Source: Myxococcales bacterium (GTDB taxonomy: Bacteria; Myxococcota_A; UBA9042). Taken from it: a stretch of DNA of 44,870 nucleotides. The translations under genes and the position numbers were made by a program. Below, in pieces: positions 1-44,870 of this stretch; position 1 is the first letter of the stretch; every line of letters begins with the position of its first letter. Where the stretch lies: positions 1 to 44,870 of the forward strand of contig JAGSHB010000026.1 in the NCBI GenBank assembly GCA_023954815.1, written 5' to 3'. Under the pieces are notes generated by a model. The model saw only the letters and a list, made by a program, of their open reading frames with translations, did no database searches and was not told the DNA's origin.

Positions 1-939
1 CGCGTGTACATCGGGGGCACGGACATCGTGCCGCTCATTCTGGCCGCCATGTTGGCGCGCGGCCACGTGTTGTTGGAAGGCGTCCCTGGCTTGGCCAAAA
101 CCACCCTGGCCAACGCTATTGCCCAGGCGGTTGGTTGCGTGTTTCGGCGGATTCAGTTCACGCCAGACCTACTTCCAGCTGATATCACGGGCACCTACGT
201 GTTCAACCAACGGACCCAAGCATTCGAGCTTCGTCAGGGACCACTTTTTGCCCAGGTGGTGCTTGCCGATGAGATCAATCGCGCACCGGCGAAGACGCAA
301 TCGGCACTGTTGGAGGCGATGCAAGAGCGCCAGGTGACGATCGAGGGCGCGACCTTGCCGCTACCACGCCCATTTCTGGTGTTGGCGACGCAGAATCCAG
401 TGGAGCAAGAAGGAGTCTATCTACTGCCAGAAGCGCAGATCGACAGGTTTTTAGTGCGAATTCGGCTCGACTACCCCACCGCCGCAAATGAGTTGCGCAT
501 GTTGCGCACCTACGACCGTGCTCCTCCGCCCGTGTCTGCGGTATCGACGACGGAAGAGCTTCTGCGATTCGCCGCGCTGGTCGACGAGGTGCATGTGGAG
601 GACAAGGTGCTCTCCTATGCGCTGAGGCTCGTGCGCGCGACGCGTGAGCATGGTCGCGTCGCTCTTGGCGCATCCCCGCGTGCTTCCCTTGGCCTGGTAC
701 GCCTAGCGAAGGCGCGGGCGCTTCTGAGTGGGCGGGACTACGCGACGCCCGACGATTTGGTGGCCCTGTTGCCCTACGTGCTGGAGCATCGCGTGATGGT
801 GACCACGGATGCGGCGATTGAAGGCGCGTCCGCAGCTCACGTGTTGCTCGACGTTTTACGACGCACCCCGGTGGTCGATGCTGGCAGCGAAGATCGACCG
901 TTGCCAGATGTGCCGCGTTGGACCGTCGGCGATGCTTGA
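1..939 (+). CDS. MoxR-family AAA+ ATPase (5' end missing)
   Basis: The reading frame is open at the window edge, so the N-terminus lies upstream; the GTG at 4 is only the first possible start inside the window. A Walker A motif (GVPGLAKTT), a Walker B motif (VVLADEINRAP), a sensor-1 segment (LATQNPVEQEG) and the LLPEAQIDRF motif follow in the order typical of MoxR ATPases. About 311 codons are visible, so probably only a few tens of residues are missing. MoxR ATPases act as chaperone-like partners of von Willebrand factor A or DUF58 proteins. The stop overlaps the start of such a DUF58 gene by 8 bases, so the two are likely co-translated. The class is secure; the client is not known. Confidence 0.93.
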   Translation, partial: RVYIGGTDIVPLILAAMLARGHVLLEGVPGLAKTTLANAIAQAVGCVFRRIQFTPDLLPADITGTYVFNQRTQAFELRQGPLFAQVVLADEINRAPAKTQSALLEAMQERQVTIEGATLPLPRPFLVLATQNPVEQEGVYLLPEAQIDRFLVRIRLDYPTAANELRMLRTYDRAPPPVSAVSTTEELLRFAALVDEVHVEDKVLSYALRLVRATREHGRVALGASPRASLGLVRLAKARALLSGRDYATPDDLVALLPYVLEHRVMVTTDAAIEGASAAHVLLDVLRRTPVVDAGSEDRPLPDVPRWTVGDA

Positions 940-2578
940 TGAGCGTGGGCTGTTGATAGCCGGATTGGTCGCCGCCTTGGCAGCGGTCGGTCTTTTGCTC
1001 GATTTGCCTGCGGCTTTGATGGTCAGTGCCGTCTTGGCCGCGCTGACGCTCCGCGAGATCGGGCGCTTGCGGGTCAGTCTGCGCAGGTCGCGGATGCCAT
1101 GGGGACTATCCGCCCGTATCGTGCCGCCACGGGTCGTCGCGTCGACGCTCCAGCTGGGACGCCGCTCCCACCGGGTTGGTCAGGAGCTTCACCTCCGGCT
1201 ACATGTCAATGTTCACAGGCAGTTTGATGCCGCTTGGCTTCAGATCGACGGATTCGAGGCGACGGATGGCGTCGATGTCGAGGTGCGAACTGTATCTGCT
1301 CGTATCCATGGCTCCCGAGAGTTTGAGTTTGTTGTGCGTAGCGATACGGCTGCCGTACACAGGTTGCACGGCGTCAGAGTGACAGTCGTGGACCCGTTGG
1401 GGCTGGTGCGCGCTCAGCTTTTTTTGCCGTGTCCCTACGAAGTCGCCGTGCTGCCGCGCTCCTTGCCGCTGGATCTCCGTCACCTGCCAGAGACGCGGCG
1501 CAACGTGCGGCGGGCAGCCGGGGGGCATCGTCCTGATCGCGTACAAGGGCAGGGCGACGAGCTGCGGGAGTTGCGGGAGCACGCTCCTGGAGATCCCTTC
1601 AAGCACATCGCTTGGAAAGCCTCGGCGCGGCGCGGACGATTGATGAGTCGCGTCTTCGAGCACGAGCGTGCGCGCTCGGTGTATGCCGTGTTGGATACGG
1701 GCGCGTCCATGCGCAACGGGGTTCCCGGTCACACAGCGCTCGACGCTGGCCTCGATTTGTTGCACTCCCTCGCGGAATGCAGCGCCCGCCGAAACTTGCC
1801 CTTCGGCATGGGATTGGTCGATGGCGCATTGGTCGATCGACAGCCCGTGCGAGAGGGGCTCGGCGCTGTTGTGGGTTGTGACCGCGCGTTGCTCGACGTT
1901 CGCAGAACCGTGGCTGAGAGCCTCGCGCCTCTGCCGGAGGATGAGTTGCTCAATGTCGTGGCGAGCTACCTCCGCGCGGTCCAAGGTGTCGACTTACCCC
2001 AGATCACCGGGCCAGAGAGTTGGGTGCGGTTCCGCCAACGAACCGTGATGGGGGCACTCGCGCGCCTCCCTGAGCGCGAGCGCCTTCCTGCTCTGCGAGG
2101 GCCGGAACCCAGCAGTCGTGCTGATTTATCGATTTTGCGCCGGTACTGCAGAGCCGCGGACTTGGCGCTGCCCTACCGACCAGCCCTACCTGCGTCAGAG
2201 CGCGTCGCGGGTCTCATCAGTGGTATCGAGAGCGCCCTCGCAGCGCGAAAAGGTCCGTTTGTGATCGTGTTGGCGTCCGACTTTCTTGGGCTGTTGGGGC
2301 ATTGCGACCCACTTTGGCAGACTGCCGCACGGGCGAGGTCCCGGGGGCATCGTTTGATCCTCCTTTCGCTGGTCGAGCCTGCGGTTGACGCAATCGATCT
2401 GGTTGATGATCTCGAGCATGTTGACACGGCTCGCGGGTTGGCAAAGGCAGACCGCGCGGCTCGCGCTCAGTTGCTCGATGAACTGCAGCAGGGGGCACGG
2501 CGAGCTGGAGCGACCCTGCTGGCAGACCCTCAGCCTCGCCAGATTGTTCGGGCGTGGGGGGCTGCTGCGTTTGGCTGA
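932..2578 (+). CDS. DUF58-domain membrane protein, partner of MoxR
   Basis: A 548-residue protein starts at the ATG at 932, inside the end of the MoxR gene. This start is preferred over longer in-frame ones because it puts a hydrophobic hairpin (residues 6-45) at the N-terminus, as is usual for this family. The central part carries the DUF58 signature, with GDELRELREHAPGDPFKHIAW and then WKASARRGRL. It is followed by a VWA-like core that begins YAVLDTGASM. The C-terminal third (VIVLASDFLG onward) looks like the second half of the VWA fold. MoxR-DUF58 pairs are widespread and linked to envelope protein maturation, but their exact role here cannot be read from sequence. Confidence 0.9.
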   Translation: MLDERGLLIAGLVAALAAVGLLLDLPAALMVSAVLAALTLREIGRLRVSLRRSRMPWGLSARIVPPRVVASTLQLGRRSHRVGQELHLRLHVNVHRQFDAAWLQIDGFEATDGVDVEVRTVSARIHGSREFEFVVRSDTAAVHRLHGVRVTVVDPLGLVRAQLFLPCPYEVAVLPRSLPLDLRHLPETRRNVRRAAGGHRPDRVQGQGDELRELREHAPGDPFKHIAWKASARRGRLMSRVFEHERARSVYAVLDTGASMRNGVPGHTALDAGLDLLHSLAECSARRNLPFGMGLVDGALVDRQPVREGLGAVVGCDRALLDVRRTVAESLAPLPEDELLNVVASYLRAVQGVDLPQITGPESWVRFRQRTVMGALARLPERERLPALRGPEPSSRADLSILRRYCRAADLALPYRPALPASERVAGLISGIESALAARKGPFVIVLASDFLGLLGHCDPLWQTAARARSRGHRLILLSLVEPAVDAIDLVDDLEHVDTARGLAKADRAARAQLLDELQQGARRAGATLLADPQPRQIVRAWGAAAFG

Positions 2579-2702
2579 TCAGAACGGAGATTGAGGGTTC
2601 CGAGCACGCCGTCGTCTGCGTCGGTTGCTTGCACTTCCGGGCGGCGTGTATTGTCCGCCAGAGTCTGCCATGTGCCTGTGCGCCATTCGGAGAGCCAACG
2701 TG

Positions 2703-5378
2703 ATGTACGTTCAACAAACCCGCCCCGTAGTCAGCTCACTGCTGCTGTGTGGTGCGTGTGTGATTTTTGCCATGACAGGGTGCGGGGAGGCGGACACCAA
2801 GCCGGATGCCGATGCCAACGCGGGCCAAGTCGATGCGGGCGCCGATGCGGTCGATACGACGGGCGGACCGGACACCATGTGGACCGGCAAATGCGCTGCT
2901 GGTCCGGCATTTTGCGACGACGGCAACCCCTGCACAGTCGATGATTGCGATCCCCAACTTGGTTGCCAAACACAGCCGAAAGACTGCACAGACACAGACC
3001 CTTGCACCATCGACAGCTGCGATGTGACCTCGGGTGACTGCAAACACATCGCTGACAAGTGTGATGACGGCAACGACTGTACGACTGGCAAATGCGACCC
3101 GAAACAGGGCTGTGAGTTCACCCCGCTCGATTGCGCCGACGGCGACCTGTGCACCTCTGATGGCTGCTCTCCGCTCAAAGGCTGCCTGAACACGCCGCTG
3201 GTCTGCGAAGATGGCGTCACATGCACAGCCGACAAGTGCGATCCTGCAAAGGGTTGCGTGCACACCAAGCCAGCGGGGGCGGTCTGCTGCGAGGTTCCAG
3301 CAAACTGCGAGGACGACAACGCCTGCACGCTTCACGCCTGCAACGCTGGCATCTGTAGTTCGACAGCTGTGTTCAACTGCTGCAAGGAAAACGGCGACTG
3401 TGACGACGACAACCCGTGCACACTCGATACGTGCGCCAAGTCGACCGGTCAGTGTTCCAATACGTACCAAGCGGCCGACGGTTGCTGTCAGTCCGACATG
3501 GACTGCAACGATAAGGACAGCTGCACGGCTGACATCTGTGTCAAAGGTCAGTGTGGCCATGAGGTCCAGTGCTGTAAGACGGCAGCCGATTGTGACAAAG
3601 GCGGAGCTGTCGGTTTATGCGGTGCGGCCACTTGTACGGAGGCAGGTTGCGGCATCGTCGCCAAGCCTGGTCAGGGCTGCTGCAAAACGGATGTGGCGAA
3701 GACGGGGTTTGAGAGCGCCGGCGGCTGGAATGCGGAGCTCATCACGGCGGCGTACGGCGCATGGCAGCTCAAATCGAGCGGGTTGTCGGTAGCCGGCAAG
3801 ACTGCCAAGACGGGCGTTGGCGGCGCGATCTACACAGCCAACTCGGTGGCCACACCCGGGGGCCAAACCGTCGCTCGCCTGATGCTCGACGAGGTGGAGT
3901 TGGCTCCGGGCGTCGCCCCCAAGCTGACGTTCTGGATTCGCGCGCTCCTCGTGGGTGGCAGCCTCGGTGACCGCTTGCGTGTGCGACTCGAGACGAGCAT
4001 CGGGAGTTGGTTGGTGTGGCAGGCAAAGGGTTCGATGGGCGGTTTTCAGAAGGTCGAACTCGATCTACGAGGATTCGCAGGACGACCAGCCACCCGCAAG
4101 GTGCGTGTTGTATTTGAGGTGGTACCGAACGCGGTCAAGAGCACCTTCACCAAGGTTTGGCTCGACGACATCGCGCTGACCAGCGCCTGCGATGCACCGG
4201 CCGCTTGTGCGAGCGATAAAGACTGCAGCGACGGGCTCAACGCGACCAGCGAGACGTGCAGTGCGGGTTCGTGCATCTACAAAATCGCCGACGCGTATTG
4301 CGAGTCGACCGTCGCCTGCAACGACAAGAGTGCTTGCACAACCGATGCTTGCACTGATTTCGGGTGTACCAACGTTCCCCTGCCAAACTGCTGCACCAAG
4401 TCGGCGGACTGTCTCGACAATAACCCCTGCACCACAAACTACTGCAGCGGCCTCAAGTGCCAGATGATCGTCAAACCGGCGAGTGTTTGCTGCGCCGAAA
4501 CCAAGGACTGCGACGACGGCAATCCGTGCACGTTAGACCAATGCCCGGCCATCGGGCTCGCCTGTCAGCACACTCAGACCGACGCCTCTTGCTGTGCGAC
4601 GGACGTTGACTGTGACGACACCGATAAATGCACCGTAGATCGATGCACCAACAACAAGTGTGGCCACCAGAACCAGTGCTGCAAGGTCGATAAGGACTGC
4701 GACGACAAGGACGATCTGTGCACGACGGACAAGTGTGACAAGGGCGGGTTGTGCAGCTGGACGCCGACGCAGGCCAAAGGGTGCTGCGAGCCGGACATGC
4801 TCAAAGTCGACTTTGAGGCCGGAAAAACAGGCGGTATGACGCTGACCGGCAGCTCAAAACTTAGCAAATGGCAGGTAGTCACTGGCAAACGCAGCAAGAG
4901 TGGCAAGAGCGCCTTGTACTACGGGAATTTGGCCAAGGGGAACTTCGACGATCAGAAGACGAGCGGCAGCGTGACGACCCCATTGCTCAAGCTGCCCGGC
5001 GGAGAGAAGCTCACGCTGTCGTTCGCCCTGTGGATGCACACGGAGAGCGGTTCGAACTACGACAAGTTTGAAGTGTGGGTCGACACGCCGAAAAAGCAGG
5101 TCAAAGTGTGGAGCAAGGGAACCAAAGGATTCGAGCTCAAGAAGTGGCAGGACTGGAAGATCGATCTGTCTGCTTGGGCTGGTTTCGACGTGAAGGTGCG
5201 CTTGCTCTTCGACACAAATGACTCTGCGGCCAATAAGATGGAAGGCGTCTACGTCGACGATGTGTGGCTGACCCGCGGGTGCAAGAAACTGACATGCAAC
5301 ACCAAGGCCGATTGCGACGATGCCTTGGCGCAGACGAGTGAGGTCTGTAAGGCCGCGAGTTGCGTGTACACCTGGTGA
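2703..5378 (+). CDS. Large Cys-rich repeat lipoprotein with two lectin-like domains
   Basis: An 891-residue exported protein. It starts at the ATG at 2703; a GTG just before it at 2700 is an alternative. A hydrophobic stretch ends in a lipobox with Cys27, then an Asp/Ala-rich linker. Thirteen copies of a Cys module of the form CDDGNPCTxDxC follow, eight at residues 70-320 and five at about 500-695. Between and after these blocks lie two related beta-rich domains (about 330-497 and 698-858). Each starts near a Phe-Glu pair and ends with VWLDDIALTSAC or VYVDDVWLTRGC, which recalls concanavalin-like or MAM-type jelly rolls. Such Cys modules are common in secreted myxobacterial proteins and probably form disulfide-bonded rods. 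No enzymatic motif is visible, so adhesion or surface binding is only an inference. Confidence 0.85.
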   Translation: MYVQQTRPVVSSLLLCGACVIFAMTGCGEADTKPDADANAGQVDAGADAVDTTGGPDTMWTGKCAAGPAFCDDGNPCTVDDCDPQLGCQTQPKDCTDTDPCTIDSCDVTSGDCKHIADKCDDGNDCTTGKCDPKQGCEFTPLDCADGDLCTSDGCSPLKGCLNTPLVCEDGVTCTADKCDPAKGCVHTKPAGAVCCEVPANCEDDNACTLHACNAGICSSTAVFNCCKENGDCDDDNPCTLDTCAKSTGQCSNTYQAADGCCQSDMDCNDKDSCTADICVKGQCGHEVQCCKTAADCDKGGAVGLCGAATCTEAGCGIVAKPGQGCCKTDVAKTGFESAGGWNAELITAAYGAWQLKSSGLSVAGKTAKTGVGGAIYTANSVATPGGQTVARLMLDEVELAPGVAPKLTFWIRALLVGGSLGDRLRVRLETSIGSWLVWQAKGSMGGFQKVELDLRGFAGRPATRKVRVVFEVVPNAVKSTFTKVWLDDIALTSACDAPAACASDKDCSDGLNATSETCSAGSCIYKIADAYCESTVACNDKSACTTDACTDFGCTNVPLPNCCTKSADCLDNNPCTTNYCSGLKCQMIVKPASVCCAETKDCDDGNPCTLDQCPAIGLACQHTQTDASCCATDVDCDDTDKCTVDRCTNNKCGHQNQCCKVDKDCDDKDDLCTTDKCDKGGLCSWTPTQAKGCCEPDMLKVDFEAGKTGGMTLTGSSKLSKWQVVTGKRSKSGKSALYYGNLAKGNFDDQKTSGSVTTPLLKLPGGEKLTLSFALWMHTESGSNYDKFEVWVDTPKKQVKVWSKGTKGFELKKWQDWKIDLSAWAGFDVKVRLLFDTNDSAANKMEGVYVDDVWLTRGCKKLTCNTKADCDDALAQTSEVCKAASCVYTW

Positions 5379-5470
5379 TCTGCGACCCGCTGCCTTGACG
5401 CGCCCGCGCGAGGTGGAGATCCTTCCTTGCTCCCGGTGTCTACTACTGCGTGTCTGGCGAGCGGAGGCTC

Positions 5471-8458
5471 ATGCGCTACTGCCCATTATGCGGCGAGTCC
5501 ACCGAAGCGTTGCACTGTCCTGAGGACGGCACGCCAACCGTGCGCCGCGTCGCGTCGGCAACGGGTCGTGTCATGCGCGGCGAGGTCATTGGCGGCCGGT
5601 ACCGGGTTATTGGCGTCATCGGTCGCGGTGGGTTTGGCACGGTCTACGAAGCGCAGCATGTGACCACAGGTCACTCCGTCGCGGTGAAGCTGCTCTCCCA
5701 GCATCCAGGCACCGAAGGAGACGAGCTCGCGCGACGTTTCTTCAAAGAAGCGGCGACCACATCGCGTCTGTCTCATCCCAACACGGTTCGCGTCTTCGAC
5801 TTTGGTCAAACCGAAGGTGGCGATCTCTTCATTGCGATGGAGCGGCTTGTCGGTGAGTCTTTGCAGGAGACGCTTACGCGCAACCACGACCAGCGCCAGC
5901 TCATGAGCGAGGCTCAGGTTGTCGAGATTGGGGTCGCCGTCTTACGTTCACTCGGAGAAGCCCACGCCCACGGGCTGGTTCACCGGGACATGAAGCCGGC
6001 CAATATCTTCCTCCACGAGGTCGCTGGCGGTGACTCGATCGTCAAGGTGTTGGATTTCGGCATCGTCAAGGACGTCGACGCCTCGATTACTCAGGCGGGC
6101 AAGGCGCTGGGCACGCCCACGCACATGAGTCCTGAGCAGGCCATGGGCAAGGATGTGGACTCCCGCTGCGATCTGTATGCGCTTGGCTGTGTCCTGTTCG
6201 AGTGCTTGACGGGCGGGCTTCCGTATTTCGCCGACAATCCGCTGGCGATCGTCATGCAGCACGTGACCGAGCCGGTGCCGCGCATTGAAGACCGCGTTCC
6301 AGGGGCCGTGCGCCCTTCGATTGCAAGCGTCGTCGAGCGCGCCTTGGCCAAAGAGCCTTCCGAGCGCTGGGAAAATGCCAGCGCAATGCGCGCGGCCTTG
6401 CAGCAAGCGCTCTCCGCGCCCGGTTTTGGTGCCTTCCCGCTCGACCCCCGCACGGGTGGCGGTGTGACGACCGGCACCGTCCCTGGCGTGGGCCTACCGA
6501 CCGGCCCCGAGGCATCACGACGCACCACGGAGCCCAGTTCGATAGCGGTGCCGAAGACGCGGTCTTCGCGGCCTTCGATTCGTGTTCGCCTGCCAGATCA
6601 CACGGTCGAACCCGACGAGCGCACGGTCGTTGAACGGCCTGCGATGCTTGACACTCCGTCCGCGATCGGCGCGCCGCCTCAACCCGCAAAGCGGTCACCG
6701 CGGACTGTCGCACCCACCCGCCCACCGGTGCCTTCCTCTCCACCACCGCCAGTTCCCGGGGCCATGCTGCGCCCGGAAGCACCCGTTCCAGCATCTGTCC
6801 GCCATGACCAGGCACGCGTTGAATTAGCAGAGCGCGAGACGGTGTACCTGGATTCGCTCGATGAATCTCAGGTAGAGACCTTGAAGAAACGGCCGCCAGC
6901 CATCGCCGTGTCGTCTGCAAACGTGCCTGTGCCCGAGCATTTGCGCTCTCACGGGGACAATACAACCGCGATCGAAGTGCAGGCGATGGATGATGAAGCG
7001 GTCGACGGGCCATCCGAGCCAGCGCCACAGCCAGAATTGCGTTCTTGGCGTGACCATGCGCCATTGCCGCCGGAGCCGAGCTCCATGGATGAAGCGCGGA
7101 AACGGGCGGACGCGGCAGCCGCCGTATCTGGGCCAGCCGTGGCCGCATCTGAGCCAGCCGTGGCCGCATCTGAGCCAGCCGTGGCCGCATCTGAGCCAGC
7201 CGTAGCCGTGTCCGAGCTGGCGGATGCTGCCTCCGAACCGGCGGTCATCGCGGATGCTGCCTCCGAACCGACCGAGCCAATCGCCGAGGACGACCCCGTC
7301 GATGGCGTGATAGGTGCTATTCCAGCGGAATCCGACGTGCAGTTAATTCCGGCGGAGGTGCTGCGCCCACCTCGCCCAGGTCCTCGTCGCGTTGATTCTA
7401 TGCGCCTGGGCGGCATTGGCGCGCGATCGGGGCAGACAGGGGGCCGACCGTTACCGGGCTTCGGATCCATGCGCTCATCATTTGATCCTCGCACGATGCA
7501 GGATCAGATAAGCCGTGATCTCATGCGGATGACGGCCTCGCTTCGCCAGCGTACGCAGGAACGGTCGCAGCAGGTGAGCATCGGTGCCATGTGGATCAGC
7601 GAAGATGGTCGCTCGGTTCTCTACGGGGACCGAGACGGTCGCATCGGCCTGGTCCGTGGCACGGAAATCTCTGAGCGACCGGTCATCATTAGTGAATCAC
7701 CGGACTGCGTCGTAGTCGGCGAGCATGCGGCGATGATTAGCGCCTTGGCCATGAGCCCGGATGGTCGTTTGGTGCTGGCCGCGTCGGTGGATGGCGTCCT
7801 CCGTGCTTGGGCACCTGTCGACGGTGAGTTGCTCGCCACGCTGGACATTGATGCCTCGGTCAACGCACTGGATATTTCAGTGGACGGCAAACTAGCGATT
7901 GCAGGCTGTGATGACGGCTCCGCCCGTCTCATCGAGTTGCCGTCCTTGAAAGAACGCCGCTCGCTCCGAGGTCATCGTGATGCAGTGACAGCCGTCGCCG
8001 TGGCTGGTTCCCGCCGGGCGGTAGTCACAGCCGGTCAGGGCGGTACGATTCGTACGTGGGATCCCGTCGGCGGTGGTGCTCGACTGACATCTCGTGGTCA
8101 TCAAGGGGCCGTGTCTGCCCTCGCGCTGGAACGTCGCGGCAAGTGGGTGCTATCCGGCGGTTGGAACGGTCAAGTGCGGCTGTGGTCTCCGCGAACCGGC
8201 GAGACGAAACAGCAAATCGATGCGCACACAGACGTGGTCGCGGGTGTTGCGCTCGACCCAACAGGCGCCCTCTTTGCGACCGTATCGGATGACCGCTCGG
8301 CCCGTATTTGGGATCTCGAGACAGGAGCGATCGTTGCTGAACGCGACGATTTCACCACGGGCGCCAAAGTCGTGCGCTTCCGAGCTGACGGTCGCTGCAT
8401 CTACATCGGTGCGTGGGACGGATCGGTCCGACGCCTCAGCGCCGTCGGTCCGTTGTAG
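5471..8458 (+). CDS. Ser/Thr protein kinase with zinc-ribbon N-terminus and WD40 C-terminus
   Basis: A 995-residue protein. The ATG at 5471 is chosen because GGAGG lies just upstream (5463-5467) and the protein then opens with a short Cys motif (C4, C7, C16) like the zinc ribbons seen before other myxobacterial kinases. The kinase domain (about 42-310) is complete: glycine loop GRGGFG at 51-56, Lys73, HRDMKPAN at 171-178, DFG at 195-197, and GTPTHMSPEQ. A Pro/Ala/Glu-rich linker (about 320-690) contains DNA tandem repeats. From about residue 700 on, WD40-type blades are visible (for example VLSGGWNGQVRLWSP and ATVSDDRSARIWDL), enough for a beta-propeller. No transmembrane segment is obvious, so it is probably cytoplasmic. 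The propeller may recruit substrates; the pathway is unknown. Confidence 0.92.
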   Translation: MRYCPLCGESTEALHCPEDGTPTVRRVASATGRVMRGEVIGGRYRVIGVIGRGGFGTVYEAQHVTTGHSVAVKLLSQHPGTEGDELARRFFKEAATTSRLSHPNTVRVFDFGQTEGGDLFIAMERLVGESLQETLTRNHDQRQLMSEAQVVEIGVAVLRSLGEAHAHGLVHRDMKPANIFLHEVAGGDSIVKVLDFGIVKDVDASITQAGKALGTPTHMSPEQAMGKDVDSRCDLYALGCVLFECLTGGLPYFADNPLAIVMQHVTEPVPRIEDRVPGAVRPSIASVVERALAKEPSERWENASAMRAALQQALSAPGFGAFPLDPRTGGGVTTGTVPGVGLPTGPEASRRTTEPSSIAVPKTRSSRPSIRVRLPDHTVEPDERTVVERPAMLDTPSAIGAPPQPAKRSPRTVAPTRPPVPSSPPPPVPGAMLRPEAPVPASVRHDQARVELAERETVYLDSLDESQVETLKKRPPAIAVSSANVPVPEHLRSHGDNTTAIEVQAMDDEAVDGPSEPAPQPELRSWRDHAPLPPEPSSMDEARKRADAAAAVSGPAVAASEPAVAASEPAVAASEPAVAVSELADAASEPAVIADAASEPTEPIAEDDPVDGVIGAIPAESDVQLIPAEVLRPPRPGPRRVDSMRLGGIGARSGQTGGRPLPGFGSMRSSFDPRTMQDQISRDLMRMTASLRQRTQERSQQVSIGAMWISEDGRSVLYGDRDGRIGLVRGTEISERPVIISESPDCVVVGEHAAMISALAMSPDGRLVLAASVDGVLRAWAPVDGELLATLDIDASVNALDISVDGKLAIAGCDDGSARLIELPSLKERRSLRGHRDAVTAVAVAGSRRAVVTAGQGGTIRTWDPVGGGARLTSRGHQGAVSALALERRGKWVLSGGWNGQVRLWSPRTGETKQQIDAHTDVVAGVALDPTGALFATVSDDRSARIWDLETGAIVAERDDFTTGAKVVRFRADGRCIYIGAWDGSVRRLSAVGPL
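7121..7204 (+). repeat. 21-bp tandem repeat (4 units) in kinase linker
   Basis: Four in-frame 21-bp units encode the repeated heptapeptide AASEPAV in the linker of the kinase. The first and last units have single-base differences and the middle two are identical. A second direct repeat of 20 bp follows at 7221-7240 and 7251-7270 (period 30). Because both periods are multiples of three, changes in copy number would keep the frame and only change linker length. Confidence 0.85.
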
Positions 8459-8627
8459 TCATCGTCGCCCCGAAGTCGTAGCCAATTGTCGTCTGAACAC
8501 CCCAAAACACGGAGTCTTCGCGTCAATCGAGCGTCTCGCGAGAAGATCGGGGAACGACCTGGCGTTGTCGGTTCGCGCAAAGCGAGCCCAGGGGGCTCCG
8601 CAGACGATCCCGCGGACCTAGCGCCAG
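8459..8627. other. Convergent intergenic region
   Basis: These 169 bases separate the end of the kinase gene from the end of gyrB on the other strand. I see no hairpin followed by a T-run on either strand and no small gene with a credible start. Confidence 0.5.
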
Positions 8628-11357
<2,730 letters not shown>

Positions 11358-12374
11358 ATGGCAGACGAGCAACGCGGCGGTGCGGCACGACGCATCGGCC
11401 GTACGGCGCGGGTCGCGCGAGCGACCGCTGGCCAAATCATCGCCGCCGCTGAGAGCCGCCGCCCACAGCGGTTGGTGGAGCGTCTATGGGGCGAACTGTC
11501 CGAGGCTGCGAGTGAGGCAAAAAGCCTTTTGGGCGGTGGTGGTTGGCGCATTTCCGAAGACGAACTCGAACGCCGTTACGCCTATCTCATCGACCACCAA
11601 AATCTCGGCGAAGCGGGCGTCGATCCCTTCGGCTTTAGTCCCGAGTACGTTCGCAAAGTGATCCCGATGATTGAGTTCCTTCATCGCATTTGGTTTCGCG
11701 TTGAATCTCACGACATCGACAATGTTCCGGAGCAGGGGCGCTGCCTGCTCGTTGGCAATCACAGTGGCCAGCTGCCTTTCGACGGCATGATGATCGGAGC
11801 GTCGCTGCTGCTGGAGCGTGATCCGCCGCGCATGATTCGGTCGATGGTCGAGAAGTTCGCGATCCGCACCCCGTGGTTCGGCACCTTCTGTATGCGCTGC
11901 GGTCAGGTCACCGGCCTGCCCGATAACTGCCGTCGTCTGCTCGAGCGAGACGAGTCCGTGATGGTTTTTCCCGAGGGAGCCCGTGGGATTAGCAAGCCCT
12001 TCAAGAATCGCTACAAGCTGGGCCGCTTCGGCCACGGGTTCATGCGTTTGGCCCTGGAAACCGGCTCGCCAATCGTTCCCATCGGCGTGGTCGGTGCCGA
12101 AGAGCAGATCATCAACGTCGGTAACTTCGAAGGGCTGGCGCGCCTACTCAACGCACCGAACATTCCGATCGCCCCACTGGCGCTTGTGTTGGGGCCGTTG
12201 GCGATGTGGCCAGCACCGGTCAAGTATCGAATCTACTTCGGCGAGCCGCTGTATTTTGAGGGCGACGCAAACGACGATGACGCGGTCATCGCCAAGAAGG
12301 TCGCTGTGGTGACGTCGGCCATCGAGAAGCTCGTCGCCCGCGGCTTGGAAGAGCGCCGCGGCGTGTTCATCTAA
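11358..12374 (+). CDS. PlsC-like lysophospholipid acyltransferase
   Basis: A 338-residue protein with the acyltransferase fold in its C-terminal two thirds. The first block is VGNHSGQLPFDG, where the catalytic His and Asp are spaced as in the NHSG-type branch rather than the classical H-x4-D. The second substrate block is VMVFPEGARG, and PIVPIGVVGAEE follows. Such enzymes move an acyl chain onto lysophospholipids or related acceptors at the inner face of the membrane. The N-terminal about 100 residues are charged and not recognised. The next gene, 32 bases downstream, is an NAD-dependent dehydratase/epimerase-like protein. From memory, the same pairing occurs in mycobacteria (Rv0502 with Rv0501), so the two probably work in one lipid pathway. 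The acceptor is unknown. Confidence 0.87.
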   Translation: MADEQRGGAARRIGRTARVARATAGQIIAAAESRRPQRLVERLWGELSEAASEAKSLLGGGGWRISEDELERRYAYLIDHQNLGEAGVDPFGFSPEYVRKVIPMIEFLHRIWFRVESHDIDNVPEQGRCLLVGNHSGQLPFDGMMIGASLLLERDPPRMIRSMVEKFAIRTPWFGTFCMRCGQVTGLPDNCRRLLERDESVMVFPEGARGISKPFKNRYKLGRFGHGFMRLALETGSPIVPIGVVGAEEQIINVGNFEGLARLLNAPNIPIAPLALVLGPLAMWPAPVKYRIYFGEPLYFEGDANDDDAVIAKKVAVVTSAIEKLVARGLEERRGVFI

Positions 12375-12406
12375 CCCTGTGAGATTTCGGATGGGGAGGG
12401 GCGGTC

Positions 12407-13417
12407 ATGGCACGGCGTAAACGGCGCAAGACGCGGGTAGTGATCACGGGCATCAGCGGTCGGCTAGGGCAACTGCTCACTCGGCGACTTCACCGCCTGG
12501 AAGATCATGAGATCATTGGTATCGATCGGCGTTTTTTTCGGCGTCGTCCCAAGGATGTTGAGCATCTGCGCATCGATATTCGTCGCAAGGCGTGTGAGGA
12601 CCTCTTCCGCACCAAGAAGATCGACGTCATCTATCACCTCGGACTCATGCATGACCCGCGGCGCGGCAGTCAGGAGCACCATACGTGGAACATTCTGGGT
12701 ACGCAGCGGGTCTTTGATTACGCCCGGCGGCATGGCGTGCCGAAGGTGGTTTTGCTCTCCAGTACCGATGTTTACGGGCCGCAGGACGACAATCCAGCTT
12801 TTATTAGCGAGGACGCGCCGCTGCTCGGTGCACAACGGTTTTCTCAAATTCGTGACTTGATTAGCGTCGACATGATGGCGCAGAGCTACTTTTGGAAGGC
12901 GCCCGAAATCGAGACTGTGGTGTTGCGGCCCGTCCATATTTTGGGCGGCGTCGACAATGCCATGAGCAACTACCTGAGGTTGCAGCGTCCTCCGGTGATC
13001 TTCGGCTTTGACCCCATGATGCAGGTCATCCACGAGGAAGACATGGTCTCCGCCATCCACGCAGCGGCGACTCCGGGATTGCGCGGTATCTACAACGTCA
13101 CCGGGCCGGATGCGCTACCGCTTCGGCGGCTCGTCGGTCTCGCAGGGAAGAAGCCCCTAGAGATGCCCCACGTATTGGCGCCGACCATTGCCCGGCAGGC
13201 CTGGATGATGCGATTGCTCGATGCGCCCGCTGCCGAGTTGGAGTACCTACGATTCGCGGTGACGGTCGATGGTTCGCGCGCCAAGCAATTGCTGCGGCTG
13301 AATCCACAGTATTCGGCTGCTGACTCCGCGCGAGCGGCGCTTAGGCTTGGGGCTTGGGACGCGCCATCAGATGCGGCGAATCAGGCTGAAGATTCGAAGG
13401 GCGCCACGGCTGCCTGA
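12407..13417 (+). CDS. Atypical NAD-dependent epimerase/dehydratase (extended SDR)
   Basis: A 336-residue Rossmann protein. After a basic N-terminus (MARRKRRK) the dinucleotide motif GISGRLG is seen, then an acidic residue after the second strand (IGIDRRF), the conserved SSTDVYGP strand and LRPVHILG. The usual catalytic Tyr-x3-Lys is not present where expected after SSTDVYGP; the aligned segment reads RFSQIRD, with Phe and Arg in those positions. That makes redox catalysis of the usual type doubtful. The C-terminal region (IYNVTGPDALPL, then a helical tail) is typical of the family. A strong GGGGAGGGG site precedes the ATG. It sits behind the acyltransferase and is probably co-transcribed with it. 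Confidence 0.85.
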   Translation: MARRKRRKTRVVITGISGRLGQLLTRRLHRLEDHEIIGIDRRFFRRRPKDVEHLRIDIRRKACEDLFRTKKIDVIYHLGLMHDPRRGSQEHHTWNILGTQRVFDYARRHGVPKVVLLSSTDVYGPQDDNPAFISEDAPLLGAQRFSQIRDLISVDMMAQSYFWKAPEIETVVLRPVHILGGVDNAMSNYLRLQRPPVIFGFDPMMQVIHEEDMVSAIHAAATPGLRGIYNVTGPDALPLRRLVGLAGKKPLEMPHVLAPTIARQAWMMRLLDAPAAELEYLRFAVTVDGSRAKQLLRLNPQYSAADSARAALRLGAWDAPSDAANQAEDSKGATAA

Positions 13418-13446
13418 GCGAACCTCGCCTCCTTGACGGGGACGGG

Positions 13447-13812
13447 CTATCGCTGACGGCGTGATCCGAGTCGCCAGCCGGCAAGTAGCCCTGCCCCGAG
13501 TGCTGCCAGCGCGCCAGCGGTGATGTACCACGTTGGAAATTCAAACGGTTTCTTGAGCTCTGCGATGTCCTTTTGGCGTTGCGTCAGCACGGTGATGCCA
13601 CGCGGGGCATCTACCGCAGTTGCGGCTGAGGCCGTTGCCGTGGGTGCCTCATCCGCCGGCGCTGCAGTCGGAGACGTGGAAGCCCCAGCGCTTCGCGCGG
13701 CGGTGGGAGCTTGCGCATCAGCCAACTGAGCCCAGCCGAGGGAAAGCACCATCGGGAGCGCGCACACCACCGCGGCATGAGTCAGTCTTGGTCGAAGGGG
13801 GCTGCTAGTCAT
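13447..13812 (-). CDS. Small secreted, C-terminally anchored protein of unknown function
   Basis: A 121-residue protein whose ATG at 13812 overlaps the stop of the preceding gene as ATGA. A signal peptide (about 1-33, ending near ADAQA) is followed by an Ala/Pro/Thr-rich linker. A conserved-looking short segment (VLTQRQKDIAELKKPFEF) comes next, then one transmembrane helix (about 96-115) and a basic tail RRQR. The layout suggests a protein held in the inner membrane by its C-terminus with the rest in the periplasm. I do not recognise a family. It is the last gene of the minus-strand envelope cluster. Confidence 0.75.
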   Translation of the reverse strand: MTSSPLRPRLTHAAVVCALPMVLSLGWAQLADAQAPTAARSAGASTSPTAAPADEAPTATASAATAVDAPRGITVLTQRQKDIAELKKPFEFPTWYITAGALAALGAGLLAGWRLGSRRQR

Positions 13813-15011
13813 CTCAGAACACTCCAGCCGCGGGACGTTCGGCCTAGCCTGCGAGGGCGAAACGTGGCGGCACCTGGGATGCGCGGCGCCGAAAACGTGC
13901 ATTGCAGCTTGCGCGAGCGGCGACGGCAAGACCAGAGCCCCTCCGCATGGGTCCGCGGAATCGGCACTGGATGCCGGCGCCACCCGCTTGCAGTGCGCGT
14001 CCACAACGCTATTCCTGCGTCTCTGCGAGAAGTGGCGGCCACCTGCTGCAGCCAAAGTTCAGAGCCCGCTTGGCGCCCTGTTTGCCAGATCCCACCAATG
14101 GCTGACGGCCACCCTGCGCCAACAGTCGGGAGACGGCGCTCATCGACCCGACGATGCTTTGCACCGGTCCATTCGGCGCTCATCGGTCGGATTGGGCCGC
14201 TGTATAGGACGGTCAGGTCACGCCCTCCTCGCGTCACCGCTAGTAGCGTGCGTCGGACTGTTTGCGGCTTTGTGCGCTTGTGGCTGGCGCCCAGCATGGG
14301 CAATCCACCAACTTTGGGTGCGACGCGCCGTCCGTTATCGAGCTGCAACAACCAGCCGCCGCCGAGGAGGGGTATCTTCGCCTGTTGTTTACCTTTCAGC
14401 GGAAAATAGCGTAGCGGGTAGTGTCTGCTTTGGTTAGGTAGCCTCACCAGGATGCCCAGGCTATGCAGCACTTGGCCCTGCGAGTCGAGGGTGACAGCCA
14501 CACGGGCCCACCGCCTGCGCTCCAAACCTGTCGTGCAGGAGAGATCGACTCCAACGACAACATCGCCCTTGGGACCCTGCCACTGGAGGCTCACCGTCAG
14601 TTGCTGCGCAGCCGCCACTCTACATCTGAGGGCCGATACCTTGGCGCGTCCCGCCCGCTGTCCTTCGCTGGATTGGGTCGTTTCAAGATGGACAATCCGC
14701 AAAGGGGCGCTGCTCAACGCGTTTTCACTGCGATGCAGGTCCGCCTTTAGGGTTGCCGTCCAGTGACGGAGCCACGATGGGGGCTGCGGAGGCGGGAGGG
14801 AGGGCGGGCCACGACGAAGCAACGGCTGCTGTGCCGCCCTCTTGAGCAGGTCGTTACCCGCGCCGGCAAGGTAGTCCGTGATGGCGAGACCTATCGAATC
14901 GACAGCAGGTGCTTTCGCGGAGACCGTCACCCGAACGGGCGCGGCCAACGCTCGCGTAGCACTGAGAGCCGCGACAAGGCAGCAGGCGGCGCTGAGCCAG
15001 CCTTTGCTCAC
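13809..15011 (-). CDS. Secreted protein of unknown function
   Basis: A 400-residue protein. The GTG at 15011 is chosen because it overlaps the stop of the upstream deiminase gene as GTGA and places a clean signal peptide at the very start (MSKGWLSAACCLVAALSA, cleavage near ALAA). The longer frame would run 60 bases into the deiminase gene. The mature part is rich in Arg and Trp and looks like beta strands, with only five Cys. No catalytic motif or known domain is recognised. Coupling on both sides (GTGA before, ATGA after) suggests it is made together with the deiminase and the small anchored protein, perhaps acting in the same compartment. Confidence 0.75.
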   Translation of the reverse strand: MSKGWLSAACCLVAALSATRALAAPVRVTVSAKAPAVDSIGLAITDYLAGAGNDLLKRAAQQPLLRRGPPSLPPPQPPSWLRHWTATLKADLHRSENALSSAPLRIVHLETTQSSEGQRAGRAKVSALRCRVAAAQQLTVSLQWQGPKGDVVVGVDLSCTTGLERRRWARVAVTLDSQGQVLHSLGILVRLPNQSRHYPLRYFPLKGKQQAKIPLLGGGWLLQLDNGRRVAPKVGGLPMLGASHKRTKPQTVRRTLLAVTRGGRDLTVLYSGPIRPMSAEWTGAKHRRVDERRLPTVGAGWPSAIGGIWQTGRQAGSELWLQQVAATSRRDAGIALWTRTASGWRRHPVPIPRTHAEGLWSCRRRSRKLQCTFSAPRIPGAATFRPRRLGRTSRGWSVLR

Positions 15012-17404
15012 ACCACGCGCCGCCGGCGCACGGCGACTAGGGCCAGGGCCGCCAACAAGAGCGCAAGCCATCCGCTGCCGCGGGACGTCGGTGCAGCTGT
15101 GCAGCCGCTAGAGTCGCCACCACCACCCGTCTTTGTCGTGCCGCCACCGTCAGTGCCTTCGCCGTCGAGCTTTACACCCGTACCTCCGCCAATGTCGGAA
15201 CCGGTGGACCCAGCATCGGCTTCCGTGGAACCCGCGTCCTTTTCTGTCTTCGGCGGGCAGGTCAGCTGCTTTGTCTCACTGCAGACGCCGGCATTGCACT
15301 GCGATGTGTCGCCGCAGTAGTTCCATTTGCGTTTGAGACAGCCGCCTTCGTCGACGCAGGTCCAGCTGTGCTTGCCCTGTACGCCACAGCCCGTCTCACC
15401 GGCTTTGTCGCATTCTGGCGCGCACTTGCCGCACAAGGAGCTGTCGAGGCAGTCGTATGCCTTGCTGTCCGAGCTCCACCCGCAGCAATTTCCGCAGGTC
15501 AATTGCTTTGCCCCGCCGCCGCTTGGGCTGCAGAACTTGAGCGCCTTGCCCTGGCAGTGGCCTTCGTAGCTCAGCGACCCACACGAGGACTTGTTGCCAG
15601 CGCTTGGCTGCTGTCCGGCGCATGTCTGGGCTGAGTCGATAACGCAGCTGCCAGCCACAATATCCGCCAACGTCGCACCACTTGGGGCGCAGTCAGCATC
15701 ATCGGTGCAGTTCTTGTTGGCTCCCTTGCACTTGCCCTTGCAGACATTGCAATCACAGATCCAGGCCGGCCCGAAGCAGTCGGTATCTGCCGAGCACGCT
15801 CCTGTCATGCCACCTTCGGAGCAACCGCACGTGCCGCCGAGGCAGTTGCCATCGTCGATAGCCTTGACGAACTTGCCGGTCGGAATCGTACGCGTGATGC
15901 AGTGAATCGCTCCGGACCACAAGGCGATGGTGTCAGCGCGCAGGCCGACGTGCTTCATGTCTGGTAACGCCGTTTCCCACTGCTTTTGCACCTGCGCGAT
16001 GATGGCCACCTTCAGCGGATCGCTTACACAGGAGAGTCCGCTTGCGCATTTGACGATCTCGTCGCATCCCGTGAGAACTGGGCCCTTTGTGCACTTACCA
16101 GCGCCGCAGTGCTCACCGCTGGCGCAGTCAGAGTCCTGCTTACACACTGATCCTGCAGGGTTTTGGCAGGATTTCGGCGTGTAGCTGGGGTAGACGTTCA
16201 CGCCATTGGTGAAGGTCGAGTTGATGAACGTTCGCGGCAAGTTGCCGTACTCATCCTTGAACCGCGTCATCATGCTGAGGCGATGCACCTTGTACTTCTT
16301 GCCATTCGCCGCAGTGGTCGACTCGAACAGCGCGGTGTTTTCTTCCATCCGCTTCTGATTGAGCTTGAAGGTCTTCTGGTAGTCAGCTGCCACGGCGCCA
16401 GGCATCGGCAGCGTCTCGCTTTTGCCGTCACCGTCGTAGTCGAGGGTGATGTCGTTTTCATACTTACCCATGATGACTTCGTTTTCGCTCGACCACTTGA
16501 AGAACATGTCGATGTGACCGGTGCCGTCGTCGCTGATGTCCTGAACGATGAGCGTCTTTTCGCAGGCCATGTAATTCTTGAGCATATTGCGCATCTTCAG
16601 CGCCGAAAAACCGGTGTTCTTCAACGCACGGAAGCTGGTCATGCAGGTGCCCTTGCCATCGGTTTGCACGTTGCCGCCCTCGAATCCGAAGGGCATGCGA
16701 TAGACGGTGGCATCTTTGTAGAACTCGTGTCCGATACGCGTCGGGAGGGCGTCGTCGTACTGCCGATTCGGGTAGTAGACAAAGTCCGTGAACGCGACGT
16801 TGCCCGTCTTCTTCTCGATCATCGGGAAGGGGCCATAGTCGATGTGCCAAATCGTCTGCACTGGCAGCGTCACGATCGTAATGAAGGCCTTCTCACTGTC
16901 CTTGATGCCGTACTGCGTCACTGCCTTCATGAAGTCGTTGCCGACGTTGGCGTTGTTGACAATGACGTAGGCGCGAACCTTAGGGGTCGAGTGGCGGATA
17001 AAGTTGATGGTCTGCTCGGCGAACATCCGACGCACAGCCTTGGAGTTGACCATGCCGTTTGAGTAGCTCGTCCAGACGCCCTGCATCTCCTCCCACTCAC
17101 CGAACGGGCGAAAACGACCGGGTGTCAGGCCCTGGGTCTGGGCGAACCACTCCTTGTGCTGGGCGCGGTAGTCGTCAGCTGCGTCGCTCTTCGCCGGATT
17201 GAGGCGCTCAACCGCTGTCTCAAAAGCCGGTAGAATCACGTTGCTAGCCAACTCTGGTGAACCCGCTTCGATGAACACCCGCTGCGGACTCACAGCTTGC
17301 GGCGCCGCTTTGTACGACGTTTGCACAGGTTTTGTGCACGAAAACGCGAGCAACGCGGTGGCGCCACAGATGAAGAGGGAGCGGCGAGCGGAGACAGGGC
17401 TCAT
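15008..17404 (-). CDS. Surface-anchored peptidylarginine/agmatine deiminase-like protein with MYXO-CTERM tail
   Basis: A 798-residue protein. A lipoprotein-like signal ends at Cys23 (LLAFSC). The catalytic domain (about 95-515) matches the PAD_porph/agmatine deiminase superfamily: GEWEEMQGVW, WHIDYGPFP (Asp189), FEGGNVQTDGKGT (Glu242), DGTGHIDMF (His297, Asp299), FINSTFTNG (Asn395) and SGAIHCITRTIP (nucleophile Cys502). All expected catalytic residues are present. A Cys-rich piece (413-459) interrupts the domain just before the nucleophile strand. A Cys-rich region (about 521-716) and an Asp/Gly/Thr linker follow. The C-terminus is a MYXO-CTERM signal: Gly-Cys768, a hydrophobic helix and RRRR. 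The enzyme probably converts a guanidino group (protein arginine, peptide or agmatine) to a ureido group outside the cell. GGAGG precedes the ATG. The substrate is unknown. Confidence 0.88.
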   Translation of the reverse strand: MSPVSARRSLFICGATALLAFSCTKPVQTSYKAAPQAVSPQRVFIEAGSPELASNVILPAFETAVERLNPAKSDAADDYRAQHKEWFAQTQGLTPGRFRPFGEWEEMQGVWTSYSNGMVNSKAVRRMFAEQTINFIRHSTPKVRAYVIVNNANVGNDFMKAVTQYGIKDSEKAFITIVTLPVQTIWHIDYGPFPMIEKKTGNVAFTDFVYYPNRQYDDALPTRIGHEFYKDATVYRMPFGFEGGNVQTDGKGTCMTSFRALKNTGFSALKMRNMLKNYMACEKTLIVQDISDDGTGHIDMFFKWSSENEVIMGKYENDITLDYDGDGKSETLPMPGAVAADYQKTFKLNQKRMEENTALFESTTAANGKKYKVHRLSMMTRFKDEYGNLPRTFINSTFTNGVNVYPSYTPKSCQNPAGSVCKQDSDCASGEHCGAGKCTKGPVLTGCDEIVKCASGLSCVSDPLKVAIIAQVQKQWETALPDMKHVGLRADTIALWSGAIHCITRTIPTGKFVKAIDDGNCLGGTCGCSEGGMTGACSADTDCFGPAWICDCNVCKGKCKGANKNCTDDADCAPSGATLADIVAGSCVIDSAQTCAGQQPSAGNKSSCGSLSYEGHCQGKALKFCSPSGGGAKQLTCGNCCGWSSDSKAYDCLDSSLCGKCAPECDKAGETGCGVQGKHSWTCVDEGGCLKRKWNYCGDTSQCNAGVCSETKQLTCPPKTEKDAGSTEADAGSTGSDIGGGTGVKLDGEGTDGGGTTKTGGGGDSSGCTAAPTSRGSGWLALLLAALALVAVRRRRVV

Positions 17405-17424
17405 GGAGCCTCCAGTTTACGGGC

Positions 17425-17455
17425 GTAGCAGCCACGAGTTGGGCTATACTGCTAC
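17425..17455. promoter_or_regulatory. Inverted repeat upstream of the deiminase gene
   Basis: GTAGCAG at 17425-17431 and CTGCTAC at 17449-17455 form a 7-bp inverted repeat, 20 bases upstream of the deiminase start. It could be an operator or a leader hairpin. The rest of the 141-base gap shows no terminator with a T-run. Confidence 0.35.
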
Positions 17456-17545
17456 ACGACCCCGCAGTGATGGGCCAGTACCAATTTCATGCATCTGTGC
17501 ACGTCCCGTTCGAGCGGGGCCGGGCTTGTCACCTCGCCGGCGCAG

Positions 17546-20500
17546 CTACTTGAGCGCGCCGCGCATGTACGTGTAGCCAGTCATATTCTCGATGACCTGG
17601 ATGGCAAGGGCAATCGATGTACCTGCAGGGATCTCTTTCGAGATCGACGACAGATCAATCGCTGGCAGCGGGAAGCTACCTAGTCCGCCACCGAGGCCGT
17701 CGACCAACTTCGGTAGCATCACCGTCTTGATCAGCGTCACAAATAGATCCTGCATGTCCTTGGCTTCTTCGTTGATCTTCGTGATTTCCAGCTCCAGAAA
17801 GTCGATACCCTTGATCGAAAACCCGAGCTCTGTTTCACCCGTCTTCGGGTTCTTCACCGCTTTGAGTTCCGCGGTCGCCTGCAGCGTGGTGAACAAGTAG
17901 ATGTCCACGGGCTTGCCCGCCAGATTCAGTTTCGCGTGAACCTGCATGTCACCGACCTGGAGCTTTAGCCCCTTCTTTGTGATGCATGTGTTCAAAATCG
18001 GCGGCAACAGGAAGTCGAGGTCGACGTTGAGCTTGCTGACGCCGTACTGGCTGAGGTCGACGCTGCCGAGCGCTGACTCGCCGATCGACATATTGAGCGC
18101 ACCGGCATGCCAGAGCGAGTAGAGCAACTCGTTGATGAAGTCGTCAGCCAGGCCAATTTCCAATGGGAACTTCAGGCCTGGATTGAACACATCCTTCCCG
18201 CCTGGCTCCAGGCATCCCGCCCGGCCGATGGCGCCCTTGGTCTTGTGCTTGACCTTCTTCTCAGAGGTCATGGACGCATCAAGTCCGACAATCACGCCGC
18301 CGTTCTGCGCCTTTGTCGGCTTGAAAGTCAGCTGGCCGACATTGGAAGCGAGCTTGATTTTCGTCGGTTTGCCGTCTCCGAAAAACGGTGGAATGTCGAT
18401 GTCCTGGTTGATGGCGAGCCCCTCAAATGCCTTCGTCAACTCGTTGCCCAGCGTCTGCTGCAAGACACCCTTGAGCACCTGCTCCAGCGTGGCTTCAAGC
18501 GCGGGGCCCAGCGCTCCAAGCAGCCAATTGGCGACTGCACCGACAAGGCCGTTGAGCGAGATCTTCATCGACGTGAAGTTCACGTCTACGTTCTTGGTGT
18601 CCGCTTTGATTTTGCCTGTCTTGGGGTCGAGCTTCATCAACAGGTCGAAGCTCAACTCGATGGTCTTGGCCGCGAATGTGGCTGACTGATTGAGCGGCGC
18701 TGCGGGCAGGGGTTTGATGCCCCACTTGGCCTCGATGGCGAGGTCGGCCGAGAAGTTGTGGATCTTGCCGACGAGGTTGAGCCCGCCGTCGATCACCGTG
18801 ATGGCGAACTCGGGGTAGCCATTGTTCTTGCCCTTGTCGCCCATCTTTACATTCTTGACGATCGCTTTGCCGTCGAAGAACAGCGCGCCAGTGTTGCTCT
18901 TGAGCGGTACCGCGGAGGAGGCCATGAGCTTGTTGAAGTCGAGCGTCCCGATGACCAACTCGGTAATCGTTGCGAAGTCTTTCGGGTTCTTGTGGTCGTG
19001 CTTGCCGGAGTCGATGACCTGCTGGCTCATCCACATCCCGATGCCGTCGTTGATGGATGCCAGCTTCGGTTTCTTCGTGTCGAAGGCGTACCACTTGGTC
19101 GAGTACAGGTAGGTCTGCACGCCTTCGCTGACGTTGTCCCACTCGTCGGTGGCGGTCCATTTGAGGGTGTTCATCCCCCAGACGGAGGTGCGGTCGATCT
19201 CGAAGCTGCCGTCCGAGCCCACCTTGATGGTCTTTCCGCCGAGCGTGAAGCTCTTCAGACCGCTCAGCTCGTCGAGCACCGTGCCTTTGACTTTGATTTG
19301 CTTCTTTCCGTTGAGGGACACGCCGCGTTCCGGCGACGAAATCAGCACCAACGGTCCTGTGGAGTCGACTTTGAGCTTCAGCTCCTTTGGTCCAAGTTTG
19401 GCGGAGACATCCTTGCCATACTCGTCTTCGGACAGGCTGGCCGTGAACGTGTAGTTGCCGTCGGCCTGCAGCGTGTAGCTCTTGGTGACACCGCTGGCCT
19501 GGTTTTCCTTGACGGTCGCCTTCGGGGTGTAGACCGCCGGGGGCTGGATGGGCATCCAGGTCAACTCATTGCCGAACTGGTCCTTGCCCAGCCCAACAAG
19601 GACGGCCACGTCACCAGCGGCCCAGACCTTCTTGTCTTTCTTGGTCGACAGTTGCCATTCCACTGGCGCGCCGCCCTTCACGATCAGCTTGGCCTTTTCT
19701 TCCTTGAGGTCGCCACCGGCCAGCGCGCAGCCGATCTCGTAGCTGCCAGCCTTGGTCGATGTCACGGTCTGTCCGTTGACCGTCACATCGCTTGGGGCAC
19801 TTACCGTGAGGCCCTTGGTGCCTTCGATGGCGTTGCCCGCGGCATCTGTCACGGTGCAGGTCACCTTCGAACTGCCACCGGCGACGAAGGTGTCGGGGTC
19901 GAGCGTTGCGACCGATTTTGCGGGCGATCCGACGATGACCTCCAGTGATGCGGGGGTGCTGACAGCATCTTTGGCGGTGTCCAATCGGCAGTCGAGCTTG
20001 GCCGTGCCAACCTTGCCGCCTTCGGCGTTGGAGCCGTCCATCGAGGCGATATCGTCGTCACTGGATGTGATCGACCATTTGTCACTCGTCACCGCATTTC
20101 CGAACGCATCTTCGCCCGAACATGTGATCGTGGATTTTGCGCCCGATGCGATTTTGGTCGGCTCGGCGGTCGCGGTGGTTTTCACCGCGGTGGCTGGCGT
20201 GATGGTCAACGGCGCCGGGCTGTCATCCTTCACTTTTCCGTCGTGGATCGTGCAGGCGACCATGTAGCTGCCGGCGCGCTCGGCAATGAGGGTCTTGCCA
20301 TCGATCTTGGTGCCCTCGGCTGGCGTGATCTCGAACACTGGTTCCGGAATGGCGACGTCGCCGGGCTGACCGACGCACGCAACCGTGATCGTCGTACCGG
20401 CCACCGCCTCGCTCGCGCTGAGGGATGTGTTGACCGACGTGAGGGTCTTGAGAACGCCACTCGGTAGCCCGTACGTCTTCTTCGATCCGGCTCCGTTGCC

Positions 20501-20578
20501 GCCTTCCGTGTCCCCACCGCATGCGGTGAAGAGCAGAGCGAACATTGAGAGTAGAGTGACAGTGGCAAAGCGCTTCAT
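17546..20578 (-). CDS. Lipoprotein with Ig-like repeats and a two-barrel BPI-like (TULIP) lipid-binding region
   Basis: A 1010-residue lipoprotein starting at the ATG at 20578, with GGAG six bases upstream and a lipobox LLFTAC giving lipid-anchored Cys20. Residues about 45-405 form four or more bacterial Ig-like repeats, several with paired Cys (VACVG...VACTI, ITCSG...LDCRL, VTCTV...IGCAL). A further Ig-like segment spans 408-490. From about 505 to the end the order of features follows animal BPI/LBP proteins. There is a long amphipathic helix region (ALGPALEATLEQVLKGVL), a proline-rich link, the strand-helix PLEIGLADDFINELLY, then LDFLLPPILN and VDIYLFTTLQATAEL. The last part is a helix ending VMLPKLVDGL, FPLPAID and a final strand. 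BPI-like barrels bind phospholipid or lipopolysaccharide in a hydrophobic groove. The fold call is by eye; the ligand is unknown. Confidence 0.72.
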   Translation of the reverse strand: MKRFATVTLLSMFALLFTACGGDTEGGNGAGSKKTYGLPSGVLKTLTSVNTSLSASEAVAGTTITVACVGQPGDVAIPEPVFEITPAEGTKIDGKTLIAERAGSYMVACTIHDGKVKDDSPAPLTITPATAVKTTATAEPTKIASGAKSTITCSGEDAFGNAVTSDKWSITSSDDDIASMDGSNAEGGKVGTAKLDCRLDTAKDAVSTPASLEVIVGSPAKSVATLDPDTFVAGGSSKVTCTVTDAAGNAIEGTKGLTVSAPSDVTVNGQTVTSTKAGSYEIGCALAGGDLKEEKAKLIVKGGAPVEWQLSTKKDKKVWAAGDVAVLVGLGKDQFGNELTWMPIQPPAVYTPKATVKENQASGVTKSYTLQADGNYTFTASLSEDEYGKDVSAKLGPKELKLKVDSTGPLVLISSPERGVSLNGKKQIKVKGTVLDELSGLKSFTLGGKTIKVGSDGSFEIDRTSVWGMNTLKWTATDEWDNVSEGVQTYLYSTKWYAFDTKKPKLASINDGIGMWMSQQVIDSGKHDHKNPKDFATITELVIGTLDFNKLMASSAVPLKSNTGALFFDGKAIVKNVKMGDKGKNNGYPEFAITVIDGGLNLVGKIHNFSADLAIEAKWGIKPLPAAPLNQSATFAAKTIELSFDLLMKLDPKTGKIKADTKNVDVNFTSMKISLNGLVGAVANWLLGALGPALEATLEQVLKGVLQQTLGNELTKAFEGLAINQDIDIPPFFGDGKPTKIKLASNVGQLTFKPTKAQNGGVIVGLDASMTSEKKVKHKTKGAIGRAGCLEPGGKDVFNPGLKFPLEIGLADDFINELLYSLWHAGALNMSIGESALGSVDLSQYGVSKLNVDLDFLLPPILNTCITKKGLKLQVGDMQVHAKLNLAGKPVDIYLFTTLQATAELKAVKNPKTGETELGFSIKGIDFLELEITKINEEAKDMQDLFVTLIKTVMLPKLVDGLGGGLGSFPLPAIDLSSISKEIPAGTSIALAIQVIENMTGYTYMRGALK

Positions 20579-20714
20579 GCAGAGCTCCGAGAGCAAATGT
20601 AGGGCCAAATTTCGGCCGGAGGCTAGCAGAACCCCAGGTGGTTCACCACAAACAGTGTCGTCGATGGGGGCTGTTGCCTCCAGAAGATCGGCGTTTGACG
20701 GGCTTGTCTGTCGG

Positions 20715-21137
20715 TCAGACGTCTGGGCCACCAGTGGATTTATCGTCGGCCACAGGCAGGGACGCGTCACGCCAACCGGGCGCAGTTCGCCGCCCCCATG
20801 CATCGACCTGCCCAGTCCAGCCGCCAGGAAACTCAATGATGTTCGTTAGTTTGTATGCCGCTATTAGGGCACATGCTTGTTTGCTCCGCGCCCCTGTTCG
20901 ACATGCCAGCACGAGCACGGTGGTGTGTGGCGTTCGGTCGCGTAGCGCCTTCAGCGTACTGATGAAGTTGTGTTGCAGCACCCGTTTGCCCGCTCGGTCT
21001 TCGTATAGCGGCACATGCAAGGCGCCGGGCGGATGACCGGCCGCGAACTCGCTCAGCGTGCGAATATCTACATACAGTGCTACGCCTTGCAGCATGTCGG
21101 CCCACAGTTTGGCGGGGTCATTGTAGTTCGTGCGCAC
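20715..21137 (-). CDS. Single-domain rhodanese-like protein
   Basis: A 140-residue rhodanese domain without a signal peptide, so probably cytoplasmic. The CH2A-like motif is YVDIRTLSEFAAGHPPGALH and the active loop is CRTGARS with Cys79 as the sulfur-carrying residue. EFPGGWTGQVDAWG closes the fold. The GTG at 21137 lies one base after the stop of the CPBP protease gene, so it is almost certainly in the same transcript. Sulfurtransferase or redox chemistry is the family role; the partner is not evident. A later in-frame ATG (codon 15) would cut into the first strand and is less likely. Confidence 0.88.
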   Translation of the reverse strand: MRTNYNDPAKLWADMLQGVALYVDIRTLSEFAAGHPPGALHVPLYEDRAGKRVLQHNFISTLKALRDRTPHTTVLVLACRTGARSKQACALIAAYKLTNIIEFPGGWTGQVDAWGRRTAPGWRDASLPVADDKSTGGPDV

Positions 21138-21138
21138 G

Positions 21139-22776
21139 TCAGCTGAGGGTCACCACGGCCATGCAACCAAATACGATCGCATTCCAGAGTCCGTGCAAAA
21201 TGATCGAGCTCCAGAGCGAGCCAGTCCACTCGAATACCAGCGCAAATGCGACGCCGAGCGTCATGTAGGGCAGAAATGCGGCCGGAGACATGTGAAGGAG
21301 CGAGAACACGGCCCCTGAGATCAACGCGCCGCCTAGCACACCCGCGTGCCTCCGCAGTGCGCGGTACAGAAAAGCCCGGAAAATCAGCTCTTCGCCCAAC
21401 GGCGCCGCGAACGTAACGGCTACGGCCAACGCTCCGAGTTGAAGCGGATCGCCGTCCTTGAGGAGCATGCCAACCACCGGGTGCGGTGCTGCATCCGTGA
21501 GCCCAACCATCTCCGCGACCAACACGTTGATCAGGGCGACGAATAGCATGGGTGGTAGCACGGCGCAGTAGGCCCAGAGTGCGGCGGTACTCGCGCGCCA
21601 AGGCGAACTGCCACTCGCGGACGGCCGCAGATGGGCCGCATCGAGGGGCAGGGGGGTGCGGCTGAATGAGGAGACGACCCAAGCGGCAAATACAGCGCCT
21701 GATAGGGCTTGGAATAGCACTTGAAATCCAGCGGCGCCGCGTCGCCCAGGAATCGCTTCGATCAGCACGCCTGCAAGCAGATACACCATCAGCCAAGCGC
21801 CAAACCCTAGGAGCGGGACCAGTCGATCGTTGAGGTAGGGATGGCTGTCGTCGAGCCCTTGGTGGCGGGCCGTCAGCCAGGCTAGGCGCGGGAGCCCATT
21901 GCGCCGTGCGGCGGAGGCCCGCATGGAGCCGAACAACCAGATACCAGTGCCGAATAGACCCGCCATGAGCACCGCTTGCAGCAACGTGTACAGCAGCGGT
22001 AGCAGATGGCTGTCCGACCACGCCAGCGCGTCATTGGCCCGTCGCGCGCCGTGCTGATTGCCTGCCAACGCGTGTACACGCGCCTGGACGCGATGGGTCA
22101 CGAACTGTCCCCAGCCGCCCCCAAAATCCTGGCGTCCAACGACGGCGTCGGCTGCCGTCACCCCCATGGCGAGCGGTGACGCCGCCGGTTGCCCACGGGC
22201 AGGCGCTGTCGCAGCGAGTGCAGCGCGCATCTGTTCGCTGGGTTCCTTGAGACGTGAGGCGAGACGCACCGCCGTTTCGTTGGCGTCGACCGCGATGGCG
22301 TGGGCAATGACGAGTTCCCGCCCCGCGTCGCCGGCGGTCTTCGCGTGCTCAAAGAGTTCGACGACCGCGTCTCTCATTGCCTCGTCGCTTTGGCGCAAGC
22401 GGCCCGCTGATGCCGGCGCTTTTCGCAGGGCTGGACCGGCCGCATCGCCGCCAGGTGCCTTATTGGAAGCGCTATCTTCAGGTTTTTTGGCGGTTTCAGG
22501 CGCCCCACTGTCCGTATCCGGCTGCGCCAGCGTCGTCGGGACTGCAGGTCGGTTCTTGCGCTTTGGGCGCGTCTCAGCGGTGGCTGCGTCTCCAAGCTGG
22601 GTCATCCGCCACATGACGTTGCGCAGGCGCACCTGAAACCCCAAGGACTCCAAGGCGGATTGGGGGGAGGGAGGGCGAGTTCCAAATAGCAGCAGGAAGG
22701 GGAGCACCACAGCGAGCGTCCCGACTACCCACCACGTCATCCGATGTCCCGGTAGCGTGAGGCGGTCGTCTTTCAC
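21139..22776 (-). CDS. CPBP-family (Rce1-like) intramembrane protease with long N-terminal region
   Basis: A 545-residue membrane protein. The GTG at 22776 is chosen because it overlaps the upstream stop as GTGA and gives a first transmembrane helix at about 14-32. Residues 33-250 are a soluble, Ala-rich region that is probably periplasmic. Seven or so further helices follow from about 258. The catalytic motifs of the glutamic CPBP family are intact: EELIFR (Glu462, Glu463, Arg467), His495 in FSLLHMSP and HGLWN (His528, Asn532). The family includes CAAX proteases, bacteriocin-processing enzymes and the proposed myxosortases that handle MYXO-CTERM tails. A MYXO-CTERM protein is encoded 3.7 kb downstream on the same strand. 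That target is an inference. Confidence 0.88.
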   Translation of the reverse strand: MKDDRLTLPGHRMTWWVVGTLAVVLPFLLLFGTRPPSPQSALESLGFQVRLRNVMWRMTQLGDAATAETRPKRKNRPAVPTTLAQPDTDSGAPETAKKPEDSASNKAPGGDAAGPALRKAPASAGRLRQSDEAMRDAVVELFEHAKTAGDAGRELVIAHAIAVDANETAVRLASRLKEPSEQMRAALAATAPARGQPAASPLAMGVTAADAVVGRQDFGGGWGQFVTHRVQARVHALAGNQHGARRANDALAWSDSHLLPLLYTLLQAVLMAGLFGTGIWLFGSMRASAARRNGLPRLAWLTARHQGLDDSHPYLNDRLVPLLGFGAWLMVYLLAGVLIEAIPGRRGAAGFQVLFQALSGAVFAAWVVSSFSRTPLPLDAAHLRPSASGSSPWRASTAALWAYCAVLPPMLFVALINVLVAEMVGLTDAAPHPVVGMLLKDGDPLQLGALAVAVTFAAPLGEELIFRAFLYRALRRHAGVLGGALISGAVFSLLHMSPAAFLPYMTLGVAFALVFEWTGSLWSSIILHGLWNAIVFGCMAVVTLS

Positions 22777-23024
22777 CGAATTCGCTCGCGATCGAGCATG
22801 CGCAGCGCGTGCTCGCACGTCTCCGGGGAGACCCGACCGGTCCGCGTTTGCCACTCGGTGCACTTGTCCATTTTCACGCCGCGAGCTGTGCAAAGTCGAT
22901 CAGCCAACTGCTCGCAGGGAGACTTGCACCCCGCCAGCATCGCCATGACAAAAGCGCAAATCAGCAGCCGAAGCAGCGCTTTACGCTCACACGTCCGGTC
23001 ATTCTGTGCTGGGTTCCGCTTCAT
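22773..23024 (-). CDS. Small Cys-rich lipoprotein
   Basis: An 83-residue protein. Two ATGs stand in tandem; the second (23024) has GGAG five bases upstream and is preferred. A hydrophobic stretch ends in a perfect lipobox LAGC with Cys33. The mature part is only about 50 residues and has four more Cys (CEQL, LCTA, CTEW, CEHA), probably forming two disulfide bonds. Its stop overlaps the start of the CPBP protease gene as GTGA, so the two are translationally coupled. I do not recognise the family; similar short Cys lipoproteins are frequent in Myxococcota. Confidence 0.8.
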   Translation of the reverse strand: MKRNPAQNDRTCERKALLRLLICAFVMAMLAGCKSPCEQLADRLCTARGVKMDKCTEWQTRTGRVSPETCEHALRMLDRERIR

Positions 23025-23109
23025 CATGACTCCATGCTGGCTCAGCCACCGCAAAATCACCACCCGGCATCATCCCGTTTTTTCTGTCTGGTGCTTCTGG
23101 GCGCACGGG

Positions 23110-24804
23110 CTAGCGTGCATCGTCGCTGCCATCGGGGACCACCGCCGACAGCGCAAACCAGTCGTGGAGCCCCGAAACCAAGTCGCTGCGTCGCTGCTCG
23201 TCAAAGCCAGCCCACTTCGTCATGCGATCTGCGAGTGCGTCGGCCATTGCGCCCAGTCGTTCGCCGACCGTGTAGTACAGCGGCAGGCGACGAACGGTGA
23301 GATCAACCAGATCGAGCGGCATCTCCTCCGCCATGACCCAGTCCACTTCGCCCCACCGAATCGGGCTGCCCGAGATCACCTGTTTGTACCCATCAGGCAC
23401 CGCATCACAGCGATCCAGCACTGCCCAAGCGTCACTGCCGTAGTCGTGAACTAAGTGCTCGGCGAGGCGCGCCTTACACCCACGCTCTTCCGACAGTTGC
23501 TCAGCTAGGCGCTGAAGCGGCGCTCGGCCGTCGGGCAACTCCTGGGCTCCATGAAGCGGGAGCGAGTCGGTCACCCCCGGCAACGCTGCGTCTTTGCGGT
23601 GATTCGGCAGCAACGCCATCGCTGCTTCGAGCGCTTCCGCTGCCATCAGCCGATAGGTGGTGAGCTTGCCGCCAGCGATCATCACCATGCCCGCCGGATC
23701 GGTCCGCAGCACATGCTCTCTCGACGTGTTGTAGGTCTTGCCCTCGTCGTCTCGCGTTCCGATCGCCAGCGGCCGGATGCCCGCCCAAGTGCTGACAATG
23801 TCGTCCTGCACCAGCGCACCGCCGCGCGCCTCGAGGTTGTCGTTGGCGCATTGCAGCAAGTAGGTCGCATCCGACACTGTGCACTGGGGTTTGCTGAGGT
23901 TGCCGGTAAACGGCGTATCCGTGGTGCCAATGACACTGACCTGCGGCCACGGAAGTGCGAATACCACTCGGCCGTCTCGCGCCGTCATCAGCACCGCCTC
24001 GCTGAGCGGCAGACGATTGCGCGGCAGCACGATGTGGACCCCTTTCGAGGGCTTGATGATCGGCCTTGGGCTCTTCTTTCCAAGCCAACGGTTCATCGCG
24101 TCGTCGGCGAATGGGCCAGCGGCCAGCACCAACGTCGATGCGGACACCGTGCCACTGCGGTCGCCCCACATATCTTGCACCTTGGCGCCCGTCACCTTGC
24201 CCTCGGTGAGGATCGGCGCTTCGAACTTCACCCGCGAAACGCAGACGCCGCCAGCGGTGTGTGCCCCACGGAGATTCGCCACCACAAGCCGTACATCGTT
24301 GGTCTGTGCGTCGAAGTAGCGTACGCCGCCGCGCAAGGTGTCCGCTCTGAGCAGGGGTTCGTGTTCCTTCAGTCTCGCGCTGCGCATCGCTCGGTGGCGA
24401 ATGACCCCAGATCCCGCGGCGAGCGTGTCGTAGATGGTCAGCCCGAGATCCATCATCAGCACGCTGTGCTTGCTGCGCTTGTAGACCGGCACAACGAAGG
24501 ACTGCGGCTCGGCCAGGTGCGGCGCCAGCTTCATCAGACGTTGGCGCTCACGTACGGCTTCAAAGACGAGTCCGACGTCCCCTTGCTCCAGGTACCGTAG
24601 CCCACCATGGATGAGCTTCGACGATCGAGAAGAGGTCCCGCTCGCGAAATCGTCCATTTCAACCAGGGCCACATTGAGTCCGCGCAGGGCCGCATCTCGG
24701 GCGACGCCGGCGCCGGTAATCCCGCCTCCGACCACCAGCACGTCGAAGTGCTCGCTGGTGAGGCGATCCCACAGGGCATCACGTTGGTGGACGGAAAACG
24801 CCAT
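23110..24804 (-). CDS. glpD: FAD-dependent glycerol-3-phosphate dehydrogenase
   Basis: A 564-residue membrane-associated flavoenzyme that oxidises sn-glycerol 3-phosphate to dihydroxyacetone phosphate and passes electrons to quinone. The FAD motif VGGGITGAG lies at residues 25-33. It is followed by the family signature SSRSSKLIHGGLRYLEQGD, the AAGPFADD segment, KGVHIVLPRNRLPL, VIGTTDTPFTGN and the C-terminal helical domain starting near GGKLTTYRLMAAEA. Length and order are standard for GlpD. It follows the deoxynucleoside kinase gene by 54 bases on the same strand. No glycerol kinase, facilitator or repressor is next to it, so it probably serves phospholipid or glycerol turnover in general. 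Confidence 0.95.
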   Translation of the reverse strand: MAFSVHQRDALWDRLTSEHFDVLVVGGGITGAGVARDAALRGLNVALVEMDDFASGTSSRSSKLIHGGLRYLEQGDVGLVFEAVRERQRLMKLAPHLAEPQSFVVPVYKRSKHSVLMMDLGLTIYDTLAAGSGVIRHRAMRSARLKEHEPLLRADTLRGGVRYFDAQTNDVRLVVANLRGAHTAGGVCVSRVKFEAPILTEGKVTGAKVQDMWGDRSGTVSASTLVLAAGPFADDAMNRWLGKKSPRPIIKPSKGVHIVLPRNRLPLSEAVLMTARDGRVVFALPWPQVSVIGTTDTPFTGNLSKPQCTVSDATYLLQCANDNLEARGGALVQDDIVSTWAGIRPLAIGTRDDEGKTYNTSREHVLRTDPAGMVMIAGGKLTTYRLMAAEALEAAMALLPNHRKDAALPGVTDSLPLHGAQELPDGRAPLQRLAEQLSEERGCKARLAEHLVHDYGSDAWAVLDRCDAVPDGYKQVISGSPIRWGEVDWVMAEEMPLDLVDLTVRRLPLYYTVGERLGAMADALADRMTKWAGFDEQRRSDLVSGLHDWFALSAVVPDGSDDAR

Positions 24805-24858
24805 CTACATCTCTTTCAAAAAAGGGAAGGGAGCCCTCGCATTGAAGGCAAGGTCAGC

Positions 24859-25614
24859 CTACGGCTCGCTCGGGGAGGCCGCAACTGCTGCGCGGTCCTG
24901 GGTGCCGGGGTGGAGCACGCGCTCCAGCGCCGTGGTGAGTTCAAGTCGGTCGACCCAATGGGACAGGTAGTCCACGCGCTCCGACTCGATGATCAGCGTG
25001 GGACCGAGATCGTAGCGACCGAACCAATCTTCGTAGGCTGCTTGCAGGCCCTTGAGGTAGTTGAGGTCGATGTTCTGCTCTTCGGTCCGTCCGCGCTTCT
25101 TGATTCGGCGCCGCAAGGTCCGCATGGAACAGCGCACGTAGATCAACAAATCGGGCTTGGGAAGGCTGTCGCGGATCGCGCCGTACATACTCATATAGGT
25201 CTGAAAGTCACGATCGTTCATCACGCCAGAGCGATTGAGCGTGGTCGCGAAAATCTCGGCGTCTTCGTAGATCGTCCGATCCTGCACGAACACGGTCTCT
25301 GGATGATCATCGAGCAGCTGGGCGAGCTCGAGGTGGGCGCGAAATTTCGCCGACAGAAAGTACATTTGGCTGTGAAAGGCGTACCGCTCCATATCCCCGT
25401 AAAAGTCGGTCAGATAGGGGTTGGCGTCGTTGGGCTCGTAGAACGGCCGAATCCCGAACTTTGACTCCAGAAAGGAGGTCAGCGTCGACTTGCCCGCGCC
25501 AATGTTGCCCGCGATGGCGACGAAGCGTGCTGAGCGCTCACGCCCGGGCTCGGTGCGCAGATCCAGTCCATTGTGGGCAAACTTTGGTGCGCGACCCGAC
25601 ACGGCGGACTCCAT
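24859..25614 (-). CDS. Deoxynucleoside kinase
   Basis: A 251-residue kinase that phosphorylates deoxynucleosides with ATP for nucleotide salvage. The P-loop is AGNIGAGKST, and the substrate Glu-Pro motif is YEPNDANPYL. The DRS-type motif reads VFVQDRTIYEDAEIF, and the Arg-rich lid is MRTLRRRIKKRGRTEEQ. These match the dNK/dGK family rather than thymidylate kinase. The ATG at 25614 is used; a TTG two codons earlier is possible. No strong ribosome site is visible. It is the first gene of the long minus-strand run and faces a lipoprotein gene across a 168-base divergent gap. Which deoxynucleoside it prefers cannot be told. Confidence 0.88.
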   Translation of the reverse strand: MESAVSGRAPKFAHNGLDLRTEPGRERSARFVAIAGNIGAGKSTLTSFLESKFGIRPFYEPNDANPYLTDFYGDMERYAFHSQMYFLSAKFRAHLELAQLLDDHPETVFVQDRTIYEDAEIFATTLNRSGVMNDRDFQTYMSMYGAIRDSLPKPDLLIYVRCSMRTLRRRIKKRGRTEEQNIDLNYLKGLQAAYEDWFGRYDLGPTLIIESERVDYLSHWVDRLELTTALERVLHPGTQDRAAVAASPSEP

Positions 25615-25782
25615 GGCCAATTGGAGTCGTGGGCTACCATTGTGACGCCTATTGGCGCAACCCTGACCGGCGGCAAACAGCCCTTCTTTGAGCGCTCACC
25701 TGCCGGCCACTCCGGAGAGCGCGCGCGGTGACATCCGACGGTTGCCTTGACCTAACAGTCCCACCGTGCCACGCAGAGGGGG

Positions 25783-26223
25783 ATGTTTTGTCGTCCTCGC
25801 CATCTCTTGCTTGTCGTCATCGCAGCGCTCACGTTGTTGGGCGGCTGTCGTGACAACCCGGAAGTCGTATTCGGTCATGCTCGGGATGCGCTGGCGAGCA
25901 AGGACAGTGAGGCCTTTCTCGCGCTGGTTGACCCTCCGTCTCGGGCGTTTTTGACCCGATCGCAAGATGTCGTGCGATTGTCTGGGCGCACCTACGAAGT
26001 GCTGGGTGCCCAGGGTTTCGCGCCCGATCTGCTCCCGAAGGGCGATCTGGTGGAAGACACCCAGGACGGCGACTACTGCATCATCGCCACCGGAAACCTG
26101 TGCATGGTCGAGGTAAAAAAGGGCCGCGACCGTGTACGTGTTCCCATGAGACTCATCCGCGGTAAGTGGCGCATCGCCCTCATCGAGATGGACCCCTTTC
26201 TGAGCGCCGTCCTTCCCCGTTAG
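25783..26223 (+). CDS. Small lipoprotein, NTF2-like
   Basis: A 146-residue lipoprotein with signal and lipobox LLGGC (Cys22), preceded by a strong GAGGGGG site. The mature part begins with a helix pair (FGHARDALASKDSEAFLALV) and ends in curved strands (MRLIRGKWRIALIEMDPF). This resembles the small alpha+beta NTF2-like or DUF4878-type domains in many lipoproteins. The downstream gene, 21 bases on, has the same order of helices and strands, so the two may be diverged duplicates. No function can be assigned. Confidence 0.75.
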   Translation: MFCRPRHLLLVVIAALTLLGGCRDNPEVVFGHARDALASKDSEAFLALVDPPSRAFLTRSQDVVRLSGRTYEVLGAQGFAPDLLPKGDLVEDTQDGDYCIIATGNLCMVEVKKGRDRVRVPMRLIRGKWRIALIEMDPFLSAVLPR

Positions 26224-26244
26224 GACCCCCTGAGGCTTGCGTCG

Positions 26245-26679
26245 ATGAAGAAGTTTCTAATCGTCTTGCTGCTGCTGCTCGTCATTGGCGCTGGCGTGTG
26301 GGCTTACTTTCGCTTCTTGCACGTGGAGGATGTCGGTAAGGTCTACTTGCGGGTGACCGCGTCGGCCATGCTTGGCGACGAAGAGGCGTTCTTGGATGGG
26401 TTTACTAAGGAGTCTCGGCCGATTATCGGAGCGCTGATGCGTCTGTCGCGCACCCACGATCCGCGTCTCTCGCAAAGCCATCCCTACTACTACTTGGTGA
26501 CGGAGCAGATCGAAGAGGTCGAGGTTGATGGGGACGAGGCTTGGCTCAAGCTCAAGCGAGCGGGAGATCGTGGCGTCGGCACGGCCTACAGCGTTCGGAT
26601 GGTCAAGCGTGACCGCCAGTGGAAGGTCGATGCCCTCAGCTTCACAGGTCGCGAGCGCGTGATAGATAAAGCGTACTGA
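26245..26679 (+). CDS. Small membrane-anchored protein, NTF2-like
   Basis: A 144-residue protein with an N-terminal signal anchor (residues 4-23) and no lipobox. Helices (VTASAMLGDEEAFLDGFTKE) are followed by strands (EEVEVDGDEAWLKLKRAG, YSVRMVKRDRQWKVDALSF), again NTF2-like. It lies 21 bases after a lipoprotein of similar layout. Both probably act in the periplasm; the role is unknown. Confidence 0.72.
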   Translation: MKKFLIVLLLLLVIGAGVWAYFRFLHVEDVGKVYLRVTASAMLGDEEAFLDGFTKESRPIIGALMRLSRTHDPRLSQSHPYYYLVTEQIEEVEVDGDEAWLKLKRAGDRGVGTAYSVRMVKRDRQWKVDALSFTGRERVIDKAY

Positions 26680-26767
26680 TTGCGCTGCTTACCTCGAAGG
26701 CAATGATGGCCAGATCGTCAGGAGAGCCCGGATTCTCAGCCGGAAAGTTGTCTCCCATGGAGCGAAG

Positions 26768-27541
26768 ATGAGCGGTCCCGACGAGCGACGCGCCCGCATA
26801 GAACTCTGTGAATTGGCCAAGGATATCTGGCAGCGCGGCCTTGGGGCGGCGGGTGACGGCAACCTCTCCGTACGTGTGGGTCACAACCGCATACTCACCA
26901 CGCCGAGTGCCTGCCACAAAGGGCGCCTACAGCCGAGTGATATCGTGGCGGTCGACCTGAGCGGTGCCCCCTTGGGGAGCGGGCGGCCGTCCAGCGAAAT
27001 CACACTGCACACCGCGGCTTATCGGGCGCGCGACGATATCGGCGCAGTGATTCACGCCCATCCGCCCATGGCGACCGCCTACCAACTGGCTGGCGGGCAG
27101 CTGTCGGACGTCTTTGTCTCAGAGGTCATCTTCGCTTTTGGCCAGGTCGCGACCGCTCCCTACACCACCCCGACAACTGCAGACGTGGCGGCGACCCTCG
27201 GCCCCTACCTGTCCTGCTACGACGTCATCATGATGCCGCGGCATGGTTCAGTGACGCTCGGAAAGGACCTCATGCAGGCATTCTTGCGGTTGGACGCCCT
27301 CGAGCATAGCGCACGGGTCAACGCCACTGCACAGCTGCTTGCGCCTCGCTTCGGTCAATCGCTGGCGCCGGTTCCTGCGGCCGAGCTTCAGCGCTTGTAC
27401 ACGGCAGCCGGAATGCCCGACGGGGCGCCGCCAACGGGCGCGAGTTGTCCGCCTATGGAGGGCGCCCGTCCCACCAGCCTTGCGCAGCAGGATGAGCGGC
27501 TCGTCGCGGCGGTACTCCACGCACTCAAGGGAACGGTGTGA
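26768..27541 (+). CDS. Class II aldolase/adducin family protein
   Basis: A 257-residue zinc-dependent aldolase or dehydratase. GAAGDGNLSVRV and the phosphate-binding TPSACHKGRL lie at the N-terminus. SSEITLHTAAYRAR gives the acid/base Glu, HAHPPMATA gives two zinc His, and MPRHGSVTLG gives the third. This fits sugar-phosphate aldolases such as L-fuculose-1-phosphate aldolase, and also methylthioribulose-1-phosphate dehydratase. The about 50-residue C-terminal tail is unusual and Pro-rich. GGAG precedes the ATG. The gene overlaps the pseudokinase gene as GTGA. The substrate cannot be decided from sequence. Confidence 0.88.
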   Translation: MSGPDERRARIELCELAKDIWQRGLGAAGDGNLSVRVGHNRILTTPSACHKGRLQPSDIVAVDLSGAPLGSGRPSSEITLHTAAYRARDDIGAVIHAHPPMATAYQLAGGQLSDVFVSEVIFAFGQVATAPYTTPTTADVAATLGPYLSCYDVIMMPRHGSVTLGKDLMQAFLRLDALEHSARVNATAQLLAPRFGQSLAPVPAAELQRLYTAAGMPDGAPPTGASCPPMEGARPTSLAQQDERLVAAVLHALKGTV

Positions 27542-28788
27542 CACCGGGCTCCACCAGACTGCTGCTGGCACCGCAATGGGGCCGCGTTGCCTTTGCCGAG
27601 GGCGCCGAGCCATCGAGCGCCGCGATCCTCACGACGATCAACGGCGTGGACGGCGCAGATCTGGAGGGCGCGAGCGGACTGATGGGCCGGTGGCTCTCGG
27701 TCGAAGAGTCTGTCATCGCCACGCTGGTGTCGGGTGGCCCAAACGGCGACTCGCTTGAGCTTCGCCATCAAGCGCTCTCGGGTTCAACTCTGGAAGAGGT
27801 GATCGGTGCCCACGGCCCAGCTACTGAGCTGCAGGTCGTCGCGTTGTTCGCCGCCGTGCTTGCCGCGCTGCGGCGGTGCCACGACCGCCGACTGGTGTGG
27901 GGAGCCATCCATCCAGGCGGTCTCCTTGTGTGCCCGCCCGGCCTCGAAGATGTGCCAGCACTACGGGTTCCCATGGCTGGGCTAGCGCTCATGGTGGCGG
28001 CTGCGCGTGGTTCCCTGGGTTCATCTGGGGGGGAAGGCGCAAGGTTCGCTCTCGGGCCTGCGCACGGCGTCGCGCCGGAGGTCGGGGCCGGTCGCCTGCC
28101 GTCGGCATCCAGCGACGTCTGGGCAGTGGCGGCGTCGATGAGCTTTGCGCTGCTGGGTACGCCGATATTTTCAGGTGAGACCGATGCCCTGGTCCGTCAC
28201 CATCAACAGCAGGGTGTGCCCCCGGAAGCCGCTGACCGCCTACAACAACTCGCTCCGCAGCTCGCACCAGGACTGCTGCAAGCGCTCTCGCCCACACCAT
28301 TGCTGCGTGCCGGCGCGCTGCTGTCGCTACAGTCCGCTTGCGCTGAGATCCTTGGTCCAGAGGTGCCGATGCCATGGCAGCTTGGCAGCCCTCTGATTTC
28401 GCTGGCGGCCTACGCTGGAGCGACGCCTTTTGCGCAGCGCTATTCGGTCCGCCCCCCCTTGGCTGTTGCTGTGACGGCAGACCACTTCGATCACGCTGAC
28501 GTCGACCGCGCACGCCTCGGGGCGGCGCTGCGTCAGCTCGATGTTCGCCGGACGCTCTCGCAAAAAAGCCAAGCCAAAAAAGAGCGAACGGGCCTGAAAG
28601 TCACGGTGATTGTGCTCACTGCGCTCATCGCGGCGGCGATCGTCTGGTTTGGAACGCGATCGCGACCCGGCGTACGGACCACCCTCAGCCCCAGCTCTCG
28701 GATGCTCCAGCGGAAGAGGCCGCCACCACCCAAGCCGGTGCGTTCCTTGCCTCTTTTTCGCAAAGGTGATGGCCCGAGTGAGCAGTAG
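27538..28788 (+). CDS. Membrane-anchored Ser/Thr pseudokinase-like protein
   Basis: A 416-residue protein with the outline of a Hanks-type kinase but without its catalytic residues. Where HRDLKPxN is expected (119-131) it reads LVWGAIHPGGLLV. No glycine loop or AxK lysine is visible in the N-terminal lobe and no DFG is present. The later lobe is still recognisable: APEV at 179-182, ASSDVWAVAASMSFALLGTPIFSG (invariant-type Asp193) and the closing helices to about 272. A transmembrane helix (354-372) and a basic Pro-rich tail follow. The GTG start overlaps the stop of the aldolase gene as GTGA. It is probably a non-catalytic scaffold or sensor in the membrane. The kinase relationship is by eye. 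Confidence 0.65.
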   Translation: MTPGSTRLLLAPQWGRVAFAEGAEPSSAAILTTINGVDGADLEGASGLMGRWLSVEESVIATLVSGGPNGDSLELRHQALSGSTLEEVIGAHGPATELQVVALFAAVLAALRRCHDRRLVWGAIHPGGLLVCPPGLEDVPALRVPMAGLALMVAAARGSLGSSGGEGARFALGPAHGVAPEVGAGRLPSASSDVWAVAASMSFALLGTPIFSGETDALVRHHQQQGVPPEAADRLQQLAPQLAPGLLQALSPTPLLRAGALLSLQSACAEILGPEVPMPWQLGSPLISLAAYAGATPFAQRYSVRPPLAVAVTADHFDHADVDRARLGAALRQLDVRRTLSQKSQAKKERTGLKVTVIVLTALIAAAIVWFGTRSRPGVRTTLSPSSRMLQRKRPPPPKPVRSLPLFRKGDGPSEQ

Positions 28789-28925
28789 GCGCTCCGGCCC
28801 CTGCGGTGACAGATAGGTGTCGATCTGACCACACTCCCGGATCGATGGCAGATCTTCATTGCACGGCTCGTGCGATCTATGTCAGTTGGGGCATGGCTCC
28901 CGCCCACCTGATTTGAGGCTCGATC

Positions 28926-30095
28926 TTGAAGACGATGAACGCCAACCAACAGCTCGATCCGCGGCTCCAGCTTGTCTGGAGTCTGATCAAGGTTATTGTG
29001 CTGCTCTACGTATTCTTGGTCGGCGTTCAATGTCTGTCATCGGGCATCAAAGGGCTCGGCAAAGGGACGATGGACGCGTACATGAGCGCGGACATGAACC
29101 CCATCGTCGGGCTCATCGTCGGTATCTTAGCCACCACGCTTGTCCAAAGTTCCTCGGTGACCACCAGCCTGATCGTTGGACTCGTCGCCTCAGGTCAACT
29201 CGCGGTGGCTGCGGCCGTTCCCATGGTGATGGGCGCCAACATCGGCACGACCGTCACAAACACCATTGCAAGTCTGGCTCATTCTGCCCGCGGCGAGGAG
29301 TTTCGGCGCGCTTTCGCCGCGGCGACCTGTCACGATTTTTTCAACTATTTGGCCGTGATTACGCTCTTGCCGCTCGAATTGTTAGGGCGAGCATTCATGG
29401 GGCAAGGCCCCCTGGAGATGGCCAGTGGGGCCTTGGCGCGGAACCTCGTCGGCATCGGCGGCACGACCTACAAGAGTCCGGTCAAAGCGCTGTTCAAGAT
29501 GGGCGTGAAGGTCATCAAGAGCGGGCTCGATTGGCTCGATGGACCGGTCGCATCGATCGCTTTGGCGGTGATCGGCGGCGTTCTGATCTTTGTTGCGCTC
29601 GGTCTCATCGTACGCGTGATGCGCAGCCTGATGATGACCCGGGTCGAGCGCTTCGTGAACCGTTTCTTGGGCTCTGGCGGGTTGATCGCGATGCTCGTCG
29701 GCGTCGCCGTGACCGCAGCCGTACAATCGAGTTCGATCACCACATCCATCATGGTGCCGCTCGCAGGCGCTGGCGTCGTCACGTTGCGGCAGGTCTATCC
29801 GATCACGCTCGGAGCGAACATCGGCACCACGCTGACAGCGCTGCTTGCCGCAATGGCGGTGTCGGGGGCGCAAGCTGGGGCAGCGGTTCAAGTGGGCTTG
29901 GTTCACTTGCTGTTTAACCTGCTCGGTATCGCGATTTGGTACGCACCTGAGGCGGGACGCCGCGTGCCGCTGATGGCAGCGGAACGGCTCGCGAATGTGG
30001 CTGCCAAGTCTAAGAAAGTCGCCGTCACGTACGTCGTCGGCATGTTCTACGGCTTGCCGGCGGTGCTGTTTCTCTTGAGCCAAGCCCTGGGCTAA
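28926..30095 (+). CDS. Na+/phosphate cotransporter (NptA/SLC34-type)
   Basis: A 389-residue integral membrane protein that imports or exports phosphate with sodium. It shows the inverted repeat of the family: VQSSSVTTSLIVG with MGANIGTTVTNT in the first half, and VQSSSITTSIMVPL with LGANIGTTLTALLA in the second. About eight transmembrane segments are predicted by eye. The TTG at 28926 has GAGG seven bases upstream; the ATG at 28935 is an alternative that shortens the protein by three residues. A PhoU-like gene follows by 51 bases, the usual partner of such transporters. The 137 bases before the gene show no clear promoter. Confidence 0.93.
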   Translation: MKTMNANQQLDPRLQLVWSLIKVIVLLYVFLVGVQCLSSGIKGLGKGTMDAYMSADMNPIVGLIVGILATTLVQSSSVTTSLIVGLVASGQLAVAAAVPMVMGANIGTTVTNTIASLAHSARGEEFRRAFAAATCHDFFNYLAVITLLPLELLGRAFMGQGPLEMASGALARNLVGIGGTTYKSPVKALFKMGVKVIKSGLDWLDGPVASIALAVIGGVLIFVALGLIVRVMRSLMMTRVERFVNRFLGSGGLIAMLVGVAVTAAVQSSSITTSIMVPLAGAGVVTLRQVYPITLGANIGTTLTALLAAMAVSGAQAGAAVQVGLVHLLFNLLGIAIWYAPEAGRRVPLMAAERLANVAAKSKKVAVTYVVGMFYGLPAVLFLLSQALG

Positions 30096-30146
30096 CCGCA
30101 TGATGATGCCGGGCGCAGTGAGCCCAGATCGAAAGGAGAGCGCTAT

Positions 30147-30818
30147 ATGTGGATGGAACTGATCGACATCTTTCGCGGTGGTGACGAGCTGCAAGCTGCG
30201 GGTGACGACCTATTTGAGATGTTGGCCATCGTGCGCAATATGGCGTCCAAGGTTCGCCCACACGTCTTTGATCACTCGATCAGCATGGACGATCGTGCGC
30301 GGGTCTACGAGCTAGACATTCAGGTCAATAAGCTACAGCGGCGGGTCCGAAAGCGGGTCGTGGCGCACCTGTCGCTTAATCCGACGCGCGTGCCCTATTG
30401 TCTGCTGCTGATGACCCTGGTGAAGGACGCTGAGCGGGTCGGTGACTACATTAAGAACGTGACCGAGGTCGCCGAGCTAGGTGGTGGGCCGGTGCCAGAG
30501 GGCGAGCTACGTGAGGAGCTTGAGCAACTCATCGACATCGCCTCGGAGCTGTTGACAGAAGTGGAGGGCATCATTCGTGCCCAGGATCGTGAACGCGCCA
30601 CTGAGCTCCTGCAACGCGGCCGTGCCGCCGGTAAGCGCTGCGATCGCCTGCTCGTGAGCTTGTCTCACAGCACCTACTCGGCCGGTGAGGTGACGTCCAT
30701 GGTGCTGCTGACGCGTTTTTACAAGCGCCTCGGCGCTCACCTCGTCAACATCCTGTCGTCGGTGGTGATGCCGCTGCACAAGGTCGATTTCTACGACGAA
30801 GCCGAGCTCGAGCCGTAG
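30147..30818 (+). CDS. PhoU-like phosphate regulator
   Basis: A 223-residue all-helical protein with two PhoU-type repeats. The metal-binding signatures are VKDAERVGDYIKNV in the first bundle and TRFYKRLGAHLVNI in the second. AAAGGAG stands ahead of the ATG. PhoU-like proteins adjust phosphate transport; here the target is most likely the Na+/phosphate cotransporter encoded just upstream, since no Pst system or PhoR-PhoB pair is present in the window. Confidence 0.9.
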   Translation: MWMELIDIFRGGDELQAAGDDLFEMLAIVRNMASKVRPHVFDHSISMDDRARVYELDIQVNKLQRRVRKRVVAHLSLNPTRVPYCLLLMTLVKDAERVGDYIKNVTEVAELGGGPVPEGELREELEQLIDIASELLTEVEGIIRAQDRERATELLQRGRAAGKRCDRLLVSLSHSTYSAGEVTSMVLLTRFYKRLGAHLVNILSSVVMPLHKVDFYDEAELEP

Positions 30819-30945
30819 GGCACGCGCAGTTTCCGTTTGGATGCAGGACGGCGCGTAACCTCGTCTGCCTGACCGCTCGTCGCCCCTTCACGAAGACGCG
30901 CGAGCGCAGCTAGCCCAGACTCCGCAAATAGTCGATAAATTCAGC

Positions 30946-30986
30946 GCAAAAGCACAAAAGGAGCCTGCTTTGCAGCAGGCTCCTTT
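30946..30986 (-). terminator. Rho-independent terminator of tRNA-Ala
   Basis: A 13-bp perfect stem (30957-30969 with 30974-30986) closed by a 4-base loop. Read on the minus strand it is followed by TTTTGTGCTTTT, the expected U-rich tail. It stands 30 bases after the tRNA 3' end. On the plus strand there is no T-run, so it does not obviously end the phoU transcript. Confidence 0.9.
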
Positions 30987-31015
30987 CGGTTCGTCGACAT
31001 GGCGGGCTGTCGACG

Positions 31016-31091
<76 letters not shown>

Positions 31092-31353
31092 ATCAATGTC
31101 ATGGCACGTATGCCAAAGCAGAAGCGCGCAGCTTCTGTGCTTGCCATAGCAAGCGGGCGGCTATGTAACGCGGTCCGGCGAATGTGGCAAGCCCCCGACA
31201 CATCTTTTTCTGCGCTGGGGCGAATTCTCTCAACTCGACACGGACCGCAAGCAAAGTCGCCGTCGAAATCGTTGACCCGCGCCGCAAGATTCCCGTACTC
31301 TCTTGCCCCCTTTATAAATCCAGGCCCTGCTAGGGCTGTGAAGAGGTCGAGAA

Positions 31354-31773
31354 ATGACCGACTCCATGACCACCGAACAGAGCCACGCGCCCACCGAGCG
31401 GCGATCGGCGCAGCGTGTTTCGGTGGAGATGTTTGTCCGTGAACGCGACGGCGATCGGATGTGGGTGCACCCTGCGACCAATCTATCCGCCAGCGGTCTG
31501 TTCCTTGAGAGCCACTCCTACTCGCAGCGCAGTTCGCTCGATCGCGAGTACATGGAGTTGGAGTTCGACTTGCCCGACATGGAGACGCCCATCGCTGTCC
31601 GCGGTGAGGTTGTGGCGATGCGCCGGGTCAACGGCTACGCCCACGGCTTGGCGGTGGTCTTCATCGACCTGTCGACCGACCACTACGATGCCATCGCGAC
31701 CTTTGTTGACGGCAAGCTCGCCGCAGGTGGAACGGAAGGACCTTGGAACGAGGCCGCGCCGACACCTGCCTAG
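31354..31773 (+). CDS. PilZ-domain c-di-GMP receptor protein
   Basis: A 139-residue single-domain protein. The c-di-GMP-binding signatures are both present: RSAQR (Arg17 and Arg21) and NLSASG (Asn43, Ser45, Gly48), then beta strands (AVRGEVVAMRR, HGLAVVFIDL). AGAGG stands ahead of the ATG. In motile Myxococcota such proteins link c-di-GMP level to motility or exopolysaccharide. No partner is encoded next to it. Confidence 0.9.
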   Translation: MTDSMTTEQSHAPTERRSAQRVSVEMFVRERDGDRMWVHPATNLSASGLFLESHSYSQRSSLDREYMELEFDLPDMETPIAVRGEVVAMRRVNGYAHGLAVVFIDLSTDHYDAIATFVDGKLAAGGTEGPWNEAAPTPA

Positions 31774-31971
31774 TCTCTGTGTGCGGTTGGCCCCTCCGCG
31801 TGGTTGACCAACCTCTGGGTTGCGCGCCGCTGCAGTTGGCCTCTCAGTGTCTCGTTCAGCCGTCACAGTTTTGAATCGCTCCCCTCTCGCCTTGCCTCCG
31901 CTCCGCTCGGAGTGATACAGCCCTGCCGGCTGCGCACTTGCGCCGGCCACGCGCGTCTCCAAGGAGGACCC
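31774..31971 (+). promoter_or_regulatory. Leader region of the mtnP gene with deciding ribosome site
   Basis: AAGGAGG at 31961-31967, four bases before the ATG at 31972, fixes the mtnP start and rules out the longer in-frame reading from 31804. The rest of this 198-base gap has no riboswitch fold that I can recognise. Confidence 0.6.
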
Positions 31972-32832
31972 ATGAGCAAATCTGTTATCGGCGTCATCGG
32001 TGGCAGCGGTCTGTACCAGATCGACGGCGTAGACGTGGTCGGAGAGCATGTCGTTCATACCCCTTTCGGCATGCCATCGGACGCGCTCATCGAAGCGAAA
32101 ATCGCTGACACCACGCTGTTTTTCTTGCCTCGCCACGGCCGGGGGCACCGCTACAACCCCTCCGAGATCAACTACCGCGCAAACATCTGGGCCTTGCGCA
32201 AGGTGGGCTGCACTGACGTCCTGTCTGTCTCCGCTGTCGGGTCCATGCAGCCGTCGATCGCTCCGGGCCACATGGTTCTGCCGACGCAATTCATCGACAG
32301 AACGGTGGGACGCGCGCGCACCTTCTTCGAGGACGGCATCGTCGCTCACGTCGGTTTTGGCGATCCCATCAGCGAACGGGTACGGTCCGCAGCACTCGCC
32401 GCCTGCAACAAGGTCGGCGTGACCGTGCATTCAGGCGGTACGTACGTCTGCATCGAGGGGCCGCAGTTTTCCACGCGCGCCGAGTCGACGCTCTTTCGCT
32501 CGTGGCCTGACGTGAAAGTCATCGGTATGACGAACATGCCCGAGGCGCGCTTGGCCCGTGAAGCCGAAATGGCCTATGCCACCATCGCGCTCGTGACCGA
32601 CTTCGACTGTTGGCACGAAGAGGAAGAAGACGTCACCGTCGAGAGTGTCGTCGCGACCATGCGAAAGAACGTGGCGGCCGCAAAACAGGTGATTGTCGAG
32701 CTGGCCAAAGCGCCGCCGTCTGCACCGTGCGCCAGTCACAACGCCCTTGCACACGCAGTCATGACCGCTCCGGATGCGATCAGCGCCGAGGCGCGTCGCC
32801 GTGTTGCGCTGCTCATGGACAAACATTGGTGA
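31972..32832 (+). CDS. mtnP: S-methyl-5'-thioadenosine phosphorylase
   Basis: A 286-residue trimeric purine phosphorylase that splits methylthioadenosine with phosphate into adenine and methylthioribose 1-phosphate, clearing the by-product of polyamine synthesis. The phosphate-binding GVIGGSGLY is at the start, then LPRHGRGHRYNPSEINYRAN, SAVGSMQ, EGPQFSTRAES, IGMTNMPEARLAREAE and VTDFDCWHE. The His-rich and Thr/Asn residues fit MTAP better than purine nucleoside phosphorylase. It is followed 52 bases later by a PfkB-family kinase gene. No mtnA, mtnK or other salvage gene is visible, except possibly the class II aldolase 4.4 kb upstream. Confidence 0.94.
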   Translation: MSKSVIGVIGGSGLYQIDGVDVVGEHVVHTPFGMPSDALIEAKIADTTLFFLPRHGRGHRYNPSEINYRANIWALRKVGCTDVLSVSAVGSMQPSIAPGHMVLPTQFIDRTVGRARTFFEDGIVAHVGFGDPISERVRSAALAACNKVGVTVHSGGTYVCIEGPQFSTRAESTLFRSWPDVKVIGMTNMPEARLAREAEMAYATIALVTDFDCWHEEEEDVTVESVVATMRKNVAAAKQVIVELAKAPPSAPCASHNALAHAVMTAPDAISAEARRRVALLMDKHW

Positions 32833-32884
32833 TGGGCAGTCGCCTGTAACTGTTGAGAAACTGTATTTTTAGAGAGAGGTTCCG

Positions 32885-33805
32885 ATGAAGGTTGTCGTGG
32901 TCGGGTCGATGGCTTATGACTCCGTAGAGACCTGGGCAGGCAAGCGCGAACGTGCGCTCGGAGGCTCGGCTACCTATTTCTCCCTCGCATCATCGCTGTT
33001 TGCGCAGACAGACGTCGTCGCTGTTGTGGGCGAGGACTTCGCAAGCACCGACTTGGCGCGTCTGGGTGACAAAGGCGTCGGTCTTGGCGGCGTGCAGCAG
33101 GTCGCCGGTGAGACATTCAAGTGGGGCGGACGTTATTCGCGCTACTTCGAGACCCGCGAGACCCTGTTCACCGAATTGAACGTATTTTCGTCGTTTGAGC
33201 CCGATATTCCAAGCGATATGCGCGATGCGGACGTCCTGTTCCTCGCCAATATCCACCCCCGGCTCCAGCTGAACGTGCTCGATCAGATGACGTCGCCGAA
33301 ATTCGTCGCCCTCGACACAATGAACTTTTGGATCAGCGGTGAGCGCAAGCACCTCGATGCTGTCATTTCGAAGGTTGATCTGCTGCTACTCAACGACGAA
33401 GAGGCGTTTGCCCTCAGTGATTCGGGCAACATGCTGCAGGCCGCCGAGGCGATCATGGCGATGGGCCCGCAGGCCGTCGTTATCAAACGTGGCGAGCATG
33501 GTGCTTGGCTATTCACCAAAGATCATACTGGCCTGGTTCCCGCGGTTCCGCTGCACGAGGTCATCGATCCGACCGGTGCTGGCGATACCTTCGCTGGCGG
33601 CTTCATCGGTTACTTGGCGCGTGCAGGTGAGTTCGGGCTCGAGAGCCTCAAGCAGGCGATGGTCGCCGGTACCTTGGCAGCGTCCTACTGCGTCCAAGAT
33701 TTCAGCATCGATCGCCTTGAAGATGTCAGTCTGCAGGACCTAGCGGATCGTCACGGCAAGCTCCGCGGCATCGTCGCTGACCTAGACGCGAAGTTCGTCA
33801 ACTAG
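32885..33805 (+). CDS. PfkB-family carbohydrate/nucleoside kinase
   Basis: A 306-residue ribokinase-fold enzyme. The N-terminus MKVVVVGSMAYDSVETWAG and the ALGGSATYFSLA motif form the sugar site. LLLNDEEAFALS is the conserved middle segment, and DPTGAGDTFAGGFIGYLA carries the catalytic Asp and anion hole. The family includes ribokinase, adenosine kinase and others. Position directly after mtnP hints at a nucleoside or methylthioribose-related substrate, but this is a guess. GAGG stands five bases before the ATG. Confidence 0.88.
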   Translation: MKVVVVGSMAYDSVETWAGKRERALGGSATYFSLASSLFAQTDVVAVVGEDFASTDLARLGDKGVGLGGVQQVAGETFKWGGRYSRYFETRETLFTELNVFSSFEPDIPSDMRDADVLFLANIHPRLQLNVLDQMTSPKFVALDTMNFWISGERKHLDAVISKVDLLLLNDEEAFALSDSGNMLQAAEAIMAMGPQAVVIKRGEHGAWLFTKDHTGLVPAVPLHEVIDPTGAGDTFAGGFIGYLARAGEFGLESLKQAMVAGTLAASYCVQDFSIDRLEDVSLQDLADRHGKLRGIVADLDAKFVN

Positions 33806-33853
33806 TCCGCCGCTTCCTGGGCACCGCTCGCCACAGCACTCGAGGAGCCTGTC

Positions 33854-34699
33854 ATGGCCACTTCATCGACGCCCCCTATCTGGCTACGCGCGATCTCTGA
33901 CCCTCGTGTGTCGAAGGTCATGCATCGCCTGGTCACGACTCAGCCACCAGCGCCCGTACTTGAGGGGGCGATTCGTACATTTTCTCGCTTGTACGGTGTC
34001 AACTTGGAAGAGTCAGCAAAGGACGTCTCCGAGTTCGACTCTTTCCAGGCGTTTTTTACGCGCAAGCTCAAAGAAGGTGAGCGCACAATCGAGGACAACT
34101 CGGCCTATGTGCCATCTCCTGCCGACGGAAAGCTGTCAGCGTTTGGCGAGCTGGGCGAAGGTACGCTCGTGCAGGCGAAGGGCGTCGAGTACAGCCTGGA
34201 CGCCTTGGTTGGCGACAGCAGCGACGCGGATGCCTATCGTCACGGCAGCTACGCAGTCGTCTATCTCGCGCCGTACAATTACCACCGAGTCCACTGCGCT
34301 TGGCAGGGCAAGCTGACCTCGTGGCGCTATCTCCCGGGCGCTCTCTACCCCGTCAATGAGATGGGATTACGCCATGTTCCCGGGCTTTTTGCGCGAAATG
34401 AGCGGCTGATTGGCCACTTCGACACCGAGTTCGGTCGCGCTGCGATGATCATGGTTGGCGCAACGTTCGTGGGCCATATGTCCGTCGTATTTAGCGACCT
34501 GAAGACCAACGCAGGTACCCCGGCGAGCGGTCGTGTGCTTCCCGGCGCCCCGGTTCCTTTTGAGCGCGGTCAGGAGTTTGGCATCTTTGAGATGGGCTCC
34601 ACCGTGGTCATGCTCTTTGAGCGCTCCGACCTGACACCCGCCATGCCGCTCGGAACGCCGATTCGCATGGGCCAGGCCGCTCTCAAGGTGGCGCAGTAG
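33854..34699 (+). CDS. psd: Phosphatidylserine decarboxylase proenzyme
   Basis: A 281-residue membrane-associated enzyme that makes phosphatidylethanolamine. The family motifs are FQAFFTRKL, PSPADGKLSAFGE (Asp of the self-cleavage triad), APYNYHRVHCAW (His), LPGALYPVNEMG and the cleavage motif EMGST. Cleavage before Ser would make the pyruvoyl group. The motif is MGST where LGST is usual, a conservative change that keeps Gly-Ser-Thr. GAGGAG precedes the ATG. The exonuclease gene follows after two bases. Confidence 0.94.
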   Translation: MATSSTPPIWLRAISDPRVSKVMHRLVTTQPPAPVLEGAIRTFSRLYGVNLEESAKDVSEFDSFQAFFTRKLKEGERTIEDNSAYVPSPADGKLSAFGELGEGTLVQAKGVEYSLDALVGDSSDADAYRHGSYAVVYLAPYNYHRVHCAWQGKLTSWRYLPGALYPVNEMGLRHVPGLFARNERLIGHFDTEFGRAAMIMVGATFVGHMSVVFSDLKTNAGTPASGRVLPGAPVPFERGQEFGIFEMGSTVVMLFERSDLTPAMPLGTPIRMGQAALKVAQ

Positions 34700-34701
34700 T
34701 C

Positions 34702-35439
34702 ATGGTTGCGCCCTGGGCTAAGCTGCCGCTCGCCGTCCTCGATACCGAGACGACGGGGCTGACGGCAGAGCAGGGCGACAGGGTCATCGAGCTCGGCGTC
34801 GTGCTCTTTGATGACGGCGAAGTGACGGAGCGTTGGGGCGTTCTCATCGACCCCGAGCGGGACTTGCCCAAAGATGCCACTCGCGTCACGGGAATTACGC
34901 CGGACGATCTGGCTGGTCAGCCCAAGTTCGCCGCGGTCGCTGAGGACTTCATCAGTCGCCTCGAAGGTCGCCTGCTGGTCGCCTACAACGCCGCTTTCGA
35001 CCGTCGTTTCATCATCCACGAGCTCGCCCGCTGCAATCGCTCGCTGCCAGACGGCGCGACTTGGCTCGATCCCTTGGTCTTCGCCAAGGAATTGCAGAAA
35101 GGCCAGGGCAACATGAAGCTGGGCACCGTCGCTAAGCGTCTCGGCGTTCCGCTTGAGGAGGCGCACCGGGCCACGGCTGACGCTGAAGCCGCCGGGCACG
35201 TCTTGATCGCCCTGTCGGACCAACTCCCAGCCGAACTTGAGCAGCTATTGGATTTGCAGGAGCAGTGGGAGGCCGCACAGGCTGCACAGCGCGCTGTCTG
35301 GAAGAACCGGCGCAAGGGCGGACAGGTGGCGATCGCCGCTAGCGCTGGTCCCAAAGACGAACTTGGTCCAGGGTTTCCACACGGCGACGAACTCGATCCG
35401 ATTCGCTACATGTTTCTGCGAGGCACGGGGCGCGTATAA
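34702..35439 (+). CDS. DnaQ-like 3'-5' exonuclease (DEDDh)
   Basis: A 245-residue protein whose first 175 residues are a DEDDh exonuclease domain: DTETTGL (Asp14, Glu16), VTGITPDDL, AYNAAFDRRFI (Asp) and HRATADAEAAG (His and Asp). The set is complete, so it should be active. The tail (about 176-245) is charged and unrecognised, with no polymerase or GIY-YIG domain. It could be a proofreading subunit relative or a stand-alone repair nuclease; a replicative dnaQ role cannot be shown. It follows psd by two bases. Confidence 0.88.
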   Translation: MVAPWAKLPLAVLDTETTGLTAEQGDRVIELGVVLFDDGEVTERWGVLIDPERDLPKDATRVTGITPDDLAGQPKFAAVAEDFISRLEGRLLVAYNAAFDRRFIIHELARCNRSLPDGATWLDPLVFAKELQKGQGNMKLGTVAKRLGVPLEEAHRATADAEAAGHVLIALSDQLPAELEQLLDLQEQWEAAQAAQRAVWKNRRKGGQVAIAASAGPKDELGPGFPHGDELDPIRYMFLRGTGRV

Positions 35440-35482
35440 CGCGTCGCTTGCGTTCCGTGTGCGGTAGGAGGACAACAGCCCC

Positions 35483-36829
35483 ATGATGCGCTTGTCCCAA
35501 CTGATGCTGCCCGATATCGAACAGGCCTTCAGCGCTGATCCGACCTCCGTTGGTGAGTTGTTCGAAGATCTCCACGCTGAAGATGTCGCTGATATTGTGG
35601 AGCGGGCGCCGGCCGAACTTGCGCCCAACCTGCTCGCCTCGCTCGAGCCTGGCCGCGCCGCCGATGTGCTGGAGTGTATCGAGCCCCATCGCCAAGTCGA
35701 TCTCGTTCAGCGTCTCGGGGTCAGCCGTGCGGTGAAGATCATCGACGAGATGGCGTCCGATGACCGCGCGGATTTCGTCGCCGAACTTCCCCACGATTTT
35801 GCCGAAGCGCTCCTTGCCGCAATGGATCCTGTCGAGGAGGCCGACGTCCGCTCCTTGGTACGTTGGCCCGAAGATACTGTCGGTTCCGTCATGTCTACGG
35901 ACAGTCTGACGGTGCCGGTGGAGATGAGTGTCGGCGAGGTCATCGAGCGCGTGCGCACGGTCGGGCAGGAAGCAGAGACCGTCTATTACGTGTACGTCGT
36001 GGCGGGCAGTGACAAGCTCGTTGGGGTCGTGTCTCTGCGCGACCTCATTCTCTGCAATCCCCGTGAAGCTGTCGCTTCGATCATGGCCGAAGATGTGAAG
36101 AGTATTGGGCCTGAGGCGGATCAGGAAGAGGCGGCGACGCTGATTCAGCATTACGATCTCATCGCGCTGCCGGTGGTCGATGATGCCTATCGCCTGCTAG
36201 GTCTGGTGACGATCGACGACGTCGTGGACGTGATCGAGGAAGAGGCGACCGAGGATATGCACCTCATGGCCGCGGTCCAGCCTCTGGATGATTCGTACTT
36301 TGGCACCGGATTTTGGACGTTCGTTACGAAACGGGCGCCGTGGCTCATCGCCTTGTTCGTCGGCGGTCAGTTCACGGCCAACGCCATGACTTGGTACGAT
36401 GACGTCACGCGGCACACGGCAGCCCTCATCCTCTTTCTGCCCTTGGTGATCTCCTCAGGCGGCAACTCAGGCTCTCAGTCCGCGGCGATTATCATCCGTG
36501 CGTTAGCTGTCGGGGAAGTCGACCTCAGCCATGCCGCCAAGGTGCTCTTTCGCGAGATCGCGGTCGGTCTGGTTCTCGGAATCTTGCTAGCGATAATCGG
36601 GCTAATCCGCGTATTTCTCGGCGCAGATGACCTCAACCTGGCTTTGACGCTCGGGGTGACGCTCATCGCCGTGGTCACGCTGGGAACTGTATTGGGCGCG
36701 ATGCTACCCATCTTGCTCGAGCGCCTTGGGCTCGATCCCGCTGTGTCCTCCACCCCGTTCATCGCGAGCCTGGTGGACCTGCTTGGGATCGTGACCTATT
36801 TCAGTTTGGCACGTCTCCTCCTCATGTGA
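35483..36829 (+). CDS. mgtE: Magnesium transporter MgtE
   Basis: A 448-residue Mg2+ channel. The N-domain of helical repeats (ELFEDLHAEDVADIVERAP onward) is followed by two CBS domains (about 135-255; GSVMSTDSLTV, LVGVVSLRDLIL, LLGLVTIDDVVDVI). Five transmembrane helices carry the signature LVISSGGNSGSQSA, with PFIASLVDLLGI at the end. N and CBS domains close the channel when internal Mg2+ is high. AGGAGG lies eleven bases before the first of two tandem ATGs. It is probably co-transcribed with the CYTH gene. Confidence 0.95.
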   Translation: MMRLSQLMLPDIEQAFSADPTSVGELFEDLHAEDVADIVERAPAELAPNLLASLEPGRAADVLECIEPHRQVDLVQRLGVSRAVKIIDEMASDDRADFVAELPHDFAEALLAAMDPVEEADVRSLVRWPEDTVGSVMSTDSLTVPVEMSVGEVIERVRTVGQEAETVYYVYVVAGSDKLVGVVSLRDLILCNPREAVASIMAEDVKSIGPEADQEEAATLIQHYDLIALPVVDDAYRLLGLVTIDDVVDVIEEEATEDMHLMAAVQPLDDSYFGTGFWTFVTKRAPWLIALFVGGQFTANAMTWYDDVTRHTAALILFLPLVISSGGNSGSQSAAIIIRALAVGEVDLSHAAKVLFREIAVGLVLGILLAIIGLIRVFLGADDLNLALTLGVTLIAVVTLGTVLGAMLPILLERLGLDPAVSSTPFIASLVDLLGIVTYFSLARLLLM

Positions 36830-36864
36830 TCGCGCCACTCAGCACGCGTCTTTCGGAGCCCGTC

Positions 36865-37566
36865 ATGTCCGCACCTCACGCTGAAATCGAACTCAAATTG
36901 GTGCTGGCTGACGACCTGTCCTACGGCCTGCTGCGCTCGTGGCTGGATGCGCACGCGACGGCCTTTGAAGCCGTTCAAGACAACCGTTACCTCGACACAG
37001 CGGATCGCGCGCTTGCTCGTCGCCGGATGATGCTCCGTGTTCGCCTGACACCAGCAAAGGTCGTGTGTACAGCAAAGGCCGGGGCCCACATGGTCGACGG
37101 ACTCATGCAGGTCAGCGAATGGCAGCGCCCCATGGATGACGCACTCGCACAAACGTGGCGCCGCGGTCGCAGTAGCTGTGAACTGAGCGAGCTTCCCATC
37201 GCAAGGAGTCTCGTTGACGGCCCGCTCAGAGATCTATCTGGCGCGATGAGCCGCACCTTTCATGTGCTTGGCGCCATGCAAACCACGCGACGTGCCTACG
37301 AGGTCGCCTGCGAAGATCTGGGCCTACCACCCGGCCCCAAGGTGATCTTGGAGCTCGATCACACGCTCTTTCCAGCTGGTGCGGAGCGCTACGAACTAGA
37401 GATCGAGCACCCAGATGCGGCCCAAATTCGCAGCGCCGCCACAGCGCTACTCGACAGCTTGGGTGTGCAATGGCATCCCGCAGAACGCTCGAAGTATCAA
37501 CAGTTTCTTGAGGTATTGGCCAGCGGTGAGTCAATCGCGGTTGACGACCAGCCCGACGGGTTCTAG
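36865..37566 (+). CDS. CYTH-domain phosphohydrolase
   Basis: A 233-residue protein with the CYTH fold. The signature ExExK appears as EIELKLVL near the start, then RYLDTADRALARRRMMLRVR and KVVCTAKAG, and later VILELDHTLF and YELEIEHPD. This fits triphosphate tunnel enzymes (inorganic triphosphatase, ThTPase-like). The ATG at 36865 has GGAG six bases upstream and starts right before the domain; a GTG at 36826 overlapping the mgtE stop would add 13 residues and is possible. It ends a transcript at the terminator that follows. Confidence 0.86.
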   Translation: MSAPHAEIELKLVLADDLSYGLLRSWLDAHATAFEAVQDNRYLDTADRALARRRMMLRVRLTPAKVVCTAKAGAHMVDGLMQVSEWQRPMDDALAQTWRRGRSSCELSELPIARSLVDGPLRDLSGAMSRTFHVLGAMQTTRRAYEVACEDLGLPPGPKVILELDHTLFPAGAERYELEIEHPDAAQIRSAATALLDSLGVQWHPAERSKYQQFLEVLASGESIAVDDQPDGF

Positions 37567-37590
37567 CCCGGACTTCTCACAAGTCGGGAA

Positions 37591-37626
37591 CGCCTGGACG
37601 TCTAGATACGAGCCAGGCGGGTTTTT
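37591..37626 (+). terminator. Rho-independent terminator after the CYTH gene
   Basis: CGCCTGG at 37591-37597 pairs with CCAGGCG at 37613-37619, with a short inner CGT/ACG stem, then GG and TTTTT at 37622-37626. A smaller hairpin (37567-37588) stands between the stop codon and it. The remaining 150 bases up to the converging barrel gene hold nothing I recognise. Confidence 0.85.
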
Positions 37627-37777
37627 CGTGGCGAAGTGGTCCTACCGAGCTGTCGAGACGCGAAGGAACCGTAGGGCGACGCACATCGGCGTTCAGGCCG
37701 ACTGGCGGCCCGAAGTGCGGGCTAGGCGTCGGCGCAGCGACGCGATCGGAATCTTGAGTCGCCGGACGGAGAGGTGA

Positions 37778-38494
37778 TTAGTCGGCACGGCTCGGCTTCG
37801 GCGGCATGAAGAACGCGACGCCAAAGTTCAAAATCGTGTTGAACCGACTCCGATAGCCCTCTTCACGGCTATCCCGGTTGACTGAGAGCGCTCGGGTGGT
37901 CGAAATTGCCTGCAGATCGGTGGTGATGGCGATCACGTCAGAGAGAAAGACGCGAATACCTCCAGCCGCACCCAGCGAAAAGCCCGTGCCTGTCTGGAGT
38001 TGGTCGCCGGTGCTGCCGACGCCGACCATCCCTGCGAGCAGGTCGAAGTGCACATCAAATTGGATGGGCAGCCGCGAAAATGCGAGCATCTTGCCAACGA
38101 GTGGCGACACCGACACATGGCCCAACGCGATCAAGCGGATGCTCGAAGCCTCCATCGCAAAGGTCTCATTGTTCGCGGTCACTTTGCGATCGACTTCACC
38201 GTAGGTCTGCGTTTCAATCGGGATGCCGCCCTGAATCCGCCCGCCGAAAGAGAGCCAGTCGAACATGTGATAGTCGTAGCGAGCACCCGGCAAGATGTTG
38301 CGGATGAACGGGTCGCCGAGGGTCATCCCAACCAGCCCGGTCACCTCGTGGCGAGCGGAGCGATACTGAAGGTTCCGGCGGACAACTGGGCTTCCATCGA
38401 GAACATCGTCGAGCGCGAACGCAGTCGACGGCACAAAGCCGCCGATCACGCAGCATAGGGACAGGATGACGGCTGTGGTGAGTTTACAGTTCAT
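37778..38494 (-). CDS. Outer-membrane beta-barrel protein (second of a pair)
   Basis: A 238-residue protein with a signal peptide (cleavage near AFALD) and alternating strands ending in FNTILNFGVAFFM plus a short tail. This resembles the outer-membrane beta-barrel domain proteins frequent in myxobacteria. It starts with ATGA overlapping the stop of the other barrel gene. The C-terminus does not end in Phe as in classic porins. Ligand and role are unknown. Confidence 0.78.
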   Translation of the reverse strand: MNCKLTTAVILSLCCVIGGFVPSTAFALDDVLDGSPVVRRNLQYRSARHEVTGLVGMTLGDPFIRNILPGARYDYHMFDWLSFGGRIQGGIPIETQTYGEVDRKVTANNETFAMEASSIRLIALGHVSVSPLVGKMLAFSRLPIQFDVHFDLLAGMVGVGSTGDQLQTGTGFSLGAAGGIRVFLSDVIAITTDLQAISTTRALSVNRDSREEGYRSRFNTILNFGVAFFMPPKPSRAD

Positions 38495-39273
38495 CGCTGG
38501 TACTTGTACTGGAAGGTGGGCGGAATCCAGAGACCGATTTTGATGCCACCAAACCAGTGCTGCATCAGGCGATCTCCTGCCTGGAACTTCTCAACGAACA
38601 TGATGTCTCGGACTTCAAGCGACACCGTCAGCGCGCGCCACGTGTGCACACGCAAACCAGCGCCAATCTGCCAGCTGGGCTTCATTGCGCCGTCGCCAAT
38701 GGTCGTACGAACCGCGCCAGCCGCTGCGATCAAGTACGCGTCCATCTGCACCACGGCCATGCCGAAGCTGTTGAACTTTCCGAAAATCGGGCTGAACTGA
38801 AGCTCGCCGAACCCCGAGGCTTGGAGCTTCGAGCGTTCTGGAAAAAGTCCAAAATGGCTCTGGATGTTGTTGAAGGCTTCACCCTGACTGGCCAAACTAT
38901 AGCTACCCGAAAGACCGACAGCCCAACTCTGGTTGATGTGGACCATCAAACCGGCGTCGAGGTTGTACGTGTCCATGAGCGCGTCACCGATTGCGACCGA
39001 TCCGCCCATCGTCAGCTCCGCTCGACGGGCCTTGACTAGGTACCGCTGTTGGAACACGCGAACTGACTTGCGCAACTCGGCTTCCCCTTTGCGGGCGAGT
39101 TCCTGCGTCAGCTTGCGGCGACGAAGGGCGCGGCGTGCGCGCGGCGACAGATTGGACGTGTCCGTCTCTTTGACCGAAGGCGCCTTGGCGCTGGCGCTCA
39201 CGGGCGACAGGCAGACGAGCGTCAGCGAGACGAGAACTGAACTTACAAAGACGTGGCGAATGAATGCGTGCAT
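38491..39273 (-). CDS. Outer-membrane beta-barrel protein (first of a pair)
   Basis: A 260-residue exported protein. A signal peptide (about 1-29, ending VSASA) is followed by an Arg-rich periplasmic-side segment (RARRALRRRKLTQELARKGE). Amphipathic strands follow (LTMGGSVAIGDALMDTYNL, WAVGLSGSYSL, GAGLRVHTWRALTVSLEVRD, FGGIKIGLWI). It resembles the downstream barrel in layout and the genes overlap by four bases, so the two may form one unit. No function can be named. Confidence 0.78.
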   Translation of the reverse strand: MHAFIRHVFVSSVLVSLTLVCLSPVSASAKAPSVKETDTSNLSPRARRALRRRKLTQELARKGEAELRKSVRVFQQRYLVKARRAELTMGGSVAIGDALMDTYNLDAGLMVHINQSWAVGLSGSYSLASQGEAFNNIQSHFGLFPERSKLQASGFGELQFSPIFGKFNSFGMAVVQMDAYLIAAAGAVRTTIGDGAMKPSWQIGAGLRVHTWRALTVSLEVRDIMFVEKFQAGDRLMQHWFGGIKIGLWIPPTFQYKYQR

Positions 39274-39374
39274 CAGTGGGCCGGAGTTTGGTCGACAGGT
39301 GTGCGGTTTGCAAGTGGGGGCGGCATGCGCGACTCCGCTTGGCGCGGCAACGGTCAGAAGTGTTCGGATTTCAT

Positions 39375-40445
39375 CTACTTTGCCACCGGCGGTAAGGTCG
39401 GTGCGTACGGGTCTTTACTCTCGCTACTCGAAGAAGACGGCGGCTTTTGCACCCCCCGCTTGTCGCGATCGCGCTTTGCTGCCGCCTGGGCCTTGGCACG
39501 GGCCAGCGCTTGTCGCTTCTTCCGTTCGCGGGCCTCTTTGGCGGTTTGGGCCGCTAGTTTGGCTGCGCGTTGTTTTGCCTTGGCGATCTGTTGCACGTCG
39601 GTCACCCCGTCGCGATAGTCCTCGATAGTCTCTCCGCCTTTCGCGCGCAGAGCCATCTGGCAACTCAGTCGACCGACCGTGTAGCCCGCGTCCTTTTTCG
39701 CCCAGCAGACCTGATTGAGGTAGGGCAGCGCGGCCTTCGGCTTGCCGGTCAGCCGCATCAACTCACCGATGAGGTATTGCCACTCAAGACGCGTGCGCTT
39801 GTCACTCGGTGGATCGTTTTGGTGGGCCAGTTTGAGCAGCGCGAGCGCCCGCTGTCGAGCCTTTTGGATGCGTGTCTCCAGCTTGGCATCCATCCCCCCA
39901 TACGGCCTGCGTCGCTTGAGCACGTAACTGTAAAACAGCGCTGCGCCGATCTGTTCTTGAAGACTCGCCCGGCGCACATGCAAGAGATTCATGTGGTGTT
40001 GATAGGCAAACACTGGATCTTGGGCCGCCCGCTTGGCTGTTTTCGCCAAGTAGCGCCGTGCATAGCGCTGGGCCGCCCCTGACACGGGTGATTCGAAATC
40101 TTGGCTCCAGGCCGCATGACCGCACTTGGAGCAGGCAACCACGAGGTTCGTGTACGCGCGGGTTGGCACCTCAAGGTCTGAGTACCGCCGCGGTGAGGGC
40201 TTGCCGTCGTGGCCGATTGCCTGCGCCTGTGTGCCGCACAATGGGCAGCGATAGATCTTCGCTCGTGCAGTCGTCGTCGGCGTGGATGGTGGGGCCGCAG
40301 TGGCCTGCGATGTCGTCATCAGCAGGAGCGCAGCGAGGCTCATCCACGAACCCAGTCGCGACCTCACGATCAGCGAAAAACGCCGTTGATATCTTGAATT
40401 TGAAAGCTTTTCATCCGAGACGCGTTGTCTTTTGTGCGTGTTCAT
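39375..40445 (-). CDS. Exported or membrane-anchored DUF2225-like zinc-ribbon protein
   Basis: A 356-residue protein. The ATG at 40445 overlaps the tsaE stop as ATGA; it would give a long cytoplasmic stretch before the hydrophobic segment MSLAALLLM at 35-43. A GTG at codon 28 would instead give a standard signal peptide. The domain after it has two Cys pairs (CPLCG at 67-71, CSKCG at 105-109), as in DUF2225 proteins, and then helices of TPR character (ALALLKLAHQNDPPSDK, YLIGELMRLTGKPKAALPYL). The C-terminus is Lys/Ala- and Ser/Pro-rich. DUF2225 proteins have no firm function. The family call is by eye. Confidence 0.7.
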   Translation of the reverse strand: MNTHKRQRVSDEKLSNSRYQRRFSLIVRSRLGSWMSLAALLLMTTSQATAAPPSTPTTTARAKIYRCPLCGTQAQAIGHDGKPSPRRYSDLEVPTRAYTNLVVACSKCGHAAWSQDFESPVSGAAQRYARRYLAKTAKRAAQDPVFAYQHHMNLLHVRRASLQEQIGAALFYSYVLKRRRPYGGMDAKLETRIQKARQRALALLKLAHQNDPPSDKRTRLEWQYLIGELMRLTGKPKAALPYLNQVCWAKKDAGYTVGRLSCQMALRAKGGETIEDYRDGVTDVQQIAKAKQRAAKLAAQTAKEARERKKRQALARAKAQAAAKRDRDKRGVQKPPSSSSSESKDPYAPTLPPVAK

Positions 40446-40987
40446 CGGACCGCCTGCTGCTGCTGTTGGGACCCCGGGAGCCGAGTCGCGAAGGAGGAAC
40501 CCAACTGGGCGAATCGCATGTCGCTTTGGGGATCGTACGCCAAATGTATCCGCAACGCTTCTGTGGGCAACCAATCCTCAGCGATCTCTGGCCACTCGAT
40601 CACACAGATGCAATCGGAGGCGCCGATGAGCTCCCCAAGCCCTGAGGACTGGACTTCGTCAGCGGTCTTGAGTCGATACAAGTCGGCGTGCACAAGATCC
40701 AACTCACCAATCTCGGTCACATTTACGAGCGAGAATGTCGGGCTGCGGATGGCGCCGTCCTCCACGCCCCAATGGCGACCGATGGCTTGCACAAGCGTCG
40801 TCTTGCCCGCCCCCAAGTCGCCCTGCAGCGTGAGCACATCGCCGCCGCGCAGGATGGTCGCAAGCTTCGCTCCCAGCGCATCGGTCTGGGCGAGCCCCGC
40901 CAACGCGACGGTCTGGTGAACTGCACCTGTCTGACCCGCGAAATGACTTGGCATCGGCTGTTCGTCCACTTGGTGCGGCCTGTTCAC
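40442..40987 (-). CDS. tsaE: tRNA threonylcarbamoyladenosine biosynthesis ATPase TsaE
   Basis: A 181-residue ATPase required with TsaB, TsaC and TsaD for the t6A modification at position 37 of ANN-decoding tRNAs. The P-loop is LQGDLGAGKTTLVQAIG, followed by SPTFSLVNV, HADLYRL and VIEWPE, all diagnostic. A GTG start overlaps the greA stop as GTGA. The N-terminal about 25 residues before the domain are extra, so a later start is possible. No other tsa gene is in the window. Confidence 0.94.
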   Translation of the reverse strand: MNRPHQVDEQPMPSHFAGQTGAVHQTVALAGLAQTDALGAKLATILRGGDVLTLQGDLGAGKTTLVQAIGRHWGVEDGAIRSPTFSLVNVTEIGELDLVHADLYRLKTADEVQSSGLGELIGASDCICVIEWPEIAEDWLPTEALRIHLAYDPQSDMRFAQLGSSFATRLPGSQQQQQAVR

Positions 40988-41463
40988 TTGAATTGGACGA
41001 CGTCGATTTCGTACATACGTTTGCCGATTGGTGTGCGGACGGTGACCTCGTCGCCCTCAAGCTTACCGATCAATGCCTTGCCGATGGGCGACTTGTAGCT
41101 GATGAGGCCGTTGTCCAAATCACTCTCAAACTCGCCAACGATCTGATAGGTGACCGTCGGTCCATCCTCGTTGTCCAGGTCGATGAGGGTCACCGTAGCG
41201 CCGAAGACGACACGATCGCCGCTTAGGTGGGCCGGGTTGATGACCTCAGCCCCAGCGATCAAGGACTCTGCGGCCTTGATGCGGCCGTCGATGTGGCCTT
41301 GACGCTCTTTGGCCGCGTGATACTCGGCGTTTTCCTTGAGATCGCCGTGTGCGCGCGCCTCTTCGATGTCCCGAACATTCTGCGGGCGCAACGTATGGAG
41401 CAGCAGCTCGAGTTCGGCGTGGGCTTTCTGGAGACCCTGCGGGGTCATCGGAAACGTGGACAT
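40984..41463 (-). CDS. greA: Transcription elongation factor GreA
   Basis: A 159-residue RNA polymerase secondary-channel factor that promotes transcript cleavage in stalled complexes. The N-terminal coiled coil ends in ARAHGDLKENAEYHAAKERQ, with the conserved acidic Asp and Glu at the tip. The C-terminal FKBP-like domain holds SGDRVVFGATVTLIDL and ISYKSPIGKALIGKLEGDEV. Length is standard. It heads a coupled series greA, tsaE, DUF2225-like gene. Confidence 0.95.
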   Translation of the reverse strand: MSTFPMTPQGLQKAHAELELLLHTLRPQNVRDIEEARAHGDLKENAEYHAAKERQGHIDGRIKAAESLIAGAEVINPAHLSGDRVVFGATVTLIDLDNEDGPTVTYQIVGEFESDLDNGLISYKSPIGKALIGKLEGDEVTVRTPIGKRMYEIDVVQFK

Positions 41464-41535
41464 GGCTTTCTCTCTACTACTAGACGTGAAGTGGCCGGCG
41501 GCAAAGGCTCGAATCGCCGGGCAGGTGCGGTGGGG

Positions 41536-42264
41536 CTAACCCTTCCGCTGGAGTTGAAAATCGGAGTCGAGATGGTACGACGGTCCCAAGACTGGTGCGA
41601 GTTGCGCCGCCCATTTCTTGAACTTGAGCCCTTTGTCGACCGCCAATTCAGACGCGAGCGCTTTGACGCGCTGGCTCTCGTCGGCATCTAGCAGACGATC
41701 AACAAACAGGGTCGCGACCTCTTCCCCTGGGTAGCTGGCCAGGCCATCGAGGGCGTAAAAACGAATCTCGTCTGAGCGGCTCTTCAGCAGACCCGTCAAC
41801 GCCTCCCGAACACGCTCGTGCTGGAAGTCACGCAGATTGGAGACGATTTCGCGTAGTCGATCGAGCCCTTCATGGTAGCCAGGATCGCAATCGTCCATGG
41901 CCTGCAGCAACGTATCTACCGCTACTTCATCACCTGCGATTTCACGCAGCGCGCGAAGTGGAAAGTACACCGCGTTATTGGCCTGAATAAACGTCTTGAG
42001 TGGCTCCACCGCGACAGGGCCCATCCGCGACAAAAGTTCGTAGCAGTAGGTCTTCTCTTCCTCGTCAACCGTCGGGCCATCGACCCGAATCGTGAATCGC
42101 GCAAGCAGCGCGGTGACAGACGCGGCCGTGCCCATCTGGTTGAGTTCGTCCATGGCACCGTAGCGCTCCTGGGTCTGGCGGTACTTGTCCACCAAACGCG
42201 AGCGGTGCTTGTCGATGGTCTTTTCTGGGCTGCTGCCCCCACCGAAAAAATCGAACAGACCCAT
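41536..42264 (-). CDS. HEAT-repeat-like protein
   Basis: A 242-residue helical protein without signal peptide. The ATG at 42264 is chosen because AGGAG stands six bases upstream (42271-42275 on the plus strand) and MGLFDFFGGGSSPEK is a plausible N-terminus. The open frame extends upstream to 42378 and would add MRCWHCGTRF, a lone Cys pair. Repeats of about 30-35 residues (for example VEPLKTFIQANNAVYFPLRALREIAGD and VREALTGLLKSRSDEIRFYALDGLASYPGE, shown here as helix pairs) fit a HEAT-like solenoid used for protein binding. Partner unknown. Confidence 0.78.
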   Translation of the reverse strand: MGLFDFFGGGSSPEKTIDKHRSRLVDKYRQTQERYGAMDELNQMGTAASVTALLARFTIRVDGPTVDEEEKTYCYELLSRMGPVAVEPLKTFIQANNAVYFPLRALREIAGDEVAVDTLLQAMDDCDPGYHEGLDRLREIVSNLRDFQHERVREALTGLLKSRSDEIRFYALDGLASYPGEEVATLFVDRLLDADESQRVKALASELAVDKGLKFKKWAAQLAPVLGPSYHLDSDFQLQRKG

Positions 42265-42560
42265 GTCGCTCTCCTGAAGGCGTCGTTGCCTGCGAGTGAT
42301 CAGGGGCGAGCCCTGAGTGCGCGGTTGCCTGCGTTTAACTAAGTCGTCAAATCGCGTACCGCAATGCCAGCACCGCATACGGCGGGATCGGCACGCCGAA
42401 ACCGGCGAGTTGCGACAGCGGCGCGGTTTGGCGGCGACAAGCTAGCAGAGGTCACCGCAGTGGCCAACTAGATCTTCTCCGGAATGTCGCGTTACGCCAA
42501 TGGACTGGACGACAATCATGGCCGCTGCATGCTGTACGCTGCGAGCCAGCGCGTTTCCCT
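42265..42560. other. Divergent intergenic region
   Basis: These 296 bases separate the HEAT-like gene from the transglycosylase gene. Apart from the ribosome site of the former I see no clear promoter, terminator or small gene. Confidence 0.45.
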
Positions 42561-43355
42561 GTGTATCGGCTACCGGACAACCCAAGGGGCTTTGTGCCAT
42601 TTGTCAGCTCACCACTTTGCACGCGCCCGCCTGACCGCCGCCAACGCGGTCTGCACCGTCGCGCCGTCGTATTGGGCACGCTAGGTGTCACGTTCTTCCT
42701 AGGCTGTGGTAGCGCCCAGACAAGTCGAAACCGCCCCGACCGGCCCATAAAATCAGCCTCAAAGGCGCGAGCTAGCTCTCTAGCTCGGACCCGGATAGCC
42801 GCGCGGTCAACCCGCCCCTCTCGCCTCCCAACCGTAGACGACTCAGCTGTGCTCTCGCCCGTCGGACGGCCCAAGCGGGCACGTCACAAGCCCATGGCAC
42901 TGTCGATGACACCGTCCCGTGCCAAAATCTGTCGCAGTTGGAAGCAGCACGCCCGGCGTGCAGCGCGACGTCAAAATCTGGCACCGGAACTCCTGCTGGC
43001 GATCGCCTGGGTGGAGAGCGGATTTCGGGCGGGCGCGCGTTCGAGTGCGGGCGCCCAAGGCCCGTTGCAACTCATGCCCCGGACATCACGCGCATTCGGC
43101 TGCTATGCCCCGCGAGATCCCAGCTGTGCATTTCCGGCGGCGGCCGCGTTAATGCAGCGGCTGCTACGTCGATTCGATGGGAAGATGGTCTACGCGCTCT
43201 GTGCGTACAACGCCGGCGCGGGTCGCGTGCGTCAGGCTTGGCGCAAGCGGCGCCTGCCGTTCAATATTTGGTACGCTGAACGCGTCTTTGCAGCCCAAGC
43301 CCGATTGCGGCGCCGAGGGTGCGTGCAGGACACCAAAGGGCGCGAGAAACGCTAA
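42561..43355 (+). CDS. Lytic transglycosylase (SLT domain)
   Basis: A 264-residue exported protein. The start is uncertain: the GTG at 42561 is used, but the GTG at codon 12 is also possible. A hydrophobic segment (36-48) ends at Cys49 in a weak lipobox, then a long Arg-rich linker (to about 115). The SLT domain has the catalytic Glu152 in [10 protein letters not shown], the [20 protein letters not shown] motif and the closing [14 protein letters not shown]. The enzyme cuts peptidoglycan between MurNAc and GlcNAc with ring closure. Its stop overlaps that of the converging rpoZ gene. Confidence 0.87.
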
Positions 43356-43573
43356 CGGTGGCGGCGCTCGATCATTGGGCCGACCGCCTCGGTGAAGCGA
43401 AGGTGGCCGTGCGCAGCCTCGCGGAGTGCAGTCACGCACTCCTTGTTCTTCTTGGCCTCGATGCTCGGATTTTCGCCCTCACGCAGTTGCCGTGCCCGTT
43501 TGGCCGTCAATGTGACGAGCGCAAAGCGGTTTGGGACGTTGTCTAGGCAGTCTTCGATTGTAACGCGGGCCAT
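43352..43573 (-). CDS. rpoZ: RNA polymerase omega subunit
   Basis: A 73-residue subunit that helps assemble RNA polymerase. [20 protein letters not shown] and [12 protein letters not shown] match the omega signature. The ATG at 43573 has AGGAG five bases upstream (43579-43583 on the plus strand); the longer open frame to 43669 has no such site. The usual neighbours gmk and spoT are not present here. The gene converges on the transglycosylase gene, with the two stop codons overlapping in CTAA. Confidence 0.93.
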
Positions 43574-43910
43574 GATGTCTCCTCGTAGCGGGCCGTGGAG
43601 TCTACGGATTGAGTCGCTACAGTCAACGAGGAAAATGACGCCGTGAAAACTGACGTAAGGCGCCGTCAACTACTGAACCCACCCGCCTGTCGCCGGCACG
43701 GAAGTCTCCGACGAGTGTGTATTTGGCCGCCGAGGCGCAATGACAAAAAAGAAAGACCCACGACGGCCATCTTGGGTGTCGGCGAGGGTAAGTGCGAAAA
43801 CCTTAGTAAACATATAGAGAACAGCGTGTTGTGTTGGGATTGCTGGTCTGGTGGCGGTGTTGCACACACCGCCGGGGCGGACTACCCTCTGCGGCGCACT
43901 GGAGGCACGT
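43574..43910. other. Divergent intergenic region rpoZ / kinase
   Basis: These 337 bases lie between the starts of rpoZ and the kinase gene and should carry both promoters. A less GC-rich patch is seen near 43795-43825. Read on the minus strand, ACCCA and TGGGT (43750-43780) form a weak hairpin followed by a T-rich stretch, possibly a terminator for antisense reads. An open frame at 43643-43951 has no ribosome site and runs into the kinase start, so I do not call it a gene. Confidence 0.4.
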
Positions 43911-44870
43911 ATGTCCGAGTCGGCCGCAACGCCATCAAGTCAGCCGACTGATCGTATGATCGGTCAAGTGTTGGCGGGTCGCTACGAGATTGAAGGGCGC
44001 TTGGGCAAGGGCGGCATGGCCGTGGTCTATAAGGCCATGGACCGGAACTTCGGCCGTTCTGTCGCGATCAAGGTGTTGCGAACCGACGTCGCGAAAGACC
44101 CGATCGCGGCGAAGCGCTTGATTCGCGAGGCACGCGCGGCGGGTCAGCTTCACCATCCAAACATCATCACCATGCACGACGTGGGGACCGCTGAAGGGAT
44201 GGTCTACATCGTCATGGAAGTGCTGGTCGGCTCTGAACTGTCGGATCTGATGGAGGAGGTTGGCGCTATTGACCTACTTCGCTCGCTCGATATCGGTAGA
44301 CAGGTGGCCTCGGCGCTCGTCGTTGCCCATCGCGCAGGCATCATCCATCGGGACATCAAACCCGAGAACCTCTTCCTGATCGACACGACAACCGGCAGTG
44401 ATTACGTGAAGATGCTGGACTTCAGTATCGCCAAGCTGCCGTCGGCCATGGTGACAGCAGCGCTGACGCGGGCTGGCTCCGTATTTGGCACGCCTCACTA
44501 TATGGCGCCCGAGCAGGTTGAGGGCCGCACAGTATGCCCACAGACCGATCTCTACGCCCTTGGGGCGGTGCTCTACGAGTGCATTGCCGGCGAGCCCCCG
44601 TTCGACGGCGATTCGGTGATCGATATCCTGCTGCAGCACGCGCGTGCCCAACCTCCGAAGGCCTCAGATCTCGGAATTTGGCTTCCGGACGGCCTATCTG
44701 ATCTCATTGCATCCTTGCTTGCCAAGAAGGAGACCGACCGGCCGGAGTCTGCTGCAGCGGTGGAGAGACGCCTCGAACAGATGATGGAGGCGACACGTAA
44801 GGCACGGTCGATGATTCCCGACACAGATATTCGGGATTCCGTGACCGGAGAGCAGATAGCCGCCCATACC
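43911..44870 (+). CDS. Ser/Thr protein kinase (3' end missing)
   Basis: The first 320 residues of a Hanks-type kinase; the frame is open at the window end. GGAGG (43901-43905) stands five bases before the ATG. The glycine loop is GRLGKGGMAVVYKA, then VAIKVLR, HRDIKPEN (146-153), GTPHYMAPEQVEG, TDLYALGAVLYECIAGEPPF and the closing helix. The metal-binding DFG motif reads DFS (Asp170, Ser172), checked in the DNA as GAC TTC AGT. Other catalytic residues are intact, so it may still be active. Unlike the other kinase in this window it has no zinc-ribbon start. Any C-terminal sensor or membrane part lies outside. Confidence 0.93.
   Translation, partial: MSESAATPSSQPTDRMIGQVLAGRYEIEGRLGKGGMAVVYKAMDRNFGRSVAIKVLRTDVAKDPIAAKRLIREARAAGQLHHPNIITMHDVGTAEGMVYIVMEVLVGSELSDLMEEVGAIDLLRSLDIGRQVASALVVAHRAGIIHRDIKPENLFLIDTTTGSDYVKMLDFSIAKLPSAMVTAALTRAGSVFGTPHYMAPEQVEGRTVCPQTDLYALGAVLYECIAGEPPFDGDSVIDILLQHARAQPPKASDLGIWLPDGLSDLIASLLAKKETDRPESAAAVERRLEQMMEATRKARSMIPDTDIRDSVTGEQIAAHT

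Follow-up and report, generated by a model that had tools for sequence, protein, structure and literature searches.

A lipoprotein with a predicted two-barrel BPI-like fold in Myxococcota, and its arginine deiminase gene neighbour

Can a bacterial lipoprotein carry both barrels of the animal BPI/LBP proteins, and what would it do at the cell envelope? The question is raised by one gene in a 44,870 nucleotide contig of a lake-dwelling Myxococcales bacterium, the whole of which we call the window. A preliminary description had read its product (P0001) as a lipoprotein in which Ig-like repeats are followed by a tandem pair of BPI-like TULIP barrels. The features of this gene and of its neighbour, a deiminase gene, are given in Table 1.

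Table 1. Features of the TULIP lipoprotein gene and of the adjoining deiminase gene, in window positions. Residue numbers refer to P0001.
Feature	Positions	Strand	Evidence
Exported PPAD-type arginine deiminase (PF04371), with lipobox-like N-terminus, MYXO-CTERM tail and Cys-rich C-terminal region	15008..17404	-	PF04371 111.6 bits; MYXO-CTERM 24.5 bits, cut-off 20
Two-barrel TULIP lipoprotein gene, product P0001, 1010 aa	17546..20578	-	Open frame (1010 codons plus stop), ATG start at 20578, lipobox
Lipoprotein signal peptide, residues 1–20 (MKRFATVTLLSMFALLFTAC), lipidation site Cys20	20519..20578	-	Sequence; lipobox-like N-termini in many relatives
Ig-like stalk, residues 21–408	19355..20518	-	Cys spacing; sub-threshold Ig-family matches
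Ig-like linker domain Glucodextran_B (PF09136), residues 409–485	19124..19354	-	33.1 bits, cut-off 27
N-terminal TULIP barrel and part of central sheet, residues 497–745	18344..19090	-	PF01273; profile to LBP/BPI; model
Pfam LBP_BPI_CETP (PF01273) match, residues 610–706	18461..18751	-	29.6 bits, cut-off 28.8
Long amphipathic helix of N barrel, residues 680–719	18422..18541	-	Model secondary structure
C-terminal TULIP barrel, residues 746–1010, with invariant Cys789 and Cys865	17549..18343	-	Model, structural alignment, invariant columns

A lipoprotein with a predicted two-barrel fold

The N-terminus of P0001, MKRFATVTLLSMFALLFTAC, has the features of a bacterial lipoprotein: a signal peptide and a clean lipobox (LFTAC, residues 16–20), whose Cys at +1 is Cys20. 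Many relatives are alike, and the orthologue in a second genome of the genus is 74% identical over 1010 amino acids. The signal for the lipid anchor proposed at Cys20 can be read in the sequence. The stalk contains three Cys pairs (68/109, 153/197 and 241/284) with a spacing of 41–44 residues. This regularity, together with a PF09136 match above its cut-off, supports the Ig-like stalk, and the Ig-like repeats of the preliminary description are upheld.

The fold of residues 497–1010 (514 amino acids) was predicted with AlphaFold2 from an alignment of 19 sequences. The model is a full two-barrel TULIP, with a mean pLDDT of 78 and a pTM of 0.72; a prediction from the single sequence was unusable (pLDDT 32.5). 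In a Foldseek search of 350,542 PDB chains, the top matches are BPI (4.4e-20), CETP (6.4e-18) and LBP (2.4e-17). Unrelated models typically give a Z of 7–8 in VIA-align. CETP reaches 19.5 (417 aligned residues, spanning 14–514 of the model), while BPI and LBP give 19.4 and 17.3; both barrels are covered in all cases (from model residue 13 or 14 to 514). One-barrel proteins, namely Der f 7, juvenile hormone binding protein and SPLUNC1, align with the first barrel only. With regard to a lipid-binding groove, single strands of the TULIP region seldom show hydrophobic residues in significant alternation.

All of the segments that had been singled out in residues 505–1005 can be found, in the order described, within two elongated barrels arranged as in BPI. 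Neither of the outcomes that would speak against this reading, a lack of paired barrels or profile matches to an unrelated beta-rich family, was found. Two elongated barrels joined in one chain are what distinguishes a pseudodimeric TULIP protein, and the model shows them, aligned with BPI, CETP and LBP. To judge from the model, the C-terminal region of P0001 almost certainly adopts the two-barrel fold of BPI, LBP and CETP.

At the sequence level the two barrels behave differently. The PF01273 match of P0001 lies just above the cut-off; the top-scoring paralogue of this genome reaches 43.5 bits, and 39 of 49 family members match this model, each alone. When a profile of 49 relatives is compared with the PDB, its N-barrel part matches LBP (1.8e-15) and BPI (5e-11). 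In LBP, two more weak stretches fall within the C barrel, in the right order; they are not significant. A profile of the C barrel alone finds no matches in the PDB, no PF02886 match above the cut-off is present in 53 genomes, and by profile comparison the two barrels do not show up as an internal repeat. Of the two domains which make up the Pfam LBP/BPI/CETP family, P0001 therefore has the N-terminal one (PF01273) and lacks a match to the C-terminal one (PF02886). As judged by profile matches, the N barrel is homologous to LBP/BPI; the support for the C barrel is structural only, and comes from the predicted model.

Related proteins and distribution

Like animal BPI, LBP and CETP (PF01273 plus PF02886), P0001 has tandem TULIP barrels, with a similar order of elements and a structural match over the full length. 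It differs from them in being a bacterial lipoprotein with an Ig-like stalk, whose C barrel is missed by PF02886. The N barrel of BPI holds a disulfide. There are no Cys in the N barrel of P0001 (residues 497–745), so a disulfide of the BPI type is absent; Cys789 and Cys865 are in the C barrel.

Two-barrel TULIP proteins are already known in bacteria, so the kind is not new. DUF4403 (PF14356) has been described as a bacterial full-length pseudodimeric BPI homologue (Levine 2019, PMC6791001), and the clostridial proteins P47, OrfX2 and OrfX3, whose genes sit in neurotoxin gene clusters according to PDB titles, are also earlier examples. The latter align over most of our model (Z 6.5–10.7, with P47 at 10.7), but their structural match is much weaker than that of the animal proteins, and a sequence match is lacking. 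P47-type proteins had been taken as single-barrel. This has to be corrected: P47, OrfX2 and OrfX3 align along both barrels. The unusual character attributed to P0001 holds for its direct homology to LBP/BPI and its stalked lipoprotein form, and also for its pairing with a deiminase. It does not hold for the two barrels themselves, which have precedents in DUF4403 (PMC6791001) and in P47/OrfX.

DUF4403 shares with P0001 its bacterial origin and the two TULIP barrels, and a gene of this kind is found in the same genome (G000 contig C54:24449-25672): Two unrelated-looking two-barrel families coexist there. The similarity between both profiles is undetectable, with an hhalign probability of 0.7%. 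We have considered whether P0001 might belong to DUF4403, and rejected it. P0001 has no PF14356 match, only two weak matches appear in the 49 family members (best 0.0064), and the DUF4403 profile does not find any TULIP structure in the PDB, where the P0001 family profile reaches LBP at 1.8e-15. On these tests, the P0001 family appears by sequence to be closer than DUF4403 to animal LBP/BPI.

Another comparison is with E. coli YceB (DUF1439; Z 8.8), a lipoprotein of the outer membrane (PMC5507252); it has a single TULIP barrel and lacks the Ig stalk. P0001 might be a periplasmic carrier, anchored in the outer membrane on its periplasmic side, that moves phospholipid or another lipid between membranes, as proposed for YceB, in which case the deiminase would be unrelated. 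The shared superfamily agrees with this idea, and a lipobox by itself leaves the membrane face undefined. Nevertheless, the long Ig-like stalk and the MYXO-CTERM surface tail of the partner fit the outside better, and every sampled member of the class keeps at least one paralogue, each usually adjoining another exported protein. We consider such a carrier unlikely.

Homologues in other Myxococcota, a point raised in the preliminary description, are common: Of the 379 genomes sampled from the phylum, 202 are positive in a profile search, and several paralogues are often present. In a search limited to the closest relatives (same class or closer), copies are found in all 36 genomes, with up to ten matches each, and the source genome contains two paralogues. 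Full-length profile coverage is also seen in single-contig genomes, and tandem pairs are frequent. Those relatives that are named are genomes of uncultured Myxococcales, and the isolate labels of several contain lake names. For the scan of genome contigs, two wide alignments (A1 and A2) did not contain a stretch conserved enough, while a narrow one (A3) was usable and returned chiefly the orthologue clade. No match to the family was found in the viral contigs and plasmids scanned.

Genes of the P0001 family are usually placed upstream of a gene for a second exported protein. In other paralogue clades the partners are CTDC-repeat lipoproteins, MopE-repeat proteins or a thioredoxin-like protein. 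In a tree of 80 TULIP regions the partner type tracks the clades: 14 changes are required, compared with 49 when labels are shuffled. The N-terminal parts of the paralogues also vary, with either Ig-like or CTDC repeats. Variation of both the N-terminal part and the partner gene would be expected of a display scaffold, and the TULIP fold might then serve as a scaffold or adhesin in a structural surface protein, not as a lipid carrier. We find this very improbable; the two-barrel arrangement is retained across the phylum.

Some details of the CTDC proteins may be added. In several loci (L130, L132, L133, L159, L161, L163, L164, L172, L179 and L183), the TULIP gene overlaps the downstream gene for a CTDC-repeat lipoprotein by 4 bases. 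The partner lipoprotein in L132 has about 240 C-terminal amino acids without a Pfam match. The window also contains a lipoprotein gene (2625-5378, plus strand) whose product has numerous CTDC repeats of the Dictyostelium type, plus a weak MAM-like domain. Repeats of this type recur in the partner proteins of TULIP genes, and some TULIP paralogues, as in L132, carry them N-terminally. The lipoprotein gene is followed on the same strand (5450-8458) by a gene for a protein kinase domain fused to WD40 repeats.

The arginine deiminase neighbour

In all 19 orthologues (the window and L064–L081), the TULIP gene is directly upstream of a deiminase gene, on the same strand. The enzyme is of the PPAD type (PF04371) in 7 cases and an animal-type PAD (PF03068) in the other 12; in the sister genera the animal type replaces the PPAD type. 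In the window the intergenic gap is 141 bases, and it is likely that both genes are co-transcribed; simple scans for promoters and terminators yielded no excess of signals over chance. Downstream of the deiminase gene there is an open frame (13809-15071, minus strand) with 12% arginine and without a Pfam match, which may not be a real gene.

The nearest solved structure to the window deiminase is that of P. gingivalis PPAD, and its scores are far under the cut-offs of agmatine deiminase models. Besides the PF04371 match, it has the catalytic Asp, His-x-Asp and Cys aligned to those of PPAD, which places it in the PPAD type; the candidate substrates are protein-bound arginine and agmatine. Among the animal-type enzymes, that of L079 has a match to human PADI3 at 2e-43, and its catalytic residues are conserved. 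These residues align in both types of deiminase; we take their identities to be those of PPAD and PADI4. Animal-type PAD genes are rare here, usually one per genome, and in the family of the window nearly all of them adjoin this TULIP gene. The exceptions are on other contigs of fragmented genomes.

A second feature is the scarcity of arginine. P0001 contains 7 Arg (0.59%) and 98 Lys. The TULIP region accounts for just two of the arginines: R1006 and R786, the latter being kept by 47 of 49 relatives. Arginine makes up 4.6–12% of the cytoplasmic proteins encoded nearby in the window. The TULIP paralogue linked to a deiminase has the lowest arginine content in 9 of 10 genomes, in a test that treats related genomes as independent. 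On the other hand, the idea that the scarcity is peculiar to the gene with a deiminase neighbour has only partial support: TULIP paralogues that lack such a neighbour are low too, as are other exported lipoproteins in the family of the window, so the low content need not stem from the pairing. In these genomes R/(R+K) is 0.20–0.37 in exported lipoproteins and 0.70–0.85 in other proteins. In genomes of the class without any deiminase match, exported lipoproteins have values of 0.44–0.80, in a comparison of few proteins which is confounded by kinship. A link between arginine depletion in exported lipoproteins and deiminases is a lead, not a result, as the samples are small and related.

What is new here is the pairing with a deiminase in 19 of 19 orthologues, combined with a TULIP protein which is nearly free of arginine. 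Both features suggest a shared context of surface citrullination.

Proposed role

After Sec export, P0001 would be lipidated at Cys20 and located in the outer membrane. It probably faces outwards, because its partner deiminase has a MYXO-CTERM surface-sorting tail. The Ig domains would keep a boomerang-shaped lipid-binding unit at a distance from the membrane, and each barrel may, in the manner of BPI and CETP, hold a hydrophobic molecule such as an acyl chain. By analogy with these proteins, we think that P0001 probably binds a hydrophobic ligand, and it might capture lipids or pass them on at the cell surface. The co-encoded deiminase would convert arginine in nearby proteins or peptides into citrulline, and the near lack of arginine would shield the TULIP protein from it.

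As for the ligand, Myxococcota make sterols (PMC12004948). A sterol is less likely in this case: squalene epoxidase (PF08491) is absent in all 12 genomes searched in the family of the window.

The N barrel of BPI is cationic and binds LPS. That of P0001, on the contrary, has little charge (net charge +3), so LPS binding is not indicated. This bears on a role in predation or defence, in which P0001, like BPI, would bind to the lipids or LPS of foreign cells, while the deiminase disarms peptides or proteins of prey or host that are rich in arginine. There are many predators in the phylum, and the BPI/LBP fold agrees with such a role. Deiminases inactivate the cationic peptide LL-37 (PMC7730452), which would also be in line with it. 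Apart from the charge of the N barrel, which does not fit, secretion or killing genes were not identified in the neighbourhood. We regard this role as improbable.

The best explanation overall, which we favour with some reserve, is that P0001 is a surface-anchored lipid-binding protein acting alongside an exported arginine deiminase. That both proteins have a joint function at the surface is only slightly favoured. A wider proposal is possible, although we hold it as doubtful: The BPI-like lipoprotein and the exported deiminase may form a surface citrullination module, with exported proteins poor in arginine as a protection against self-modification. The proposal would also make the family the nearest relative of eukaryotic BPI/LBP among bacteria, either near their origin or derived from them by reverse transfer.

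Earlier links between bacterial TULIP proteins and animal BPI were limited to very weak profile similarity. A bacterial family which matches LBP/BPI directly (E to 1e-15) and has the full-length fold makes the origin of BPI, LBP and CETP testable with a tree. Its function is accessible to genetics, since it is a multi-copy Myxococcota family whose gene partners are fixed. The combination of a lipid-binding lipoprotein, deiminases of the PPAD or animal type and a near absence of arginine suggests that extracellular citrullination may matter in free-living bacteria. In summary, the family offers a bacterial system for studying the origin of the animal two-barrel lipid-binding immune proteins and the meaning of the pairing of P0001 with a deiminase.
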